From Alphaproteobacteria bacterium UBA4588 (GTDB taxonomy: Bacteria; Pseudomonadota; Alphaproteobacteria; Rhodobacterales; Rhodobacteraceae), in contig CAJJAW010000008.1 of assembly GCA_905182195.1 (NCBI GenBank), forward strand, positions 62,001-126,000: DNA of 64,000 nucleotides, written 5' to 3'. This document shows positions 1 through 64,000 of the stretch, piece by piece. The notes beneath the pieces were generated by a model, which was not told where the DNA came from, ran no database searches, and saw only the letters and a list, made by a program, of their open reading frames with translations. Within the stretch, counting starts at the first letter, position 1. Each line of letters opens with the position of its first letter. The translations under genes were made by a program, and so were the position numbers.

Positions 1-169
1 CATGATAAAGAGCCACGCCATCAATGGCCGTCAAATTGGCGAGTTCGGCTTCCAGGGTTTGGTCTGTTTGCAAGACCAAAAGCCCAATTCGCGCACGATG
101 ACCAACCCCCGCATCAGTATCGAATGAAAGTTTCTCAACACTTTGTGACTCTTTTGGGCGGGGTGTCAT
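1..169 (-). CDS. Asp/Glu racemase / arylmalonate decarboxylase-like protein (N-terminal part)
   Basis: The gene is cut by the left edge, so only about 56 residues are visible. The start ATG (169-167) overlaps the pcaB stop in an ATGA arrangement, so it is the sixth gene of the pca operon and probably translationally coupled. After a polar leader the sequence reads GHRARIGLLVLQTDQTLEAE and then a GVALYH strand. That is the usual first-strand pattern of the Asp/Glu racemase, maleate isomerase and arylmalonate decarboxylase superfamily (R-[IL]-G-L-[IL]-x4-[NQ]-x2-[TL]-E-x-[ED]). The catalytic cysteines lie outside the window, so racemase, cis-trans isomerase or decarboxylase cannot be distinguished. 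A role in aromatic-acid or maleate-type side chemistry is inferred from context only. Confidence 0.6.
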   Translation of the reverse strand, partial: MTPRPKESQSVEKLSFDTDAGVGHRARIGLLVLQTDQTLEAELANLTAIDGVALYH

Positions 170-1197
170 ATTTTAGCCTCAACCTCACACACGCTTGAGG
201 TTCCAATTTTCTCAATTTTCTCGAGCAATTCACAACCGACAGAAAGGCTCCTTGCGGTGGCTTGAAGCATATTGGGCAAGATCATCCACTCTAAGGCCCA
301 AGCTGCGCCAGAGCGTTCTTGTTCATGAACCAACGCCTGATGCATACCACTAACTTGGGTTGCATTATACCTAGCCAAGGTGACCAAGAGCTCTGCCAAA
401 ATAGGGTTTTTTTTGTGCGGCATGGCCGAGGACGATCCACCACCCACCAGCGAAATCTCATCAATGCCCTGCTGCGCCATGAGCGATATATCCATGCCCA
501 GTTTGCCTAAACTGCCAGAAACCAAGGACAACCAGCTTGCCAATTCTCCCAATCCGTCTCGCATTGCATGCCAGCTTTTGTCCGGCGCCGCCAGACCCAA
601 GCGGGCGGCCAGCGCATCACCTGAACTCAAGCCAACAGCGCCACCACACTGCATGCGCAACAGCCGCGGTAACATCTGATGCAATCGAGCTAGATGATCG
701 GTCAATGGAAAACTCCAAGTCGTTAACCTATCTGCTACGGTTATAGGCAAGGCAGCTTGCATCCGTGTGCGCCCCATCAGCGTTGTTGTGCCATGATCTT
801 GCGATAACTGAGAAATAACAGATTGCAGCTCGGCCAGACGCCGCTCAAAAATCGACAAGACATCACGTAAGGACAAAACCAAAGCCGTGTCAATCACGTC
901 TTGGCTGGTGAGGCCACGATGAATATCTATATGTAATTCCTGAGAAATTTTCGCCCTCAAACACCGTACCAATTCTGGTACGGGCAAGCCATCAACGGAG
1001 GCGCCTGCCATCAAATCTTGCGGCGTAATCTGTGCGGCCTCCACAGCCAAGGCAGCCGCTTCGTTGCCCAAAACGCGGCTGTGAGCGGCTTCAATCCGCA
1101 GCATATGCGCAAGCTGAGTGTCTGCGGACAGATGAGCTAAAACTTCAGGATCACCAAAAATACCACTCAGCCACGGATGTTCAAATACCGAGGTCAC
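166..1197 (-). CDS. pcaB: 3-carboxy-cis,cis-muconate cycloisomerase
   Basis: Converts 3-carboxy-cis,cis-muconate to 4-carboxymuconolactone in the protocatechuate branch of the beta-ketoadipate pathway (cytoplasm). The 343-residue product belongs to the fumarase/aspartase superfamily. The superfamily signature loop GSSSAMPHKKNP lies at about residues 254-265, with HRGLTSQDVIDTA (93-105) and GRTRMQAALP (142-151) as the other conserved blocks. It is slightly short for the family because the C-terminal domain found in longer homologues is absent, a form common in alphaproteobacteria. Its start overlaps the BKACE stop by 4 bp and its stop overlaps the next gene. The reading frame is intact. Confidence 0.95.
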   Translation of the reverse strand: MTSVFEHPWLSGIFGDPEVLAHLSADTQLAHMLRIEAAHSRVLGNEAAALAVEAAQITPQDLMAGASVDGLPVPELVRCLRAKISQELHIDIHRGLTSQDVIDTALVLSLRDVLSIFERRLAELQSVISQLSQDHGTTTLMGRTRMQAALPITVADRLTTWSFPLTDHLARLHQMLPRLLRMQCGGAVGLSSGDALAARLGLAAPDKSWHAMRDGLGELASWLSLVSGSLGKLGMDISLMAQQGIDEISLVGGGSSSAMPHKKNPILAELLVTLARYNATQVSGMHQALVHEQERSGAAWALEWMILPNMLQATARSLSVGCELLEKIEKIGTSSVCEVEAKI

Positions 1198-2036
1198 GCG
1201 GCCTTCAGCCCTAAAATTTTCCGCGCCTGAGCTGGACTGGCCACTGGGCGCTCATATTTTTCACAAAGAGCCGCAGCTCGGGCAATAAGCGCAGCGTTCG
1301 ATGGCGCCAGAGTATTGCGATCCAAGCGGACATTATCTTCCAAGCCAGCGCGGGTGTGCCCTCCAGCAGAAATAGCCCATTCGTTAACAACAATCTGGTT
1401 GGCACCAATCCCTGCTGCACACCAGGAAGCACTGGGCGCCCTTACCTGCATTTGAGCCACATAAAAATCAAAGACAGCACGATCCGCCGGCATAGCGTTT
1501 TTCACACCCATGACAAATTGGACATAGAGCCGCCCAAAAAGCTGCCCCTCCTCATGCAGTCGGATCGCTTGCAAGATGTGTGACAGGTCAAATGCCTCTA
1601 TTTCAGGCACTACCTCATGGGCTTGCATCTCACTAGCCAACCACTGAACTAAGCTAGGCGGATTTTCATAAACACGCGTCGGAAAGTTGTTTGACCCCAC
1701 TGATAGAGAAGCCATATCCGGACAAAGGGACAGCATTCCACCACGCTCCTGCCCAGAACCTGAGCGCCCACCAGTTGAAAATTGAATGATTACTTCGGGG
1801 CAGTGGCGCCTCAGTTCTTCTTGCAAACGGGCAAATTTTTCGGGGTCACTGCTTGTGGTTTGATCATCATTACGGACATGTGCATGAATTATTGCAGCCC
1901 CAGCCTCTACGGCGGCATGGCTACTCTCCACCTGTTCCGCAACACTAATCGGCACCGCTGGGTTAGAAGCTTTTGTGGGTACCGAACCTGTGATTGCACA
2001 ACATAAAATACAGGGGTTTGAATGGTTTTCAGACAT
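1194..2036 (-). CDS. Beta-keto acid cleavage enzyme (BKACE, DUF849 family)
   Basis: A 280-residue TIM-barrel Zn2+ enzyme of the BKACE / 3-keto-5-aminohexanoate cleavage family. Members use acetyl-CoA to split a beta-keto acid into acetoacetate and a new acyl-CoA. The metal-binding HAHVR motif is at residues 51-55 (His51 and His53). The glycine-rich active-site region with HTRAG and GLEDN (Glu233) is near residues 227-235. It sits inside the pca operon between pcaG and pcaB (8-bp and 4-bp overlaps). I infer that its substrate is beta-ketoadipate, giving succinyl-CoA plus acetoacetate in place of the pcaIJ/pcaF steps. The substrate assignment is inference; the family assignment is strong. Confidence 0.9.
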   Translation of the reverse strand: MSENHSNPCILCCAITGSVPTKASNPAVPISVAEQVESSHAAVEAGAAIIHAHVRNDDQTTSSDPEKFARLQEELRRHCPEVIIQFSTGGRSGSGQERGGMLSLCPDMASLSVGSNNFPTRVYENPPSLVQWLASEMQAHEVVPEIEAFDLSHILQAIRLHEEGQLFGRLYVQFVMGVKNAMPADRAVFDFYVAQMQVRAPSASWCAAGIGANQIVVNEWAISAGGHTRAGLEDNVRLDRNTLAPSNAALIARAAALCEKYERPVASPAQARKILGLKAA

Positions 2037-2589
2037 TTAGAAATACCGTTTCATTTTCACCTTGTAGGTGGATGTCAAAATTATAGCTCTCACCGTCTTG
2101 AATGGCAATTAAAGTAGCCTTGCGGACCGGGTCGTTGATCGAGGTAAGTACTGGATCATTCGCGTTAGCTTGGCCGTCAAAATAGATCCGCGTGTGTAAG
2201 CCTAGATTTATCCCACGGGCGACCACCCAAACCTTGATATGCGGCGCATCCTCTCCAATGGCGGCAGGCAAAATAGTTTGCAGATAATAGCCCGCCAACT
2301 CGGCATCCACCGCCCTGCGTGCCCACCCTTGAGAGCCGCCTTGCGACGCATATTGTCCACTTGCATCTGCTTGCCAAAACTCCAACATCGCGTCTGTGAC
2401 GGGTTTACCGTCGCCGTCAAATATTCTTCCTTTAATTGTAATCAATAAACCAGAAGTGTCAGAACTGAACATTTCAGCACCCAAATCATGGCCACCATAC
2501 ATATTTTCGAGGCCAGCAAAGCTTGGCGTACAGCCAATATGCACGTATGGGCCAGCAGTCTGGGACGCACTTTGCAATCGTGTCATCAA
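2029..2589 (-). CDS. pcaG: Protocatechuate 3,4-dioxygenase, alpha subunit
   Basis: Non-catalytic partner of PcaH in the ring-cleaving intradiol dioxygenase that opens protocatechuate to 3-carboxy-cis,cis-muconate. The 186-residue product has the intradiol-dioxygenase beta-sandwich pattern: a GRIFDGDGKPVTDAMLEFWQ block near residues 54-73, then an ASGQYASQ segment and a shortened C-terminal half. The Fe-ligand tyrosines and histidines of the beta subunit are not conserved, as expected for alpha. It follows pcaH with a 4-bp overlap and overlaps the BKACE start by 8 bp. The frame is intact. Confidence 0.93.
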   Translation of the reverse strand: MMTRLQSASQTAGPYVHIGCTPSFAGLENMYGGHDLGAEMFSSDTSGLLITIKGRIFDGDGKPVTDAMLEFWQADASGQYASQGGSQGWARRAVDAELAGYYLQTILPAAIGEDAPHIKVWVVARGINLGLHTRIYFDGQANANDPVLTSINDPVRKATLIAIQDGESYNFDIHLQGENETVFLNV

Positions 2590-3314
2590 TTGCCCTCCAG
2601 TTTATTTTCAAACAATGTTGAGCCTTGACCCCGCAAAATGATATCAAAGCGGAATGCACGAAAATTCATAGGTACCGTGTGCGCCATATCCAAACGCGCC
2701 GTGAGACGGTCAATAGCCGTTGGGTTCGCAATGGTTTGAACAATAGGGCACAGCGGGATATGCGGATCGCCCTCAAAATACATCTGGGTGATCAAACGCT
2801 GAGCCCAGCCAGTGCCAAAGCAGCTAAAGTGAATGTGCGCAGGCCGCCAATCATTTCCACCATTAGGCCAAGGGTAAGGCCCCGGGCGGATTGTGCGTAA
2901 CGAGTAATAGCCGTCCCCATCTGTTATTGTGCGGCCACAGCCTCCAAAGTTTGGATCCAGTGGCGCTAAGTAGCCATCTTTATTATGTCGATACCTCCCA
3001 CCTGCATTAGCTTGCCAAAATTCAAGTAAGCTATTCGAGACAGGGCGTGCATTTTCGTCGAGCATGTACCCGTGCACCATAATCTGTTCGCCAATTGCGG
3101 CTTCGCCAGGACAAGCATAATTAATGATTAAGTCATTATCGTTTGGATTAATAACGTCATGGCCAAAATTTGGACCTAATAGCTCACCTTGACCCGGCGT
3201 GAAGGATAACAGCTTGTGCATTGGCGACCGAAGACGTGAACTGCGGTATTCAGGGGTTAGCGCCTGAGGCTGTAGGCTCATATCCAGCCGATTAAATGGT
3301 TTTTCTTTTATCAC
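2586..3314 (-). CDS. pcaH: Protocatechuate 3,4-dioxygenase, beta subunit (catalytic)
   Basis: Catalytic Fe(III) subunit of protocatechuate 3,4-dioxygenase, 242 residues, close to the family length. All four iron ligands can be placed: Tyr108 in GRYRHNKD, Tyr147 in PGPYPW, and His160 and His162 in WRPAHIHF. The spacing of 39, 13 and 2 residues is the same as in the characterised Pseudomonas enzyme (Tyr408, Tyr447, His460, His462). It is the second gene of the operon, overlapping pcaC and pcaG by 4 bp each, which suits stoichiometric synthesis of the two subunits. Confidence 0.96.
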   Translation of the reverse strand: MIKEKPFNRLDMSLQPQALTPEYRSSRLRSPMHKLLSFTPGQGELLGPNFGHDVINPNDNDLIINYACPGEAAIGEQIMVHGYMLDENARPVSNSLLEFWQANAGGRYRHNKDGYLAPLDPNFGGCGRTITDGDGYYSLRTIRPGPYPWPNGGNDWRPAHIHFSCFGTGWAQRLITQMYFEGDPHIPLCPIVQTIANPTAIDRLTARLDMAHTVPMNFRAFRFDIILRGQGSTLFENKLEGN

Positions 3315-3700
3315 TCTAGCTCATCCATTCGTGCAAAAGTCTGCTTTGCCACTTGCATTGCGCGGTTTGCCGTTGGCACGCCAGCGTAGATCGCCACATG
3401 CAGGATGAGTTCCTGAATATCTTCTCTACTTGCACTTGTGTTAGCCGTGGCGCGAATGTGCATGGCCACTTCTTCCCAATGCCCCTGCCCACACAGTAAA
3501 GCCAAAGTAACGATTGATCGCTGCCTATGGTCCCACGTATCGCGCGACCATACATGCCCCCACGCAGCCTCAGTGATCAACTCTTGGAATGGGGCATCAA
3601 ACTCAGTTTTTGTTTTTTCGGCTTGGTCAACATGAGCGTCACCTAAAACTTTTCGCCGCGTCGCCATACCCTGCTCATGTCGCATTGAAGGTTTCCCCAT
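3311..3700 (-). CDS. pcaC: 4-carboxymuconolactone decarboxylase
   Basis: Decarboxylates gamma-carboxymuconolactone to beta-ketoadipate enol-lactone. The 129-residue product is a single CMD/AhpD-like all-helical domain with the typical block WDHRQRSIVTLALLCGQG at about residues 56-73 and the helix HIRATANT...EIL-type stretch ending in AIYAGVPTAN (about 106-115). It is the first gene of the operon, immediately downstream of the inverted-repeat promoter. The next pathway gene (pcaD, enol-lactone hydrolase) is not in the window. Confidence 0.93.
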   Translation of the reverse strand: MGKPSMRHEQGMATRRKVLGDAHVDQAEKTKTEFDAPFQELITEAAWGHVWSRDTWDHRQRSIVTLALLCGQGHWEEVAMHIRATANTSASREDIQELILHVAIYAGVPTANRAMQVAKQTFARMDELE

Positions 3701-3769
3701 TTACACTCCTTTTGGTTGCAAGTGCACAAGCCATCTCAGGTTGTCCTTAGATGAATATTTCGGCTTTCT

Positions 3770-3798
3770 ATAATGAAAACTTAGTTGCTGGGGGTCAA
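3770..3798 (-). promoter_or_regulatory. Predicted sigma-70-type promoter of the pca operon
   Basis: On the minus strand TTGACC (3798-3793) and CATTAT (3775-3770) are separated by 17 bp. The -35 element matches the consensus at 5 of 6 positions and the -10 at 4 of 6. The -35 hexamer falls in the spacer and edge of the inverted repeat at 3780-3807, so a dimeric repressor there would block RNA polymerase. The pcaC start is 70 bp downstream. Confidence 0.5.
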
Positions 3799-3807
3799 GC
3801 AACTAAG
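3780..3807. promoter_or_regulatory. Perfect 10-bp inverted repeat, candidate operator of the pca operon
   Basis: CTTAGTTGCT (3780-3789) and its exact reverse complement AGCAACTAAG (3798-3807) flank an 8-bp spacer. The TAGTTGC/GCAACTA half-sites resemble operators of MarR-type regulators of aromatic catabolism. The site overlaps the predicted -35 element. No regulator gene is seen in the window, so the binding protein is unknown. On the sequence alone a hairpin function is possible, but no T-tract follows. Confidence 0.6.
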
Positions 3808-4008
3808 ATAACTATCTTTTCGTGACAGGCTTCATTTTTTGATCCTAATGTCCAACTAGTCTTCAAAAGGGATCTTCTATTGAGGCAATGCCAACAAATT
3901 ATATTTGAGTGACTTTGCTTTAATTAAGTCGAATTAACAGACATCTAGGCACGCTTGCGGTTTTATATTCTGGATGAACAAATCTTGGCCGAAAGTAATC
4001 ACCAACTG

Positions 4009-4512
4009 CTAAACCTTAACACATGTACCCATCAATGAAATTATTAACCCATCCTTCCTAAAGTCACCTAAAACAATATAGTCAACGTTGAGCCCGATAA
4101 TACAATTAGCGTCTAACCTTATCGCTTTTGACTTAATTTCCAACATTGCCATTTCCAAAGATTCTTGCAAAAAATCTGTACTTTTTTCAGGCTTGCCACG
4201 TAAAGTATTCCATATTTTTTTAAAAAGTGGAGTTCGCTTAAACTCATAATGAAAATCAGTAGATATTACCCCACACCGCTTTTTAATATTGAGGTTGAAA
4301 CTGGTTTCAGTCGTAACCAACATATCTTGAAACTTATTCAACACAGTTTCTGTGGACTTCTGTGTGGATGAGAACACGGGTTCTTGGGACGTCAACACTC
4401 GAGTTTGAACTCGATCTTTCACATGGCATGTAATGCAGAGACCATTATAATTTTGAGCCGCCTGGCTTTCAGCATAACCCATTTTGGTTGAGCAATCACG
4501 ACATTTAGCCAA
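4009..4512 (-). CDS. Zinc-ribbon plus YbjQ/UPF0145-like domain protein
   Basis: A 167-residue protein. The N terminus has two Cys pairs (CRDC at residues 4-7 and CITC at 27-30), a likely small zinc ribbon. The C-terminal half (about 105-167) has the YbjQ/UPF0145 pattern: a helix, then KAIRLDANCIIGLNVDYIVLG and a final LISLMGTCVKV strand. YbjQ proteins form pentameric barrels of unknown function. The gene stands alone, in the same direction as the flanking operons but with long gaps on both sides, so it probably has its own promoter. Function is not known. Confidence 0.65.
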   Translation of the reverse strand: MAKCRDCSTKMGYAESQAAQNYNGLCITCHVKDRVQTRVLTSQEPVFSSTQKSTETVLNKFQDMLVTTETSFNLNIKKRCGVISTDFHYEFKRTPLFKKIWNTLRGKPEKSTDFLQESLEMAMLEIKSKAIRLDANCIIGLNVDYIVLGDFRKDGLIISLMGTCVKV

Positions 4513-4610
4513 ACCTAATACCTCCAGAAAACGTTACCAAAAATTATTCTAAACTAATTAGCACCCGGTAACGCATACTGAAAGTGATATCTACTTTATA
4601 AGTTTATGCT

Positions 4611-5423
4611 TTATCGTGTTAGCTTTTCAATCATATCAGAATTAGCCTGCATAATTTTTGCAGCACCACTAAACTGCTGCTGCGCTCTGATCATGTTTGT
4701 CATCTCATCTGTAATATTAACGTTAGAGCCCTCTATGAAACCTGATGTCAAATTTCCAAAGCCAGGTGCGGTAGGCTTTCCTAAAAATATTCTTCCAGCA
4801 TCGGCTGTAGGTGCGTAGGCGCCACTCCCAAGCTGCCTCAGCCCATTTGGGTTCGAAAATATGGATAAGGAAATAGTTGCGACAGGCAGGTCGCCAGTCT
4901 TTCCAAATGCCGCAAAAATATTTCCATCATTTTCAACGCTAATATTAGACAAAGGATCTTCATTTACGTCAATTGGAATTTGAATTCGCTGCAATGCCGC
5001 GGGTTCCACACCAACATCAACAAACTCACCCTCGACAGCTGGCATTCCAAGTACGAATGCGCCATCTTGCGTTTGTAAAAAGCCATTTGCATCGAGAGAA
5101 AAGCCACCATTTCTTGTAACCGAGTAGCCAATTTGGTCTGCTCGTTGGGTCATGAAGTATCCATTTCCAACTACAGCCGTATCAAGAGCACCGCCCATTT
5201 CTTTAAGTGAACCCTGAGCATCACTACGCCGCGTATCGTCAGCGTGCACGCCCTTACCAACTAAGGAGCTTTTCACACCTTCCGCAGAACTCCCGTTGAA
5301 AAGTTCCGAAAACGCTACTGAGCTCTTTTTAAAACCCGTAGAGTTTGCATTCGAGATATTATTTGAAATAATCGAAAGCTCTTGAAGAGCAGTGTCCATA
5401 CCAGATTTAACTACTGAAAACAT
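4611..5423 (-). CDS. Extra flagellar rod/hook-family protein (FlgE/FlgF/FlgG superfamily)
   Basis: A 270-residue axial protein with the bacterial rod signature at the N terminus (LSIISNNISNANSTGFKKS, residues 16-34) and the matching C-terminal helix (GSNVNITDEMTNMIRAQQQF, about 234-253). It is too short for a hook protein and close to FlgF/FlgG length. FlgE, FlgF and FlgG are all separately present at 14-18.8 kb, so this is a fourth paralogue. It lies after flgL at the end of the flg run and has its own sigma-54 promoter (5455-5470) and a GGAG ribosome site 6 bases before ATG. It might be a specialised rod, hook-cap-like or alternative hook subunit; which one is not decidable here. Confidence 0.8.
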   Translation of the reverse strand: MFSVVKSGMDTALQELSIISNNISNANSTGFKKSSVAFSELFNGSSAEGVKSSLVGKGVHADDTRRSDAQGSLKEMGGALDTAVVGNGYFMTQRADQIGYSVTRNGGFSLDANGFLQTQDGAFVLGMPAVEGEFVDVGVEPAALQRIQIPIDVNEDPLSNISVENDGNIFAAFGKTGDLPVATISLSIFSNPNGLRQLGSGAYAPTADAGRIFLGKPTAPGFGNLTSGFIEGSNVNITDEMTNMIRAQQQFSGAAKIMQANSDMIEKLTR

Positions 5424-5454
5424 AATTTACTCCTATGACATTTACATAGAACAG

Positions 5455-5470
5455 AGCAAAATTTATACCA
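5455..5470 (-). promoter_or_regulatory. Sigma-54 promoter of the extra rod/hook gene
   Basis: The minus strand reads TGGTAT-AAATT-TTGCT. GG and GC are spaced exactly as in -24/-12 promoters (TGGCAC-N5-TTGCW). It ends about 31 bp before the ATG. Confidence 0.75.
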
Positions 5471-5532
5471 ACCGATTGCAAAGAAGCATTAATTAAATCA
5501 TTTCCTTTAATAAGAATACTAATAATTCTCAT

Positions 5533-6797
5533 TTATCCCATAAAATCAAACAAGTTTTTGCTACTAATTCGTGAAAACGTTGCTTGGGCTGCTTCCTTAT
5601 TAGTTAACAAGCCCTGCAATTTAGTTAGTAAATCAGCCATATCAGCTTCCTTTATTTTTGAAATATCCTCATTCAAGTCAACCAATGTATTTTGCGTACT
5701 CTCAACAAATTTTGTGCAGTTTTGACTGCTACACCCAAATCGAAGCGCTTCGAAACAAAATGCTGGCCTATGGCTTCTATTTGGGCTCCAACCTTCGTAT
5801 TGGTCATTAAATGCGGCAAAATAATCTCATCATTAACATTAGAATTTAATACCTTTTGCACACCAATTGACCGGTCTACGGCACTCGACAAATCGGTAGC
5901 ATAGTTTTCAATTTTTAGATCTACGCCTGCACCAGACAGTCTGAGTTTATTATCAGCGGAAACCACAGCAGTAATACCACTTGACGCTGAATAGCTGTTT
6001 ATTTTAGCGACAACTGAACTGAAAGTCGTTACCATAAACATTAGCATTTATATCGTAACTTGTTCCGTTTGCGACCAAATCAAATTTAAAATTAGCGACC
6101 TGACCAGAGGCGGGGAAAACTATGTCTACGGAAGTTCCCGCTGACAGCAAGTTTGAAGATTGTGTCAGGTGCAATCTCATAATCCAAACTTTGTGAAAGT
6201 GAATCAATTGCATCAAAAATTGAGAACTTGGCGTTAGCTTGGCCAGCAGACAAAAACACCTCATCACCAGAAAAGTTTTGTCGCAACTCACTATCCCGCG
6301 ATATTTGCAATGACTTTGCACTCGCCGCTCCAGAGTAACTAATGCTGCCAAAATTATCTACTTTAAAGGGCTGCGCTACTCCAGAGTTCCCCGAAAAATA
6401 CCCATTTCCGAGTGCGTCAGTACCATTTGATATATCAATAATTTCCGTCTTTATGGCTTCAACTTCAATTTTGAATAACTTTCTTTGGTCTGGAGTTAGA
6501 AGCCGTTTGAGCTCTCAACGTAGCTCAGTTAACCTTATTGACGCATTCTCTAATTGGTCAAAGCTAATATCTATTCTCTCAAGATCTGAAATTGCCCGCT
6601 CAGCATTACTACTAAATTGAGTAACTTCTAACTTATGTTCTTCTGAGGCATTTAAATGCGCTATTTCTTGTAGATCATTTTTCAGTGATAGCGATTTTTT
6701 CCCGTGCTACTTGGACTTGAATATCCGCAACATCCTTATTCAGGCGTGAAAAAAGATCTATATTCTTTTGGTAAAAACCAGAGGTAGTAATCGACAT
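5533..6797 (-). pseudogene. flgL: Flagellar hook-filament junction protein FlgL (frame-disrupted)
   Basis: HAP3 joins FlgK to the filament. The start at 6797 gives MSITTSGFYQKNIDLFSRLN, a typical FlgL N terminus, but the frame closes after about 40 codons. Homology then continues in shifted frames (SEEHKLEVTQFSSNAERA-like, 6.6-6.5 kb; open pieces at 6310-6092, 6351-6004 and 6047-5673). The C terminus ATFSRISSKNLFDFMG ends at 5533 in yet another frame. The span corresponds to about 420 residues, normal for FlgL. At least four single-base shifts are needed, while amino-acid conservation around them is good. This is either a recent pseudogene or consensus error. It follows flgK by 15 bp. Confidence 0.75.
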
Positions 6798-6812
6798 GTT
6801 TCCCAACTCCCG

Positions 6813-9800
6813 TTAAAATGATCGCAGTAGTGTGTCTAATAACTCACGAGCAGTTGTAAGAACACGAGCCAAAGCCTGATATGCTTGCTGCTGTTCCATT
6901 AAGCGCGCCGCCTCAGTATCTAAATCCACACCAGAAAACTCGTTTTTATTATCCAAAGCTACTTGATAGGCTACTTCAAATGTCTCTAATGTTTGTTGGT
7001 TCGCTTGAATTTCAGCACCTGTATTTGACACTATTTTTCCAAATACATCTGAGTATCCACCAATTCCAGTCTCTTTGTTTAATAACGACGTATCTAGCAT
7101 ATTGTTTAGGTTATTCCCGTCATCAATATTGGCGTCTGATACCAACACTCTAAATGTGTCACCGCCATTAACAACGCCCTTAAAGTCAATTGTAAGTCCC
7201 TGAAATGTAGTACTGTTATCTCCAGAAATTGATCGAGACCCCACAATATGCCCAGTGGAGAAATCAAAAATATCCACGCTAGAGGGGTCTACTTTGCTTG
7301 CAACCAGTGAGTACTCTCGCGTGGCCTCCGCAGTTGCCTTAACTGCCTCTCCAAGGGCGATTGGATTGCGGTTTCCGTTTGATATGAAAACCAGGTCCTC
7401 ACCCCGCAAGCCGTCAATTGACAATATTTCACTTGCCAGCGAGTTTACCGTCGCACTAGACTTTACCCTTTGGTCTCCAATGTTTGAAATTCGCAGGCCA
7501 TCACCAGAAACTAACAACTGAGCATCTACGGTTGAAATACCATAATTTTTAGAATCAGCATTCGAGTTAATTCTTATATTTTTATTTCTAGTCGCGTCGT
7601 CATTTATAGAAACTTTTAGCCGAACTTGCGTATTGTCACTCGGGTTAGTCTCTGCTGTAAAAGACATCCAAGCAGGAAGAGCGCCACCTCCAGCCTTAAC
7701 AAATGTATCATTACCCGAAACAAATTCAATTACATACGCATCTGCACCTACCATGACACTGCCTATGTCAGTATCACTGGCTTTCGACTTCGCAAAATAT
7801 TTAGAGTATATCTCAGTCTTAGATGTATTGGAGATATGAAAATCTGTAGCGACTTGGCCAGCGTTTGTTGATGAAAAAGTGATCCCATGTCCACTGACAA
7901 CACCGCTGTTTGCATTAGCTTTTAGGCGGATACCAGCACCATCTACTTCAAAATTCATCGTAAGCCGATCTTTTTCAGGCCCCGTAACAGAAAATTTTGA
8001 GCCCTCCACAAGTGCAGCAAGGGCATCGGCCCCTGTAAGGAGCTTGAGTCCCAACTTTAACGTTAGTACCCTGCACCTCAATATCTTTATCAATATTTAA
8101 AGTAGCAATATATTTTTGCTCGCCAATAGAAAATGCAATCTGTGAACCTTCACCGGGGAAGCCACTGGCTAAGGCAAACGTGTCCCCATAAAAAACTGTG
8201 GAGGTTGCCATGTCTCGCAAATTTGAAGCGATTTCTTTCGAAATTATACTAGATGAAAAGTCATCAGATTCCTGAGGCAAAAAACTAGTCACAAGATCAC
8301 CAGATATTGGATCAGATAAAGTTAGGGAGTATTTTGATGCTGACGAAACAACATCGACATTCTTAACGTCAGAGTATCCACCGTCCAGTTGGTAGTTTGC
8401 GTAGAAGCTTATATCTGTATTATTATTTTTCAGATCAAAACTCTTATTTGCAAACCCCATTTCAAAAGCTGAATGAGTACTATTAGTACCATTTAGACTT
8501 AAATCAGATGTACTTTTTATTTGGACATTACCGCCAATAACTAAATGTTGCCTATCCGAAAAGGTCTTGGAATGTAGTCAGTAATCTATCACCAAATTGG
8601 TTTAGCTGGTTCACCAAAATTGCCACACCACTGTTCAAATTTAAATCTTTTAAGGTAATATCTCCAGCGTCAGTATGCTCTAAAATCACACCAGCATCGC
8701 CAGTCAAGTGAGCTGTTATCCCCGTGGAATTTGAAAAGGAGTTTATTTGGTCAACCAAGCCAGCATGTGAAGAATTAACGACAGTTGTACTAATTTGCTG
8801 ACCCGCTAAATTATTTCCAAATAGTTTAAATTCAACAAGTCCGTCTGCAATTCCTGACAGCTCCAATACATTTGATGCTGTTGCACTCATCCCTAAAGGA
8901 GCTAAATCCTTTGATAACTGGCCCGCTATTTGGCCTGCCATCATTCCAGTTTCAAAACTCACACTCACACTCTGCCCATTAGATGCGGCGATTGTAACTG
9001 GGTTTGTGAGTTGGGTACGACTTGCTGGAAAAGCACCAGCCGCGTAAACAGTTACGTTATTATTATTGTTATCGCTGTCGTTCAACCAGCGCCAGATAAG
9101 CGAAATAACATCTAATCCCTCAGTAGTTTTTCTAGTAACATCGGCACCGAAAAGCCTTTATTAGAAAGTGTGGGTAAGTAATTTGCTGTATATTTAGCCT
9201 CACTCGAAAAGCCATTTTCTGTTGTTATCAAATTTTTAACTTCATCTTGGCTCAAAATCTTCCCAGAAATTTGCACTCCTTCTCGCGTGAAAACACTCAT
9301 ATCTGCTGGGCCACTATCTTGAGGGACAAGTATTCCACCCACCCCACCCATCGAGCCTGAGGCTAACTTAGAAAAGCTGGAATTTACTGGCTGTGACGCC
9401 GAGGAAATTACAAAACTTGCACCCGACCCAACAGCACGAAGTCCAAGATCTTTAAAAGATTTTAATGAGGTATTGGAGAGTATTCCACCAGAGTTTAAAA
9501 CATCTGCTAAATCATTATTACTTTTTAAACCTGCAAACACACCCGTAGCGCCAAGACTATTACGGTCAACGCTGAATACGAATTGTTCATTCTGAATTGT
9601 CACTCAATTTTGTCAAATTTACGGTTAAATTATCAGATGAACTTAGATTATTAAAATCTATAGAAATACGTAAATTAGATTGTGAATTAAGTATGGAAAT
9701 ATCTTTAAGGGAATCCACATTTTCTATAACTCCCAATGCACCTGAGGAATTAAAGCGTATTGGGTTTGCCGCGTTTCGGCTCTCTGAAAATAGGCTTTGT

Positions 9801-11191
9801 AGGTCGGAAACACCTATCCCCAAGTCTTCTTTAAAGTAACCAATTTCTAATTCTGCGGTACTAGAGTTTTTGAGGTCAGCCACAACAGTATGCAGCCCAG
9901 CCGCTGCCAATTTGTTACCGTCAGAAATTAATAATCTCATATTAGTGGCCGTGGTATCGGATATGTCTATGGAAAACTTATCACCGTTCTTTGGCTCGCC
10001 TTGGACAATTACAGTTAAACCACTTAAATCTAAATTTGAACTGAAGTCTTTGACAGCTTTACCATTGCTGCTTGTGACACCCCAAGTGCCACGCTCACTG
10101 CTAAAAACCATTTCTAATTTAGCATCAGAAAAACCTTTGGGATAACCTTCTATCCTTATAGAACTTGTTCCACTGTTAGCTAAAGACTTTGTAGCTGCTA
10201 CATTTTGCAGGCTAAAGATATCAGTACCCCTGACCCCATTTAGGTCAATACCCATTTTGTGGATCGCATTCATTTCATTCACAAACTTTGTCGCCAAGGA
10301 GTTTACTTCGGTTACAGTAGAGCCAATTAAGGCGTCAGCAGAAACCAACCCAGCCAGTTGTCCAGAAGAAAAATGTATACTGGTGGTGCCACCACTTGTA
10401 TCACTGAGGTATGCCTTAATATTTTGCATATTAGTGTCAAAAGAAATTGTGTTAAACGAATTACCCTCTAAGAGGTTTCCAGCACTGCCTAATTTACCGA
10501 GAGATACGGAGACGCCACCGTTACCATGATAGTCTACCGATATTTCGGAAAACTCACTCAACTCTGATAATAGCTTATCTCTCTGATCTAAAAGTGCATT
10601 TTGGCTACCAGTCTTGTTCGCGTTACCCGTAATTTCATTTAGCACCTTAGAAAGGTTTTTCAGGGTGTTGTTGAACTCACCAGCTGCTAATTCTAGAGTG
10701 CCATGGGCTACTGTTCGCAAATCATTGAGACCGGCATGTAAGCTCGTAATCTCACTTGATACGCCCTTAGCCCCTGACAAAGCTAGCGCCCTTAAGTTCA
10801 CATCCGAGGGATCCTGCGCCAGGTCATTTAAATTATCAAAAAACTCCCCAATACGAGTTCCCACTGTCGCACTCTGCGGTATCAAGACACTTTCGAGGCG
10901 ATTAAGAACCTCAGATTTTGATTTTGAAAATGAAAATGAAGATGATGAGTTCTGTAATTGTAAATCCAAAAATTGGTCAAACGCTCTGGTTATGCCACCC
11001 ATGCGGACACCTAAGCCACTCGAATTAGACAGAGAGAGAACATCAGCACTGGCGGCACTTACTTCTTCAATAGAAGCGTCCCGGCGGGAATACCCCTCCG
11101 TGCCCACGTTAGCAATATTTTGACCGGTCGCAGCAAGGCTACTTTTATAGGCGCTTATGCCGGCCTTCCCGATATCAAATAAGTCGCCCAT
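6813..11191 (-). pseudogene. flgK: Very large flagellar hook-associated protein 1, FlgK (frame-disrupted)
   Basis: The N-terminal part (11191-9587, 534 codons) has the axial-protein signature SSLAATGQNIANVGTEGYSR (residues 18-37) and the FlgK helical region that follows. The remainder continues in four more open pieces (9603-9112, 9085-8552, 8460-7975, 8093-6813). It ends with a FlgK C terminus: EAARLMEQQQAYQALARVLT, then ELLDTLLRSF. Joined, the span is about 1,459 codons, versus roughly 450-650 in typical FlgK. The extra length is thus in the central, surface-exposed domains. Four frame changes of mixed sign are needed. It follows flgJ by 9 bp and precedes flgL. Confidence 0.8.
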
Positions 11192-11200
11192 GCAAATACC

Positions 11201-11521
11201 TTACTTTACAATATCTGTTCGAAGCTGGCGCACGATCACTTCAGTGAGACCAAGGTTCATGGATGAGCCACCAGCTTGGGATAGCTCACTATCAAACATC
11301 TCCTGAAAACTGTCACTTGCCGAAGAGCCCAGGAGGTCGTCACTAAGTTTACTCTGCCTGGCCTGATCTAGGAACATCTTAAGAAAGATTGATTCAAATT
11401 GACTAGCTGCGCCCTCCAAGTCTTTCAGGTTTTTATTTTCAGAGCTGCTAGAACCGCTAATATTATTTTGCGGCATTATTGAATTTAAATTCATTTCTGG
11501 TCTGCTGAAGATATTAGTCAT
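11201..11521 (-). CDS. flgJ: Rod-binding protein FlgJ, short form
   Basis: A 106-residue protein with the FlgJ rod-binding/rod-cap domain: AASQFESIFLKMFLDQARQS (about residues 37-56) and a C-terminal helix SQAGGSSMNLGLTEVIVRQL. The muramidase domain of enterobacterial FlgJ is absent, as is common outside that group, so peptidoglycan must be opened by another enzyme. It is expected to act in the periplasm as a rod-assembly scaffold. It lies 13 bp after flgI and 9 bp before flgK. Confidence 0.88.
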   Translation of the reverse strand: MTNIFSRPEMNLNSIMPQNNISGSSSSENKNLKDLEGAASQFESIFLKMFLDQARQSKLSDDLLGSSASDSFQEMFDSELSQAGGSSMNLGLTEVIVRQLRTDIVK

Positions 11522-11534
11522 CCATCAGGTATCC

Positions 11535-12662
11535 TTAAATTACAATTAGTTCAGCATTGAGGGCGCCTGCCTCCCTTAAGGCTTCCAGTATAGCCACCAA
11601 ATCTGATGAAGTTGCTCCAACAGAGTTGATTGAATCTACAAGGTCACTTAGTGAAACTCCCGATCCAAACAGAAATGCTTGAGCTGTCTCTTCCTCAACA
11701 GTTATTTCCGTATCCGGAGTTACGGCTGCCGGCCCTGCAATTGCATTTGCCCCAGCACCAGCTGCTAGCGCATCCGCCTGGTCCACGTTTAAGTTTTCCT
11801 TAACCTGTACAGAGAGTGAGCCATGTGACACTGCTGCGGCGCTAACCTTAACGTTACCACTGATAATAATAGTTCCCGTCCTCGAATTAATAACAATTCG
11901 TGCGGGTGGAGAGGCTTTTTCAACTTCTAAATTTTCCAACATCGAAACAAATCCGACCTTCTGGTTTGGATCTGCTGGCGCTCTTACGCGGATGCTATTT
12001 TTGTCTAATGGCGTAGCCATACCTTCACCAAAGGACTCATTTATAGCTTGAGAGATATTATAAGCTGTTGAGAAATCACCCTGATGTAAATTCAAAATTA
12101 CATAGTCCGTGTCTAGAAATGCAGTTTGAACAAGTTTCTCAACACTTGCACCACGCGGAATTCGCCCGACCGTTGGAATATTGACAGTTATGGAGGACTT
12201 ATCCGCGCCCTCTACGCCCATCCCACCGACAACGACGTTGCCTTGTGCAATGGCATAAGTTTCACCATCAGCACCGAGGAGAGGAGACATCAAAAGTGTT
12301 CCACCCTTTAACGATTCAGATCCACCGATTGTCGATACTGTGACATCAATAGTCTGCCCAGGCTTTGAAAACGGTGGCAGCTCTGCTGTTATCATTACGG
12401 CCGCCGCATTATCCGCATTGAACCCCTTAATGTCACTTGTTATTCCAAACCTTGCCACCAGAGACTGCATGGACTGCAGTGTGATGCCAGTATTTCCGTC
12501 ACCAGACCCAGCAAGGCCAACTACAATACCATAGCCAACAAGTTGGTTTGATCTGATCCCAGCGAGTGAGGTAATATCTTTAATTCTTTCAGCGTGAACT
12601 GAAGAAACTAAAAATGTGAAAAGCCCACACAATAATAAATATTTACTAAAAATTTTCATCAT
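11535..12662 (-). CDS. flgI: Flagellar P-ring protein FlgI
   Basis: Builds the periplasmic P ring around the rod. The 375-residue precursor has a clear Sec signal peptide ([18 protein letters not shown], cleavage near residue 25). The hallmark mature start follows: [20 protein letters not shown] and [10 protein letters not shown]. Full length and intact, with the characteristic C terminus ([20 protein letters not shown], then [18 protein letters not shown]). P-ring assembly needs the chaperone FlgA, encoded at 28.4 kb. It lies 8 bp downstream of flgH. Confidence 0.96.
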
Positions 12663-12670
12663 GACATTTC

Positions 12671-13351
12671 TTATAAAGGGTTTATGTTATCGAGAATTTT
12701 ACTGAACAAGCCTTTTTTACTTGATGCCGCTATGTCACCCGCGCCTATGTACTGGATGTTTGCATTTGCAATTCTGTCTGACGACACAGTATTTTTAGCG
12801 TCAATGTCTTGTGGTCTTACAATACCTTGCACTCGAATATACTCGTCCCCATTATTGAGTGTCAGCTTTTTTTGACCCAAAATTTCAAGGTTGCCATTCT
12901 GAAAGACACGCACAACGTGCACTGAAACTTGACCAGTCAAGGAATTAGACTGGGCAGACGTGCCGCTTCCTGCAAATGTATTTGCGCTACTAGCAGCTAA
13001 TCTTGCGGACAATTGTTCTGCCGTGTACCCAAAAGGCTTAATTATGTCTAGAGCCCCCGGCAGCGTCATAGTGCCTTCAGTTGTTCGAGATGTCGCCGCA
13101 TTTTGCGATTTGGTCGCCTGAAAGCTTTCAGAAAATGCTACAGTTATAATATCGCCAACCATTTGGGCTTTGGTTTCCATTGAAAACAAATTGCCCTGCG
13201 ACGCATTGAAAATAGTGCCCGAGTTATTGGTCGTTTCAACAAGCTGCATATCCTGGGGATACATTGGCTCAAACTCGATGCCCCGCCGGTCTTCATTATG
13301 TTGAGAGCAGCTGGCGAGCAAAAGCAAAAATGGGAAGATACCTTTATTCAT
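12671..13351 (-). CDS. flgH: Flagellar L-ring lipoprotein FlgH
   Basis: Outer-membrane L-ring subunit, 226 residues, with a lipoprotein signal ([10 protein letters not shown], lipidated Cys15). Conserved FlgH blocks follow: [24 protein letters not shown] and [20 protein letters not shown] with [11 protein letters not shown]. In conventional FlgH an asparagine-rich TLTVVVNE-type motif is usual; here VAFSES replaces it, a mild divergence. The gene is intact and tightly packed between flgG (8-bp gap) and flgI (8-bp gap). Confidence 0.94.
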
Positions 13352-13359
13352 GTCTTCAC

Positions 13360-14148
13360 CTATAGGTTACGATTGATGTAACTCATCATTTCATCAACTG
13401 CTGTGATCGATTTTGAACTGACTTCGTACGCCCGCTGCGTTTCAATCATGTCCACAAGTTGTTGCACGACGTTAACATTTGACCCCTCCACAAACCCCTG
13501 GAGGACAGACCCAAATCCACCGGCCAATGGCAAACCCTCTTGAGGCTGGCCACTTTCAGTAGATTCAACTAAAAAGTTTTGCCCGACAGGCATCAAGCCC
13601 CGTGGGTTTCCAAAATTCACCAGTGACACTTGCCCAACTTCTTCTGCGAAGTCATTTCCAGGCACCGTGACACTGACAGTACCATTTGCGGCAATATTTA
13701 TATTTGTTGCATCATCTGGGATTTCAATTTGTGGCTGTACTACGTACCCACTGGTTGTAGTCAGCAATCCATCTGCATTGCGAGAAAATGCACCTGCGCG
13801 CGTGTAACCCACCCTGCCGTCAGGCAATAAGGCTTGAAAAAATCCAGACCCATCAATCGCAAGATCAAGCGAGTTATCCGTGCTGACCAAGCCGCCCTGA
13901 GTGAAAAGTTTTTGGGTACTTACAACTTTTACGCCCGTACCCACTGCAAGTGGAGAAGTTAGGGCTGTGTCGTCAGCCGTCTGCGCGCCAGCTTCTTTTA
14001 CCACTTGGTACATTAAGGTTTCGAAATTTGCGCGGTCACGCTTGAAGCCCGTTGTGTTGACGTTGGCCAAGTTGTTGGCAATGACTTGCATTTTAAACTG
14101 CTGGGCATTCAACCCAGTCTTGGCGACGTGCATTGCGGCTGTTGACAT
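13360..14148 (-). CDS. flgG: Distal rod protein FlgG
   Basis: A 262-residue distal rod protein of standard length. The N terminus carries the FlgG signature NAQQFKMQVIANNLANVNTT at residues 14-33 and GFKRDRANFE just after. The C terminus has GSNVNVVQQLVDMIETQRAYE and the final SVDEMM-like helix ending YINRNL. The gene is intact. A perfect sigma-54 promoter lies 36 bp upstream in the flgF-flgG gap, so flgG-H-I-J-K-L can be transcribed separately from flgB-F. Confidence 0.95.
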   Translation of the reverse strand: MSTAAMHVAKTGLNAQQFKMQVIANNLANVNTTGFKRDRANFETLMYQVVKEAGAQTADDTALTSPLAVGTGVKVVSTQKLFTQGGLVSTDNSLDLAIDGSGFFQALLPDGRVGYTRAGAFSRNADGLLTTTSGYVVQPQIEIPDDATNINIAANGTVSVTVPGNDFAEEVGQVSLVNFGNPRGLMPVGQNFLVESTESGQPQEGLPLAGGFGSVLQGFVEGSNVNVVQQLVDMIETQRAYEVSSKSITAVDEMMSYINRNL

Positions 14149-14183
14149 TTTTTTGACCTTTCAACTAACTATTAGTGTTAGAG

Positions 14184-14199
14184 AGCAAGGATCATGCCA
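14184..14199 (-). promoter_or_regulatory. Sigma-54 promoter upstream of flgG
   Basis: The minus strand reads TGGCAT-GATCC-TTGCT, with the GG/GC pair correctly spaced. It lies between the flgF stop (14208) and the flgG start (14148). Confidence 0.8.
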
Positions 14200-14207
14200 A
14201 AAGATAA

Positions 14208-14964
14208 TTAGTTGGGGAGACTCATCAACTTAGTGCCAGCTTGATCAAGTTCTTCAGCCTTTTTAATCAACTTAACATTAATCTCAAACTGTCGCTGCAT
14301 GTCCATATTAAAAACCATTTCCTCAATGGCATTAACATTGGATCCCTCTAGCACTCCTTGGGCATATTGCCCTGACTGATCTGGAGGGGGGACTGAGCCA
14401 TCTAGTTTTCTAATTCTTCCATCCAAACCCTTAGATAACTCTTCAGGCTGAGCGGATGTAGATGCCAAAAAACCAATACTGGTGAAAGTCACCAGGCAAG
14501 GAGCCAGGCTGTCGCACTAATATTTCACCGTTGTCACTAAATTTTATGGCTGAAAACGGTGGTAAGATAATGGGCTCAAGCTCAGCTGATAGCACGGCAT
14601 TACCCGCGCCATCGACCAGCTTATTTTCAGCGTCAACTCCCAAGTCACCACGCCTAGACAGTGCCTGGTCACCATCTTTCGGCTGAATGAACAGATATGA
14701 TCCGTTTAACATAGCCAAGTCAGTTTGCACCCCGGTGCTCTCAAGTGCACCTATTTCATTAGAGAAAATACGCCCCCCAGTCTCTAGGGGAAATATTCGT
14801 GCAGTAGCCTTGTTCATTGTGGATAGAAAACCCGCGCCGCCCTCATTTGGCAAGTCTCGCCTGAAGCCCGGGACATTTGCGTTGGCCAAGTTATTGGCCA
14901 AGTCAAACTTTAGATCTTTCAGCCCTGTAATAGCACTCAGAGCTGTTTGAACCATTCTATCCAT
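14208..14964 (-). CDS. flgF: Proximal rod protein FlgF (one frameshift)
   Basis: The N-terminal piece 14964-14443 begins MDRMVQTALSAITGLKDL and contains FDLANNLANANVPGFRRDL, the rod signature. The C-terminal piece 14492-14208 contains GVLEGSNVNAIEEMVFNMDM and a final KAEELDQAGTKLMSLPN. Together they make a FlgF of about 251 residues, the usual length. One indel near 14450-14490 separates the two frames. It lies between flgE (29-bp gap) and flgG. It is probably functional in the organism if the indel is a consensus error. Confidence 0.85.
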
Positions 14965-14993
14965 AATGCTTAACCCTTACCTATTATCTATTA

Positions 14994-17900
14994 TTAGTTT
15001 CTAATATTAATAATGGTTTGCGTCATGCTTGTAGTAGTCTCCATAGCTTTTGCTGCGGCCTGATAATTTCTTTGAGCTGTTATCAGATTTACCAACTCCT
15101 CAGTAATATCAACGTTGGAACGCTCCAAGGAACCCGACATAATGTTGCCAAAGCCATCTACTGCAGCCTCACCAAGCTCAGCGGCACCACTCGCAGCGGT
15201 CGCTGAAAATGTGGAGTTACCAATCTGTTTTAGGCCCGCATTATTACTAAAGTTTGCAAGTATAATTTTACCAAGGCTCACGTTTTCACCATTGGAATAA
15301 CCTGCCATGACATTGCCGTAGTTATCAATTTCAAGACCAGTCAAACGGCCAGCACCTTTACCATCCTGCGTGACAGCACTAGCTGTAAACGGTGTCGCAA
15401 ACTGAGTGGCACCAGAAAAATCTACTGTTATGTCAGAATTTGGCAATCCCTCATAAGTCACTTTCGTAATCGGGCTTTCTATTGCACCCGTCTTGCTGAA
15501 GGTAAGCTCTCCATCATCCAAGTACAGAGGATAAAAATCTTTAACAATGTTATTCGCAAAGGCAGTGTATCTGATGTTATTACGCCAGTGGGAGAAACAA
15601 ACAGCGGGCGGTTATTAGCATCCGTAGCTTGCTGAGGCGTCTTGATATCCGTAGTTTTGCCCACGCCCAAGGCGACTTTATCTAATCCAAACCGAACTGC
15701 ACCTTCAATCTTGATTGTCGAGCTGTCGCCCATGGTGCCAGTTGTAAATACTAGATTGTTGTTTACCTTACTGTAAGTCACATCTACGCCACCAATTGGA
15801 GCCCCTGTAACCGGGTGCTGCATTACATTGATGCGCGATTTCAGAGCAGCTGCTAAGGTGATCCCAGTGTAGTTTGACTGAGGTAGTTCGATGTACGCAC
15901 TCACTCCGTCCACAACTACAGTAAACTTATTTTCATTAGCTACGTTGGTAACTGTGAAGGCTTTTTCCATATCAATGAGTGCCTCGGCACCAGTAGCTAC
16001 AGCAGGCTTAGACGCCAGGCCAGTAGCGGCCGTGAAACCCTCCTCTCCTAGAATTGGGTAACCCATAATTTGGTTTGTTCCCTTTCCAAGCTTATGGATT
16101 GTAAGTTCCGCATCATCGGTTGCATCTTTTGCACCCAGTGGAGTTAACTTATATCTACCCAAAGCAATATCGGATTTAGTTTGATTTGTAGGGACACCCA
16201 CGGCACCGTTAGCAGTCAACGCCTCACCAGTTTTTCCACTTGAAAAGTTAAAGACATTATTAACCGTATCAAATTCCACCTGCATGCCGTAGCGCTTGTT
16301 TGCCGGCTGGATATCAACGCCAGAAGCCATAAACGCATCACCAACTACTTTGTCATCTCCGGCTAAGCTAATATCTTTGTTATTTCCAAAGGCTTGAATA
16401 CCTACGCCGTTTGTCGCGCCAGTCGTCAAAACTTTGCTGTAGACAGTAAAACTATCCTTGAGTATGCCAGTGCCCAAACCTAACTGCGCATTGTCAGCGT
16501 CAAAATTTAGTCGCTGCTCAACCTCATCATAGCCAACTTTTATTGCTGGATCGCGATCATCGACCCAATTTGTCGATACAGTATTTACATCAAAGCCCAA
16601 CGTCGACCGAAGTTCACCCGAGGCCATCTTGTTAGCAACACCAGCAAAATCAGCAAAAGCCAAGGCAGATTCTGTGTTAATGGTAGTAGATTGGATTGCA
16701 GTGCGTTTAGCCGAAGCTCCTATTTCTTGAATTACAACTTTGCCTGAGTAGTACGCCTCATTAACCCCTTCGACAGAACCTTCAGTATCCTCAAAGTAAG
16801 CGACGATATGGTCTGATGGTTTACCCAAAACCTGAATTGCCTTCTCGGAGGTCATTGTGGCACCATTGGCGACAGGAAAAGTCTTACCCGTCATATCGTA
16901 GTCGAATGTTATTTCATAATTGCGCCATTGGTGACAACATTAAGAACGGCGTGATCTTTAGTCCCAAAAAAGGTAGTGAAAGCATTAGTCGTTTTACCAG
17001 CCGTGTCGAACTGCATAAACCTTACTGCCTCAGGACGGTAGTTCCATAATCGCTTGTAGCTACCGAAATAAAGGCTTTGCTTAGCAAATGCATGCCAGCC
17101 GCTCTGTATTCCATATGTACCATTAGCTACCACCATCGGCTGCGTTTTCATCATACGCCTTCACAGCGGGCTTGTTAATACCATCACCAGCAATATCGTT
17201 GCTGTAGGCTACATACCGGGTGAGTTGTAACGATGTTGGAGGCACCTACACTAGTACCTGTCTTGTGAGTAACCTTTACAATGTCATTGCCAGTAGGGAT
17301 TGCGGCAACCGGTATTGGACCTGAAACCGCCTTTTTGAACATCTTACCATCAGCGCCCAATGCTGTTATATTGGCTGATTAATCCCTGCTGGAGTTCCCG
17401 CCGCTTGAATATATGCATTCATAGAGTCATTTATGCGCCTCTGCGTGTGGGACAGAAAATTTTCCTGGGTCATGGCCATTCCAGTCCCGTCCGCAGGCAT
17501 ATCATTTACAATGGAGTCTGCAAACAAATCAACTTCTATTGGTATAGTTAACCCTTGGGACAGGCCAGTCCCCTGTGTCTTTTTCATGTCAATAGTAAAT
17601 TTGCTGTCAATATCTTTTGTTAGCTGAATTTTTTTATCGTCACCAAATGCTGTTTGGGTCGCAACTTCCACAGCTGCAGCCAATTGAACACCAGTATAAG
17701 TCCCTGGCGGAATGGAGATTGATACTGGGCCACTAGCATCAATATCTACCAACATAAAATCTTTGCCCCAGAAGGTTGTCGATTTTCCATTGGCACCTTC
17801 AAACTCCCTTGTAGACTTAAATTCCAGCGGATCAGTCGTAATTGTGACTGTTTTTCCATCAGCCAAAAAGGCTGTGAGCGGATTGCCCTTTATGGTAGCA

Positions 17901-18769
17901 GGAGTTGAATCTACGGCAACGCCCAGGTCATCAACCTTGTAAAGTGGAAAACCCTTACCCTCTAAAATGTATGCTGGGTCTTGGGGCACCGTGGTCTGCT
18001 GGCCAAACTTGTCAATAAATAAGGACGCCTCCTTTGGGTCAACAGCGCGCTGAAGTTTTGGGGTAATTTCCACACCATCGACGAGCAGCTTAGTATCATA
18101 TTTAAATGTCGGGTCGAGATCAGTCTGGTTCTGTGTTTTTATGTAAAACACAGTCGCAGATTGAGGAACTCCCGCGGCATCAAAAATAGTGACTGCCGAC
18201 GTCGCAGAGTAGGTAGTGGGGTCATCAGCATCGAAAACATTATCTGCAGGAAGTACTGGTTCCTTGGAATTAAGATTAACTCCCATCGTCAAATTAGTTG
18301 TAGCTGTTGGCTGACCAAATTCTGCTTTCAGCTGCAATCTATTTGCGCCATCTAATGTCTTGTTCGCAACCGCGCCGTCGTCGTCCACTGGGTAGCCCAG
18401 CAAAAACTGGCCGTTGCTATCAACAATAAAGCCAGTGTCATCAACATTGAACGCACCGTTTCTAGTGTACACGGTCTGCGGGGCAGCACCACCTGACTGA
18501 ACTGCAAAGAAGCCCTGACCAGAAACCGCCATGTCGAGAGTATTTGAAGACGTCGTGAGGTTACCTTGGCCAAATTGTTGTGTGATTGACTTTGTCTGTG
18601 TACCAACACCGACCTGCTTGGTTTGCATCGGAGTGGATCCAAAAATATCACCAAAGTCAGCCCGGCTCTTTTTAAAGCCGTTGGACCCGACGTTAGCAAT
18701 GTTGTTCGACGTGGTCGAGATATCCGTTTGTGCGCCCTTGAGGCCGGTAAGTGCTGTGTAAAACGACAT
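14994..18769 (-). pseudogene. flgE: Giant flagellar hook protein FlgE (frame-disrupted)
   Basis: The N-terminal piece 18769-17366 begins MSFYTALTGLKGAQTDISTT and SNNIANVGSNGFKKSRADFG, diagnostic for FlgE. The C-terminal piece 15521-14994 ends with GSLERSNVDITEELVNLITA and QRNYQAAAKAMETT. Between them are open pieces 17154-16909 and 16894-15479, and 17366-17155 is also coding-like in shifted frames. The joined span is about 1,258 codons, about three times an ordinary hook subunit. At least four to five single-base shifts are needed. Its own perfect sigma-54 promoter lies 49 bp upstream. Confidence 0.82.
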
Positions 18770-18817
18770 AAAGTCACTCCTTATAGAAACCTAGTTCAAT
18801 TCATGTTGATAAATTAT

Positions 18818-18833
18818 TGCAATATTTGTGCCA
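18818..18833 (-). promoter_or_regulatory. Sigma-54 promoter of flgE
   Basis: The minus strand reads TGGCAC-AAATA-TTGCA, a full consensus -24/-12 element in the flgD-flgE gap. Confidence 0.85.
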
Positions 18834-18887
18834 TAATTTAGCAGTGTTGTTTATTTAGACTGTGATCAGTGATTTCACTTTTCAAAG

Positions 18888-19574
18888 TTACCTAAAGTTG
18901 ATGGCTGTGCTGACATCCATTTCACCAAAATCTTCCACATCAATTAAGACGTTTTCAGAATTTCCAGAGCCGACGGAAGCCGAAAGCACGCGAGCGAAGA
19001 CGGATGGATTAAGCTGCTTCTGACCTTCTCCAAAATCGATAGTTGCATCAATCTTGATCCGACTATTTGAATTTTGGATTTCCTCGGGGATATCTTTCCA
19101 GGAGAAGCCCACGAGACCGGCCGCTTGAGCGCCTAAGTCCATGACGTTAAGTTCTTCACCAGTGTCCGCGTCACTGATAACAATTTTTGCCATGCTGCTA
19201 GCCTGAGGCAAGTCAAGGACGCCATGCAGCTCCCCCTTCTCATCGGGCCGGGAGATGTTTCCTGGGACCAGGACCGAGTGACCAAGAAGGTTTGCAGCCG
19301 TTGCAATTCGGCCTTGGTCAGACTTATTTACCAGCTTTTCCAAAGATTCATTAACCTCTGAAATTCCTGTAACGGTTGAAAACTGCGCCATTTGAGCAAT
19401 AAAATCACCGTTATCCATAGGCGCGAAGGGATCTTGATTTTGGAGTTGCGTAGTCATCAACTTCAAAAAGTCATTCTGACCGAGAGTATCCGATGCGCCC
19501 TTCTTTATATCCGAGTTTTGGTTTATTCCCAGTTTTTCATAAAGTGCGCTCTGAGCTGAATCTATTGACGACAT
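18888..19574 (-). CDS. flgD: Hook scaffolding (hook-cap) protein FlgD
   Basis: A 228-residue hook cap that promotes FlgE polymerisation. The N-terminal FlgD signature is LGQNDFLKLMTTQLQNQDPF (about residues 33-52) followed by PMDNGDFIAQMAQFSTVTGI. The C-terminal half has the FlgD Ig-like/tudor region (GFSWKDIPEEIQNSNSRIKI). The frame is intact. It starts 12 bp after flgC. Confidence 0.94.
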   Translation of the reverse strand: MSSIDSAQSALYEKLGINQNSDIKKGASDTLGQNDFLKLMTTQLQNQDPFAPMDNGDFIAQMAQFSTVTGISEVNESLEKLVNKSDQGRIATAANLLGHSVLVPGNISRPDEKGELHGVLDLPQASSMAKIVISDADTGEELNVMDLGAQAAGLVGFSWKDIPEEIQNSNSRIKIDATIDFGEGQKQLNPSVFARVLSASVGSGNSENVLIDVEDFGEMDVSTAINFR

Positions 19575-19586
19575 AATATTTTAACC

Positions 19587-20003
19587 TCACTTACCCATAC
19601 TAATTGTACGCATCATCAAGCCACGCAAAGTTGTGACCATTTCCACGTTGTTTTCATATTGCCTAGACGCCTCAAGCATCTCGACTAATTCTTCGTCGAC
19701 GTTGACTGCCGCCGTATAAATAAAACCGTCTTTGTCAGCTTTAGGGTGGCCCGGCTGATAAGATTTTTCCGCAGGCCTATCCACTTCTACGATGTCATCG
19801 ACATCGACCGAGGAGATGCCAGACTTTTGAATATCATCAGCGTAGACCGTCTTAAAAACAGCTTTTATAGCTTTGTACGCTTCAGCATCAGACGAGGCGA
19901 CGGAGCGTGCATTCGCTAAGTTACTGGCGACCGTATTTAGGCGCACCATTTGAGCTGACATGCCACGGGCAGCTATGTCGAAAATATTTTTGATATCAGA
20001 CAA
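19587..20003 (-). CDS. flgC: Proximal rod protein FlgC
   Basis: A 138-residue proximal rod protein with FDIAARGMSAQMVRLNTVAS near the N terminus, a GVSSVDV-like middle and a C-terminal ELVEMLEASRQYENNVEMVTT motif. The start appears to be TTG (20003-20001), 1 bp after the flgB stop. The first ATG would begin only at residue 15, inside the conserved helix. The TTG start therefore implies coupling to flgB translation. Confidence 0.93.
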   Translation of the reverse strand: MSDIKNIFDIAARGMSAQMVRLNTVASNLANARSVASSDAEAYKAIKAVFKTVYADDIQKSGISSVDVDDIVEVDRPAEKSYQPGHPKADKDGFIYTAAVNVDEELVEMLEASRQYENNVEMVTTLRGLMMRTISMGK

Positions 20004-20004
20004 C

Positions 20005-20390
20005 CTACTCTCCCTTAATGGCTGACATTAAGCCACTGAACTTACGATTTAAAAATTCTAGTGAGTCTGATAGCGCATAACATTTTCAGAAAATTGCATT
20101 TGCTCAACGTGGAGTTCGACAGTATTCCCATCCTGAGAAGGATTTACATTCTGCCTAAATTCGGCGCCTTCGTCCCCCGTCCCAGTGTAAAATTTAAAAT
20201 GGCGACTATTAGATGTTGATACTGGGCCAACATCCATTCTTGCCTGCAGTGCTTTAGAAAAATCAATATCCCTAGCCTTGAAATTAGGCGTCGCAGAGTT
20301 CACAATATTGGAAGCTAGAATTTCATTGCGCTTAGCGCGCAAATTTAAAGCGTCCGCATGGGTCTGAATATGATTTGCTATCGATTTCAT
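20005..20390 (-). CDS. flgB: Proximal rod protein FlgB (frameshift near C terminus)
   Basis: The first gene of the flg operon. It has NLRAKRNEILASNIVNSATP and NFKARDIDF (residues 17-45), then VELHVEQMQFSENVMRYQT, all FlgB hallmarks. The uninterrupted frame stops at 20058 after YQTH. One missing base there restores LEFLNRKFSGLMSAIKGE, the normal FlgB C terminus, ending at 20005 next to flgC. Complete length would be about 127 residues. A perfect sigma-54 promoter lies 42 bp upstream. Confidence 0.9.
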
Positions 20391-20431
20391 TTTGACAGGG
20401 TCACTTGCAATGTTTCATTTGGTGTGAATGT

Positions 20432-20447
20432 TGCAAGGACTGTGCCA
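20432..20447 (-). promoter_or_regulatory. Sigma-54 promoter of the flgB operon
   Basis: The minus strand reads TGGCAC-AGTCC-TTGCA, a full consensus, 42 bp before the flgB ATG. Confidence 0.88.
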
Positions 20448-20467
20448 AACACTAATGGAGAAATACC

Positions 20468-20935
20468 GTGGCCTTAGAAAAAGACAATTTACTCTCACCA
20501 ATTATGGAAAAGGAGAGGAATAAAATTCTAAACCAATACTCAGACTTCTCATTTGATGAGGCATTAGACGAGGTGAAGTCTTCACTAAAAACTGAAAAGA
20601 ATACCGCTACTCGCCTCGTCTTATTAGCTGTAAAAAGCTGGATTATTAAAAATAAAGTACATGTCCTTGTAAACGAGCCATTCACCTTCTCACTTGGTGA
20701 AATGGAAGGGACTAATGTTTTCACAGCCAATGACGACGAAGATCCAGATGATACTGTAGATGGGCTTTTTGATGATGATAATGATGATGCCAGTGACGAC
20801 GTTGAAATCGTAATAACTAAAACAACATCTCTAAATGGCGATAAACTGTTAAAGAATGCAGTCCTGGAGGTCGGTAAAGATGATGCTAAAAAGTTAGTTT
20901 CAGAAAATAAAGCCAAGTACACCTCTGATGCGTAA
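20468..20935 (+). CDS. Unknown acidic protein
   Basis: A 155-residue product not recognised as any family. It starts with GTG at 20468, with GGAG 9 bases upstream. The first 75 residues are predicted helical with mixed charge. A strongly acidic stretch (DDEDPDDTVDGLFDDDNDDA, about 98-117) links to a C-terminal VEIVITKTTSLNGDKLLKNA segment. There is no signal peptide or membrane segment. It is divergent from flgB and overlaps the next gene by 8 bp, so the pair forms a two-gene operon wedged between the flg and flhA/fliA blocks. A flagellar or chaperone-like role is only a guess from position. Confidence 0.6.
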   Translation: MALEKDNLLSPIMEKERNKILNQYSDFSFDEALDEVKSSLKTEKNTATRLVLLAVKSWIIKNKVHVLVNEPFTFSLGEMEGTNVFTANDDEDPDDTVDGLFDDDNDDASDDVEIVITKTTSLNGDKLLKNAVLEVGKDDAKKLVSENKAKYTSDA

Positions 20936-21275
20936 AGAAATACTGTTCTCAATAATCACGATATCTGTCATAATAATGGTCTTACTATTTATGGCTCAAA
21001 ATACACGCTATGAGAGTAACTCGATAGTATGTAGTCACCCAAAAAATGTCTTTGAGGTTACCTATTCTCAATTGGAAAACGGGGCACAGTTATCTTTTGA
21101 GAAAAATAATGAGGTATTAAAAACATACGTGATCAGCAGCCTTGAAGGCAGTACGTTTCAATTTAATGATGAAACATCAAACTATATGTTTGATTTATTA
21201 CAAGAAGTTGCGATCGAAACGAGAAAAAGTGAAATTATTCTGTATCAGTGTGAACACACGAAATTTAAAATGTAG
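20928..21275 (+). CDS. Unknown single-pass membrane protein
   Basis: A 115-residue product with one N-terminal hydrophobic segment (ILFSIITISVIIMVLLFMAQ, residues 5-24), followed by a periplasmic-looking domain with two cysteines (CSHP and CEHT) that could form a disulfide. No family recognised. It is coupled to the upstream acidic-protein gene by an 8-bp overlap and ends directly at the convergent 21276-21692 gene. Topology N-in, C-out is inferred from the short charged N terminus. Confidence 0.6.
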   Translation: MRKEILFSIITISVIIMVLLFMAQNTRYESNSIVCSHPKNVFEVTYSQLENGAQLSFEKNNEVLKTYVISSLEGSTFQFNDETSNYMFDLLQEVAIETRKSEIILYQCEHTKFKM

Positions 21276-21692
21276 TTAAAACAATGGGTGTCTCCAAGAC
21301 AGATCGAAGATATTTAAAGTAAAGTCAGAGGTAGAAATGTTAATTTCTCCATTTGAAATTTCTCTACTTTTAGAAATTTTTAAGTAAAGTGTTATTGGAC
21401 GCACAGGTTCTCCACGAAAGCACATCAACTTCAGCTTTTCAAAAACTGCACAATCTAAACCAATTTTAGCGGTAACTAATGGTCGACTTGACTGAAAAAA
21501 CATTTGACCCGTTAATTTATTTTTGGCTTGTGATCGGCGACACGCCACGGTGCAATTATGAGTAGGGAGAGATGAAATATCACATGACAACATTATTTCG
21601 TCATCGTCGGTCAAGCTTGGCAAAACTATTTCGGCACTTGCAACCGTTAAGCGTAACTCCTCGTAAGACTGACGTAGTGGCAAGACTGCCAT
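21276..21692 (-). CDS. Unknown protein downstream of fliA
   Basis: A 138-residue product with no recognised family. It looks like an all-beta domain (alternating hydrophobic strands such as ITLYLKISKSREI and SDFTLNIFDLS) and has no signal peptide. Its ATG shares a base with the fliA stop (TAATG), so it is the fifth gene of flhA-flhF-flhG-fliA-x and probably translationally coupled to fliA. In other polar-flagellated bacteria this slot often carries cheY/cheZ or small motility regulators, but no such similarity is visible. A PilZ-like barrel was considered, but RxxxR and DxSxxG motifs are missing. Confidence 0.6.
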   Translation of the reverse strand: MAVLPLRQSYEELRLTVASAEIVLPSLTDDDEIMLSCDISSLPTHNCTVACRRSQAKNKLTGQMFFQSSRPLVTAKIGLDCAVFEKLKLMCFRGEPVRPITLYLKISKSREISNGEINISTSDFTLNIFDLSWRHPLF

Positions 21693-22396
21693 TACGTCAG
21701 TTCCAACTCTACCGTGCTACGTAATTTATCTATTGCCGCAGATTTAATTTGCGAGACCCTACCAGTACTAACAGATAGAATTTCGGCTATTTCATATACA
21801 TTTAATTCTTTTACATAATATAATTCTACAACCAAAAGTTGTTGCGTATTCAATTTGCTCATCGCGTTTCTCAAATATGCTTTAAGCTCTCCATTAAATA
21901 TTTTTTCTTCAACATTTGGTTCTTTAGAGAAAATAAACTCACCATACAACTCTGTGACCTCATCGATACTTTGGTTCTGGTTTGCAGCAAAATTATGCTC
22001 CCTCGACGCCAAGTCAGAGGTTGTAATTTGTAGCTCCTCCGCAACTTCACTCGGATAAGGCAATCTGCCAAGCTTAAGCTCTAATAATCGCTTGGCTTTA
22101 TCGGTATCTTGTTTTTGTTTGACTGTAGTCCTGCATAAATTAGAGGACTTTCGTAGGTAATCTACAATGGCACCCTTTATCCGTAAACGCGCATAGCTTT
22201 CAAAAGCGACACCTTCTTTTTGTTCATAGTTATGAGCAGCCTCAATCAAACCAATCATCCCAACTTGCAACAGGTCTTCTACTTCCGCAGCCTTTTGGAC
22301 CCGACCAGCGTAAAAGTACGCGTACTTTTTCACAAGATTAGTATTTCCTTCAATCAGTCTATCTGCTGATATTAGGTTACTATAAGGATTTGTCAT
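21692..22396 (-). CDS. fliA: Flagellar sigma-28 factor FliA
   Basis: Directs late flagellar transcription. The 234-residue product has sigma region 2 (DLLQVGMIGLIEAAHNYEQK, about residues 41-60, and FESYARLRIKGAIVDYLRKS), a region 3 block with LPYPSEVAEEL, and region 4 with the HTH VYEIAEILSVSTGRVSQIKS (about 200-219). The partner anti-sigma FlgM is encoded twice (29.2 and 30.4 kb). GTCGTTAA-type boxes before flgM, the second flgM and fliD are likely targets. It starts 4 bp after the flhG stop. Confidence 0.94.
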   Translation of the reverse strand: MTNPYSNLISADRLIEGNTNLVKKYAYFYAGRVQKAAEVEDLLQVGMIGLIEAAHNYEQKEGVAFESYARLRIKGAIVDYLRKSSNLCRTTVKQKQDTDKAKRLLELKLGRLPYPSEVAEELQITTSDLASREHNFAANQNQSIDEVTELYGEFIFSKEPNVEEKIFNGELKAYLRNAMSKLNTQQLLVVELYYVKELNVYEIAEILSVSTGRVSQIKSAAIDKLRSTVELELT

Positions 22397-22399
22397 TTT

Positions 22400-23191
22400 T
22401 CAAACACCATTTCCTGAGCTAAAAAACTGAACACCTGAACGTTTTTTTGGCAAAGTTTCCTGAATATTTTTTGTAATAACGTCCATACATTGGCCAACAG
22501 CTTTTTTAGAGTTTTTATCTAGTATAAATGGCTTTCTAGCAATAATTGATTGCACAATATCGTTTGAGCTTGGCATCCACCCAATAAAATTTAAGTTAAC
22601 AGGAAGAAACATGAGCGCTATTTTTTCGAAACTTTTAAAATCCCTTAGAGCCGCATCTTTGTTTTTAGCCATATTAACGATGACTGAAAAATCAATAACC
22701 TTTTTCTCTAAATGCAAGGCCTTTAAAAACGCATAGGCATCCATAAAACTAGTTGGCTCACCAACTAATGTTATGATCACATGGTCAACGGCTGAAGCAA
22801 ACTCTATACTAGAATTTGAGGCGCCGGCGGGAGTGTCAACAATTAGAAAATCGAGATCATCCTCCAAGGCGTCCAACGATCTAATTATTTTCCACCGCTG
22901 CTCCGTGTCCAAGTTTAGGGTGTCTAATGTGCCTGATCCGCCTGGGATAAGCTTTACGCCAGCGTGAGACTCACAGATGATATCCTCCAGAACACAATCA
23001 CCTGAAAGCACGTCTGAAATAGTTTTATCGGCTTTCACGTTCATCATGATGTTCGCATTAGACATACCAAAGTCAGAATCTAACACTGCTACACTGAAAC
23101 CGTTTAACGATAGGTTAATCGCTGAATTGATTGCGAGTGAGGTTTTTCCAACCCCACCCTTGCCACTTACGAAGGCTAATGACTGAACCAT
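22400..23191 (-). CDS. flhG: Flagellar number regulator FlhG (FleN/MinD-like ATPase)
   Basis: A ParA/MinD-family ATPase that limits polar flagellar number together with FlhF. The 263-residue product has the deviant Walker A FVSGKGGVGKTSLAINSAIN (residues 7-26), the switch I aspartate in VLDSDFGMSNANI and switch II LIVDTPAG. It lacks the long N-terminal extension with the FlhF-activating DQAxxLR motif seen in Bacillus and many gammaproteobacteria; the protein starts right at the P-loop domain. It lies between flhF (4-bp gap) and fliA. Confidence 0.9.
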   Translation of the reverse strand: MVQSLAFVSGKGGVGKTSLAINSAINLSLNGFSVAVLDSDFGMSNANIMMNVKADKTISDVLSGDCVLEDIICESHAGVKLIPGGSGTLDTLNLDTEQRWKIIRSLDALEDDLDFLIVDTPAGASNSSIEFASAVDHVIITLVGEPTSFMDAYAFLKALHLEKKVIDFSVIVNMAKNKDAALRDFKSFEKIALMFLPVNLNFIGWMPSSNDIVQSIIARKPFILDKNSKKAVGQCMDVITKNIQETLPKKRSGVQFFSSGNGV

Positions 23192-23195
23192 GGAG

Positions 23196-24417
23196 TTACC
23201 ACCCTTCCTGCTTAGCTAAATTGGTCAGGAAACTTTCCATCACAGATACCTTAGCAAAATCCAGGCCGTCACCAACAGCTTTAAGACCCGAGAAAAATAG
23301 AATTTTTTTGTTAAAATCAGAGATTGCGGACAGTTCGTTGACAGACACTTCCAGCAAATCCATCTTTGTTAAGGCAATGTACAAGTTTGGTATCTGGACT
23401 TTTTCGAGAAGATTTTTGACTGCTGCATAACTTTTTCCAACTTCCAGTGCGTAGACTACGCTAACATTTGGTCGCGGCTCAAGTCCTTCAAGTTTCAATA
23501 AAACAGAACTTAAAACTTCCATTGAGCCCTCATAGTCAATGATTAATCTGCCACTATTTATGTTGACGTCTTGCCTCTTTCTAAAAAGTGATGTGATATT
23601 TGAATCTACGCCAGACTTAAATATTGAAGTTAGGTCACCTGCCAATGGGTCTGCAATCACTGTAGTTGGAAGTCCACCTAGACTAGGTGGTAAAAAATTT
23701 TCTAATTTTTTAGATAGAACAGTTTTTCCGGACCGTTCAGGTCCGCAAACCAAAATAACTTCGCTTTGATCAAAATCTTTACTCTTGCCTTGAACAATTG
23801 TCTTAGTGAACTTCCTTATAAAATAAGGGATTTCACTTTCAAGTTCATGATCTTTAACGAGGCTATCTATTGCATCGCTACTGAAGCCCAGCATTTTCAT
23901 TTTTGCGTCAATGGATGTTGACTTATTTTCAGCTGTGGCCAGCGCCATCGTACCATCTAGCAGAAGCTTTAGCTCTTCATTTATGCGACTAAAGGCTGTG
24001 GCTATATCTGTTTTACTTAAAACTTCAGGAATAGCAGATAGCGCAGGGTGGAGGAGTAGTGGTTCTCTCAAATCTTCCGCAATAGATGCATCAAGAGGCA
24101 TTACTATATCCTCAGGTTCAGTAGCCTCAGATATGTTAACAAATTTGGCAGTCTCAGCATCAATAATTTCAGAAAATATTTGACTTTCCACTGGAGCGTC
24201 CATCTTAGGCGATGACCTTCCATCTCTGCGAGCCTTTAGCTTATCCATAGCTAAAATATTGGCAGTCTCAACCTTTTCAGGGGTCATTTGTTGCCACTAT
24301 TTCAATCATTCCATTTCGACGCTCTGTCGACAAAATAAGAGCATCTGGACCCAACACTTTTTGCACTTCTTCCATTGCAAGGGCCGTATCTACAGCACTG
24401 AATTTTAATTCTGGCAT
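23196..24417 (-). CDS. flhF: Signal-recognition-type GTPase FlhF, degenerate G domain, one frameshift
   Basis: A polar flagellar placement GTPase. The open frame at 24287-23196 (363 codons) lacks the FlhF N terminus. That part (MPELKFSAVDTALAMEEVQK then VLGPDALILSTERRNGMIEI) is encoded at 24417-24288 in another frame and joins at ACCCCT, where one extra C breaks it. The total is about 405 residues. The P-loop is GPERSGKT instead of the usual GPTGVGKTTT. The G3 region reads DYEGS rather than DTAGR, while TKMD (G4) is kept. GTP hydrolysis may thus be impaired. It is flanked by flhA and flhG. Confidence 0.85.
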
Positions 24418-24447
24418 GATATATACTCCAATCCAAAAGTTTTCTGG

Positions 24448-26547
24448 TTATTCAATTGCATCAAACCCTCCAACGGTGAAAGCTATTTCCACACTGCGGT
24501 CTTCTGGGAGCTCCATGAAGCTCAAGACATTTACAGACGGAAGTTGAGACCTAACAAACTTTGCCACATGTTTACGTATTTGTGGAGCCACGATCAGGAA
24601 CACAGGCTTACCCTCCTTGTTAAATTCTTCTGAAGCGTCATTCAGGCTCGAAAGAATCTTCTTGGCCAGAGTACCCTCAAGGAGAAGCATTTTCTCCTCC
24701 GGGTTCTGCCGGACAGTCGTCAAAATCAGCTGCTCCAATTCAGGGGAAAAGGTAATCAAGGGAACAGTGTCCTTAAACTTTATCATTTTTTGAATGAGTA
24801 AAGGGACGAGTTTCGGGCGTATTCTCTCTGCAATATCTGCGCTATCTAACTTCTGCGCACCCATTGAGCCTAGGCTTTCAAGAATTAGTCTCAAATCAGA
24901 GATAGGCACCCCCTCCTCTAAAATACACTTCATAATGGAGGTTAATTGGTTAAGAGGCATGATCTTTGGGATAACAGTGTCTACGAGATTAGGATACGTG
25001 AGTTGCAAGTTATCTAAAAGTTCTTGTACCTCTTCCTGGCCCAGCAAATCTGATGCATAGCTATTTATTATCTGGCTCAGATGGGTAGTCAAAACATCGT
25101 CTGGCTCGACTATGACGTAACCTTTGGCTTCGGCATCTGCTTGCACTTCAGCATCTATCCAATATGCATCAACACCAAATGCTGGTTCCTTTACTTTCAA
25201 ACCAGCCAATTCAAGTTTTGTGTCATCACCTGGAATTGCCAATTTCTTATCAGCAAATATGTTATCATCAGCAACAATTTTTTGGCCAATTTTAATTTGA
25301 TACTGCGAAGCCCCTAAATTTAAATCGTCCCTGATACGAACGCCAGGCACGATAAATCCTAACGCCTTAGAAATTTCTTTCCGCAAACGGGTTACCTTTG
25401 GTACAAGATTGTCTGCCTTACCTTCATCGACCAGGGTAATTAAGCTATAACCAATGTTTACCGAGATTTTAGACGCGTCTTTGACATCATCCAATCCAAA
25501 CTCAACGTCATCCTCAGCTTTTTCCGTCTCAATTTCCACACCTTCACTCGATGCCGCCAAAATTTCTTTCTTTCGAGATGTCCACGCCAGAAATGCGGTA
25601 ATTAAAGAAAATCCAATGAAAAGCATATTGGGCATTCCAGGGACTAGCCCCAACGCCAGCATAACCAAAGACGTGGGTAACCACGCCGCAGATAGGTTAA
25701 CTTGCCGCGAGATGTGCTCCGACATGTTTTCCGATGAAGAGACACGTGTAACTATGATCGCGGTGGCTATGGAAAGCAAAAGTGATGGAATTTGTGCGAC
25801 AAGGCCATCACCTATTGATAACAAAATGTAGTTTTCTGCCGCTTGAGTTACGCTTAAATTATGCTGCGCAATTCCAATTATAAGTCCGCCTATTACATTA
25901 ATCGCTAGGATAAGAATTCCTGCAATCGCATCGCCTTTTACAAACTTTGAAGCACCGTCCATTGACCCATAAAAATCGGCCTCCTTAGACACGTCTGATC
26001 GGCGTTCTGTTGCCTCTTCGGGAGTTAGCACGCCAGCATTAAGATCAGCATCAATTGCCATTTGCTTTCCGGGCATCGCATCGAGGGTAAAACGTGCCGA
26101 GACCTCAGAAACTCGGCCGGCGCCCTTAGTGATTACAACGAGGTTAATGATAACCAAAATAGCAAATACGAATAGACCTACGGTGTAGTTTCCAGCAACA
26201 ATGAATTCACCGAAAGCTTGAATAACTTGCCCAGCCGCATCCGAGCCATTGTGTCCCTCTGACAAAACAATTCTGGTTGATGCTACATTCAAACCCAATC
26301 GCAAAACTGTCGCCAAAAGCAGCAAGTTAGGGAACGAAGAAAAATCAAGGGGGCGGTGCGTGTGTAGGGCGACCATTAGTATCAACAAAGATATAGTTAT
26401 ATTGAACACAAAAAAGAGATCTAGGAGAACTACAGGAAGAGGTAAGACAAGCATTCCCACCAAAGCGAGAATTCCTACGGGCAGCAATGAGCCTGACATT
26501 TTTTTTATGTCACCAAATGAAAATCCGATGGCTTGGCTCTGTTGCAT
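24448..26547 (-). CDS. flhA: Flagellar export gate protein FlhA
   Basis: The largest subunit of the type III export gate, in the inner membrane. The product is about 699 residues, full length and unbroken. The N-terminal half holds about eight membrane segments and the FHIPEP-family block around residues 140-190 (ITKGAGRVSEVSARFTLDAM, then PGKQMAIDADLNAG). The C-terminal cytoplasmic domain docks chaperone-substrate complexes. The ATG at 26547 has AGGAAG 7 bases upstream; an in-frame TTG immediately before it is a less likely start. It is first in flhA-flhF-flhG-fliA-x, behind a sigma-54 promoter. Confidence 0.97.
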   Translation of the reverse strand: MQQSQAIGFSFGDIKKMSGSLLPVGILALVGMLVLPLPVVLLDLFFVFNITISLLILMVALHTHRPLDFSSFPNLLLLATVLRLGLNVASTRIVLSEGHNGSDAAGQVIQAFGEFIVAGNYTVGLFVFAILVIINLVVITKGAGRVSEVSARFTLDAMPGKQMAIDADLNAGVLTPEEATERRSDVSKEADFYGSMDGASKFVKGDAIAGILILAINVIGGLIIGIAQHNLSVTQAAENYILLSIGDGLVAQIPSLLLSIATAIIVTRVSSSENMSEHISRQVNLSAAWLPTSLVMLALGLVPGMPNMLFIGFSLITAFLAWTSRKKEILAASSEGVEIETEKAEDDVEFGLDDVKDASKISVNIGYSLITLVDEGKADNLVPKVTRLRKEISKALGFIVPGVRIRDDLNLGASQYQIKIGQKIVADDNIFADKKLAIPGDDTKLELAGLKVKEPAFGVDAYWIDAEVQADAEAKGYVIVEPDDVLTTHLSQIINSYASDLLGQEEVQELLDNLQLTYPNLVDTVIPKIMPLNQLTSIMKCILEEGVPISDLRLILESLGSMGAQKLDSADIAERIRPKLVPLLIQKMIKFKDTVPLITFSPELEQLILTTVRQNPEEKMLLLEGTLAKKILSSLNDASEEFNKEGKPVFLIVAPQIRKHVAKFVRSQLPSVNVLSFMELPEDRSVEIAFTVGGFDAIE

Positions 26548-26650
26548 CAATCACTTCCTCATAAACGTCAAATAATTGACGACTTAATAATCCTGTTTTA
26601 AAACGATTTAAATACAAAAGTTTTGCAATTAATCGACCTATAAGTATAGG

Positions 26651-26666
26651 AGCACAAATCGTGCCA
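26651..26666 (-). promoter_or_regulatory. Sigma-54 promoter of the flhA operon
   Basis: The minus strand reads TGGCAC-GATTT-GTGCT. The -24 element is perfect and the -12 GC is kept with correct spacing. It lies about 100 bp before flhA, divergent from the flgP promoter at 26744. Confidence 0.7.
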
Positions 26667-26743
26667 TCTAAAAAATTGCCATACAAAACATCTGCTCCTC
26701 ATGTGGAAGTTTTAGAAAAGAAATTCTTTATAGCTGAGTTTTT

Positions 26744-26759
26744 TGGCACAAAATTTGCA
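26744..26759 (+). promoter_or_regulatory. Sigma-54 promoter of flgP-flgT-flgA
   Basis: TGGCAC-AAAAT-TTGCA is a full consensus, 38 bp before the flgP ATG. Confidence 0.88.
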
Positions 26760-26797
26760 AACTACCTGCAACACTCAACTCAAGAAGGATAATTACC

Positions 26798-27313
26798 ATG
26801 CGTTCAATGTCTGTATCAATGTCAATGGGTTTACTATCAGTCAGCTTACTGGGAACAGCCTGCACTACACCGGGCATGAACCTGCTGGGCACTGGTTCGT
26901 TGGAATCAAAACAGATTGGGTTAAACAACACACAGCAGGTACTTTCTGGAGCTAACATGCAGTCCCCTTTATATGAAGCTCCATATCTAAGGGCAGTTGG
27001 AATGTCTTCAGTAGCGGTCCAACCTTCAAAAAATTTAAATCAACGCAGGTTGATGGCTATCAGAGCGGCAAAGCTTGATGCGTATCGTGTCTTGGCAGAG
27101 CAAATTCATGGAGTACACTTGGACGGACAAACTACAGTCGCCGAGGCCATGCTAACTTCAGATGTTTTAAGTTCTGCAGTGCGTGGAACGGTCTTGGGAG
27201 CAGAAACAGTTGTAATTGAGCCAACTGGTGGAGATACGTACAAAGTGGAGATGACCATCAGTCAAGCCCACGTGGACAGGCTTATATTGCTCTACAAAAC
27301 AAGCTTATTGTAA
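26798..27313 (+). CDS. flgP: FlgP-like outer-membrane lipoprotein (LPP20 family)
   Basis: A 171-residue secreted protein. In Vibrio and Campylobacter, FlgP forms a disc/H-ring component beneath the outer membrane. The signal peptide ends LLGTAC (Cys22), an imperfect lipobox because glycine occupies -3. The mature part has the LPP20/FlgP motif NQRRLMAIRAAKLDAYRVLA (about residues 79-98), followed by EQIHGVHLDGQTTVAEAM and SAVRGTVLGAE. A frameshifted paralogue about 85% identical in the conserved part lies at 29658. It is first in a sigma-54 operon with flgT and flgA. Confidence 0.85.
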   Translation: MRSMSVSMSMGLLSVSLLGTACTTPGMNLLGTGSLESKQIGLNNTQQVLSGANMQSPLYEAPYLRAVGMSSVAVQPSKNLNQRRLMAIRAAKLDAYRVLAEQIHGVHLDGQTTVAEAMLTSDVLSSAVRGTVLGAETVVIEPTGGDTYKVEMTISQAHVDRLILLYKTSLL

Positions 27314-27334
27314 AAATATCGCGAAAACACACTC

Positions 27335-28444
27335 ATGACCAAGTTTAAAACACTCATTGCCCTGATCGCTGTTCTTCTTTCCAGCGCAGCAACTGCTGAC
27401 GAACTATTAGTGGAGGTTAGTGGGAGTGCTTTAAAGACGGCTAAGCTACCAAATAGTATTTATGAAGCGAGAGCCATTGCCAACGCGTTACAGTCAATTG
27501 TGCAGTCCGGGGCACAATCTTTAGAAAGTTTCTCTTTGGTAGAAAATGGCAAGGTATTATTCGACCAAATATCTACTCAATCTAATATAAAAATAGCCGG
27601 CTATAGAGTGATATCCACTAAGGATTTTAGCGATAAATCAACTGCGACCCTCGAAGTACTTTTAGTGCCCGCAAGCAGCAAAAAAAATCGGTTGTCTTGC
27701 CGCCAACCAGAAAGTTTAGATATCGCAATCATCTGGAACGGGATTTCAATAAAAAAACCAATGCCATTTTGGTTGCAGGTTGATCAGGCGGCTCTACTAC
27801 GTGAAGTAACAAATCAAGTAAGGCTTGATGGAAAGTTTAATTTAATTCCAAAATCAATCAGCCAAGACAGTGGCAACTCTAGCTATTCTCTGTACGAAGT
27901 CGATGATGCAAGTGGGTCTAAAATTTCTGAGCCAAAATATTCAGTCACCCTGAGCCTCGAACTAGACACGACTGAACACTCTAATCCGTTACAACGCGAA
28001 AAAACGCTAATAATTAATGCAAAATCTGATCTAATGCGTAAGAATAACGTAATTAACTCAGTAACTCTAAAAACAGATGCTAGCCTTGATAGGCGGATGT
28101 TTTTACCTGTCGGTAATACCTCTGGCAGGAAAAATCTTGGAGATATTCAAAATGGTATTGCCGTACTAGCAAACAGGACCGTTTCACAGGTTATAAAAAA
28201 ATTAGAATGCAAAAATTTTGTAAGCAAAGTCACCTATGCAAACAGGGCCATTAGCATCGATTACGGGCTTCAAGACGGGCTACTACCAGGTGACATCTTC
28301 AACTCAGTAGGCCCCGGGGCTAAGCAATATTACTTCACAGTTAAGGAAATGACAAACAATTCTACCAAACTTCACTCTTTGTCAGAGGATACGGCTGGGA
28401 AGTTATTCGACGGCATGAGTATCCAATTACTGGAGCGCTTCTAA
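27335..28444 (+). CDS. flgT: FlgT-like H-ring protein
   Basis: A 369-residue periplasmic protein; Vibrio FlgT is 377 residues. It begins with a signal peptide (KTLIALIAVLLSSAATA, cleaved near residue 21). The N-terminal domain has the FlgT_N pattern (YEARAIANALQSIVQSGAQS then LESFSLVENGKVLFDQIS). A middle domain and a C-terminal barrel (DYGLQDGLLPGDIFNSVGPG) follow. FlgT builds the H ring that helps recruit the sodium-driven stator. Its presence with FlgP and a PomA/PomB-type stator in this window is coherent. The stop overlaps the flgA start (TAATG). Confidence 0.82.
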   Translation: MTKFKTLIALIAVLLSSAATADELLVEVSGSALKTAKLPNSIYEARAIANALQSIVQSGAQSLESFSLVENGKVLFDQISTQSNIKIAGYRVISTKDFSDKSTATLEVLLVPASSKKNRLSCRQPESLDIAIIWNGISIKKPMPFWLQVDQAALLREVTNQVRLDGKFNLIPKSISQDSGNSSYSLYEVDDASGSKISEPKYSVTLSLELDTTEHSNPLQREKTLIINAKSDLMRKNNVINSVTLKTDASLDRRMFLPVGNTSGRKNLGDIQNGIAVLANRTVSQVIKKLECKNFVSKVTYANRAISIDYGLQDGLLPGDIFNSVGPGAKQYYFTVKEMTNNSTKLHSLSEDTAGKLFDGMSIQLLERF

Positions 28445-29149
28445 TGAACTTTATATTCAAAGCCTTTCTTATGGTTATTTTATCTTATACAGGCTCAAGG
28501 ACTGCATGCGGAGGGGAAATTAATTTTTGGATCCGATCTTAAGAAAGTGGCCGCTGAGCGACTTGCGGAAGAAGGTATATCCAAAACAGTGCTGGTGTCA
28601 GACAAAAGGGCATATTTCCCATGCGCCAAAAAAATATATATTTCACCTAAGAATGAAAATGATTGGAACACTATAAAAGCTTCATGCGGCAGCCCATCAA
28701 TCTGGTCTGTTTCCCTGAGAACTAAAAATACCAGCAGCCAAAAAGAGAGCGCGTCTAAGACGGAAAGTTCAGTACAGATAGTTTTTACCAAACAAAACAT
28801 CCCAAAGGGAAAAGTCATTCAGCTGGAAGATTTGGAAATGAAGTGGGCAAGTTCCAGATCAACTTATGGCGCATACGTAAAAGTTGAAAATATTATAGGA
28901 CATAAAGCTAAAAGAAATATAATGAGGAATTCTATTATTAAGACCCAGCATATAATTCCCATGAATGCTGTTAATAAAAATGATACAATAATAATTGCTT
29001 CAGGATCCTCAGGGTTAAGTATTTCGACCTATGGGCAAGCACTCGCCAACGGAAAACTGGGCGATATGATTTTAGTTAGAAACTTGTCTTCCAACAAGGA
29101 ATTCAAAGCTATTATAACCGCTTCAAAAAAAGTTACGCCAATTTACTAA
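28444..29149 (+). CDS. flgA: P-ring assembly chaperone FlgA (frameshift in the signal peptide)
   Basis: The ATG at 28444 overlaps the flgT stop and encodes MNFIFKAFLMVILSY. The mature protein then continues in the +1 frame (QAQGLHAEGKLIFGSDLKKV) and stays open to 29149, so one base is missing near 28487. Without the shift only a GTG at 28547 is available, which would drop the signal peptide. The C-terminal SAF domain shows the FlgA pattern: KQNIPKGKVIQLEDLEMKW, NIIGHKAKRNIMRNSIIKT, and GLSISTYGQALANGKLGDMI. Periplasmic chaperone for FlgI. Confidence 0.87.
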
Positions 29150-29174
29150 CATAAATTAATACATCCGTCGTTAA
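29147..29174 (+). promoter_or_regulatory. FliA (sigma-28)-like promoter of flgM
   Basis: TAAC at 29147-29150 and GTCGTTAA at 29167-29174, 16 bp apart, resemble TAAA-N15-GCCGATAA. The same GTCGTTAA box precedes the second flgM and fliD. Confidence 0.5.
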
Positions 29175-29197
29175 GGATCTCGGAAGGGGTACTTAGG

Positions 29198-29476
29198 ATG
29201 ATTAATTCAGTTAGTAATAGTTTCATTAACAATGCTGCTGTATTGAATGAAAACAATATACCTGCCGACAGGCAAGCTGCGATCGATATTCCAAAAGAAA
29301 TTGTAAATAAAATCGGCGCCAAAGATCTTACAATTAAAGATCAAGTTAAAAATCTTGCAAGCAGTGGTCCACCAATCGACAAGATGTTGGTCCAGGAAAT
29401 AAAAATTAAGGTTGAGCAGGGGCGATACCCGATTGATCTTGATATGGTGACGGAAAAAATGTTTGAGAACTTTTAA
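29198..29476 (+). CDS. flgM: Anti-sigma-28 factor FlgM (copy 1)
   Basis: A 92-residue cytoplasmic inhibitor of FliA, exported through the hook-basal body on hook completion. The C-terminal FliA-binding region is typical (VQEIKIKVEQGRYPIDLDMV then TEKMFENF). The reading frame ends TTT TAA, but the codons for EAAN follow the stop in frame, matching the EEAAG end of copy 2. The stop has therefore replaced a glutamate codon. It is preceded by a sigma-28-like box and separated from flgA by 48 bp. Confidence 0.88.
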   Translation: MINSVSNSFINNAAVLNENNIPADRQAAIDIPKEIVNKIGAKDLTIKDQVKNLASSGPPIDKMLVQEIKIKVEQGRYPIDLDMVTEKMFENF

Positions 29477-29590
29477 GAGGCTGCAAACTAGCGCACACGT
29501 GCCGTATCGCAGTTTTAAAAATCTAGATAACTAAATTCCAAAAGCCAACGCGTCTGCACGAGTAAGTTCGTTAGCCTAAATTATGTTAAT

Positions 29591-29606
29591 AGGCAGGGTC
29601 CTTGCT
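29591..29606 (+). promoter_or_regulatory. Sigma-54-like promoter of the second flgP
   Basis: AGGCAG-GGTCC-TTGCT. The invariant GG and GC are correctly spaced, but the -24 element deviates at two positions. It lies 51 bp before the ATG. Confidence 0.55.
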
Positions 29607-29657
29607 AAATGTTGCCCTCAGCTCGTAAGGCTAGGGTAAGTTCAAAGGGATAATACA

Positions 29658-30193
29658 ATGCGTTTAACATCTTTTAAAAATTCGATAGGCATACTGTCTG
29701 TGAGCTTGCTTGGCTCAGCCTGCACCGCACCAGTATGAATTTGCTGTCTTCTGGATCTGCTCAATTTCCACGTCCAACGATGCAAACAAGACAAATTGGT
29801 TTAAATAACACACAGCAGGTACTTTCTGGGGCTAACATGCAGTCCCCATTGTACAAGGCCCCATTTCTGAGGGCAGTTGGAATGTCTTCAGTTGCAATCC
29901 AACCATCAAAGAATTTAAATCAGCGTAGGTTGTTGGCTATTAGAGCGGCTAAGATTGATGCGTATCGCGTTTTGGCTGAACAAATTCATGGGGTTCACTT
30001 GGACGGACAAACTACAGTCGCCGAGGCCATACTAACTTCAGATGTTTTAAGTTCAGCCGTACGCGGAACAATCTTGGGAGCCGAAACAATTTTAATTGAG
30101 GCAACAGGTGGAGACACTTACAAAGTGGAAATGACCATCAGCCAGGCCCATGTGGACAGACTTATATTAGTCTATAAGAATAGCTTATTGTAG
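29658..30193 (+). CDS. Second FlgP-like lipoprotein (one frameshift)
   Basis: A tandem-type paralogue of the 26798 gene. The ATG at 29658 gives MRLTSFKNSIGILSVSLLGS then AC, the same signal peptide and lipobox position as copy 1. The frame breaks at 29734 and continues as MNLLSSGSAQFPRPTMQTRQ to 30193. Alignment to copy 1 shows one missing base in ACCAGTATG compared with ACCGGGCATG. From QIGLNNTQQVLSGANMQSPL onward the two are almost identical. Full length would be about 178 residues. It has its own sigma-54-like box. Confidence 0.78.
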
Positions 30194-30363
30194 TAATACC
30201 ACAAAAACCACATGGATATAGGCTTCAATTACTAATCGCGCCCTACGAAATGGCATTTAAAAGTTAACGGAAAAAAGGTCTACCTGCGTTTAATTAAAGT
30301 ACCTAATATGCCAATAATAATTTAAAGTATGTTGACTCCATGAAAAAAAATTAAAATTATAGC

Positions 30364-30390
30364 TAACATTAATTTAACTTTGGTCGTTAA
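30364..30390 (+). promoter_or_regulatory. FliA (sigma-28)-like promoter of the second flgM
   Basis: TAAC-N15-GTCGTTAA, with canonical sigma-28 spacing, 20 bp upstream of the ATG. Confidence 0.52.
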
Positions 30391-30410
30391 GATCTGAGAG
30401 GGGTATTAGT

Positions 30411-30712
30411 ATGATTGATCCTATTAACAATAGTTATAATAACAGTGCCGCTGCATTGATTGATAATATAAAGCCGGCTCAGCTACTGACAAGCAAGCTG
30501 CGCCAGCGGAACCGAAGGTCGCTATAAGCCAGGTCGACAGCCAAGACATGACAATTAAAGATCAACTAAAAGACTTGGCCAGTAGTGGCCCGCCAGTAGA
30601 CAAGTCTCTAGTTCAAGAGATAAAAAATAAGGTTGAGCAGGGAATATACCCAATTGATCTGGACATGGTGACAGAGAAAATGTTTGAAAGTTTCGAGGAA
30701 GCTGCAGGCTAG
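30411..30712 (+). CDS. flgM: Anti-sigma-28 factor FlgM (copy 2, one frameshift)
   Basis: A second FlgM, about 100 residues. The ATG frame runs MIDPINNSYNNSAAALIDNI to KPA, then breaks near 30480. The +1 frame continues ATDKQAAPAEPKVAISQVDS, with DMTIKDQLKDLASSGPPVDK and IYPIDLDMVTEKMFESFEEAAG to the TAG at 30712. It is 10 bp upstream of flgN, the usual flgMN pairing, so this copy may be the ancestral locus and the 29198 copy the duplicate, or the reverse. Confidence 0.8.
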
Positions 30713-30721
30713 GGAAAAGGT

Positions 30722-31020
30722 ATGAGTATCGACAGCCATTTGTTCCTAGATACACTGGAACAAATGAAAGAATTACTATCAAGCCCAGACATTGCGTCTC
30801 GGGCTAATGAAGCGCGTATACTGACGACATATCAGAATTTTGTGAGCTAACAGATCAATACGCCGTACAGCAGAGCGATTTTAAAGGCCAGCCTGAGGAA
30901 ATTGAGGCTCTAACCAGCATTTTAAATAAATTGGCTTCTAAAATAGAGGTTATTGAAAAGCACAGCCTGATATCGCTACAGAAATTGGAATTTCTGTCTA
31001 AAATCTCACCAAAGACATAA
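30722..31020 (+). CDS. flgN: FlgN-like export chaperone for FlgK/FlgL (one frameshift)
   Basis: A small all-helical product of about 99 residues, the usual FlgN size. The first frame gives MSIDSHLFLDTLEQMKELLS then SPDIASRANEARILTTYQ. A base is lost near 30840, and the other frame continues CELTDQYAVQQSDFKGQPEE, IEALTSILNKLASKIEVIEK and HSLISLQKLEFLSKISPKT. Sequence identity to FlgN is always weak. The assignment rests on size, coiled-coil helices and the position directly after flgM. It ends at 31020, abutting the convergent Sel1-like gene. Confidence 0.65.
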
Positions 31021-31635
31021 TTATTTCGGCATTTCTGTAAAGATTTCTGTGGCCTCTTCTTGGTAGGCAATTCGATCTTTGATCTCAATTTGATCTTCAA
31101 TTTCTGATATAAATTCACTGACTTTGTCATTACCAAAGGCTTGCGAAATTAAAAACCAGATGTAAGCCATTCTTCAAGTCTGGCTCGACAAATAGATTGT
31201 AGTATGTTTTGCCTAGCCTTTCTGATGCGTTCTTGTCGCCGGCCATGGCCTTAGCGGTTAGCTCAGTCACTATTTCCTCAGACACAATTCAACCAAGTCT
31301 TCCGTTACTATTTCTCGAACTTCGTCAACTAATGCTAAAGCAGGCTCACTTCCCCCCAGTGACGCTCGCCAAGCCCAGTAGAGTGCTCGTTTATAGTTTG
31401 CCGGGCTCCCAAGACCCTTAAAATACAAATAGACAGATTGTGTTGCGATGTAGGCTCACCCTGCTCACCCAGTACAGTAAATAGCTCAACTGCAGTCTGG
31501 AATTCCTTTTTTTCAAAGGCGCTGACAGCCTCCAAGAAAGCTTCAGATTCCTCCGCAACTGGAGTGTCTTGCGCATTTCCTGTATTTACCCAAAGCATCA
31601 CCGAAGCGGTGAACATCTAATATTATACGTGTCAT
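31021..31635 (-). CDS. Secreted Sel1-like repeat protein (several frameshifts)
   Basis: The ATG at 31635 overlaps the upstream stop (ATGA). The N terminus MTRIIL...TASVMLWVNTGNAQD is a signal peptide broken by an indel near 31618. The main open piece 31616-31335 has one helical repeat (FLEAVSAFEKKEFQTAVELF) and the start of a Sel1 repeat (QGEPTSQHNLS). The next frame continues YFKGLGSPANYKRALYWAWR, a textbook Sel1 block. The gene then runs through further frames to EDQIEIKDRIAYQEEATEIF and stops at 31021. About 205 residues in total, likely periplasmic. Sel1/TPR proteins of this type occur next to flagellar genes in some proteobacteria; the role here is unknown. Confidence 0.6.
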
Positions 31636-31973
31636 GTTGCAGCCACCATCACCAATTTCAATTCCAATAATCTTGTACTTTTAGACCCATTACGCTGATA
31701 CACTACCACCTTCGGTCGCTCATTGTCTTTCTTTATAAACTCCACAGAAATAGATTTGGGGAGGTAGACCCCTGCCCTCTCTAAAATTTCCTTCGGTTGA
31801 TCATAAAATGCATCTAGGAACCTCTTATCTATCCAAGTTCTCGCAAGGGCCTGACCCAATATATCAGGTAAAAATTCTTGGATTTGCGCTTCGCTCTCTA
31901 AAATAATATCCTGATCATCAAACCGCGTTAAATCGTACTCCGGAAGTATGGGTTTCTGCTTCTTCGGAAACAT
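31632..31973 (-). CDS. Small protein with nitrile-hydratase-alpha / NHLP-leader-like pattern
   Basis: A 113-residue intact gene. The core ALARTWIDKRFLDAFYDQPK at about residues 42-61, followed by EILERAGVYLPKSISVEFIK and a KVVVYQR strand, reproduces a known layout. It is W-x-D-x2-F...P-x2-L-x3-G...P-x4-V...V-V, as in nitrile hydratase alpha N-terminal domains and NHLP-type leader peptides. The metal-binding Cys cluster of nitrile hydratase is absent, as is a GG cleavage site. It is coupled to the Sel1-like gene by a 4-bp overlap and divergent from the sigma-54 activator. The similarity is by pattern only; the function is unknown. Confidence 0.5.
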   Translation of the reverse strand: MFPKKQKPILPEYDLTRFDDQDIILESEAQIQEFLPDILGQALARTWIDKRFLDAFYDQPKEILERAGVYLPKSISVEFIKKDNERPKVVVYQRNGSKSTRLLELKLVMVAAT

Positions 31974-32111
31974 AACGGCAGAAATTTAGTAGACGCAAGT
32001 GACGCTAAAAACCGTTTCAATTAATAATTTCCATTAACAATGTATAAACTTCCAAATGTTTCAGTTGTTATGCTAACCTAGTAGCATTAATGAATAAAGT
32101 AATTAAGCACT

Positions 32112-33240
32112 GTGGAGATGTCTCACTATAAATTGTGCTGGTTACCACTAACCGATGGTGTATTTTTAATGACTGCAATGTATTCGAAATTGGTTGGGAC
32201 CTCTGAGGCAGCAACTCGCCTCAAAAAACTGATATCTATGGTTGCGCCTTCAAACTCAGCAGTGATTATCAAGGGGCAAACTGGCGTAGGCAAGGAACTC
32301 GTCGCGGAAAGTCTACACCAATCAAGCCGTCGGAAAGGTAAGTTTGTTGCCGTGAATTGCGCCGCTATACCACGTGACTTAATGGAGGCGGAACTTTTGG
32401 GCATGAGAAAGGTGCATTTACTGGAGCCGTAAAACCACATTGGGGAAATTTGAGCAGGCCGACAAGGGCACTCTTTTCCTAGATGAAATTGGTGACATGA
32501 ACCTAGACTTGCAATCTAAATTGCTGCGGGTGCTAGAAAATTCAAGTGTGACCAGGGTCGGCGGCAGGACAGATATCCAATTGGATGTGAGAATTGTTTG
32601 CGCCACTCACAAGGATTTGAGTGAGCTTGTATCCGAAAATAAATTTCGTGAAGATTTGCTTTTCAGATTGAATGTATTTCCCATCCAAGTCCCTACCCTA
32701 AAGAACGGATAGATGACATACCTGAAATAGTGACCTACCTACTTAAAAACGCCTCAACAAATAAAACTAACGGCGCAGAAATACATTTCTGCTGATAGTG
32801 GTCTGGATGCATTAAAGAAACATGATTGGCCAGGCAATATAAGAGAATTAAAGAATGTCATAGAGCGTGCAAAGGTTTTCTTTCCAGGCCAGGAAATAAA
32901 CGATGATAATGTCACGAGAACACTCCTAGGCTTTGATCAAAACTCATTCTTTGATGGGCTGCAGAGCACACAGAGACAATTTGGGACGCCTTGGACACGC
33001 TTGGTGGGACAGTGCGCAGGCATGATGAACGACAACGCAACACCACCCACGCCTGCCGATTTTTCAAGGTTATTTGATAGCTCAAACAGCGTTGATATTC
33101 GCAGACTGCTCAGGGATATAGAGATTGTGTTAATAGAGAAGGCGCTGGAGCGAAACGCCAATAATACTAGCGAAGCGGCAAGAGACCTACACCTCCAGAG
33201 GACAACGTTGATTGAAAAAATTAAAAAATACGGCCTTTGA
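32112..33240 (+). CDS. Sigma-54-dependent flagellar transcription activator (FlbD/FlrA/FleQ type, frameshifted)
   Basis: An AAA+ bacterial enhancer-binding protein without a receiver domain, about 375 residues. Walker A is GQTGVGKE near residue 54. LLG-HEKGAFTGAV spans a missing base at 32400 and keeps the perfect GAFTGA sigma-54 contact motif. Walker B is GTLFLDEIGD. The HDWPGNIRELKNVIERA block and a C-terminal FIS helix-turn-helix (ANNTSEAARDLHLQRTTLIE) complete the family set. About four indels split it (32112-32432, 32440-32712, 33001-33240 and intervening frames). The start is uncertain: GTG 32112 or ATG 32169. It is the likely activator of the sigma-54 promoters in this window. Confidence 0.85.
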
Positions 33241-33246
33241 TACCTT

Positions 33247-35600
33247 TTAAGACTTATTCCAGGACGCCACCATACTGTCGAGGTATTCCGACGTCGAGCC
33301 ACCCGCCGTAACGACCTTCTCCATCGCAGCAAACTGCATTGTATACCTGTCTGTGAGTTCTGCCTGCCTCAAATCAAGTTTAGTAAGGTCTCTGTCTAGG
33401 CTACTGCTTCTTTCTGAGTACAGTCTCGAAATTGTAGCATGGGTCGCACTAGATTGTAGTGCGTCAGTAAAAAAGTTACTCACTAACGTCTTTACACTTC
33501 TCCCCACATAGAGCTTACAGTCAGTCTGGTCACTGTTGTGACAAATTGGAAACCTGTGTAACTGGGACTACTATATGTAGCCCCACCCACGCCTGTATTT
33601 GAATCATTATTATTCTGATCCCCTCTGGTAAAATTGCCCACATCCACTACGTCTTGCCAACTTTCGTTTGTTTGGCTGTTGTGGTTACTCATCGCCCCAA
33701 TGCTATTGGACACCGCAGTCACTGGATTAGCTACGACTACCTCTGTCGCGGTGCCACCACTTGCCCGAGTAATCGAGCGGGTGAGTAAAGCTAGCACCGT
33801 GCCTGTGCTATTAGCGCTCAATCTCAATGTAGTTCCGCCGACAATTTGCGCTGAAATTCCACCAATATTATTTAATTGAATTCTAAGGTCATTTAGGTCC
33901 CCACCGACAGCGGTGGTAAAATTAGTAGTATTCCCGCCAACCCTTATTGACATAAATTGTTGGGGTATAGTTTCGTTCGCATTGTTAAAGTTACGATAGT
34001 CATGGATCTGCGCGACCCCAGTAATTGCATTACTGAGCGAGCCTGACATTGTAAGGGTGTCACCCGTGTCAACTGCATCAACGGCAGTATCGGTTCCTTG
34101 ATTAGGCTGCGGAATAGAAAACGCTATACGCTTATTACCAGCTAAGTCAGTAACCGTTTGCGCAGTTAAGTCAGCCAAAGCGTTTAATCTAGTGGTAAAT
34201 TGTGCTACGGTCTCACCAGCTTGAGTTGTAAGTGATAAGTCACGGCTCGTTCCGTGTTGGCTTGTTGATCGGAACCTTATCGTACTGTTAGCAACTAAGA
34301 CATCATTAAACGATCTAAAGCCGGAAATGCTAGATGTACTTGAGGTCGGGCTAACACGCTGGTGGTTGGTAAATTGATGTTCCCCAGTCGGCATCGTGGA
34401 TGTCGCAGTCGCGAAAACCTGCACGTTTGGATCATCAGAGTATTGCACATTTAGCGTTAGGGCATCAAACTTATCAGGCTCCTTCGCAAACGTCCTATCA
34501 AAAGTCTTTTGATCAAATACCAAAGTCCCGTCTCTGGCAGTCTTAACGCCAAAATCTACGAAGTGGATTTTCCTATTCCTTTCGCCACTGACAGTGTAAC
34601 CTAAAATCGGTGTTGAAATTAATTTCTGAAATTGTCGTTCGGCAGATCTCAAATACGAATTTTGGGCTAATTCACCATCAGCGTCCCCATTTGCGTCGAC
34701 AAATCCCAGTGCAGCCATATCTGCCTTGTAGAAATTTAATTCCTTTATCAGATCTTTCAACCGATGCCTGGACGCTAGCGGAAGAAAGTGTCGACGTGAT
34801 TTTTGTTTGTCCAGTGGTATCGTCCGCCAGTAAGTTAACAGTTACACCATCTAGTAAGTCATCTATGGTATTGGTGCCCCGCGTGATTGGTATATTATCC
34901 ATTTTGAATGAGGCGTTACGCGCAGTCTGTATCACCGAATTTTGCGCATGAGGTGCAGTGGTCATTTTATTTACTCCAAGGTTTGAAGTAATAGTGAATG
35001 CACCCGCCGCACCAGCCTCACTGGTAATCAATAGCCGGAAGCGATCAGCCGCAACCCCACCAGGATCAATCACCTCTGCTGTGAGGCCGGGGACAGCACT
35101 TAATCTTGCGGCAAGAGAGCTAGACATTATCAGTGGCAAGCACAGAAATTGGGGCAGCCTAGTTGGCATGTGGTGCGGCGGCTGCCTTTATTGTTAGTGT
35201 TTGAACATTCGGCCAGCCCCAAAGGCGGTCAGCAGTAAAATTTTGTACTGAATGAATTTGTGGCAATGCTATCCGAAGTTCAGTGATTGTCTTGGTAAAA
35301 CTTCTAATTTCACTGCTGTCGCTAGCCGTAACTGACAGTGTACCTGCTTTGGAGGTCGCCAGACTATAATCGCTGAGGTTAGTCATGGCATTAATAGCCG
35401 TTTGGGTGAGTTTAGCACTAGACTTCAGGCTGGCCAGCCCTGAGACCGCGGCATCAGTTGTTTCTTTTTTAGCTGTGACATTCGACCTAATTGGATCTAT
35501 TTCAGCAGTTAACTATAGCTTCAACAATAACTGGGATATTATACCCAGAACCCTTTTTATTGATCATGCTGATGTAATCGTTACTTACAGCGCCGGCCAT
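33247..35600 (-). pseudogene. fliD: Flagellar filament cap protein FliD (frame-disrupted)
   Basis: The ATG at 35600 begins MAGAVSNDYISMINKKGSGY, typical of FliD. The gene continues in shifted frames (TDAAVSGLASLKSSAKLTQT; pieces 35386-35159, 35169-34678, 34760-33492 and 33507-33247). The C-terminal piece ends with the FliD hallmark LTDRYTMQFAAMEKVVTAGG and YLDSMVASWNK. The span is about 785 codons, long for FliD (usually 430-670). At least four shifts are needed. A sigma-28-like promoter precedes it. It is divergent from nothing and lies downstream of motB in the same direction. Confidence 0.82.
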
Positions 35601-35618
35601 CACAACTCCCCTAATACC

Positions 35619-35644
35619 TTAACGACCAATTACACAAAGCTTTA
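35619..35644 (-). promoter_or_regulatory. FliA (sigma-28)-like promoter of fliD
   Basis: The minus strand reads TAAAGCTT then, 10 bp later, GTCGTTAA (TAAA-N14-box). The -35 is 7 of 8 to TAAAGTTT and the -10 is 6 of 8 to GCCGATAA. Confidence 0.6.
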
Positions 35645-35646
35645 GA

Positions 35647-36847
35647 TCAATATGTGATTTCGATTTCAATTCGGCGATTTTCTTCACGGCCGTCTACAGT
35701 CATATTGTCTGCGAGAGGGTCAGTTTCACCTTTACTGACCGCCGACATGCGATCCCCAGAAATTAATCCAGTTTCCTCTATTGCCTGCACTACACTCGCC
35801 GCACGTCCAGCCGCTAAATCCCAATTATCCCTAAACTTACCACCAGAGATTGGAATGTCGTCAGTGTGGCCAGTCACGGTAATTTTGCTGTCAGGGCTCA
35901 TGGCCGTCAAGGCAATGCGCTCTAAAATTTCCTGGGCCTCAAATGTCAACTCAGCCGCGCCAGACGGGAATGCCCCACCGGCACCAACAGATATAAATAC
36001 ACTGCCCTCACGTTGCTCAATTTCGATGAGGCCTTGGTCAATCTGCTCCTGCAGTGCGACAGTCAACTCCTCAGTTGCCTCAGATGCGTTTTGACGCTTT
36101 TCACTCTCTTTTTGTGCAGATCCGCCTTGGTCACTTCCATTTTGAGGAGAGTTCTCGTCCAAGGATGCGGCTAACTCTTGAAGTTCTGCCTCCAGGCCTC
36201 CAAAGAGAACTTCGCTCTCAGATGCACCGGCACCCTGGCGGGCCGCCGCCAGGGCGGCCATTGTATCTTGGATCATACTCTTGATTTCGTCTTGGTTCAT
36301 TTGTTCTTTGGGAAAATTAATAACTACATTCTCCCCGAGGGTCTCAATCTTTACCTCGCCGCTATCTATAGCCTTTTGTAATTGCTTTGCTAACTCTGTT
36401 GCGTCTAGCGATGCGTCACTCTCACCACCCGCACCATCAAAATCAGATATCTTCTTCTTATCCAATTCTCCACCCTCAGGAGTATCCTCAGTTTTGGTTT
36501 TCAGTTCGAGCTCTGGCTCCTGAACAGACGTGGTTTGCTGGCGCAGCGTCTCAGTAACAGCTGGTGTCGGGTTTGGACTAAAATTCAAGGAAATGACCGT
36601 CGTGCCCTTAGGCTGCTCCACGACTGGAACAATTTTTTGAACGCCGAAGGCCTGTTTGAGCGAGCCTGAAATTTGTTTAAATTTTGGTACGTTAAATTCT
36701 GCAAAGGAGAGAATTAAAACAAAGAATGCCATCAGTAGTGTAGCGATATCGGCAAAGGTTGCCATCCACGCGGGGGCGCCAACAGGAGGGCACTTAGGGC
36801 ACTCCTGCTCTTCTTCTTCTACGTCGTTGGAGAGCTTCTTCAGCCAT
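35647..36847 (-). CDS. motB: Stator protein PomB/MotB (sodium-type; frameshift near N terminus)
   Basis: The main frame (36765-35647, 372 codons) starts MATFADIATLLMAFFVLILS with the ion-binding Asp in the single membrane helix. The true N terminus lies upstream in another frame, with an acidic EEEEQECPKCPPVGAPAW block from the ATG at 36847. One indel is needed near 36820. The sequence is closest in pattern to Vibrio PomB (CP-x-CPP...PAW, FADxxxLLM). The C terminus is an OmpA-like peptidoglycan-binding domain (ITVTGHTDDIPISGGKFRDN, WDLAAGRAASVVQ). The long acidic linker is unusual in length. It pairs with motA upstream. Confidence 0.9.
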
Positions 36848-36868
36848 GGTAAATCACTATGCCCTTAA

Positions 36869-37633
36869 TTATGCTGCTATTTCAAATTTAGCTTGCAACT
36901 TAGGCGGCAGAGTAGCGGCCATTGTATCTTGGATGTTTCTTGGGCTGTCACTGCGGGCTATGCCACGCAATCCCTCTAAAACAATTTTCCGGTAGTTGAT
37001 CTCATATTCAGTATAGCCTTCCAACTTTATTACCATTGGCGCAAACAACACGTTGGCTACAAACGCACCATAAAGTGTTGTCAAAAGCGCGACAGCCATG
37101 GCGGGCCCAATAAGCTTAGGATCCCCCATATTGCCCAACATAAGCACCAGACCAATCAAGGTTCCAATCATGCCCATCGCTGGTGCTAAATCCACCCAAC
37201 TCTTCACGCAACCCCGTTGGGTGTCATGCCTTGCCTTCATGGAAGCTATTTCTGAATTCATTTGCTTTACGAGCTTCTGCTCGTCAGCCCCATCAACCAG
37301 CATTTGCATCCCTCTCTCAAAGAATGGGTCCGGAGTAGGCTGCCCCTCTAGGGCCATCATGCCATCTTTTCTTGCCATGCCAGCAAGCTCAACCATACGC
37401 ACCACAGTTTCTTCAAACTTGGGCATGTTAGGCCTAAATACCTTTAGCATAGATTTGAAGCTTGCCAAAAACGCTGGCAGCGGAACTGAGTACATAACTG
37501 CGAAAAAAGTCCCGCCAAAAACAATTAGGACCGATTGTTGGTCAATAAATGGTGAAATTCCACCGCCAGCAATCATTGCAGCTAAAATCATGCCAACGGC
37601 ACCAACAATACCAAGTAATGATGCTATATCCAT
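36869..37633 (-). CDS. motA: Stator protein PomA/MotA
   Basis: A 254-residue inner-membrane stator subunit of standard length with four membrane segments (about residues 4-22, 31-50, 150-172, 182-203). The PomA-like block WVDLAPAMGMIGTLIGLVLM near 151 includes the conserved Pro/Thr of helix 3. The cytoplasmic loop carries the charged residues that touch FliG (VRMVELAGMARKDGMMALEG). PomA-type features and the PomB-like partner suggest Na+ coupling; this is inference. It is intact and 21 bp upstream of motB. Confidence 0.94.
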   Translation of the reverse strand: MDIASLLGIVGAVGMILAAMIAGGGISPFIDQQSVLIVFGGTFFAVMYSVPLPAFLASFKSMLKVFRPNMPKFEETVVRMVELAGMARKDGMMALEGQPTPDPFFERGMQMLVDGADEQKLVKQMNSEIASMKARHDTQRGCVKSWVDLAPAMGMIGTLIGLVLMLGNMGDPKLIGPAMAVALLTTLYGAFVANVLFAPMVIKLEGYTEYEINYRKIVLEGLRGIARSDSPRNIQDTMAATLPPKLQAKFEIAA

Positions 37634-37662
37634 GTCAAATACTCCTTTTTCAGAAACTTATA

Positions 37663-37678
37663 TACAAGATTTGTACCA
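37663..37678 (-). promoter_or_regulatory. Possible sigma-54 promoter of motA-motB
   Basis: The minus strand reads TGGTAC-AAATC-TTGTA. The -24 is good, but the -12 has GT instead of GC, so this is the weakest of the set. Confidence 0.4.
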
Positions 37679-37708
37679 TTCGATATACATTCAAAGAAAA
37701 AAATGGTC

Positions 37709-37727
37709 CGGTAACGTTTAGTTACCG
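37709..37727. promoter_or_regulatory. Inverted repeat between motA and the DUF1566 gene
   Basis: CGGTAAC-GTTTA-GTTACCG, a perfect 7-bp inverted repeat 14 bp before the plus-strand gene at 37742. It could be an operator; the binding factor is unknown. Confidence 0.4.
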
Positions 37728-37741
37728 CAGGAAGCAGAACA

Positions 37742-38215
37742 ATGTACAGATACCTCATTGCCGTTTTTATTATTACATTTTCTATGGCCAGTGGTGCGTC
37801 TGCACAATTCATTGCGATGAAACACAAAGTAAAAGATCTAAGCACCAGCACAATCTGGCTTAGATGCTCTGTGGGGCAAGCCTGGGACCCGGCTCTTGAC
37901 ACCTGCACCGGTAAAATTATTAAGCTTGACCACACTCAAATCGATTACGCTACTAAAGAAGCAAAAAGGCAACTCGGTGGCAATTGGCGCCTACCGACCC
38001 GTACCGAACTGGAGAGCCTAGTGTGCGGTCAATGCCCGCCACCAAAGATAAAATCTAGATATTTTCCAAATGTCTCACCAGAGGCGTATTGGACAAGCGA
38101 CAAGAATATTATGAGTTCACGAACTTTCTGGTCCGTAAATTTTTCGACGGGCCATTCGTATTCTAGATTTTTCCCCTACCAAGCCTTGCCGGTATTACTT
38201 GTCCAAGCCAATTAA
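37742..38215 (+). CDS. Secreted DUF1566 (Lcl C-terminal-like) protein
   Basis: A 157-residue precursor with a signal peptide (LIAVFIITFSMASGASA, cleaved about residue 21). The DUF1566 fold motif is NWRLPTRTELESLVCGQCPP (about 80-99), YWTSD and FWSVNFSTGHSYSRFFPY. Two cysteine pairs may form disulfides in the periplasm or outside. DUF1566 modules occur in surface and host-interaction proteins. It lies between motA (divergent) and a convergent repeat-protein gene, so a link to the flagellum is positional only. The frame is intact. Confidence 0.75.
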   Translation: MYRYLIAVFIITFSMASGASAQFIAMKHKVKDLSTSTIWLRCSVGQAWDPALDTCTGKIIKLDHTQIDYATKEAKRQLGGNWRLPTRTELESLVCGQCPPPKIKSRYFPNVSPEAYWTSDKNIMSSRTFWSVNFSTGHSYSRFFPYQALPVLLVQAN

Positions 38216-38252
38216 GCGTCAGCGCCTTTATAGCAAGCTAGAGCTTAAAATT

Positions 38253-38888
38253 TCAGAAAAGACTGGCGAGGATTGCAATAACCGCAATGCCACACAAACC
38301 TGCCACGGAGACCTCAACTACCTGCGCTTTGGCATTTTTTACACCGGCTGAATAAGCTAATCTCATTTTGTCTACCCGATCATTATAGATTTTTGCAGCC
38401 ATTTGGCACGAGTTAATCATAACTGGCTCTAAGTCAGCCAAATGAAGGTCACCAAAACTAATGGAGTAGCTCGACCGCAAAACTTGTTCAATTTCGCTCA
38501 ATCCAGCTGACGTAAGATTGGCAGCTTTGGGCACGGGAACTCCCTTGAAAAATAGAAAGCCAGCCTCGGGGTAGTTTGCTGGAATGGGAGAGATCGGCGC
38601 TGCCTGCGCAAATAAAGCGAAACAAGACATCTCATCCCGACCCGTAAATCTATTAGGGATTTCGATACTAGAAATCTCCTGATTGTTAAAATTAATGAGT
38701 GTGTCAACAAGATTTAGCGCAAAATCAGCCTCTAACTTGTGGCTTTCGGCGTCGAACTCATCATTAGTTTTTTCAGATAAAGGTTGATCAACAATTTCTT
38801 CAGGTACGGGTTGGTCAACAATTTCTTCAGGTACGGGTTGGTCAACAATTTCTTCAGGTACGGGTTGGTCAACAATTTCTTCAGGTAT
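38253..38888 (-). CDS. Unknown protein with VPEEIVDQP repeats and C-terminal membrane helix
   Basis: The frame is open from 38253 to about 38916 and encodes four tandem copies (the first IPEEIVDQP) of a nonapeptide VPEEIVDQP. A 150-residue domain follows (EFDAESHKLEADFALNLVDT; IEQVLRSSYSISFGDLHLAD), then a C-terminal hydrophobic tail (VSVAGLCGIAVIAILASLF). No ATG/GTG/TTG start precedes the repeats. The consensus ribosome site AGGAGG (38898-38893) is followed 4 bases later by ATA (38888), so either an ATA start or an upstream indel is implied. Another possible start, ATG 38630, would skip the repeats. No family recognised. It is downstream of the flagellins. Confidence 0.5.
   Translation of the reverse strand: MPEEIVDQPVPEEIVDQPVPEEIVDQPVPEEIVDQPLSEKTNDEFDAESHKLEADFALNLVDTLINFNNQEISSIEIPNRFTGRDEMSCFALFAQAAPISPIPANYPEAGFLFFKGVPVPKAANLTSAGLSEIEQVLRSSYSISFGDLHLADLEPVMINSCQMAAKIYNDRVDKMRLAYSAGVKNAKAQVVEVSVAGLCGIAVIAILASLF
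38791..38887 (-). repeat. 27-bp tandem repeat, 3.6 copies
   Basis: The plus-strand unit begins ACAATTTCTTCAGGTACGGG and starts at 38791, 38818, 38845 and 38872 (last copy partial). The first three are identical. It encodes VPEEIVDQP on the minus strand, in frame with the 38253-38888 gene. Confidence 0.9.
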
Positions 38889-39011
38889 TTGTCCTCCTAA
38901 GAAAACGCAATTGGTTCACATGAAAATAGCAAATTTATTAATTTATAATTATATTACTGCCTGCTATTAGTCAATAGTCACTCATCCTATTATTCAGACT
39001 AACAGTCTTTA

Positions 39012-39797
39012 TTATGACTGGATTAATGCTAACATGCCTTGGCCTTGGGCATTGGCCTGAGCGAGCATTGCCGTGCCCGCTTGAGCAAGGATTTGGCCCT
39101 TGGCCAGCTCGGTTGTTTCAGCCGCGAAATCTACATCTAATTTTGATGAGACATCAAGCGCATAGCCTGCTGCGAGAGACGTCAGTAGCGTCATCTTATT
39201 GGTTGCCTTTACGAACTGATCGGCTACTGCAATTTGCCGTCGCATCAACAGTGCGAGAGTATCGGCAATTTGGCCATCACCAGTACCGCCATCTATTGCA
39301 GTCGCTAAGAATGTCAGCGACTGGTCACCAACCAAAATTCAGTGAGCCTGATTCATAGACCAAAACTCACTGCTTTGTTACCGCCAGCATCAAAGCCTTC
39401 GCACCCCATTTGGAGTTATCCTGAATCGCATCAAATTCGTTTCAAGATCATCGCTTCCAACTTTATATTGGCTATGTCTGCAGCCGAATTCAAACCATTC
39501 TCACCTAAAGTGTTGAGCTCTTGAACACGCGTCATGAATGGCTTGCAACGATTTACATCATTGTTTATGACTTCTATGACCTGCATAGCTTCAGAAAGGA
39601 TTTTGAATACCAATTTTGATACTTGCCAGGTTGTTTTCTGTATTGCCAGCAATCACAGTTGAGGCGGGCCGGTCACCGGCAGTAACCCCACGCCGACCAG
39701 TAGCCAATCGCTCCATACTTTTAGCAACCTTATTTGAGTTGTCATCCAAGGCCGCTTGGACTTTGTAAAATGCTGAACCTGCGCTGATAGTTGTCAT
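39012..39797 (-). pseudogene. Flagellin, copy 3 of 3 (frame-disrupted)
   Basis: The N terminus is MTTISAGSAFYKVQAALDDN (39797-39591) and the C terminus is [20 protein letters not shown] then [11 protein letters not shown] (39335-39012). The middle (39652-39431 and flanking) is shifted. The span is exactly 786 bp, equal to 261 codons plus stop, so the indels cancel. The protein would be a minimal D0/D1 flagellin without the D2/D3 outer domains. This copy is the least damaged at its C-terminal half. It has the same RBS (GAGAGTGAC) as copy 2. Confidence 0.8.
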
Positions 39798-39834
39798 GTC
39801 ACTCTCCTATTATTCAAGTGCTAAAAGTTTTTAA

Positions 39835-40628
39835 TTATGACTGGATTAGTGCTAACATGCCTTGGCCTTGGGCATTGGCCTGGGCGAGCATTGCCGTGCC
39901 CGCTTGAGCAAGGATTTGGCCCTTGGCAAGCTCGGTTGTTTCAGCCGCGAAATCTACATCTAATTTTGATGAGACATCAAGCGCGTAGCCTGCTGCGAGA
40001 GACGTCAGTAGCGTCATCTTATTGGTCGCTTTTACGAACTGATCGGCTATGTTACATTTGCTGCGCATCAACAGCTGCAAGATCAAGTAGCAATTTTGGC
40101 ACTCACCGTACCGCCATCTATTTCAGTCGCAGAGAATGTCCTGTACGGTAACGACACCAAAAGCCACTGATGCCTGGTTCAGACCAAAATTCACAGTTTA
40201 GTTAGCGGTCACCAAATAAAGCCTTGGCACCCCATTTGGAGTTAGTCCTGAATTGCATGCAAATTCTAGTTTCAAGATCAGCCGCTTCCAACTTTATATT
40301 GGCTATGTCTGCAGCCGAATTCAAACCATTCTCACCTAAGTGTTCAGCTCTTGAACACGCGTCATGATGGCTTGCAACGATTTTATATCGTTGTTTATGA
40401 CTTCTATGACCTGCATAGCTTCAGAAGGATTTTGAATACCAATTTTGATACTTGCCAAGTTGATTTCTGTATTGCCAGCAATGACAGTTGAAGCAGGGCC
40501 GGTCACCGGCAGTAACCCCACGCCGACCAGTAGCCAATCGCTCCATACTTTTAGCAACCTTATCTTGAGTTGTCATCCAAGGCCGCTTGGACTTTATAAA
40601 ATGCTGAACCTGCGCTGATAGTTGTCAT
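39835..40628 (-). pseudogene. Flagellin, copy 2 of 3 (frame-disrupted)
   Basis: The same gene as copies 1 and 3 by sequence. The N-terminal frame from 40628 breaks within the first 30 codons; EAMQVIEVINNDIKSLQAIM is read at 40557-40336. The C-terminal frame 40086-39835 is intact. The central 150 bp, around 40100-40270, differs from the other copies mainly by scattered insertions and deletions. It lies 37 bp upstream of copy 3. Confidence 0.8.
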
Positions 40629-40664
40629 GTCACTCTCCTATTATTCAGTACTAAAAGTTTTTAA

Positions 40665-41451
40665 TTATGACTGGATTAATGCTAACATGCCTTGGCCTTG
40701 GGCATTGGCCTGGGCGAGCATTGCCGTGCCCGCTTGAGCAAGGATTTGGCCCTTGGCAAGCTCGGTTGTTTCAGCCGCGAAATCTACATCTAATTTTGAT
40801 GAGACATCAAGCGCGTAGCCTGCTGCGAGAGACGTCAGTAGCGTCATCTTATTGGTGCTTTTACGAACTGATCAGCTATGACTAGATTTGCTGCGCATCA
40901 ACAGCTGCAAGATCAGTAGGCAATTTGGGCACCATCAGTACCGCCATCTTTATGCAGTAGTCGAATGTCCTGGGAATGGTCACGCACCAAAATTCGTGAT
41001 ATCCTGATTCAACCAAAATTCACTGCTTTGTTATGGTCCGCAAATAAGGCCTTGCACCCCATTTGGAGTTAGTCTGAATTCGCGCAAATTCTAAACTAAG
41101 ATCAGCCGCTTCTAACTCTATATTGGCTATGTCTGCAGCCGAATTCAAACCATTCTCACCTAAGTGTTCAGCTCTTGAACACGCGTCATGATGGCTTGCA
41201 ACGATTTTATATCGTTGTTCATTACTTCTATAACCTGCATAGCTTCAGAAGGATTTTGAATACCAATTTTGATACTTGCCAAGTGTATTTCTGTATTGCC
41301 AGCAATCACAGTTGAAGCAGGGCCGGTCACCGGCAGTAACCCCACGCCGACCAGTAGCCAATCGCTCCATACTTTTAGCAACTTTGTTAGAGTTGTCATC
41401 CAAGGCCGCTTGGACTTTATAAAATGCTGAACCTGCGCTGATGGTTGTCAT
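40665..41451 (-). pseudogene. Flagellin, copy 1 of 3 (promoter-proximal, frame-disrupted)
   Basis: The ATG at 41451 starts MTTISAGSAFYKVQAALDDN, with MERLATGRRGVTAGDRP conserved. The frame then shifts (41399-41160 gives STVIAGNTEIHLASIKIGIQ). The C-terminal 60 codons (40847-40665) are identical to the other copies. The intervening 40850-41100 carries many indels. It has its own upstream region with a possible sigma-28 box; copies 2 and 3 follow with 36-37 bp gaps, so they may be read through. Confidence 0.8.
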
Positions 41452-41491
41452 GTCCTCTCCTAGTATTAAGGTTATCAAAACCCTCAATAAT

Positions 41492-41519
41492 CTAACGTCT
41501 AATGGTGAAAATTTGTTTA
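41492..41519 (-). promoter_or_regulatory. Possible FliA (sigma-28) promoter of the flagellin array
   Basis: The minus strand reads TAAACAAA...GACGTTAG, with 16 bp between TAAA and the box. The -10 is 5 of 8 to GCCGATAA. It is weaker than the flgM/fliD boxes but correctly placed, about 40 bp before the ATG of copy 1. Confidence 0.4.
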
Positions 41520-41637
41520 GGGAAACCTTGGACACTTCAAAGTAATGTCAAAATAATGACACTTGCTGTGTGTCAAATATACTTTTTGGTATCGATAAAT
41601 TTAAATGATAGACAGGGTTTATCAAAGGAGAAAAATC

Positions 41638-43102
41638 ATGAAACTTGATTTCAATATTGGTATAAGTCAGCGGCAAGGCTTAACCCTCACTCTTCAGGTG
41701 CAACAGGCTATAAAGCTTTTGCAGATGACCAATCTTGAGGTAAACGAATACATAGAAGAGAATTTCGCAATAAATCCATTTATCGAGTTGAAAGATCAAA
41801 TTTCCCGCGAGCAACAGTCAAACAAGAGCGACGCCAAATCAGAAAAACCATCAACGGCTCAAGCTTTAGAAGAGACACCGTTCGGCACTGAGAAAAATAA
41901 AACTAAAACCGAGATAGAAAACCAGTTTGAAACAGGTGAGAGCTTCAAAACTAAAAGTACAGTCTCAAAAGAGCAAAGCGACTTCGATCCGGTACAGATG
42001 ATAAAGTCTCACGAGAAATCATTATATGTCCACTGCGGTGACTACATAGCGAACGTCAACTTTTCAGTTCAAGAAAGACTGGTGGCTTATAAATTTCTTG
42101 AAGAGTTAGAGGCCACTGGTTGGATTTGCGTTAGTGTCCAAGATGTTGCAAAGGAAACCTCCACAAATGTGGAAATTGTTCAAACTGTTTTAGAAAGCCT
42201 ACAGCAAATAGAACCGGCTGGGTTATTTGCTAGAACATCTCTCAGAGTGTTTAACACTACAGGCCGCCGAATTAGGACTGCTCGATGGGACCCTTAAAAG
42301 CATTTTAGAAAACTTACATCTTTTGGGTGGTGGTAAGTTTGATTTATTAAAACGCCGCTGTGGCTGCACTGACCAAGAACTTTCAGACACCTTGAAAATA
42401 ATTAAATCGTTAAACCCAAAACCCGGGCTCCAGTTTTCATCTGAAAGTATCAATATACGGGAGCCAGACTTAAAAATTACCAAAAATGATGATGGGTGGC
42501 TGGTAACCTTAAATAAATCAACTTTGCCGAGCGTAGTTATTGATAAAAGTTACGCAAAGACAGTTAGAAAAACTAAAATGGATGTGGATCAAAAAGAATT
42601 TATAAAAGAGAAAATTGCTGAGGCTAACTGGCTCAAAAATGCCTTGCAAAAACGCAATGATACAATGCTTCGCGTAGGTGCAGAGATTGCGAAACGCCAG
42701 ACCGAATTTCTAGAGAAAGGTCCAAGCTTTATTCAACCAATGGTGCTGAGAGACGTGGCAGAGGCTGTCGAAATGCATGAAAGCACAATCAGCCGTGTGA
42801 CGACAGGCTCATTGATGGAAACACCACAAGGAACACTAGAGTTAAAAGCTTTTTTCAGTGTTGGCTTGCAACTGAATGATGATCAAAGTTCTCAATCGTC
42901 AGCAGCAGTAAAATTTAAAATTAAAAAACTTATTGAGAGCGAAAAGCCTCAAAATCCAATTAGCGATGATGAGATAGTCGATACATTGAAGGGCACAGGG
43001 ATAAATGTTGCGAGGCGGACTGTCGCAAAATATCGGAAAGTTCAGAATATTCCAGCATCTTTTATGAGAAAGCGTCAAAGCACCTTAGCTGGAATATTGT
43101 GA
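41638..43102 (+). CDS. rpoN: RNA polymerase sigma-54 factor RpoN (one frameshift)
   Basis: The ATG at 41638 has AAAGGAG upstream and starts MKLDFNIGISQRQGLTLTLQ, with the glutamine-rich region I (VQQAIKLLQMTNLEV) that contacts activators. The frame breaks near 42235. The second frame, from about 42240, continues LSECLTLQAAELGLLDG and runs to 43102. It includes the HTH VAEAVEMHESTISRVT (about residues 372-387) and the RpoN box ARRTVAKYRK, differing from ARRTVAKYRE only in the last residue. About 487 residues in total. A flagellar-cluster-specific rpoN fits the many -24/-12 promoters here; a housekeeping copy may exist elsewhere. Confidence 0.92.
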
Positions 43103-43262
43103 ATACAAGAAAGCATTAAGGTAAACAGGCAGAAAACTCTGCACACTGCGTTCCATTGGTAAGCCACGTAATATCGTTTCACTCCATGTATATATATCCA
43201 TATAGGGGCGTATTGCCCTTGAACCCCAATCTAATGCCTAGACGTCCAACCTTCCTTCATAA

Positions 43263-45698
43263 TCATCTTGATCTCTCCTTAAAGTTCATTAGCTCATCAA
43301 AGGCTCCATTAAGAAGCGGCTCATATTTGCGCCATTGCTGAGAACTACCTTGGTAAACTTTTTTCCGTACTTGTTGCTGTGAGGCAGTCCTGACGCTCCG
43401 CTTATTCGCCTGCGGCGAAAGACATGCATTCTCCCATTCGAGTTCTAGGTATTGAATTAGGTTTCTGCTCTCAGTCTCTTGGTCAGTCGTAAGTTTTTCA
43501 TAGTTCAAGTGATAAATTCGCTCACTATATGAAGTCTGCAAGAACTGCATAAAATCGCTATACAGTGCATAGTAAGCTGTTACGTCTTTAAGGTCATAGC
43601 AGTAACCAAGGCCGTTTGCAGGAAAGTAGTGTTTATAGTTTGACCAACAAGTTGCAGCCGCATCTCGCTGAACATGAATAATTTTAGCCTCTGGAAAAGC
43701 CGAACAAATTAGAGGGATATACCTAAAGTTTTGTGGCATCTTATCTGTGATCAAACTATTGCCATCTGACCGCTTTATTAATTCGCTCAGGTAGTTTTGT
43801 CGGAATTCTGATACGGCCTCTGTAGTTGCCTGAGTTACACCTTGAGCCAACACCCCCCCAAAACGCCCGATATCTTTCAACTCACCGGCAGCCGTAACAT
43901 CTGAATGACATGAGATGATTTGTTCCACGAGCGTAGTGCCTGACCTTGGCATGCCAAGGATGAACACTGGCACAGGCCCACTATCGTTTGCGATGCTCTT
44001 CAGTGCATGTTTCAGTATGGAAGGTTGTGCTTTCCTCAAACTGGTGAAGAGGTTGTGATCTTGATCAATCGTGTAGCCCAGCATCTTTTTACGCAGGGCA
44101 TTCCCCTCAGCAAAATATGAAAAGGCTTTTTTAGATTCACCCAAATCCTCATGAGCCTTTGCCAATGCAAAGCTAAGATTACATCGAGCGGCATCATTTA
44201 GCGTCTTGTCTTGGTGGAGTCTTTGCATCTCAAGAAAGTGAGAATTTTCAGATGTATATATAGTGATTTTGCTGAGATTACGATGAGTATCTGCATAGTC
44301 TGGTCTGATCGCCAGTGCCTTCTTGTAGCTCTTTATGGCAGCGTCTGGGTCACCCTTATCCATCAGGGCTGCTCCCATATTATTATAGGCCTCAGCATAA
44401 TCAGGCTTAATTTGGACAGCCTTTTTATAGCTCTGAATAGCTGCCTCTTGATTACCCTTTTCACGTAGGGCATTTCCCATATTAGTATAGGTATCTGCAC
44501 AGTCAGGCTTGATCTTTAGGGCCTGCTTGTAGCTGTCTATTGCTGCGTCAAAGTCACCCTTTTTATTCAGGGACCTTCCCATATTATTATAGGCCGTCAG
44601 CATAGTCGGGCTTTATCTTTATAGCCCGCTTGTAGCTGTCTATGGCAGCGTCTGGCTCACCCTTATCATGCAGGGCAATACCCATATTATTATGGGCATC
44701 AGCAAGAGTTAGGCTTGATCTTAAGAGCCAACTTGAAGTTCTCGATAGCAGCGTCAAAATAGCTCATATCATTAAGTACTTACGCCATATTATTATAGGC
44801 GTCAGCATAGTCAGGCTTGATCTTGATTGCCTGTTTGTAGCTGTCTATGGCAGCGTCTAAGTCACCCTTTCCTTAGAGCGCATTCCCATATTGAAATAGG
44901 CTTCAGCATAGTCAGGCTTGATCTTGAGTACCTGCTCGAGGCTCTCTATGGCAGCGTCAAAATCGCCACTTTGAATTAATTCTCCACCAAGGAGTGAATT
45001 CAGTTCATAGTCATCTGGCTTTAACTCAACCGCTTTCCTTAAGTTCTTTATCGCTTGCTCAGTATCTCCTTGCGAGGAATATATCTGGCCCAGCATGGCG
45101 TAGCTCACCTCCGACTGAGGCCAATATTCTGTTGCCTTGGTGTAACTGGATATCGCCAAATCTATTTGACCCAGCTCAAAATAACATTTCCCCAAGGTAA
45201 TATTCAAAATTCCAGAGCTTGGGTAAGTCTCCAGTAAATTCAGACATGCTTCGATAGCATCATCAAACTTTTGTTGGGTTATAAACTCATCAATTTCACG
45301 AGTGTCTTTTGCCAAGGGTTCCTGATTTTCGATATCAAGACGGTGAGAAATGGCCTCTATGTTTTCGCAAGACATTCCAGAACTTTTGCTGCTTTAATGA
45401 GTGCCTTTGCTTCAATAATTCTTTCTAACTTAGCCAACGTATCTATATAACTTGCCCAAAATAAGCTGACGTTAGGGCTGGCGGTCAGGGCAAACTTGAA
45501 AAACTCGAGGGCTTTGTCTAATTCATTTTTAGCAACAAGCACGATCCCGATGTTATGATTAGCTTCACAATGATCCGGCTGTATGGACAAAATCTCATGA
45601 TACATCTTTTTTGCAGCACTTAAGTTACCTGCGTTATGTTCTTCCAAGCCCTTATCAAAAATAGACACAATATCAGCAACTCTAGGATTTAATTTCAT
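43263..45698 (-). CDS. TPR-sulfotransferase protein, copy A (frameshifted)
   Basis: About 812 residues. The N-terminal 340 or so are tetratricopeptide repeats (unit of 34, for example AIDSYKQALKIKPDCADTYT). The C terminus is a P-loop sulfotransferase domain with the 5'-phosphosulfate-binding loop ILGMPRSGTTLVEQIISCHS and the 3'-phosphate site VQRDAAATCWSNYK. It probably transfers sulfate from PAPS to a protein or glycan. Open pieces: 45698-45357, 45375-44857 and 44603-43263. The TPR stretch 44600-44860 is broken by several indels. A perfect sigma-54 promoter (45740-45755) lies 42 bp upstream. Confidence 0.82.
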
Positions 45699-45739
45699 GA
45701 TTTACAATCTCAACCCCTAGTCAATTATTAATGATAAAC

Positions 45740-45755
45740 AGCAAAATTTGTGCCA
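45740..45755 (-). promoter_or_regulatory. Sigma-54 promoter of TPR-sulfotransferase copy A
   Basis: The minus strand reads TGGCAC-AAATT-TTGCT, a full consensus. Confidence 0.88.
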
Positions 45756-45811
45756 TAATTACCTAAGCAAATGATTTGGGCAGTGCTGACCTCTTCAAGC
45801 CCACCCTAAGT

Positions 45812-45934
45812 GTGAGAAGTGCCTATACAACTCCACTAGTAGATGCTCATTATTTAATGTGTAAGGGTGGGGTGTATTACTTCACCAGACATGTGCCAAA
45901 AGTGCCGAAGAGGATTAAGTTGGTCTTAGGCTAG
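45812..45934 (+). pseudogene. Possible tyrosine-recombinase (phage integrase) N-terminal remnant
   Basis: About 40 codons from a GTG at 45812 encode VDAHYLMCKGGVYYFTRHVP and then KVPKRIKLVLG before a stop. This follows the HxLxxRGGxYYFRRxVP pattern with which many tyrosine integrases begin (DUF6538-type arm-binding segment). Nothing integrase-like follows, so it would be a truncated relic. The window between the duplicated TPR-sulfotransferase genes is a plausible scar of mobile-element activity. The match is short and by eye only. Confidence 0.35.
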
Positions 45935-45936
45935 GC

Positions 45937-48173
45937 TCATATATATTGGGCCGTTTTGAGTGTATTTTGAAAATGGTTACTAAATTCATTAGTCGGTAAA
46001 AAGCTCGGGTTGTTTATGTCATTAGTAGCAATAAGCAAATCTGTGGATAAAAAACTCTCCATTGCTACTATGATCTCATTAGGAGATTTCATGATGCTAT
46101 CAAAGGAAACAGTGGTTACTCTATTTTGTAACATATTTGAAAAAATTTCCCATAACTCATCATACCAACGTATATGGGCCATTATGGCTTTTGGATCGTA
46201 AGAATAATGATTTCCTGAAACGTAGTCAGATATAAAAATGTTCGATGCTAAATCCATCTTGTCCCGAGATACGAACACAAAATAAGAGTTGGAAAATGAG
46301 TCTGCTAAATGGGTAATTGCGTGTGCTAGCGATGGGAGAGTGGATGTTATCAACTTATAATCATTAGATTTTAGTTTATTTTCATCCCCATAAAAAATAT
46401 CTGATATTTCAAGTTCCTTGTTCGGGGATTTGGTTCTCAAAAATTCATCATTTTTAATGTACTCATAAAATGGATGAACTAATTTGCTATTGCACAAGAG
46501 TTTTTCTAATGATGTTTTGCCTGATCTTGAAGGGCCTAAAATAAAGATTTTTTTTATGGAACTTCTTTTGTTCTTCCAACTATGGGGGCTCCATCCTTTT
46601 ATTTTTTCCAATGTTTTTAATAATTGGAATATGTTCTAAAAGCAGTTCGGCTTTTATGGTTTCTTTCTTTAAAATATTGGCCTCAAGAAATAATTTAAAA
46701 GCCAGATCAGTTTCCTTTTGGTGACGATGCAAATTAGCTTTTTGGAACTTTGATTTAATTGAAACATTTGGTGTTTTAAAAGGAATCAAACCTTTTTTCT
46801 CTAAATTATTCAAAGTTTGAGAGGGTAATGTGCCTGTTGGAACTTTCATTATATTTTCTAAAGCGTTGGCCGTTTCAGGATTAATGTTAAGGGCCTGCTG
46901 ATAGCTGTCTATTGCAGCTTCTAAGTTACCCTTACCCTGTAAGGCATTACCCATCTTGGTGTAGGCTTCAGCACAGTCTGGCTTAATCTTAAGAGCCTTT
47001 TTGTAGCATTGCATAGCCCCATCTAAGTCACCCTTTGCGTTTAGAGCGACGCCCATATTGTTGCAGGCATCAACATAGTCTGGCTTAATCCCAAGAGCTT
47101 TCTTGTAGCTTTTTATAGCAGCTTCTAGGTCGCCCATATTCTTCAGAGCGGTCCCCATATTGTTAACGGTTTCGGCATAACCCGGCTTGATCTTGTGAGC
47201 CTTTTTGTAGCTTTCCACAGCTGAGTTTAGGTCACCTTTACTCATTAGTGCATTACCCATGTTGTAGTAGGTCTCAGCACAGTCTGGCTTGATCACAAGA
47301 GCTTGCTTGTAGCTTTTTATAGCAGCTTCTAGGTCGTCCATATCCTTCAGAGCTAGCCCCATATTGTTAAGGGCTTCAGCATAGTCTGGCTTGGTTTTGA
47401 GAGCCTTTTTGTAGCTTTCTACAGCTGAGTTTAGGTCACCTTTACGCATTAGTGCATTACCCATGTTGTAGTAGGCCTCAGCGCAGCCTGGCTTGATCTT
47501 CAGTGATTTTTTGTAGCTATTTATAGCTTCATCTAAATCACCCTGTGATGAATACACTTGGCCAAGCATTACATAGCTCAACTCCGACTGCGGCCAATAT
47601 TCTGTTGCCTTGGTGTAACTGGATATCGCCAAATCTATTTGACCCAGCTCAAAATAACATGTTCCCCAAAGTAATATTTAAAATTCCAGAGCGTGGGTAA
47701 GTCTCCAGCAAACTCAGACATGCTTCGATAGCATCATCAAACTTTTGTTGGGTTATAAACTCATCAATTTCACGAGTGTCTTTTGCCAAGGGTTCCTGAT
47801 TTTCGGTATCAAGACGGTGTGAAATGGCCTCTATGTTTTCGCAAGACATTCCAGAATTCTTTGCTGCTTTAATGAGTGCCTTTGCTTCAACAATTCTTTC
47901 TAACTTAGCCAACGTATCTATATAATTTGCCCAAAATAAGCTGACGTTAGGGCTGGCGGTCAAGGCAAACTTGAAAAACTCGAGGGCTTTTTCTAATTCA
48001 TTTTCAGCAACAAGCACGATCCCGATGTTATGATTAGCTTCACAATGATCCGGCTGTATGGACAAAATCTCATGATACATCTTTTTTGCAGCACTTAAGT
48101 TACCTGCGTTATGTTCTTCCAGACCCTGGTTGAACAAAGCAACAATATCGAAATTTTTGGAACGCATTTCCAT
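45937..48173 (-). CDS. TPR-sulfotransferase-like protein, copy B (frameshifted)
   Basis: The N-terminal 170 residues are almost identical to copy A (GLEEHNAGNLSAAKKMYHEI...). Next come about nine TPR units (47632-46580, for example SYKKALKIKPDCAEAYTKMG). The C-terminal domain (46611-45937) has a GPSRSGKTSLEKLLC phosphate-binding loop and a SRDKMDLASNIFISDY segment that replaces the usual RDxxxxxxS. It is a divergent sulfotransferase-like fold, not the same as copy A's. Two frame changes (about 47640 and 46600). About 745 residues. A sigma-54 promoter lies 36 bp upstream. Confidence 0.78.
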
Positions 48174-48208
48174 AATAGACCCTTAGGTTTCCGTACCCTA
48201 CAATTAGG

Positions 48209-48224
48209 TGCAAAAACTATGCCA
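48209..48224 (-). promoter_or_regulatory. Sigma-54 promoter of TPR-sulfotransferase copy B
   Basis: The minus strand reads TGGCAT-AGTTT-TTGCA, with correct -24/-12 spacing. Confidence 0.82.
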
Positions 48225-48612
48225 GCCTGTACCTAAGCTTACAAAACTCAGTTTAATAAGCACTTGAAGCCATATATAAAACTAACTGGCGCCTGCCAGG
48301 CTCGTTCTTCTAGCGGCATGCAGTGGAGCAGTATCAAGCCTGTTCTGCATTTCTAAGCTCAGATCAGTGTAGGCATTTTCGTAAACTTTCTACCGGAAGT
48401 AGTTTTGGAGAGTTTTGCAATTTTCAACTGCGGTCTGCGGCATTTGTAGTCTTGCTGGCATTTACCAGGTCTGAGTTTGTATCAATGAGTGGCGAAAGTA
48501 ATGTTCGTCTGGTGCATATCGAAGTGTAGGGGCGCAGATCACAACCCTTTCCACCCTATCTAATATGCAACCAAAAAGCGCGCCTGGCTTGAACCTAAAT
48601 ATTAAATAAGCT
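48225..48612. other. 388-bp intergenic stretch without a convincing gene
   Basis: It lies between the copy B promoter and the small-gene operon ending at 48613. A short hairpin CTGGC-GCCT-GCCAG sits at 48286-48299 with no T-tract. A 68-codon plus-strand open frame (48323-48529) has no ribosome site or recognisable homology and is not called. Confidence 0.5.
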
Positions 48613-48783
48613 TTAATTTTTCATAGTTTTTATTAATGTCTTAGGCTTTTTTATAACGTTTCTCTCAAACCTAACTTTATTGCCTGTATCCATTTTTCTA
48701 ACAATCAAACTGACATCTGCTTCATTTGAGGCAGCTATTGTCATGTAATGAACTTTATCTTCGAACATCGTAAAAGAACGCAT
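48613..48783 (-). CDS. Small basic protein, 56 residues, unknown
   Basis: The sixth and last gene of the operon downstream of flhB. The sequence runs MRSFTMFEDKVHYMTIAASN, EADVSLIVRKMDTGNKVRFE and RNVIKKPKTLIKTMKN. It reads like a small beta-rich domain with a lysine-rich tail. The ATG is 4 bp after the stop of the upstream membrane protein, which supports it despite its size. No family recognised. Confidence 0.5.
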   Translation of the reverse strand: MRSFTMFEDKVHYMTIAASNEADVSLIVRKMDTGNKVRFERNVIKKPKTLIKTMKN

Positions 48784-48787
48784 TAAA

Positions 48788-48970
48788 TTAGTTTGTGCTC
48801 TGATTTATATAAATAGATATCATTATCGCAGTCGCTATGAACAGGTAGATATTAACTACAAATGTAAGAAGGTATAAAATAAATACCATAGCTAAAGGGG
48901 GATATAGCCGGTACTTCAACAGCCACAGCGGGGGAGCGACCCAAGCCATGGGATCAGGCGTAAGGTTCAA
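48788..48970 (-). CDS. Small membrane protein, 60 residues, unknown
   Basis: Sixty residues with two hydrophobic segments (YPPLAMVFILYLLTFVVNIY and FIATAIMISIYI). The N-terminal WVAPPLWLLKYRLYPPL resembles the DUF2628-type opening (W-x-P-x-LWxLxxR), but it is too short to be sure. It overlaps the end of the preceding gene by 4 bp, so it belongs to the same operon. Confidence 0.5.
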   Translation of the reverse strand: MNLTPDPMAWVAPPLWLLKYRLYPPLAMVFILYLLTFVVNIYLFIATAIMISIYINQSTN

Positions 48971-49409
48971 AATATCGCAAATACCACGGTTGTATTTCTG
49001 TAAACTTCATAATTATCATAACTCTGAAAATCACCAAAGGTATGCTTGCTAAACGCAGACAGCGCTAGGTCCGTCTCTTCCTTTGTCGAGTATTCGAATG
49101 AGCTTTTGAGGGGGTGGTCTATTAAAATATCAAAAACCACGCCGTCTCGATAAAATGTAAGAAGCCACTTATTCTCACTATCATGCTCTTGCAGGAACGT
49201 ACCTCGCAATTGCTCCGGGCCTGTCCATGTATCGTCTTACCGTCTATCGCAATAAGAATGTCGGCTTCTTGTAGTCGCTTCACGTAGTCCTGAACGGTAA
49301 TACCGCCAGCTGCAATTTTTAATAAAAAACCCTGCAAGTCAGATTTATCAAAAATAACATTTGGGCCACCGGCAGGATCTTCTGCATTCTCTACTAAGTC
49401 ATCAATCAT
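48967..49409 (-). CDS. Unknown protein with PDZ-like N-terminal segment (one frameshift)
   Basis: About 147 residues from two frames. 49409-49122 starts MIDDLVENAEDPAGGPNVIF and includes GGITVQDYVKRLQEADILIA IDGKTIHG (ILIAIDGKTI resembles a PDZ carboxylate-binding strand). 49209-48967 then continues LRGTFLQEHDSENKWLLTFY and SFEYSTKEETDLALSAFSKH. An extra base in AGGCCCGG near 49215 separates them. The product could dock C-terminal tails of partner proteins. It overlaps the upstream coiled-coil gene by 8 bp. The assignment is tentative. Confidence 0.5.
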
Positions 49410-50220
49410 TATAGTTAAACTTTAGAGGATTTGGAGCAGCCTTGGGAGCCCTCTTTTTAGAAACTACCTTTTTCTTTGCTGCTAGTTTAGCAAGTTTATT
49501 CATTTCAAAAATTTCAGCAGATACCTTTTGTTGCATCTCAAGCAGTTTATTTACTTTATCTTCCAATGCCTGGACTTGTTTATAAGTTACAATGCTATTT
49601 CCGTCACTGCCTACTTCATCCTCAACATCGTCAGCTTGCACAAAAAATTTCTCCATATTGGAAAGTTGACTCACGATTGTATTTTGGGTTGTTTCCGTTT
49701 TCGACTGAATACTTTCGAGCGTTGTGGTTGCAAATTGCTGGATCAAGCTGTTTACGTCTCGAACCGTGAGCTTAACAGCTTTTGAATATTTGGCTTCAGC
49801 TCCGGAGATATCATCGACTGCCTGCTGCGATGATGCTTTCAAATCCACCAGCGCGGATTGAATTAGCTTCTGATTTTCGTTGTTTTGTTTAACAGTTTTA
49901 ATAGACTCGTCTAATTTTGCAACATTTTCTGTAAAAATAGCCAAAGCTTCAATAGACACATTTGAATTAGTTTTTAGTGTTCCCAGAGCTTTATAATACA
50001 TTATCGAGGCTGCCCCAAGAGACACCAAACCAGCAAGGATAGCACTCACAAAAATAATCAGGACAGAATTGTATATCTTATTTGCCTGAATATTAACAAC
50101 TTCAAACTGTTCTTTAAGGTTGTGAAATACTTCTGTCACCTCAGCAGCAGTATCAGCAGCATCTAATGCTACTTGAATACTGTCCTGAATGTTATCATTT
50201 TCTGTTACTTTAGCTGCCAT
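49402..50220 (-). CDS. Membrane-anchored coiled-coil protein, unknown
   Basis: A 272-residue intact gene. One membrane segment at about residues 52-76 (SVLIIFVSAILAGLVSLGAA) is followed by a long coiled-coil region (about 85-235) reminiscent of methyl-accepting or tape-measure proteins but with no signalling motif. The C-terminal tail is lysine/alanine-rich (KLAAKKKVVSKKRAPKAAPN). It is probably an inner-membrane protein with a large soluble domain. It is the third gene of the operon behind flhB, 4 bp after the Cys-rich gene. Not recognised as a known flagellar part. Confidence 0.55.
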   Translation of the reverse strand: MAAKVTENDNIQDSIQVALDAADTAAEVTEVFHNLKEQFEVVNIQANKIYNSVLIIFVSAILAGLVSLGAASIMYYKALGTLKTNSNVSIEALAIFTENVAKLDESIKTVKQNNENQKLIQSALVDLKASSQQAVDDISGAEAKYSKAVKLTVRDVNSLIQQFATTTLESIQSKTETTQNTIVSQLSNMEKFFVQADDVEDEVGSDGNSIVTYKQVQALEDKVNKLLEMQQKVSAEIFEMNKLAKLAAKKKVVSKKRAPKAAPNPLKFNYND

Positions 50221-50223
50221 CTA

Positions 50224-50412
50224 TCAGAACCTTTTAGACGTTAATGTTTTAACTTTCACCTTATGGTAAGCACAATCTGTGCCAGTTGTTCCAAAAACCG
50301 ATTGGCTAGGCAAAGATTTTGATTTGAAGTTAAATTTCTTACATCCCCATGGCCGAAGCTTATCATGTGTTACATAAAAATATAAACAATTATAACATGT
50401 TATTTTGGCCAT
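50224..50412 (-). CDS. Small cysteine-rich protein, 62 residues
   Basis: Four conserved-looking cysteines (CYNCLYFY near residue 6, GCKKF at 23-24, TDCAYH near 46) with an invariant-looking Tyr/His pattern suggest one bound zinc. Small proteins of this type lie next to flhB or fliR in several marine proteobacteria and are often misannotated. It overlaps the start of the preceding gene by 13 bp. No function can be assigned. Confidence 0.5.
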   Translation of the reverse strand: MAKITCYNCLYFYVTHDKLRPWGCKKFNFKSKSLPSQSVFGTTGTDCAYHKVKVKTLTSKRF

Positions 50413-50621
50413 ATAACTCTAACAACCTTTAGAACCAAACTTTGAATAGCGAACCTGATAGACGCCAGAAACGTTAAAAATGCGCCTAAGTACACCAAAA
50501 CAGCTTTGACATGATAATCACTATCTAATAAATTGTTAGCCTCAAAAACAAGCCAAAGCGCTGCTCCAAAAAATGCTACTGAAGAAATCAACTCACCAGT
50601 TGATCTTTGATGTCTCTTCAT
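50400..50621 (-). CDS. Small two-helix membrane protein downstream of flhB
   Basis: The likely start is the ATG at 50621, 16 bp after the flhB stop, giving 73 residues: MKRHQRSTGELISSVAFFGA, ALWLVFEANNLLDSDYHVKA, VLVYLGAFLTFLASIRFAI. Two membrane helices. An in-frame longer form back to 50714 would overlap flhB. It is the first of the six accessory genes. Confidence 0.55.
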   Translation of the reverse strand: MKRHQRSTGELISSVAFFGAALWLVFEANNLLDSDYHVKAVLVYLGAFLTFLASIRFAIQSLVLKVVRVIWPK

Positions 50622-50637
50622 ATCACTAACCCCGATA

Positions 50638-51783
50638 TCATAACTTTGAACCAAATTCATCATATAGAAGATCGCTTGGAATGTCTGGATCTTCGAAAGT
50701 TGGTTTAGCACCACGCTCTAATTGAAGCACATAAGCCAAAACGGAAGCAACCGCAGAGAACAAATCTTCTGAAACATCGGCGCCAATATCTCCAGTAAAG
50801 TATAGCGCCCTTGCTAGTAACGGACTGCGCACTCGACTAATACTTGCCTTGTCTGCTTCTTCGATGATCCGCAATGCTAGCGGCCCCTTGCCCATTGCAA
50901 TTATGTAGGGTGTATCACGAACACCTGGCTCATATTTAAGTGCTACCGCAAAGTGAGTTGGGTTGGTGATTATCACTGAAGCATCACCAATATTTTCAAT
51001 CGCCTGTGCACGCTGGGAAGCTTTTTGACTGGCCTCCATCTGCAGGCGTCTAATTCTAGATTTAACTTCAGGTGAGCCCTCACTGTCTTTTGACTCGTCC
51101 TTCATATCCTGCCTGTTCATGCGCAGTTTTTGCAACCATTGGTGGCGGCTCCACAGGTAATCTCCAGCACCGATTATGGCAAAGATACAAACTAATGCAG
51201 CAACTAGAGACAGCAGAGACTGATAAAAGACTTGAAAGCCATCGCTCAAAGATGAGCTACTTAGGTAAAGTACCTTGGGCATAAATGTCCAAATAACTAG
51301 CCCACTCACTGAAATCAAAAAAACAACTTTTATTACTGACTTGACTAGTTCAACCAAGCCTTTGACAGAGAAAATTCGCTTCAATCCGCTTAGAGGGTTT
51401 ATGCGGCTTGGTTTGAAGGCCATTGCTTTGCTGGAAAAGTTGATAGAACCTCCAACAATAAGTTGAGTGAATAGTACTGCCGCTAGGATTGGGAATGCAA
51501 AAATTGCTGCGCCACCCAATACGAGGTTAAAAGCTAACTCTGAACTAAAAACTCTCAGAACTTCCAAGCCTTCAGGATGATCCCACCTAAAAAGTGAAGT
51601 CCAACCAACCAAAATAGTTTTTGAAAGCATCCCAAGACAAAAAAGAACAACTAGTCCCATCAGAGTTGAGCCAAGAACGAACATCTCTTTGGAAGAGAGG
51701 ATGTCCCCATCCTCCTTAGCTTTATCCAAACGTTTTTCAGTTGGGTCTAACGTTTTTTCTTGACTGTTATTCTCTTCAGCCAT
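50638..51783 (-). CDS. flhB: Flagellar export switch protein FlhB
   Basis: An export apparatus protein that self-cleaves to switch substrate specificity from hook to filament. The ATG at 51783 (GGAG 7 bases upstream) gives MAEENNSQEKTLDPTEKRLD, the usual FlhB start. A 5-codon longer GTG-start form is less likely. About 381 residues, intact. Four membrane helices are followed by the cytoplasmic domain with the autocleavage motif NPTH (VIITNPTHFAVALKYEPG, about residues 263-280). The C-terminal PLARALYFTGDIGADVSEDL block is conserved. It ends the fliO-P-Q-R-flhB run. Confidence 0.95.
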   Translation of the reverse strand: MAEENNSQEKTLDPTEKRLDKAKEDGDILSSKEMFVLGSTLMGLVVLFCLGMLSKTILVGWTSLFRWDHPEGLEVLRVFSSELAFNLVLGGAAIFAFPILAAVLFTQLIVGGSINFSSKAMAFKPSRINPLSGLKRIFSVKGLVELVKSVIKVVFLISVSGLVIWTFMPKVLYLSSSSLSDGFQVFYQSLLSLVAALVCIFAIIGAGDYLWSRHQWLQKLRMNRQDMKDESKDSEGSPEVKSRIRRLQMEASQKASQRAQAIENIGDASVIITNPTHFAVALKYEPGVRDTPYIIAMGKGPLALRIIEEADKASISRVRSPLLARALYFTGDIGADVSEDLFSAVASVLAYVLQLERGAKPTFEDPDIPSDLLYDEFGSKL

Positions 51784-52625
51784 CGTTCTGCTCCACAAGC
51801 AACAACATCAGTAGATCTATTATTTCGAGTCAATAAATCCTTGAAAGCAAACGCAAGGGCATCCACAGAAAAATATAAAATTAAAAATGCACCAATAAGT
51901 GTCATTGGAAAACCAAAAGAAAACAAATTCAATTGCGGTGCTGATTTTGTGATAAAGCCAACTGCAATGTTAACAAATATCAAAATAACTACAATCGGCA
52001 ACATAATCATTGCTGCAGATTTGAATAGGATTTCGCTGGCGGACAACCCAGCACTTACCAAATCGCTATATGTTGTAAACTCACCTAGAGGGTAGTACTC
52101 GAAGCTTTTATAAATAAAGCCAAGAACCATTAAATGTCCATTAATAGTAAAAAACGTAACTATTAAAAACATCATAAAAATTTGGCTTATTACAGGTGAC
52201 TGACCGCCACCAGTAGGGTCCACTGTCGCAGCGAATGCTAAACCTGATGTGGCTGCAATTTTCTCCCCAGCCAAACTAACTGCTGCAAAACCTATATTTA
52301 AAACTAGCCCAACAGTAAGCCCAATAAACAGCTCTTGCATAATTATTAAAATTAACTTGGGGCCCAACAAAATACTGCGTTCTGGAAATTCAAGAGTTCC
52401 AAGTATCCAAAACCCCAAGCAAAACGAAAATACAATTCTGATTTGTAGCGGTACCATTCTTCCACCAAAAAACGGAGCCGAAACCAAAAAAGCGCCTACC
52501 CTTAGGGAGGCTATCAACAATAGGATTAAAAAGGTGAATAGCTCTTGCAATTCAAGTCCTGGCAGAGCACCCAGTTCGTTCACTATAGGTAACAAACTAG
52601 AGACCCTTCCTAGATATTTCGTCAA
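51747..52625 (-). CDS. fliR: Flagellar export protein FliR
   Basis: A 292-residue polytopic export-gate subunit. Six membrane segments and the conserved blocks LRVGAFLVSAPFFGGRMVPL (about 41-60) and FAATVDPTGGGQSPVISQIF are visible. The C-terminal 20 residues (ERWLKRITVKKKR) run 37 bp into flhB and look un-FliR-like. Either the stop is misplaced by an indel or there is a real overlap. The start also overlaps fliQ by 29 bp; a downstream start such as the one near LELQELFTFLILLL is possible. Confidence 0.9.
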   Translation of the reverse strand: MTKYLGRVSSLLPIVNELGALPGLELQELFTFLILLLIASLRVGAFLVSAPFFGGRMVPLQIRIVFSFCLGFWILGTLEFPERSILLGPKLILIIMQELFIGLTVGLVLNIGFAAVSLAGEKIAATSGLAFAATVDPTGGGQSPVISQIFMMFLIVTFFTINGHLMVLGFIYKSFEYYPLGEFTTYSDLVSAGLSASEILFKSAAMIMLPIVVILIFVNIAVGFITKSAPQLNLFSFGFPMTLIGAFLILYFSVDALAFAFKDLLTRNNRSTDVVACGAERWLKRITVKKKR

Positions 52626-52866
52626 ATATGTAGGTAAAATAGTCCGTCATTTGGGTAATGGTAAAAGTGGCCATTAATGACATAGTCAGTAAAACGATAA
52701 ATAATTTAGGGACAAAGCTCAGTGTCATTTCATTAATAGACGTAGCCGCTTGAATTAGGCCGATAAACAAACCTACCGACAAAGCCACTAAAAGGACCGG
52801 GCCAGCGACCATAATAATTTGCCAGAAAGCCATACTAAGATATTGAACATTTTGATCAAAAACCAC
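52597..52866 (-). CDS. fliQ: Flagellar export protein FliQ
   Basis: An 89-residue product with two membrane helices: WQIIMVAGPVLLVALSVGLF near residue 15, then IGLIQAATSINEMTLSFVPK, the FliQ signature loop, and a second helix. Part of the FliPQR core of the export gate. Length and motif are standard. It lies 4 bp after fliP. Confidence 0.93.
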   Translation of the reverse strand: MVFDQNVQYLSMAFWQIIMVAGPVLLVALSVGLFIGLIQAATSINEMTLSFVPKLFIVLLTMSLMATFTITQMTDYFTYIFDEISRKGL

Positions 52867-52870
52867 GTCT

Positions 52871-53636
52871 CTATCCCACTACAAATGTGGAAGAAAGTGA
52901 ACCAATCATCATGGCCCAGCCATCAACCAATACAAACAGTAACAACTTAAATGGCAGGGAAATTAACATAGGTGAGAGCATCATCATGCCCAAAGACATC
53001 AATATAGAAGCGATAACAAAATCAATAACCAAAAAGGGCAGAAAAATTAGAAATCCAATTTCAAAGGCTGTTTTCAATTCAGAGGTTATAAATGACGGTA
53101 AAACGATTGAAAGCGGGATCGCTTGCGTATCTTCAAATGGCCCTTGGCCAGCCATCTCAGCAAACATATTCATCGTATCTGATGCGAGTATTAGCAACCA
53201 TAAATTCTTTCATCAAATCTGTTGCTATAGATAATGCCACTTGAGCTGATGTTGTGCCCTCTAAATACGGATTTAATGCAGTTTCGTATATAATTTCAAA
53301 AATTGGGCTCATTACATAAAAGGTAATGAAGAGTGCAATAGCAATCAAAACCTGATTGGGAGGCGTTTGCTGAGTTCCAAGGGCCTGCCTTAAAATTGAG
53401 AGAACTATGATGACACGCGTAAACGCAGTCATTCCCAATACGATTGACGGAACAACCGTCAACACTGTCATGAGAACAAGTATTTGAAGCGATAGCGAGT
53501 ATGTGGCTTCGCCATTTTCGCCGACAGTAGATGATAAGGCAGGCAGGCCCAGGACGCTAGCATCCTGAGAGAACGCCACTGACGCAACCAGGTTGCCAGC
53601 TAGTAAAATAATTAAACTAAGAACAAACTGTTTCAT
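52871..53636 (-). CDS. fliP: Flagellar export protein FliP (one frameshift)
   Basis: Core export-gate subunit. Piece 53636-53157 has a signal peptide and the block [40 protein letters not shown] and [20 protein letters not shown]. Piece 53197-52871 has [40 protein letters not shown] and [21 protein letters not shown], all classic FliP. The join, VANTR then [10 protein letters not shown], needs one base change near 53175. Complete length is about 255 residues, normal for FliP. Confidence 0.93.
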
Positions 53637-53944
53637 TGGCTATCGAGCCCCACTTGCATATCATCTGATGCTGGGACCTGCATCTTCTTGGGCAACTCTA
53701 TAACAGTTGAGCTTCCGTTTTTGCCAGAAACCACCAAAAACGAAATATCTGCACATTCGACGACTGTGGCTGAAGCAAATTTGGAGAGAGGTAATGTACT
53801 CGCAACTTTAAGCGGCCAGGAGACTGTCTTCCCTAACACCACACCAAAAAGTTTTCTACGCTTGAGGATTACTTGTGCACACACAAGTAATCCTAAAAAC
53901 ACTAAAACTAATATTATCTTGCTAACGTCAAAATCAACCATCAA
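53633..53944 (-). CDS. fliO: Flagellar export accessory protein FliO
   Basis: A 103-residue product with one N-terminal membrane helix (IILVLVFLGLLVCAQVIL) and a small cytoplasmic domain with the FliO-like KVASTLPLSKFASATVVECA and SFLVVSGK strands. It stabilises FliP assembly. It is first of fliO-P-Q-R-flhB and overlaps fliP by 4 bp. Its sigma-54 promoter lies 22 bp upstream. Confidence 0.8.
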   Translation of the reverse strand: MMVDFDVSKIILVLVFLGLLVCAQVILKRRKLFGVVLGKTVSWPLKVASTLPLSKFASATVVECADISFLVVSGKNGSSTVIELPKKMQVPASDDMQVGLDSQ

Positions 53945-53965
53945 ATTACTCCCCTAAATAGGTAG

Positions 53966-53981
53966 AGCAATAGCAATGCCA
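53966..53981 (-). promoter_or_regulatory. Sigma-54 promoter of fliO-P-Q-R-flhB
   Basis: The minus strand reads TGGCAT-TGCTA-TTGCT, correctly spaced, in the fliN-fliO gap. Confidence 0.8.
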
Positions 53982-54057
53982 AACTAATTATATTGATTTA
54001 ATACAATGCTTAAGATTTTCTTATTAGAACGTCAAATGTTTGAAAAACTTAGGAGTT

Positions 54058-54367
54058 CTAAATACTTTCCATCCGCTTTTCTGGGTCTACAATTTCTCCA
54101 AACCGAATTCCAAAACGCTCGCCTATCATCACAACTTCACCCTTAGCTATTTTTGTGTTATTCACTAGAATATCAAGAGGATCACCAGCCAGTCGGTCTA
54201 GCTCCACAACGGATCCCTCATTCAGTCTTAGTAAATCTTTTATTGTGATTTCAGTCCTGCCAACCTCAACAGTGAGCTCGACATCAATATTTTCTAATAC
54301 TTTTAAGTTTTCTATGCCAACGTGTTTTGTGCTCAGCGCTCTCAGCTGCTTGCTTGTCTTCAGCCAT
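54058..54367 (-). CDS. fliN: Flagellar switch protein FliN (one frameshift)
   Basis: C-ring subunit. The ATG at 54367 overlaps the true fliM end and gives MAEDKQAAESAEHK. An indel in CACAAAACAC near 54328 then shifts the frame. The second frame reads VGIENLKVLENIDVELTVEV, GRTEITIKDLLRLNEGSVVE, LDRLAGDPLDILVNNTKIAK and GEVVMIGERFGIRFGEIVDP to the TAG at 54058. This is a perfect SpoA-domain FliN of about 103 residues. Because of the break no long single open frame covers it, so it is easily missed. Confidence 0.9.
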
Positions 54368-55360
54368 TTTCCTTGTCCTTTTTTAGTGAAATTCGTTTAG
54401 TCATGGAAACCGCAGCGTTTCCGCCCAAGCTTACCAATTTCCGCGTGGTAGACTGGTTCTCCAGAGACCTTGACTACAATATTTTCAGGCATGGAAATCG
54501 GGAATGTGTCGCCAACAGTACTCTTCATCAGCCTTCCCAAGCTAGCTTTACTCCTGGTCAATTCAGCCGATAATGGCAATGGAATTGATAATACAGCCTG
54601 CTCCAATTTCTGCTTTCCAGGTACGATCATCCTGCACAAACTCATTTTGAACTCGGGACCTTAATTGTGAAGAAATAGGTTTCAGGGTTTGTAGTGGGTA
54701 TAATACGTCAAAACTTGCCGGCTCTGCATCTGGCATCTGAACCATAAACGAACAGACAATCACAGTATCGCCCCCATCAACAAATGACACAAACTGTATA
54801 TTCTCTTCTCGCGACAGAGGTTCGAACGTAGTCACAAAAAGATCTTTCCAGGCATCTTCCATAGCCCTGTTCATTCCATCAGTTATGATTTGAATGATAC
54901 GTTGCTCTGTAGCAGTGAACTCACCTTTAGCCTGATGTAAGGCCTTAATTTTGGACCCGCCATAATAAGAATTCGTCAAAATTGAGATGAACGACGATTG
55001 AACAATTAGTAATGAATTGCCTCTGAGCGCTTCCAATCTATTTGTCGTAACACTGACAAAATTATCGCAACCAGCAACATATTCATCAAACGATTTAACT
55101 TCTGGAGGAAAGGAAGAAATACGCGGCATTATCCGCAACATTGGAAGAAAAACAGAACGCGTAAATCGGCATATTTTTTCATTTATCATTCTCAAGGCAT
55201 AATAATCACCAAGTAACGAAAGGTCTTCTGAACCAAAATCAAAATCTCTTACTGCTTTCGTATCGAAAACATCAATAGCATTCTCTGGCTCAGCAACGGC
55301 TTCAAGCCCCCCCAGGAGAGCCTCAACCTCGTCATTAGAAAGTTTTCGCGAACCAACCAT
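54360..55360 (-). CDS. fliM: Flagellar switch protein FliM (two frameshifts)
   Basis: C-ring protein that binds CheY-P. The main frame from 55360 has the N-terminal LSNDEVEALLGGL motif and GDYYALRMINEKICRFTRSV near residue 50. The frame breaks near 54610. The C-terminal SpoA-like domain continues as LSIPLPLSAELTRSKASLGR and LMKSTVGDTFPISMPENIVV. A second indel near 54420 leads to GGNAAVSMTKRISLKKDKEN and a TGA at 54360 that overlaps fliN. Complete length is about 333 residues, as usual. Confidence 0.9.
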
Positions 55361-55375
55361 TTTAAATTTGGCCTT

Positions 55376-55951
55376 TTATTGAAGTACGTAAGAGGTAAAG
55401 TGAACACCTTCAACGCCGCCAAAGCCCTCAAGGTCTTCCAGCTTCAAGTTGATTGCGTCTCTCATGCTATTGGCTAATCTATCTCGTCCAACTTTACCAT
55501 CAATGTCATCAACTGTATAAGTTCCCATAACTCCCAGAACTTCTGAGCGCAGAGCCATCTGATGTTTTTCAACATTTTCAATTACGGTCTCATCATACTG
55601 AGTTGAAATACCAACACTAATCTGTAAAAACTGTTTAGATTTAAGCAGGTTGGTCGTGAAGTTGTCTGCGAACGTGAAATAGGAAGTTACAAAGGTCTCA
55701 CTAGACGGCGTTTCCTTAGTTACCTTTTGTTCCAACAAACCTTCTTCATTCTCTCCATCCTCACTCGGAAGTTGGCCCGCCTGTTGAAGTTTTCTTTCAA
55801 TCAGTGCTTCAACTTGTTCTACGGGTGTTTGAGTGGGCATGAATAGGTATGCCCCCAGCCCAAGGCCTACACCCATTAAAAGGAGTGGACCCAATCCAAA
55901 TAGCGCAATCTTCTTGAAATTAATTTTTCGTTTTTGAGTTTCTTCGGCCAT
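55376..55951 (-). CDS. fliL: Flagellar basal body-associated protein FliL
   Basis: A 191-residue single-pass inner-membrane protein (helix IALFGLGPLLLMGVGLGLGA YLF at about residues 12-34), with a short cytoplasmic tail and a periplasmic stomatin-like domain that rings the stator. The C-terminal region has VEKHQMALRSEVLGVMGTYT and RDAINLKLEDLEGFGGVEGV HFTSYVLQ, the FliL end. The frame is intact. It lies between fliK and fliM. Confidence 0.9.
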   Translation of the reverse strand: MAEETQKRKINFKKIALFGLGPLLLMGVGLGLGAYLFMPTQTPVEQVEALIERKLQQAGQLPSEDGENEEGLLEQKVTKETPSSETFVTSYFTFADNFTTNLLKSKQFLQISVGISTQYDETVIENVEKHQMALRSEVLGVMGTYTVDDIDGKVGRDRLANSMRDAINLKLEDLEGFGGVEGVHFTSYVLQ

Positions 55952-55960
55952 AATTTTATC

Positions 55961-57787
55961 CTACGCGATCAAGTTCAAACTTGTGGAAGTTCTATAAGAA
56001 GTTTGGGATTGACTGTTTCGTGCTGCATCATGCTTTAGCACATTGTTTGCTTTGTCAGTAACCCTGTTTCGGTTCTGATTTGAATTCTGTCGTTGTTGTT
56101 CCGATCCGCTTTGCATACCAACTGCAAAATTTGCAAGTTTCATGCCATTCTGTGCAGTAATTTGGAGTAATGAATCTTCGTTTGCCCTAAGTAGGCTTGC
56201 AGCAGCCTGTGTCTCAGCTACCATCCGAATATCTATTGCCTGCTTGTCCAAAAATACGTTTACTTTGATTTTTCCAAAACTTTCCGGCTCCAGATGTATT
56301 TCAAAATTTTGTTGGCCCTTCAAAACCTTATCTACAACCAGCATGCCAAGCCTTGAAGCATATTGAGCACTATAAAGTGAAATTTTGTTATTTACGCCCG
56401 GAGCCAACCCTTCCAAATTAATTGACGGGCTGGCATTGGGTAAGACTATGTTATCAAATTTGTTAATACCAAATCCTGTTATATCAGCTTGGCGTCCCGA
56501 CAATTGCTCTACTTGTGGGATCAAACTGGGAAAAGTTATTTGCTTCATTCTCAAAGTATCTGCAGCCTCTAAAAACGACTTTGGGTTGAACGCGTCTAAA
56601 TCTACCTTTTTTTCGAACCCATTCGCACCAGTTTGTTCTGAAAATAAATAATTTTTATCGCTTTTTATTAGATTTAAAAATTTGTTAGGGGTAGCCAAAT
56701 TCAGAGCACTATCAATCGGGCCCGGCCATCCATCAATTTTAGTAGTTGAAAGTAATACTGCATTTTTTTCAACAATAATTTGTTTTTGCAATAGATCTAA
56801 TGTTAACGGCTTTTGGTTAAGACTGCTAACCTCAGAGGCATCTTCTTTTGAAAGATTGGGATTTTTTACATCCAAAAGTTGTTTATGAAAAAATGAATTC
56901 GCCTCCAAGAGTGATACAGGCCGAATGTCTAAATTCTGGCTGAACTTTAATATCGGATCAGTCGAAGCTATTTTTGTTACTATTTGCTCACCATTTTTTG
57001 ACGCATTAGACATCTCTTCTAAAGCTAGGATAAGCGCCTTAGTTCTTATTTTCAAATCAAGCGGGACTTCACTTTTCTGAGCAATTTCCACGCGCGCCAG
57101 TTCTTGCACCTCAGTCAAAAGCGGTGTCTTAGCATCAGCACTGTTTCGGTTTACATTCTCTAATCTGATATCAAATTTCACGAAATCAGGTAACCTATTC
57201 GGATCCGTGTCTTTCGGTATAGATAAACCAATTAGTAACCTGGACCTAGTATCTGTATCTGGGTCAATTTCTATAATCTTGGCTACAGATACAAGGTTTA
57301 CGCCTGGCTCTAAATCATCGTCGCCTGAAATGTTGAACAAGTCAGTAGCTCCCAATTTTCCCTCTGCATCTATTAGCTGGAGCTTAACTGGAATAAACGG
57401 ATCATAATCTTTTTTTATGACGTTACTTACCCCAAGTTGAATTGGGACAGTTTGGGGGATTAGAAGCTCTATCGGTGTCTTTATAGCACCATCTTTAGGT
57501 GTAGAAGAAAACACTTCGTTTAAATTTTTCTTCAAATCACGAATATCGAAGAATAAAAAAGAACTATTCGAATCTTTTAATTCTAGATGCATCGCAATGC
57601 CATCAGTCAAATCACTTAAAAAATCTAAATTAGGCGCTTCTGAAATATCTTGTGTGGGTAACCCACCTTTTGATCCATCTGCTACAGTCTGCTTCGCAAA
57701 AACACCCAGAGCCGAAACTAAGTCTTCAAATGTAGAAAACTTTATACCAACTTCACTTTCAACCGTTTCAACATTCGGCACCCACAC
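55961..57787 (-). CDS. fliK: Hook-length control protein FliK, C-terminal part
   Basis: 608 residues from a GTG at 57787 (an in-frame TAA lies 2 codons upstream). The conserved Flg_hook domain, about residues 455-560, contains GMLVVDKVLKGQQNFEIHLE then PESFGKIKVNVFLDKQAIDI. It docks on FlhB for the specificity switch. The asparagine/glutamine-rich tail follows. The preceding gene (58780-57809) looks like the missing N-terminal half of the same protein, read in another frame with only 21 bp between. The two together, about 930 residues, may be one FliK split by an indel. Confidence 0.82.
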   Translation of the reverse strand: MWVPNVETVESEVGIKFSTFEDLVSALGVFAKQTVADGSKGGLPTQDISEAPNLDFLSDLTDGIAMHLELKDSNSSFLFFDIRDLKKNLNEVFSSTPKDGAIKTPIELLIPQTVPIQLGVSNVIKKDYDPFIPVKLQLIDAEGKLGATDLFNISGDDDLEPGVNLVSVAKIIEIDPDTDTRSRLLIGLSIPKDTDPNRLPDFVKFDIRLENVNRNSADAKTPLLTEVQELARVEIAQKSEVPLDLKIRTKALILALEEMSNASKNGEQIVTKIASTDPILKFSQNLDIRPVSLLEANSFFHKQLLDVKNPNLSKEDASEVSSLNQKPLTLDLLQKQIIVEKNAVLLSTTKIDGWPGPIDSALNLATPNKFLNLIKSDKNYLFSEQTGANGFEKKVDLDAFNPKSFLEAADTLRMKQITFPSLIPQVEQLSGRQADITGFGINKFDNIVLPNASPSINLEGLAPGVNNKISLYSAQYASRLGMLVVDKVLKGQQNFEIHLEPESFGKIKVNVFLDKQAIDIRMVAETQAAASLLRANEDSLLQITAQNGMKLANFAVGMQSGSEQQRQNSNQNRNRVTDKANNVLKHDAARNSQSQTSYRTSTSLNLIA

Positions 57788-57808
57788 CTCTTATCGCGTG
57801 AGCGGCGC

Positions 57809-58780
57809 TTATCTTATTCCGCTATCCAAAGGTGAGCTAAAACTTAAAGGATCAATTACATTATCAATACTGGGATTGCTTGAGAAGGCGTCTGATGAAG
57901 TATTAGAATGACTAATAACATTGCCAACAGACAACGTTATATCTTTGGTTGCATTGGCATCAGTCGCAACAAAAAAGTTCCTGGCATCCTCAACAACTGG
58001 CGCAGCGATGGAGACTTCAACACCGTCAACAACCGGCACGGCATGCAAGTCCTCGGCATCGTAGACTACTGATTTAGAAAATAGATCCTCGGCGCTATTA
58101 ACAGCGGGTACCACAAATAAGGCCTCAGCATCACTAACGACTGGCGCAACAACTACGTCCTCACCACTATCAACAACTGGCTTAACAAAGACGCCCACAT
58201 CACTATCAACACCTGGCGCAAAAAATGCGTCCTCAGCGCCATTAATAACTGCTGCATCAAGTAAGTCCTCGCCACCATCAACAACTGGTGCATCAAGTAA
58301 GCCCTCGGCATCATTAACAACTGCTGCATCAAGTAAGCCCTCGCCACCATCAACAACTGGTGCATCAAGTAAGCCCTCGCCACCATCAACAACTGGCTCA
58401 TCGAGGAAACTTGGGAATACCGGGCAGGAAATCGGCGTATCGGGGAAATCCATAGACAATCGGAAGTCAACTGGATCAGTTGAGAAATCTACTCTACCGT
58501 CGACAACAGGTTCGGCAAGGGCGCCGTCGGCTGAAACCTTAGTAAATAATTTAGCGTCAACTTCCCCCAAACCACGAGTTGATTGGTCATTTTTAGAACT
58601 TATTTTTAGGCTTGAATTAAGCTCCTCACCAGTTGGATTAAGTTCCTCACCAGTTGCAGAAGTTAATAAATCTGAAAAATTTGCAAAAACAGCATTGCCA
58701 GGCCCTTTTTGAACACCCTTTAGATTTGAGGATACGTCAGTTTCCCCTAAATTTCCGCCGCTGTTAAAAGTAATACTCAT
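57809..58780 (-). CDS. FliK N-terminal half or separate repeat protein
   Basis: 323 residues with no domain known to me. Residues 1-90 are polar with a FANFSDLLTSATGEEL motif like FliK N termini. Residues 128-271 consist of twelve 12-residue repeats around APVVDGGEGLLD (see the repeat entry). The last 50 residues are polar. There is no signal peptide, as expected for an exported ruler. A consensus sigma-54 promoter precedes the ATG by 34 bp. It directly precedes the FliK C-terminal part. Confidence 0.6.
   Translation of the reverse strand: MSITFNSGGNLGETDVSSNLKGVQKGPGNAVFANFSDLLTSATGEELNPTGEELNSSLKISSKNDQSTRGLGEVDAKLFTKVSADGALAEPVVDGRVDFSTDPVDFRLSMDFPDTPISCPVFPSFLDEPVVDGGEGLLDAPVVDGGEGLLDAAVVNDAEGLLDAPVVDGGEDLLDAAVINGAEDAFFAPGVDSDVGVFVKPVVDSGEDVVVAPVVSDAEALFVVPAVNSAEDLFSKSVVYDAEDLHAVPVVDGVEVSIAAPVVEDARNFFVATDANATKDITLSVGNVISHSNTSSDAFSSNPSIDNVIDPLSFSSPLDSGIR
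57968..58399 (-). repeat. Twelve tandem 36-bp repeats encoding a 12-residue motif
   Basis: The units read, in order, EPVVDGGEGLLD, APVVDGGEGLLD, AAVVNDAEGLLD, APVVDGGEDLLD, AAVINGAEDAFF, APGVDSDVGVFV, KPVVDSGEDVVV, APVVSDAEALFV, VPAVNSAEDLFS, KSVVYDAEDLHA, VPVVDGVEVSIA, APVVEDARNFFV. The early units are almost identical at DNA level and the later ones diverge, suggesting recent expansion at one end. Confidence 0.88.
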
Positions 58781-58813
58781 GGATGGAGCTCCAAACTATT
58801 CCATACACATTAG

Positions 58814-58829
58814 AGCAAGTTCTGTACCA
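58814..58829 (-). promoter_or_regulatory. Sigma-54 promoter of the fliK region
   Basis: The minus strand reads TGGTAC-AGAAC-TTGCT, correctly spaced, between the fliJ stop (58831) and the repeat gene. Confidence 0.8.
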
Positions 58830-58830
58830 A

Positions 58831-59238
58831 TCACTTCCGACGCTTCAATATATTGGTATCAAAATCTTTTAATTCCTTGGATCTATTATCTTCAATCTTT
58901 AATTCACTAATTTTTTCTAAGATTTTTTTACTTTTACTATCGTGTTTAGCAACAACTTTTTGCAACTGAACCTGTTCAGTCGTCAGAAATTCGATCCGGT
59001 TTTCAACTACTTCTTTTTGATGAATCATTTTTTCGCGTAATTTACTGTTAATTTGTAAGCGGTGCCCGCTCTGTGGAAGGCCAACCTCAACAGTCTCCTC
59101 AATATTATAGGTCAAATCTGTTTCTAATTGACGTATTTTATCAATGTTTTTACTCATATTATTTAACTCGAATTGAGATTTAAGTTTTCTATTTTTGCTC
59201 TGACGATAAATTAAGTCAAATACCTTGTATTTTGCCAT
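58831..59238 (-). CDS. fliJ: Flagellar export chaperone-escort FliJ
   Basis: A 135-residue product, charged and almost entirely helical (two-stranded coiled coil: LNNMSKNIDKIRQLETDLTY and KMIHQKEVVENRIEFLTTEQ-like heptads). This is the expected FliJ architecture, although FliJ sequences are weakly conserved. It directly follows fliI with a 9-bp gap, the standard order. It works with FliH/FliI at the export gate. Confidence 0.75.
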   Translation of the reverse strand: MAKYKVFDLIYRQSKNRKLKSQFELNNMSKNIDKIRQLETDLTYNIEETVEVGLPQSGHRLQINSKLREKMIHQKEVVENRIEFLTTEQVQLQKVVAKHDSKSKKILEKISELKIEDNRSKELKDFDTNILKRRK

Positions 59239-59247
59239 TACGAGCCC

Positions 59248-60612
59248 CTACCCTAAAAGTTTATTCAGCAACTCTTCAGTTTGCGAGAACGAGAACGATT
59301 CAGACTGATCTTGGTGTAGAAAACTGACTATTTTGGGCCATAATTGAACTGCCATATCCAAGTCAGCATCTTGCCCCTGAATATATCCACCCATTAAAAG
59401 TAGATCTTGGTTTTCTTGATAGATAGAGATTAGTTTGCGCAACTTGCGTGCGTTGGCCGAGTGCTCTTTTGAGCATAAGTCACTCATTAATCTACTCACA
59501 GAATTACTTACGTCTACTGCAGGGTAAATTCCTTGCTGTGCAAGCTTTCGAGAAAGCACAATGTGGCCATCCAAAATAGCTCTGGCATTATCCACAATAG
59601 GGTCTGAAACCGTATCATCACCATCTGCAAGTATAGTATAAATTGAAGTGATCGAGCCTACTGAATTCACACCGGTCCCAGTCCTTTCAATCAATTCCGG
59701 TATCAATGAAATAACAGATGGGGGGTATCCACGGGCTGTCGGCTGCTCTCCAAGTGATAACCCAATTTCTCGTTGAGCATGAGCAACCCGAGTGAGTGAG
59801 TCCAAAATCAATAAAACATTCTTACCTTGGCCACGGAAAAACTCTGCGATGCTAGTCGCGCGTTTAGCGCCTTGGATCCTTAGGAGAGCGGACCGATCCG
59901 CAGGTACAGCTACTATGACGACCTTATGCTTGGAATGGGAGCTCGTTATCTCCTTTGTAAACGTGGCTAACTCGCGTCCTCTTTCACCAATTAGCCCAAC
60001 TACGATCACGTCTGCTTCAGCGCTTCGGGTAATCATGTTTAATAAGACTGATTTGCCCACACCAGAGCCAGCAATAATACCCATTCTCTGGCCACGGCCA
60101 ATTGAAGTCAGAGCATTAATGCTTTTAATTCCTACATCAAAAATTTGCTTTATATCACCTCGGTCAAACGGATTAACGCTTGTACCATTAATAGGTATGA
60201 AGTGCGTAGTTTCGATAGGGCCGTCACCGTCTAAAGGCGCACCTAATCCATCTATTACACGCCCTAAAAGCTTTGGGCCTACATTAACGTCCTTCACTCT
60301 ACTGGAAGAAAATATTTTATCACCGTTAAATATTTCAGATGACTTATCATATTGAAATATTATATTTTTATCCCCTTTAAAGCCGATTACTTCACCCTTT
60401 GATAAGGTTCCATATCTAGACTTTATAGTACATTCTGAGCCAATCGAAGCTGGAAAAGTACTGCTCTCAATCACTTGGCCGTCATACCCAGTCACGCTAC
60501 CGCTAAATTTTACGTCTGAGCGCAGAAGTGCCTGTTCCCTTATCCCAAGTAAAATCTTTTGATAGTTTGATACACCATCAGTTGGTAGAATATTATTCTC
60601 AAGCAAACTCAT
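59248..60612 (-). CDS. fliI: Flagellum-specific ATPase FliI
   Basis: Hexameric export ATPase, about 454 residues from the ATG at 60612 (GGAG 10 bases upstream). A TTG at 60621 lies too close to the RBS. Walker A GIIAGSGVGKSVLLNMI at about residues 163-179, Walker B LLILDSLTRVAHAQREIGLS and the FliI-type GEQPTARGYPPSVISLIPEL block are intact. The C terminus DMAVQLWPKIVSFLHQDQSE fits FliI. It is 5 bp after fliH. Confidence 0.96.
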   Translation of the reverse strand: MSLLENNILPTDGVSNYQKILLGIREQALLRSDVKFSGSVTGYDGQVIESSTFPASIGSECTIKSRYGTLSKGEVIGFKGDKNIIFQYDKSSEIFNGDKIFSSSRVKDVNVGPKLLGRVIDGLGAPLDGDGPIETTHFIPINGTSVNPFDRGDIKQIFDVGIKSINALTSIGRGQRMGIIAGSGVGKSVLLNMITRSAEADVIVVGLIGERGRELATFTKEITSSHSKHKVVIVAVPADRSALLRIQGAKRATSIAEFFRGQGKNVLLILDSLTRVAHAQREIGLSLGEQPTARGYPPSVISLIPELIERTGTGVNSVGSITSIYTILADGDDTVSDPIVDNARAILDGHIVLSRKLAQQGIYPAVDVSNSVSRLMSDLCSKEHSANARKLRKLISIYQENQDLLLMGGYIQGQDADLDMAVQLWPKIVSFLHQDQSESFSFSQTEELLNKLLG

Positions 60613-60617
60613 GTAAA

Positions 60618-61601
60618 TCAATCTCCATCAGAAAGGTTGAACAGTGAAACACCTGCAGAAGATTTTCGACTAGTCACTTCAAACTCACCACGTCGCAAAG
60701 TTTGATTTTCTAAAAATGTATATTTTAACTCAGAAAAATTCCTAGCCGTTTTCAATTTAGCGTAATCTGCAACATTTACATAAACTGTTATTTCATCATT
60801 GTTGCCAATAATTTGCTTTGCCACTGTTGAAATTTTCTTAGAAAACTCCTCTGGAACTACGTCAATTTTTGTACCAGCTAGGTCAGATGCAATTGCAAGA
60901 ACAACATCAGAAATTTCATTTTCCATTTGAGTTGCAATAAAACTGGAAGCTCCAAACATTGCCTCAATGACTGTTGAAAACTCTTTTTTTTCATCATCTA
61001 GTTTTTGATCAAATGTTGTTTGTGCCTTTTTAAGTTCAGATAAAAATTCAGCACTGTCAGCGATTTCAGTTATGTTGGCTAAGACCTCACCAACATGCTG
61101 GGTTTCCTTTTTAGAGGCAAGCTCATCATTATCAATATTCTGATCCTGAATTTCTATCTTCAGTTCACTGTCTGTTTTAATATCATCAATTTCTAAGGTA
61201 AATACATCTTTGATTATAAGACTTGGCTCAAGATCAGACACATCAAGGTCACCAATTTTATCAGATAAATTTGTAGACTGTGGTTTCGTACCATCTTCAA
61301 TTATAAATCCGTTATCTTCTTTGGTATTCTCACTCTGTTGTGTTTGGCCATTAGCCAGTTCTGTATCTTTATCAAGATTAGAAATATCCAATTGGGCTTC
61401 GACCGTACTCGGATCAGTATCTACCAAATTGGATCTAACCAAATCAAAAAGGCTATTGGACTTTTCAAATTCCTTTGAATTACTTTCTTGTACAGCATCT
61501 GGATGAAACTCAGTCAAACTAGCTGCCTTTAACAAACCCTTTAAGTCAGAGTTCGTTAAAGCATTTTGTTGATCGCCTTCGTCAGTAGAAACGACATTCA
61601 T
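60618..61601 (-). CDS. fliH: Flagellar assembly protein FliH
   Basis: A 327-residue FliI regulator. It is longer than usual FliH because of a long acidic, low-complexity N-terminal half (about residues 40-190, rich in D, E, S and N). The C-terminal half has the FliH/V-ATPase-stator helix and beta block (AIASDLAGTKIDVVPEEFSK; EITVYVNVADYAKLKTARNF). It overlaps fliG by 1 bp and ends 5 bp before the fliI ATG. Confidence 0.82.
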   Translation of the reverse strand: MNVVSTDEGDQQNALTNSDLKGLLKAASLTEFHPDAVQESNSKEFEKSNSLFDLVRSNLVDTDPSTVEAQLDISNLDKDTELANGQTQQSENTKEDNGFIIEDGTKPQSTNLSDKIGDLDVSDLEPSLIIKDVFTLEIDDIKTDSELKIEIQDQNIDNDELASKKETQHVGEVLANITEIADSAEFLSELKKAQTTFDQKLDDEKKEFSTVIEAMFGASSFIATQMENEISDVVLAIASDLAGTKIDVVPEEFSKKISTVAKQIIGNNDEITVYVNVADYAKLKTARNFSELKYTFLENQTLRRGEFEVTSRKSSAGVSLFNLSDGD

Positions 61602-62629
61602 CAGACCATTTCCTCACCACCACGTCCGGCAAGTACAATAGTTCCATCATCTGACAGCTTTCTGGCAACGTTAACTATCTGTTTTTGCGCCTCTTGTACT
61701 TCTGTCAAACGAACTGGGCCAAGTGCATCCATTTCGTCACGAATGTTGGCCGCTGCCCGTGTCGACATACATCCCAACAACTTATCTTGGAGTGAAGCCT
61801 CAGCACCTTTCATTGCAATTATAAGAACGTCTTGGTCGACTGATCGCAGCAGAGTCTGTAGTGACCTGTCGTCTGATATGGCAAGGTTTTCAAATACAAA
61901 CATATTATCCTGGATCTCAGCCATCAATTCCTTGTCTTCTTTTCTGATAGATGTGAGAATGCGTGTCTCCATTTCTGTCTTAGTGAAGTTCATAATTTTA
62001 GCTGCTGCTTTCACACCGCCAATTTTCGATGCTCTAAGTGAAGTATTCGCAGCAAACTTTGCTTTCATCACCCGTTCAAGCTCTTTTACAGCTCCTGGTT
62101 CTACTGTTTCTATAGTAGCAATACGGCGAACAATGTCGGCTTGAATTTCAGTAGGCAGCAAAGTTAATACGTCAGCACCCAGTGAAAAATCTAAGTATGA
62201 AATAATTAAAGCCTTAATCTGGGGATGCTCATCAATAATAAGTTCAGATATGGCGCGGGCGTCCATCCAATCTAAAATATCAATAGCAGACTCAGAACTC
62301 GCCGGAGTGATCCTCCCTAAGACTGATTGGGCTTTATCTTCACCCAAGGCACGTACCATTACATTTTCGATATATCGGCCAGCACCCAAACCTAAACCGG
62401 TTTGCTTCTTTATGGTTTCTAAAAATTCGTCAAGAACCATATTTACCGTAGCTTGATCAACGCCGGTAACAGAGTACATAGCGGTACCAAGGTGCTGAAC
62501 CTCCCTAGGCGACAGGTTCGTCAAAACTTGTGCAGCTTCTTCTTCACCAAGCAACATCATGAGAATAGCGGACTTCTCTGTGCCTGTAAGTTCTGCCAGT
62601 TTTTCTACATCAATTTGTTCTTCAGCCAT
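61601..62629 (-). CDS. fliG: Flagellar switch/motor protein FliG
   Basis: Rotor protein of the C ring. The ATG at 62629 (MAEEQIDVEKLAELTGTEKS) is preferred over a longer in-frame TTG-type start. About 342 residues. The N-terminal AILMMLLGEEEAAQVLTNLS is typical. The middle EHPQIKALIISYLDFSLGAD carries the EHPQ motif. The C-terminal torque domain has the charged helix (LLRSVDQDVLIIAMKGAEAS) and RAAANIRDEMDALGPVRLTE. It is 10 bp after fliF. Confidence 0.96.
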   Translation of the reverse strand: MAEEQIDVEKLAELTGTEKSAILMMLLGEEEAAQVLTNLSPREVQHLGTAMYSVTGVDQATVNMVLDEFLETIKKQTGLGLGAGRYIENVMVRALGEDKAQSVLGRITPASSESAIDILDWMDARAISELIIDEHPQIKALIISYLDFSLGADVLTLLPTEIQADIVRRIATIETVEPGAVKELERVMKAKFAANTSLRASKIGGVKAAAKIMNFTKTEMETRILTSIRKEDKELMAEIQDNMFVFENLAISDDRSLQTLLRSVDQDVLIIAMKGAEASLQDKLLGCMSTRAAANIRDEMDALGPVRLTEVQEAQKQIVNVARKLSDDGTIVLAGRGGEEMV

Positions 62630-62639
62630 TTTTTTATTC

Positions 62640-64000
62640 CTACGAGAGTGAATCAAGATCCTGGCGCATCATCTGTTTGAAAACGTTGGCAACTCGACCA
62701 GCTTCATCTCCAACAATCATACGAACCAAGGCTACTTTGTCATCATAAGTATTTGCAGTATCCAGCAAATCAGCTGAAATCCCACTCTTCTTTTTTGGTT
62801 TTAGCTTAGCTTTAATACCCTCAAGCGTTTCACCTTCTTCTACTTCAAGAGCCCTTGAGCTTTCAATCCGTTGGGTAGCAATATCAGCCATAGTTTCAGC
62901 TTCAGCATAAAGTTCCATTACAGAATTCGTACTAGAAGTTGGAACAAGAATTCTCGAAAGCATTGGCCGCACAACTCCGAGTGATACAAAGCCTAGCAGT
63001 AAAACCAACAGGCTCTTTTCAATTATTGATTTGAACCAAGCAGTTTCGTACCAATTGATTTGTTCGCCTTCAATCTCATCGTTAAATAGTTGCGACGTTA
63101 TTGTCAGGCTATCACCACGCTCAACTTTTAGCCCAATAGCGCTACTAATTAGCTGCTCCATTTCTTTTTTAACTTTTTCTGAAATTGGCTCGAAGGTAGT
63201 TTCTCCAGTTTCAGGGTCTACTACTTTGCGGTCCCTGACTAAAATAGCGGCGTCAATCCTAGCTATGATGTTAGATGGAGTGGTTACAGTTTCAAACTTA
63301 CGGCTAACTTCATAGTTTTTAAGATCAGTAGAGGATTTTGTTTCGAATTCGTCTTTTCCAGAGCCTCCAGCCCCACCCATTTTTACTTCAGAGTCTTTCT
63401 GGGCAATCTGCGCTTCTGCTGGTGGCTGATTTGAAATAGCACCTGGGATTCCAACCGCATCCTTTTTAGAAGTGACATTTAAAGAGCTCTGCTCACTCAA
63501 AATAGCCTTATCTTCAGGATCCACCATTTCTTGTGACGTCTCTCTACGGGTGAAATCAATTTCAATATTCACTTGAGCCGTAACGTTAGCTGCACCTACA
63601 ATTGGGGCAACAAGGCTTTGAATTCTGGAACGGTAGATACTTTCCAGCTTCATCCTGTAAGCTAGCTGGCTATCAGCCATCACTTCATTGGGATTATCTG
63701 GTGCATAAGACAAGAGATGGCCCATCTGGTCTATTATCGACACCCCATCCTGCGACATGCCTGGTACAGATGCCGAAACAAGGTTCGTTATAGCTCTAAC
63801 CTGCGTTTGATCAAGTTGGCGTCCAGCTTTCAAAGTCACAAAAACCGACGCAGTTGGTGATGTCTGATTGCGAATAAATACAGATTTCTCGGGTAGAGCC
63901 AAATGCACACGCGCCGCTCGAACGCTACTAATTTCAGAAATTGACCGGGCAAGCTCATTTTCTTGAAGTTTTTTCAACTTCATAGTTTCTACCGACCGAG
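62640..64000 (-). CDS. fliF: MS-ring protein FliF (5' part cut by the window end)
   Basis: The visible 453 codons cover the ring-building domains onward. The frame continues beyond 64000 (RSVET before the first visible Met at 63983). LARSISEISSVRAARVHLAL PEKS is the YscJ/FliF RBM signature. A RETSQEMVDPEDKAILSEQS loop follows. The second membrane helix (SLLVLLLGFVSLGVVRPMLS, about residues 331-350 of the visible part) is followed by the FliG-binding C terminus. The end KVALVRMIVGDEAGRVANVF KQMMRQD is conserved. It is intact in the window. Confidence 0.95.
   Translation of the reverse strand, partial: RSVETMKLKKLQENELARSISEISSVRAARVHLALPEKSVFIRNQTSPTASVFVTLKAGRQLDQTQVRAITNLVSASVPGMSQDGVSIIDQMGHLLSYAPDNPNEVMADSQLAYRMKLESIYRSRIQSLVAPIVGAANVTAQVNIEIDFTRRETSQEMVDPEDKAILSEQSSLNVTSKKDAVGIPGAISNQPPAEAQIAQKDSEVKMGGAGGSGKDEFETKSSTDLKNYEVSRKFETVTTPSNIIARIDAAILVRDRKVVDPETGETTFEPISEKVKKEMEQLISSAIGLKVERGDSLTITSQLFNDEIEGEQINWYETAWFKSIIEKSLLVLLLGFVSLGVVRPMLSRILVPTSSTNSVMELYAEAETMADIATQRIESSRALEVEEGETLEGIKAKLKPKKKSGISADLLDTANTYDDKVALVRMIVGDEAGRVANVFKQMMRQDLDSLS

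Follow-up and report, generated by a model that had tools for sequence, protein, structure and literature searches.

Two genes (copies A and B) encoding TPR proteins with a C-terminal sulfotransferase domain lie in the flagellar island of this genome. That both belong to the sigma-54 flagellar regulon is well supported at the sequence level. We read them, with about even confidence, as FlmG-like, TPR-coupled sulfotransferases of this regulon that would sulfate flagellin or its glycan. In the assembly both copies are broken up, as is much of the flagellar island, and their present activity is therefore only putative.

Two interrupted TPR-sulfotransferase genes beside rpoN

The window, meaning the whole 64-kb stretch of contig C8 that was analysed, contains the features given below. 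An intact TPR-sulfotransferase copy of this genome sits on contig C4, outside the flagellar island (the C4 copy). Two same-genus genomes, G001 and G002, served for comparison.

39015..41279 (-): pieces of several flagellin-like copies (tblastn with G001 flagellin)
41605..43102 (+): rpoN, the genome's sole sigma-54 match, broken into two frames near 42230
43106..48646 (no strand): insertion beside rpoN carrying copies A and B; absent from G001 and G002, which have ~265 bp there
43263..44603 (-): copy A, last open frame, 446 aa, with about three TPRs and a complete TPST-type sulfotransferase domain (Sulfotransfer_3, TPST1, predicted fold)
44604..44856 (-): copy A, TPR stretch disrupted by several frame changes (alignment with copy B and the C4 copy)
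44857..45375 (-): copy A, middle TPR frame, 172 aa (ORF and domain match)
45357..45698 (-): copy A, N-terminal TPR frame, 113 aa (ORF and domain match)
45740..45755 (-): perfect -24/-12 site TGGCACAAATTTTGCT, 5' of copy A (pattern scan)
45937..46611 (-): copy B, divergent sulfotransferase domain, 224 aa (Sulfotransfer_3, 4.3e-11)
46580..47632 (-): copy B, main TPR frame, 350 aa (ORF and domain match)
47649..48173 (-): copy B, N-terminal TPR frame, 174 aa (ORF and domain match)
48209..48224 (-): perfect -24/-12 site TGGCATAGTTTTTGCA, 5' of copy B (pattern scan)

The first-pass annotation had modelled two TPR-sulfotransferase genes; neither copy is one open frame, and both are split by frameshifts. 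Its claim that copy A has complete PAPS-binding motifs held, with PRSGTT, the TPST-type Glu, the TDK lysine and the R...S motif all present. We take the PAPS motifs, the Glu and the Lys to have their usual roles. The last 446 aa matched Sulfotransfer_3 (PF13469) at 1.4e-39 (137 bits, cut-off 27), and the sulfotransferase domain matched TPST1 at 6.8e-10. Fold prediction, which covered the 268-residue end of copy A, placed 13 TPST chains first (TM-score 0.64-0.69 by query length). TPST1 and TPST2 (PDB 5WRJ, 3AP1 and others) are the closest solved proteins in sequence and fold, with P-loop, Glu and Lys aligned, but identity is ~20% and neither the TPR fusion nor the bacterial host is shared. An APS kinase is encoded in the genome.

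The domain of copy B is more divergent. Its Sulfotransfer_3 match reached 43.9 bits, and a motif alignment found neither the TDK lysine nor the TAS-QVR motif of copy A. It aligned at 33% to an intact TPR protein of another genome, G012. On the TPR frames, MamA, PilW and other NCBIfam TPR models scored far below their cut-offs and were set aside as generic TPR similarity.

Some flagellar motors contain TPR proteins as structural parts (described in PMC11870540), and copies A and B could likewise be structural or chaperone-like, the transferase domain being immaterial. We regard this as very improbable: the P-loop residues, Glu and Lys are invariant across 42 aligned sulfotransferase domains, and the flagellar collar model FlcA stayed far below its cut-off.

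Alignment with copy B and the C4 copy revealed copy A to be a mosaic, with a B-type N-terminus and a C4-type catalytic end. Nine nonsynonymous and 13 synonymous changes separate copy A from the C4 copy, giving an omega of 0.20. Flagella genes are present in G001 and G002, which lack the insertion.

Frameshifts are not confined to the two copies: they also split rpoN, fliP and fliM, and many flagellar neighbours are interrupted. The C8 stretch showed 22 frame changes over 15,833 aa, contig C5 none over 6,355 aa. Copies A and B may be pseudogenes, mobile and recombining genes that inserted into an already decaying flagellar island, with relic promoters and nothing flagellar sulfated in this strain. 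The single flagellin fragment found in the genome, which is below the family cut-off, points the same way, as does the detection of FlhA in only 6 of 16 same-genus genomes. We nevertheless consider this explanation unlikely. Shift-aware alignment of 13 shifted genes counted 41 single-base shifts, yet no stop event inside a gene; the omega of 0.20 and the intact promoters also speak against it. Genome G002 has a similar excess (12 frame changes in 13,929 aa), which may point to a shared assembly cause. Fewer frame changes were seen in the window with G012 as reference (4 in 7,319 aa), and homopolymer slippage was not evident by eye at the listed shift sites. Assembly indels seem to us somewhat likelier than decay as the source of the interruptions.

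Sigma-54 sites in the flagellar island

The consensus promoters proposed at 45740 and 48209 were both perfect matches to TGGCAYRN4TTGCW. Across the 2.62-Mb genome this pattern was found at 18 places, compared with 2 (1+1) for the backward control. Contig C8 holds 8 of the 18, seven of them within the window. If sites fell at the genome-wide density, the Poisson probability that two 120-nt upstream stretches would hold two perfect ones is estimated at 3e-7. The first start codon follows the site by 41 nt in copy A and 35 nt in copy B, a spacing of 35-41 nt that is also found at flgB, flgG and the flgP-like gene.

The same promoters had been proposed at five flagellar genes, and at four the sites were perfect. 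These lie 5' of a frame matching FlgE, of a Flg_bb_rod protein taken as flgB, of a FlgE/F/G-type protein taken as flgG, and of an LPP20-like protein taken as flgP (25.1 bits, slightly below the 25.9 cut-off). The fifth, a frame named fliO, has a site with one mismatch and no Pfam match. The genome's single rpoN match adjoins copies A and B inside the flagellar island. Site quality, spacing and this location of the only rpoN together support regulon membership, and sigma-54 would be expected to drive both copies. The C4 copy has no perfect -24/-12 site in its 20-kb stretch.

Intact relatives and their flagellar linkage

Two sets of relatives were sampled. Copy A was the query for the first, of 79 loci. 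For the second, of 80 loci, the domain of locus L142, chosen for its flagellin neighbourhood, was searched against a draw of 396 genomes; 151 genomes matched, and one place from each of 80 was hand-picked among the listed rows. Intact TPR-sulfotransferases lay within 10 kb of flagellar genes at 6 of 79 and 5 of 80 loci, and flagellin was in the stretch at seven of these. With the queries used, the remaining 148 of 159 relatives (73/79 and 75/80) had no flagellar gene nearby. The flagellar queries were taken from the window's genus and from first-round matches, so alphaproteobacterial flagella are under-detected; L111, for example, at first gave one match. The background for flagellin linkage was assumed rather than drawn (1-3 flagellin loci in each genome, 60% of genomes flagellated, regions of 18 kb), and the Fisher count used tree rows as units, so that L111 enters three times.

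Two of the counted loci are weak: L240 is separated from flagellin by 6 kb that include RecG and RelA/SpoT genes, and L088 lies ~9 kb from an FlhA piece at a contig end. Left out of the count were a FliG-like 153-aa frame (L129), NtrC-type matches (L041, L117, L141) and MotA/MotB-type matches (L110).

In unrelated bacteria, intact TPR-sulfotransferases adjoin flagellin, sit between flagellin-flaF loci or directly follow fliP in a fliM-N-O-P row. Carriers of flagellin-linked genes include Arhodomonas aquaeolei DSM 8974 and Sneathiella glossodoripedis JCM 23214. These arrangements lend independent support to a flagellar target. Of 193 relatives, 4 have a -24/-12 site that departs from the pattern at no more than one position, compared with 0.22 per shuffle. 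Three of these relatives are flagellum-linked; the remaining one, L071, is closely related to copy A, and its host genome has intact FlhA. Among 29 ORFs sharing the N-terminal module, 3 had a site at up to two mismatches, and only that of L071 is credible.

On the sulfotransferase-domain tree, label shuffles did not discriminate (500/500). A clade of seven (98% SH-aLRT) has four flagellum-linked members (L142, L144, L223, L224). Linkage is not fixed in it, since L227 and L234 have no flagellar match and L143 adjoins NeuB.

The NeuB neighbour, the intact C4 copy outside the flagellar island and the many unlinked relatives would also fit real sigma-54-regulon enzymes acting on a surface polysaccharide, a lipid or a non-flagellar protein co-made with motility. 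This appears quite unlikely to us, given the flagellin-specific neighbourhoods in unrelated families and the protein-tyrosine sulfotransferases as closest solved structures. The first-pass suggestion of flagellar sulfation keeps its regulon sites and gains flagellin-linked intact relatives, but is weakened because most relatives are unlinked, the block is absent from G001 and G002, the C4 copy is without a perfect site and both genes are interrupted.

Proposed flagellar sulfation and known systems

Flagellin glycosylation is known in bacteria; for sulfated bacterial flagellin, no report was found in the open-access literature searched. In this genome the genes came into the flagellar island as an insert next to rpoN. 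In the sulfation reading that we prefer, their N-terminal TPR solenoid would capture a protein of the flagellum, most likely flagellin, while it awaits export in the cytoplasm. Their C-terminal TPST-like domain would use PAPS to sulfate a hydroxyl, either on that protein or on a glycan it already carries. Substrate, chemistry and timing are all our inference.

More broadly, we suggest tentatively, at somewhat less than even confidence, that bacterial flagella carry sulfate. Flagellin-locus TPR-sulfotransferases, which occur in several families of alpha- and gammaproteobacteria and in some cases have sigma-54 sites of their own, would sulfate flagellin or its O-glycan in the cytoplasm, ahead of export, as an FlmG counterpart recruited more than once. 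If so, negative charge on the filament could alter swimming, phage adsorption and recognition by other cells.

FlmG is the Caulobacter flagellin O-glycosyltransferase, whose TPR N-terminus binds flagellin and which modifies it in the cytoplasm (as described in PMC7591256). The intact relatives share its layout of N-terminal TPR and C-terminal transferase. A sulfotransferase domain replaces the glycosyltransferase, however, so they are at most FlmG-like. No GT41 glycosyltransferase was found in this genome, which counts against the preferred reading. Glycan sulfotransferases are described for Halobacterium salinarum (PMC11980604). They likewise modify glycans on prokaryotic glycoproteins, but these are archaeal N-glycans made by different machinery.

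The island resembles the Fla1/RpoN2 system of Rhodobacter sphaeroides (PMC7277832) in its rpoN inside the flagellar locus and its sigma-54 flagellar promoters; it differs in its split rpoN and its sulfotransferases, none of which appears in the available part of the Fla1 description. In the flagellar cluster of Octadecabacter arcticus pOA238_118, no TPR-sulfotransferase is annotated in the 42 kb inspected, unlike here, but rpoN and flagellin likewise lie among flagellar genes, and its FlhA is 58% identical.

Promoter sites and the single rpoN

Copies A and B, two genes coding for TPR-sulfotransferases (ST), lie beside rpoN in the flagellar island of the window.

5500-54700: flagellar island, where single-base frame changes concentrate
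39015-41279, before rpoN: flagellin region, larger than in G001 (same genus), with pieces of several flagellin-like copies
41605-43102: rpoN, the one match in the whole genome
43263-48224, minus strand: copies A and B, B upstream of A
44604-44856, minus strand: disturbed stretch of copy A

Both copies have a perfect -24/-12 site on the coding strand, as the first-pass annotation had claimed. The distance from site to first start codon was 41 nt for copy A and 35 nt for copy B; for the frames taken as flgB, flgE, flgG and flgP it was 41, 48, 35 and 38 nt, respectively. These frames were named by NCBIfam (FlgE) and by the Pfam families Flg_bb_rod, FlgE/F/G-type and LPP20, the last slightly below its cut-off. 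The frame previously named fliO had a site with one mismatch and no Pfam match.

The pattern TGGCAYRN4TTGCW matched 18 times in the 2.62-Mb genome, versus twice for the backward pattern. Eight matches fell on the window's contig, seven of them inside the window. At the genome-wide density, two sites would fall by chance into two 120-nt upstream stretches with a probability of ~3e-7. With the single rpoN match inside the window, -24/-12 promoters suggest use of the flagellar sigma factor. Sites, spacing and the lone rpoN match uphold the regulatory observation, that both copies are wired into the flagellar sigma-54 regulon, and we infer from sequence that their expression would depend on sigma-54.

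A 16-nt match identical to the window's was also found at G000:C1:18986 and G000:C4:178141, where in the latter case it overlaps the beginning of a 900-aa open frame. With rpoN in a flagellar island, the window resembles the Rhodobacter sphaeroides Fla1 locus (rpoN2), as described in the consulted part of PMC7277832. The closest plasmid FlhA, at 58% identity, was that of Octadecabacter arcticus pOA238_118, whose cluster holds rpoN too. This plasmid and the nearest named sulfotransferases suggest that the source organism is a marine relative of the Rhodobacteraceae. FlhA was present in 6 of the 16 genomes of the genus searched, UBA4588 included. The G+C content of the island was 0.40-0.45, versus mostly 0.46-0.54 in most other sampled 10-kb bins; it was lower in G001 and G002 (same genus) as well.

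Frame changes in the flagellar island

The first-pass annotation had listed copies A and B as genes; neither is open in the assembly, and each is divided into three frames. rpoN, fliP, fliM, flgE and others are likewise split. With G001 as reference, 14 of the 52 ORFs (15,833 aa) compared on the window's contig were affected, with 22 frame changes in all; 16 ORFs (6,355 aa) of contig C5 had none. Shift-aware alignment of 13 shifted window genes gave 41 single-base shifts and two stop events, each no more than two residues from where the reference ends. Seven tblastn pieces also had in-frame stops, which probably fall within shifted stretches or where frames end.

Single-base indels are numerous and nonsense changes scarce, a pattern closer to residual assembly errors than to long decay; such errors may have arisen from low coverage of an island that varies between strains. 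Recent decay of the island is a possible cause. An excess was also seen in G002 (12 in 13,929 aa, whereas its downstream genes had 1 in 2,478 aa). That of G001 was smaller: 7 in 15,335 aa with G002 genes as reference, 4 in 14,000 aa with window genes. The comparison genome G012 had none in 6,333 aa; with it as reference, the window had 4 in 7,319 aa. Copies A and B are not callable as working genes from the present assembly. Searches of the UBA4588 genome found only a flagellin fragment, below the cut-off, and no intact flagellin.

Transferase domain and origin of the copies

The copy A domain matched Sulfotransfer_3 (1.4e-39) and kept the P-loop, Glu and lysine, in agreement with the full PAPS motifs annotated earlier. 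Across 42 aligned domains, the P-loop G, R, S and G, the TPST-type Glu and the TDK lysine were invariant. Its best solved relatives were protein-tyrosine sulfotransferases (6.8e-10), and the first fold matches of its AlphaFold2 model (pLDDT 89.7) were 13 TPST chains. The genome can supply PAPS, since it encodes an APS kinase. Searches for a GT41 glycosyltransferase in UBA4588 and three other genomes of the genus gave no match.

The distance from rpoN to the next gene was ~265 bp in G001 and G002, and 5.5 kb, holding both copies, in the window. With both neighbouring genes pointing towards it, the insert requires promoters of its own. The N-terminal DNA of A and B was ~97% alike over 478 nt (counted from the alignment). 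Beyond it, copy A matched an intact 749-aa copy on contig C4, at 97-99% in six 150-nt blocks over codons 100-400 of its last frame. Because its N-terminus is like B and its later part like C4, copy A is a mosaic whose junction lies inside the TPR repeats. A comparison of A with C4 over 386 codons counted 9 nonsynonymous against 13 synonymous differences (omega 0.20), which suggests that selection maintained both once copied. The C4 stretch had no perfect -24/-12 match. The copy B transferase domain was 33% identical to the C-terminal part of a 754-aa TPR protein that is intact in G012; it is thus a divergent lineage and not just a ruin.

Relatives beside flagellar genes

The copy A search gave 79 named loci, six with flagellar genes within 10 kb (L079, L088, L090, L111, L142, L144). 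A 396-genome draw added five flagellum-linked loci among 80 fetched regions (L223, L224, L240, L241, L257). A Flagellin_N-bearing flagellin lay in the stretch at seven of these 11 (L090, L111, L142, L223, L240, L241, L257), versus about one of 159 regions expected by chance if each genome has two flagellin loci, a rough estimate that takes its background as assumed, not drawn. In the remaining 148 regions the queries used found no flagellar gene, and the family is therefore not a flagellar one overall. The arrangements are specific:

Gene order at flagellum-linked ST loci
Arhodomonas aquaeolei: flgK, flgL-type gene, one small gene, ST, flagellin, flaG, fliD
Sneathiella glossodoripedis: flbT, fliC, flaF, DUF1217, ST, second ST, partial ST frame, fliC, flaF
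K189A: fliD, two small frames, ST, small opposite frame, flagellin
L257: flagellin, ST, flagellin, flaG, fliD, consecutive
L224: fliM, fliN, fliO, fliP, ST (fliP-ST gap 5 bp)
L241 (4908-14909): flagellin, TPR-GT41, TPR, ST, GT41-FkbM
L223: flagellin 250 bp from ST

The row beside the L241 flagellin looks like a flagellin glycan locus with sulfation included. In the domain tree, four flagellum-linked domains fell within one seven-member clade (98%) and the remaining ones elsewhere; copy A paired with C4, near cells labelled Rhodobacteraceae.

Sites with at most one mismatch preceded 4 of the 193 ST ORFs with enough upstream DNA, versus 0.22 per shuffle and none in the reversed control. Three of these belonged to L240, L142 and L144, all flagellum-linked. 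The fourth belonged to L071, which is closely related to copy A and comes from a genome whose FlhA is intact; its site is perfect and lies 27 nt ahead of the start. The L142 site overlaps the listed start codon, which may have been set too early. By tree rows, sites were found in 3 of 13 flagellum-linked versus 1 of 180 others (P 9e-4; L111 counted as three rows). At L071:41-5113, the ST with the perfect site is preceded by a TPR protein whose end, judged by eye, looks methyltransferase-like.

The Caulobacter glycosyltransferase FlmG likewise joins a TPR half to a transferase half; its TPR half binds flagellin and its other half glycosylates it, according to the consulted part of PMC7591256, whereas copies A and B are TPST-like. 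By analogy, the TPR half would hold flagellin and the TPST-like half would sulfate flagellin or its glycan before export; substrate and chemistry are thus tentatively assigned. The earlier proposal that a flagellar component is sulfated gains from ST genes by flagellin loci in independent genomes and loses from the window genes not being open. With the independent genomes, a flagellar reading of these TPR-sulfotransferases is plausible.

Among the papers listed by full-text literature searches, judged by titles and the starts of abstracts, none reported an enzyme that sulfates flagellin in bacteria. The methods section of a preprint (PMC11870540) describes how TPR candidates were left out when they lay near flagellar clusters and carried domains such as sulfotransferase, so the ST-flagellar neighbourhood has already been met in passing.
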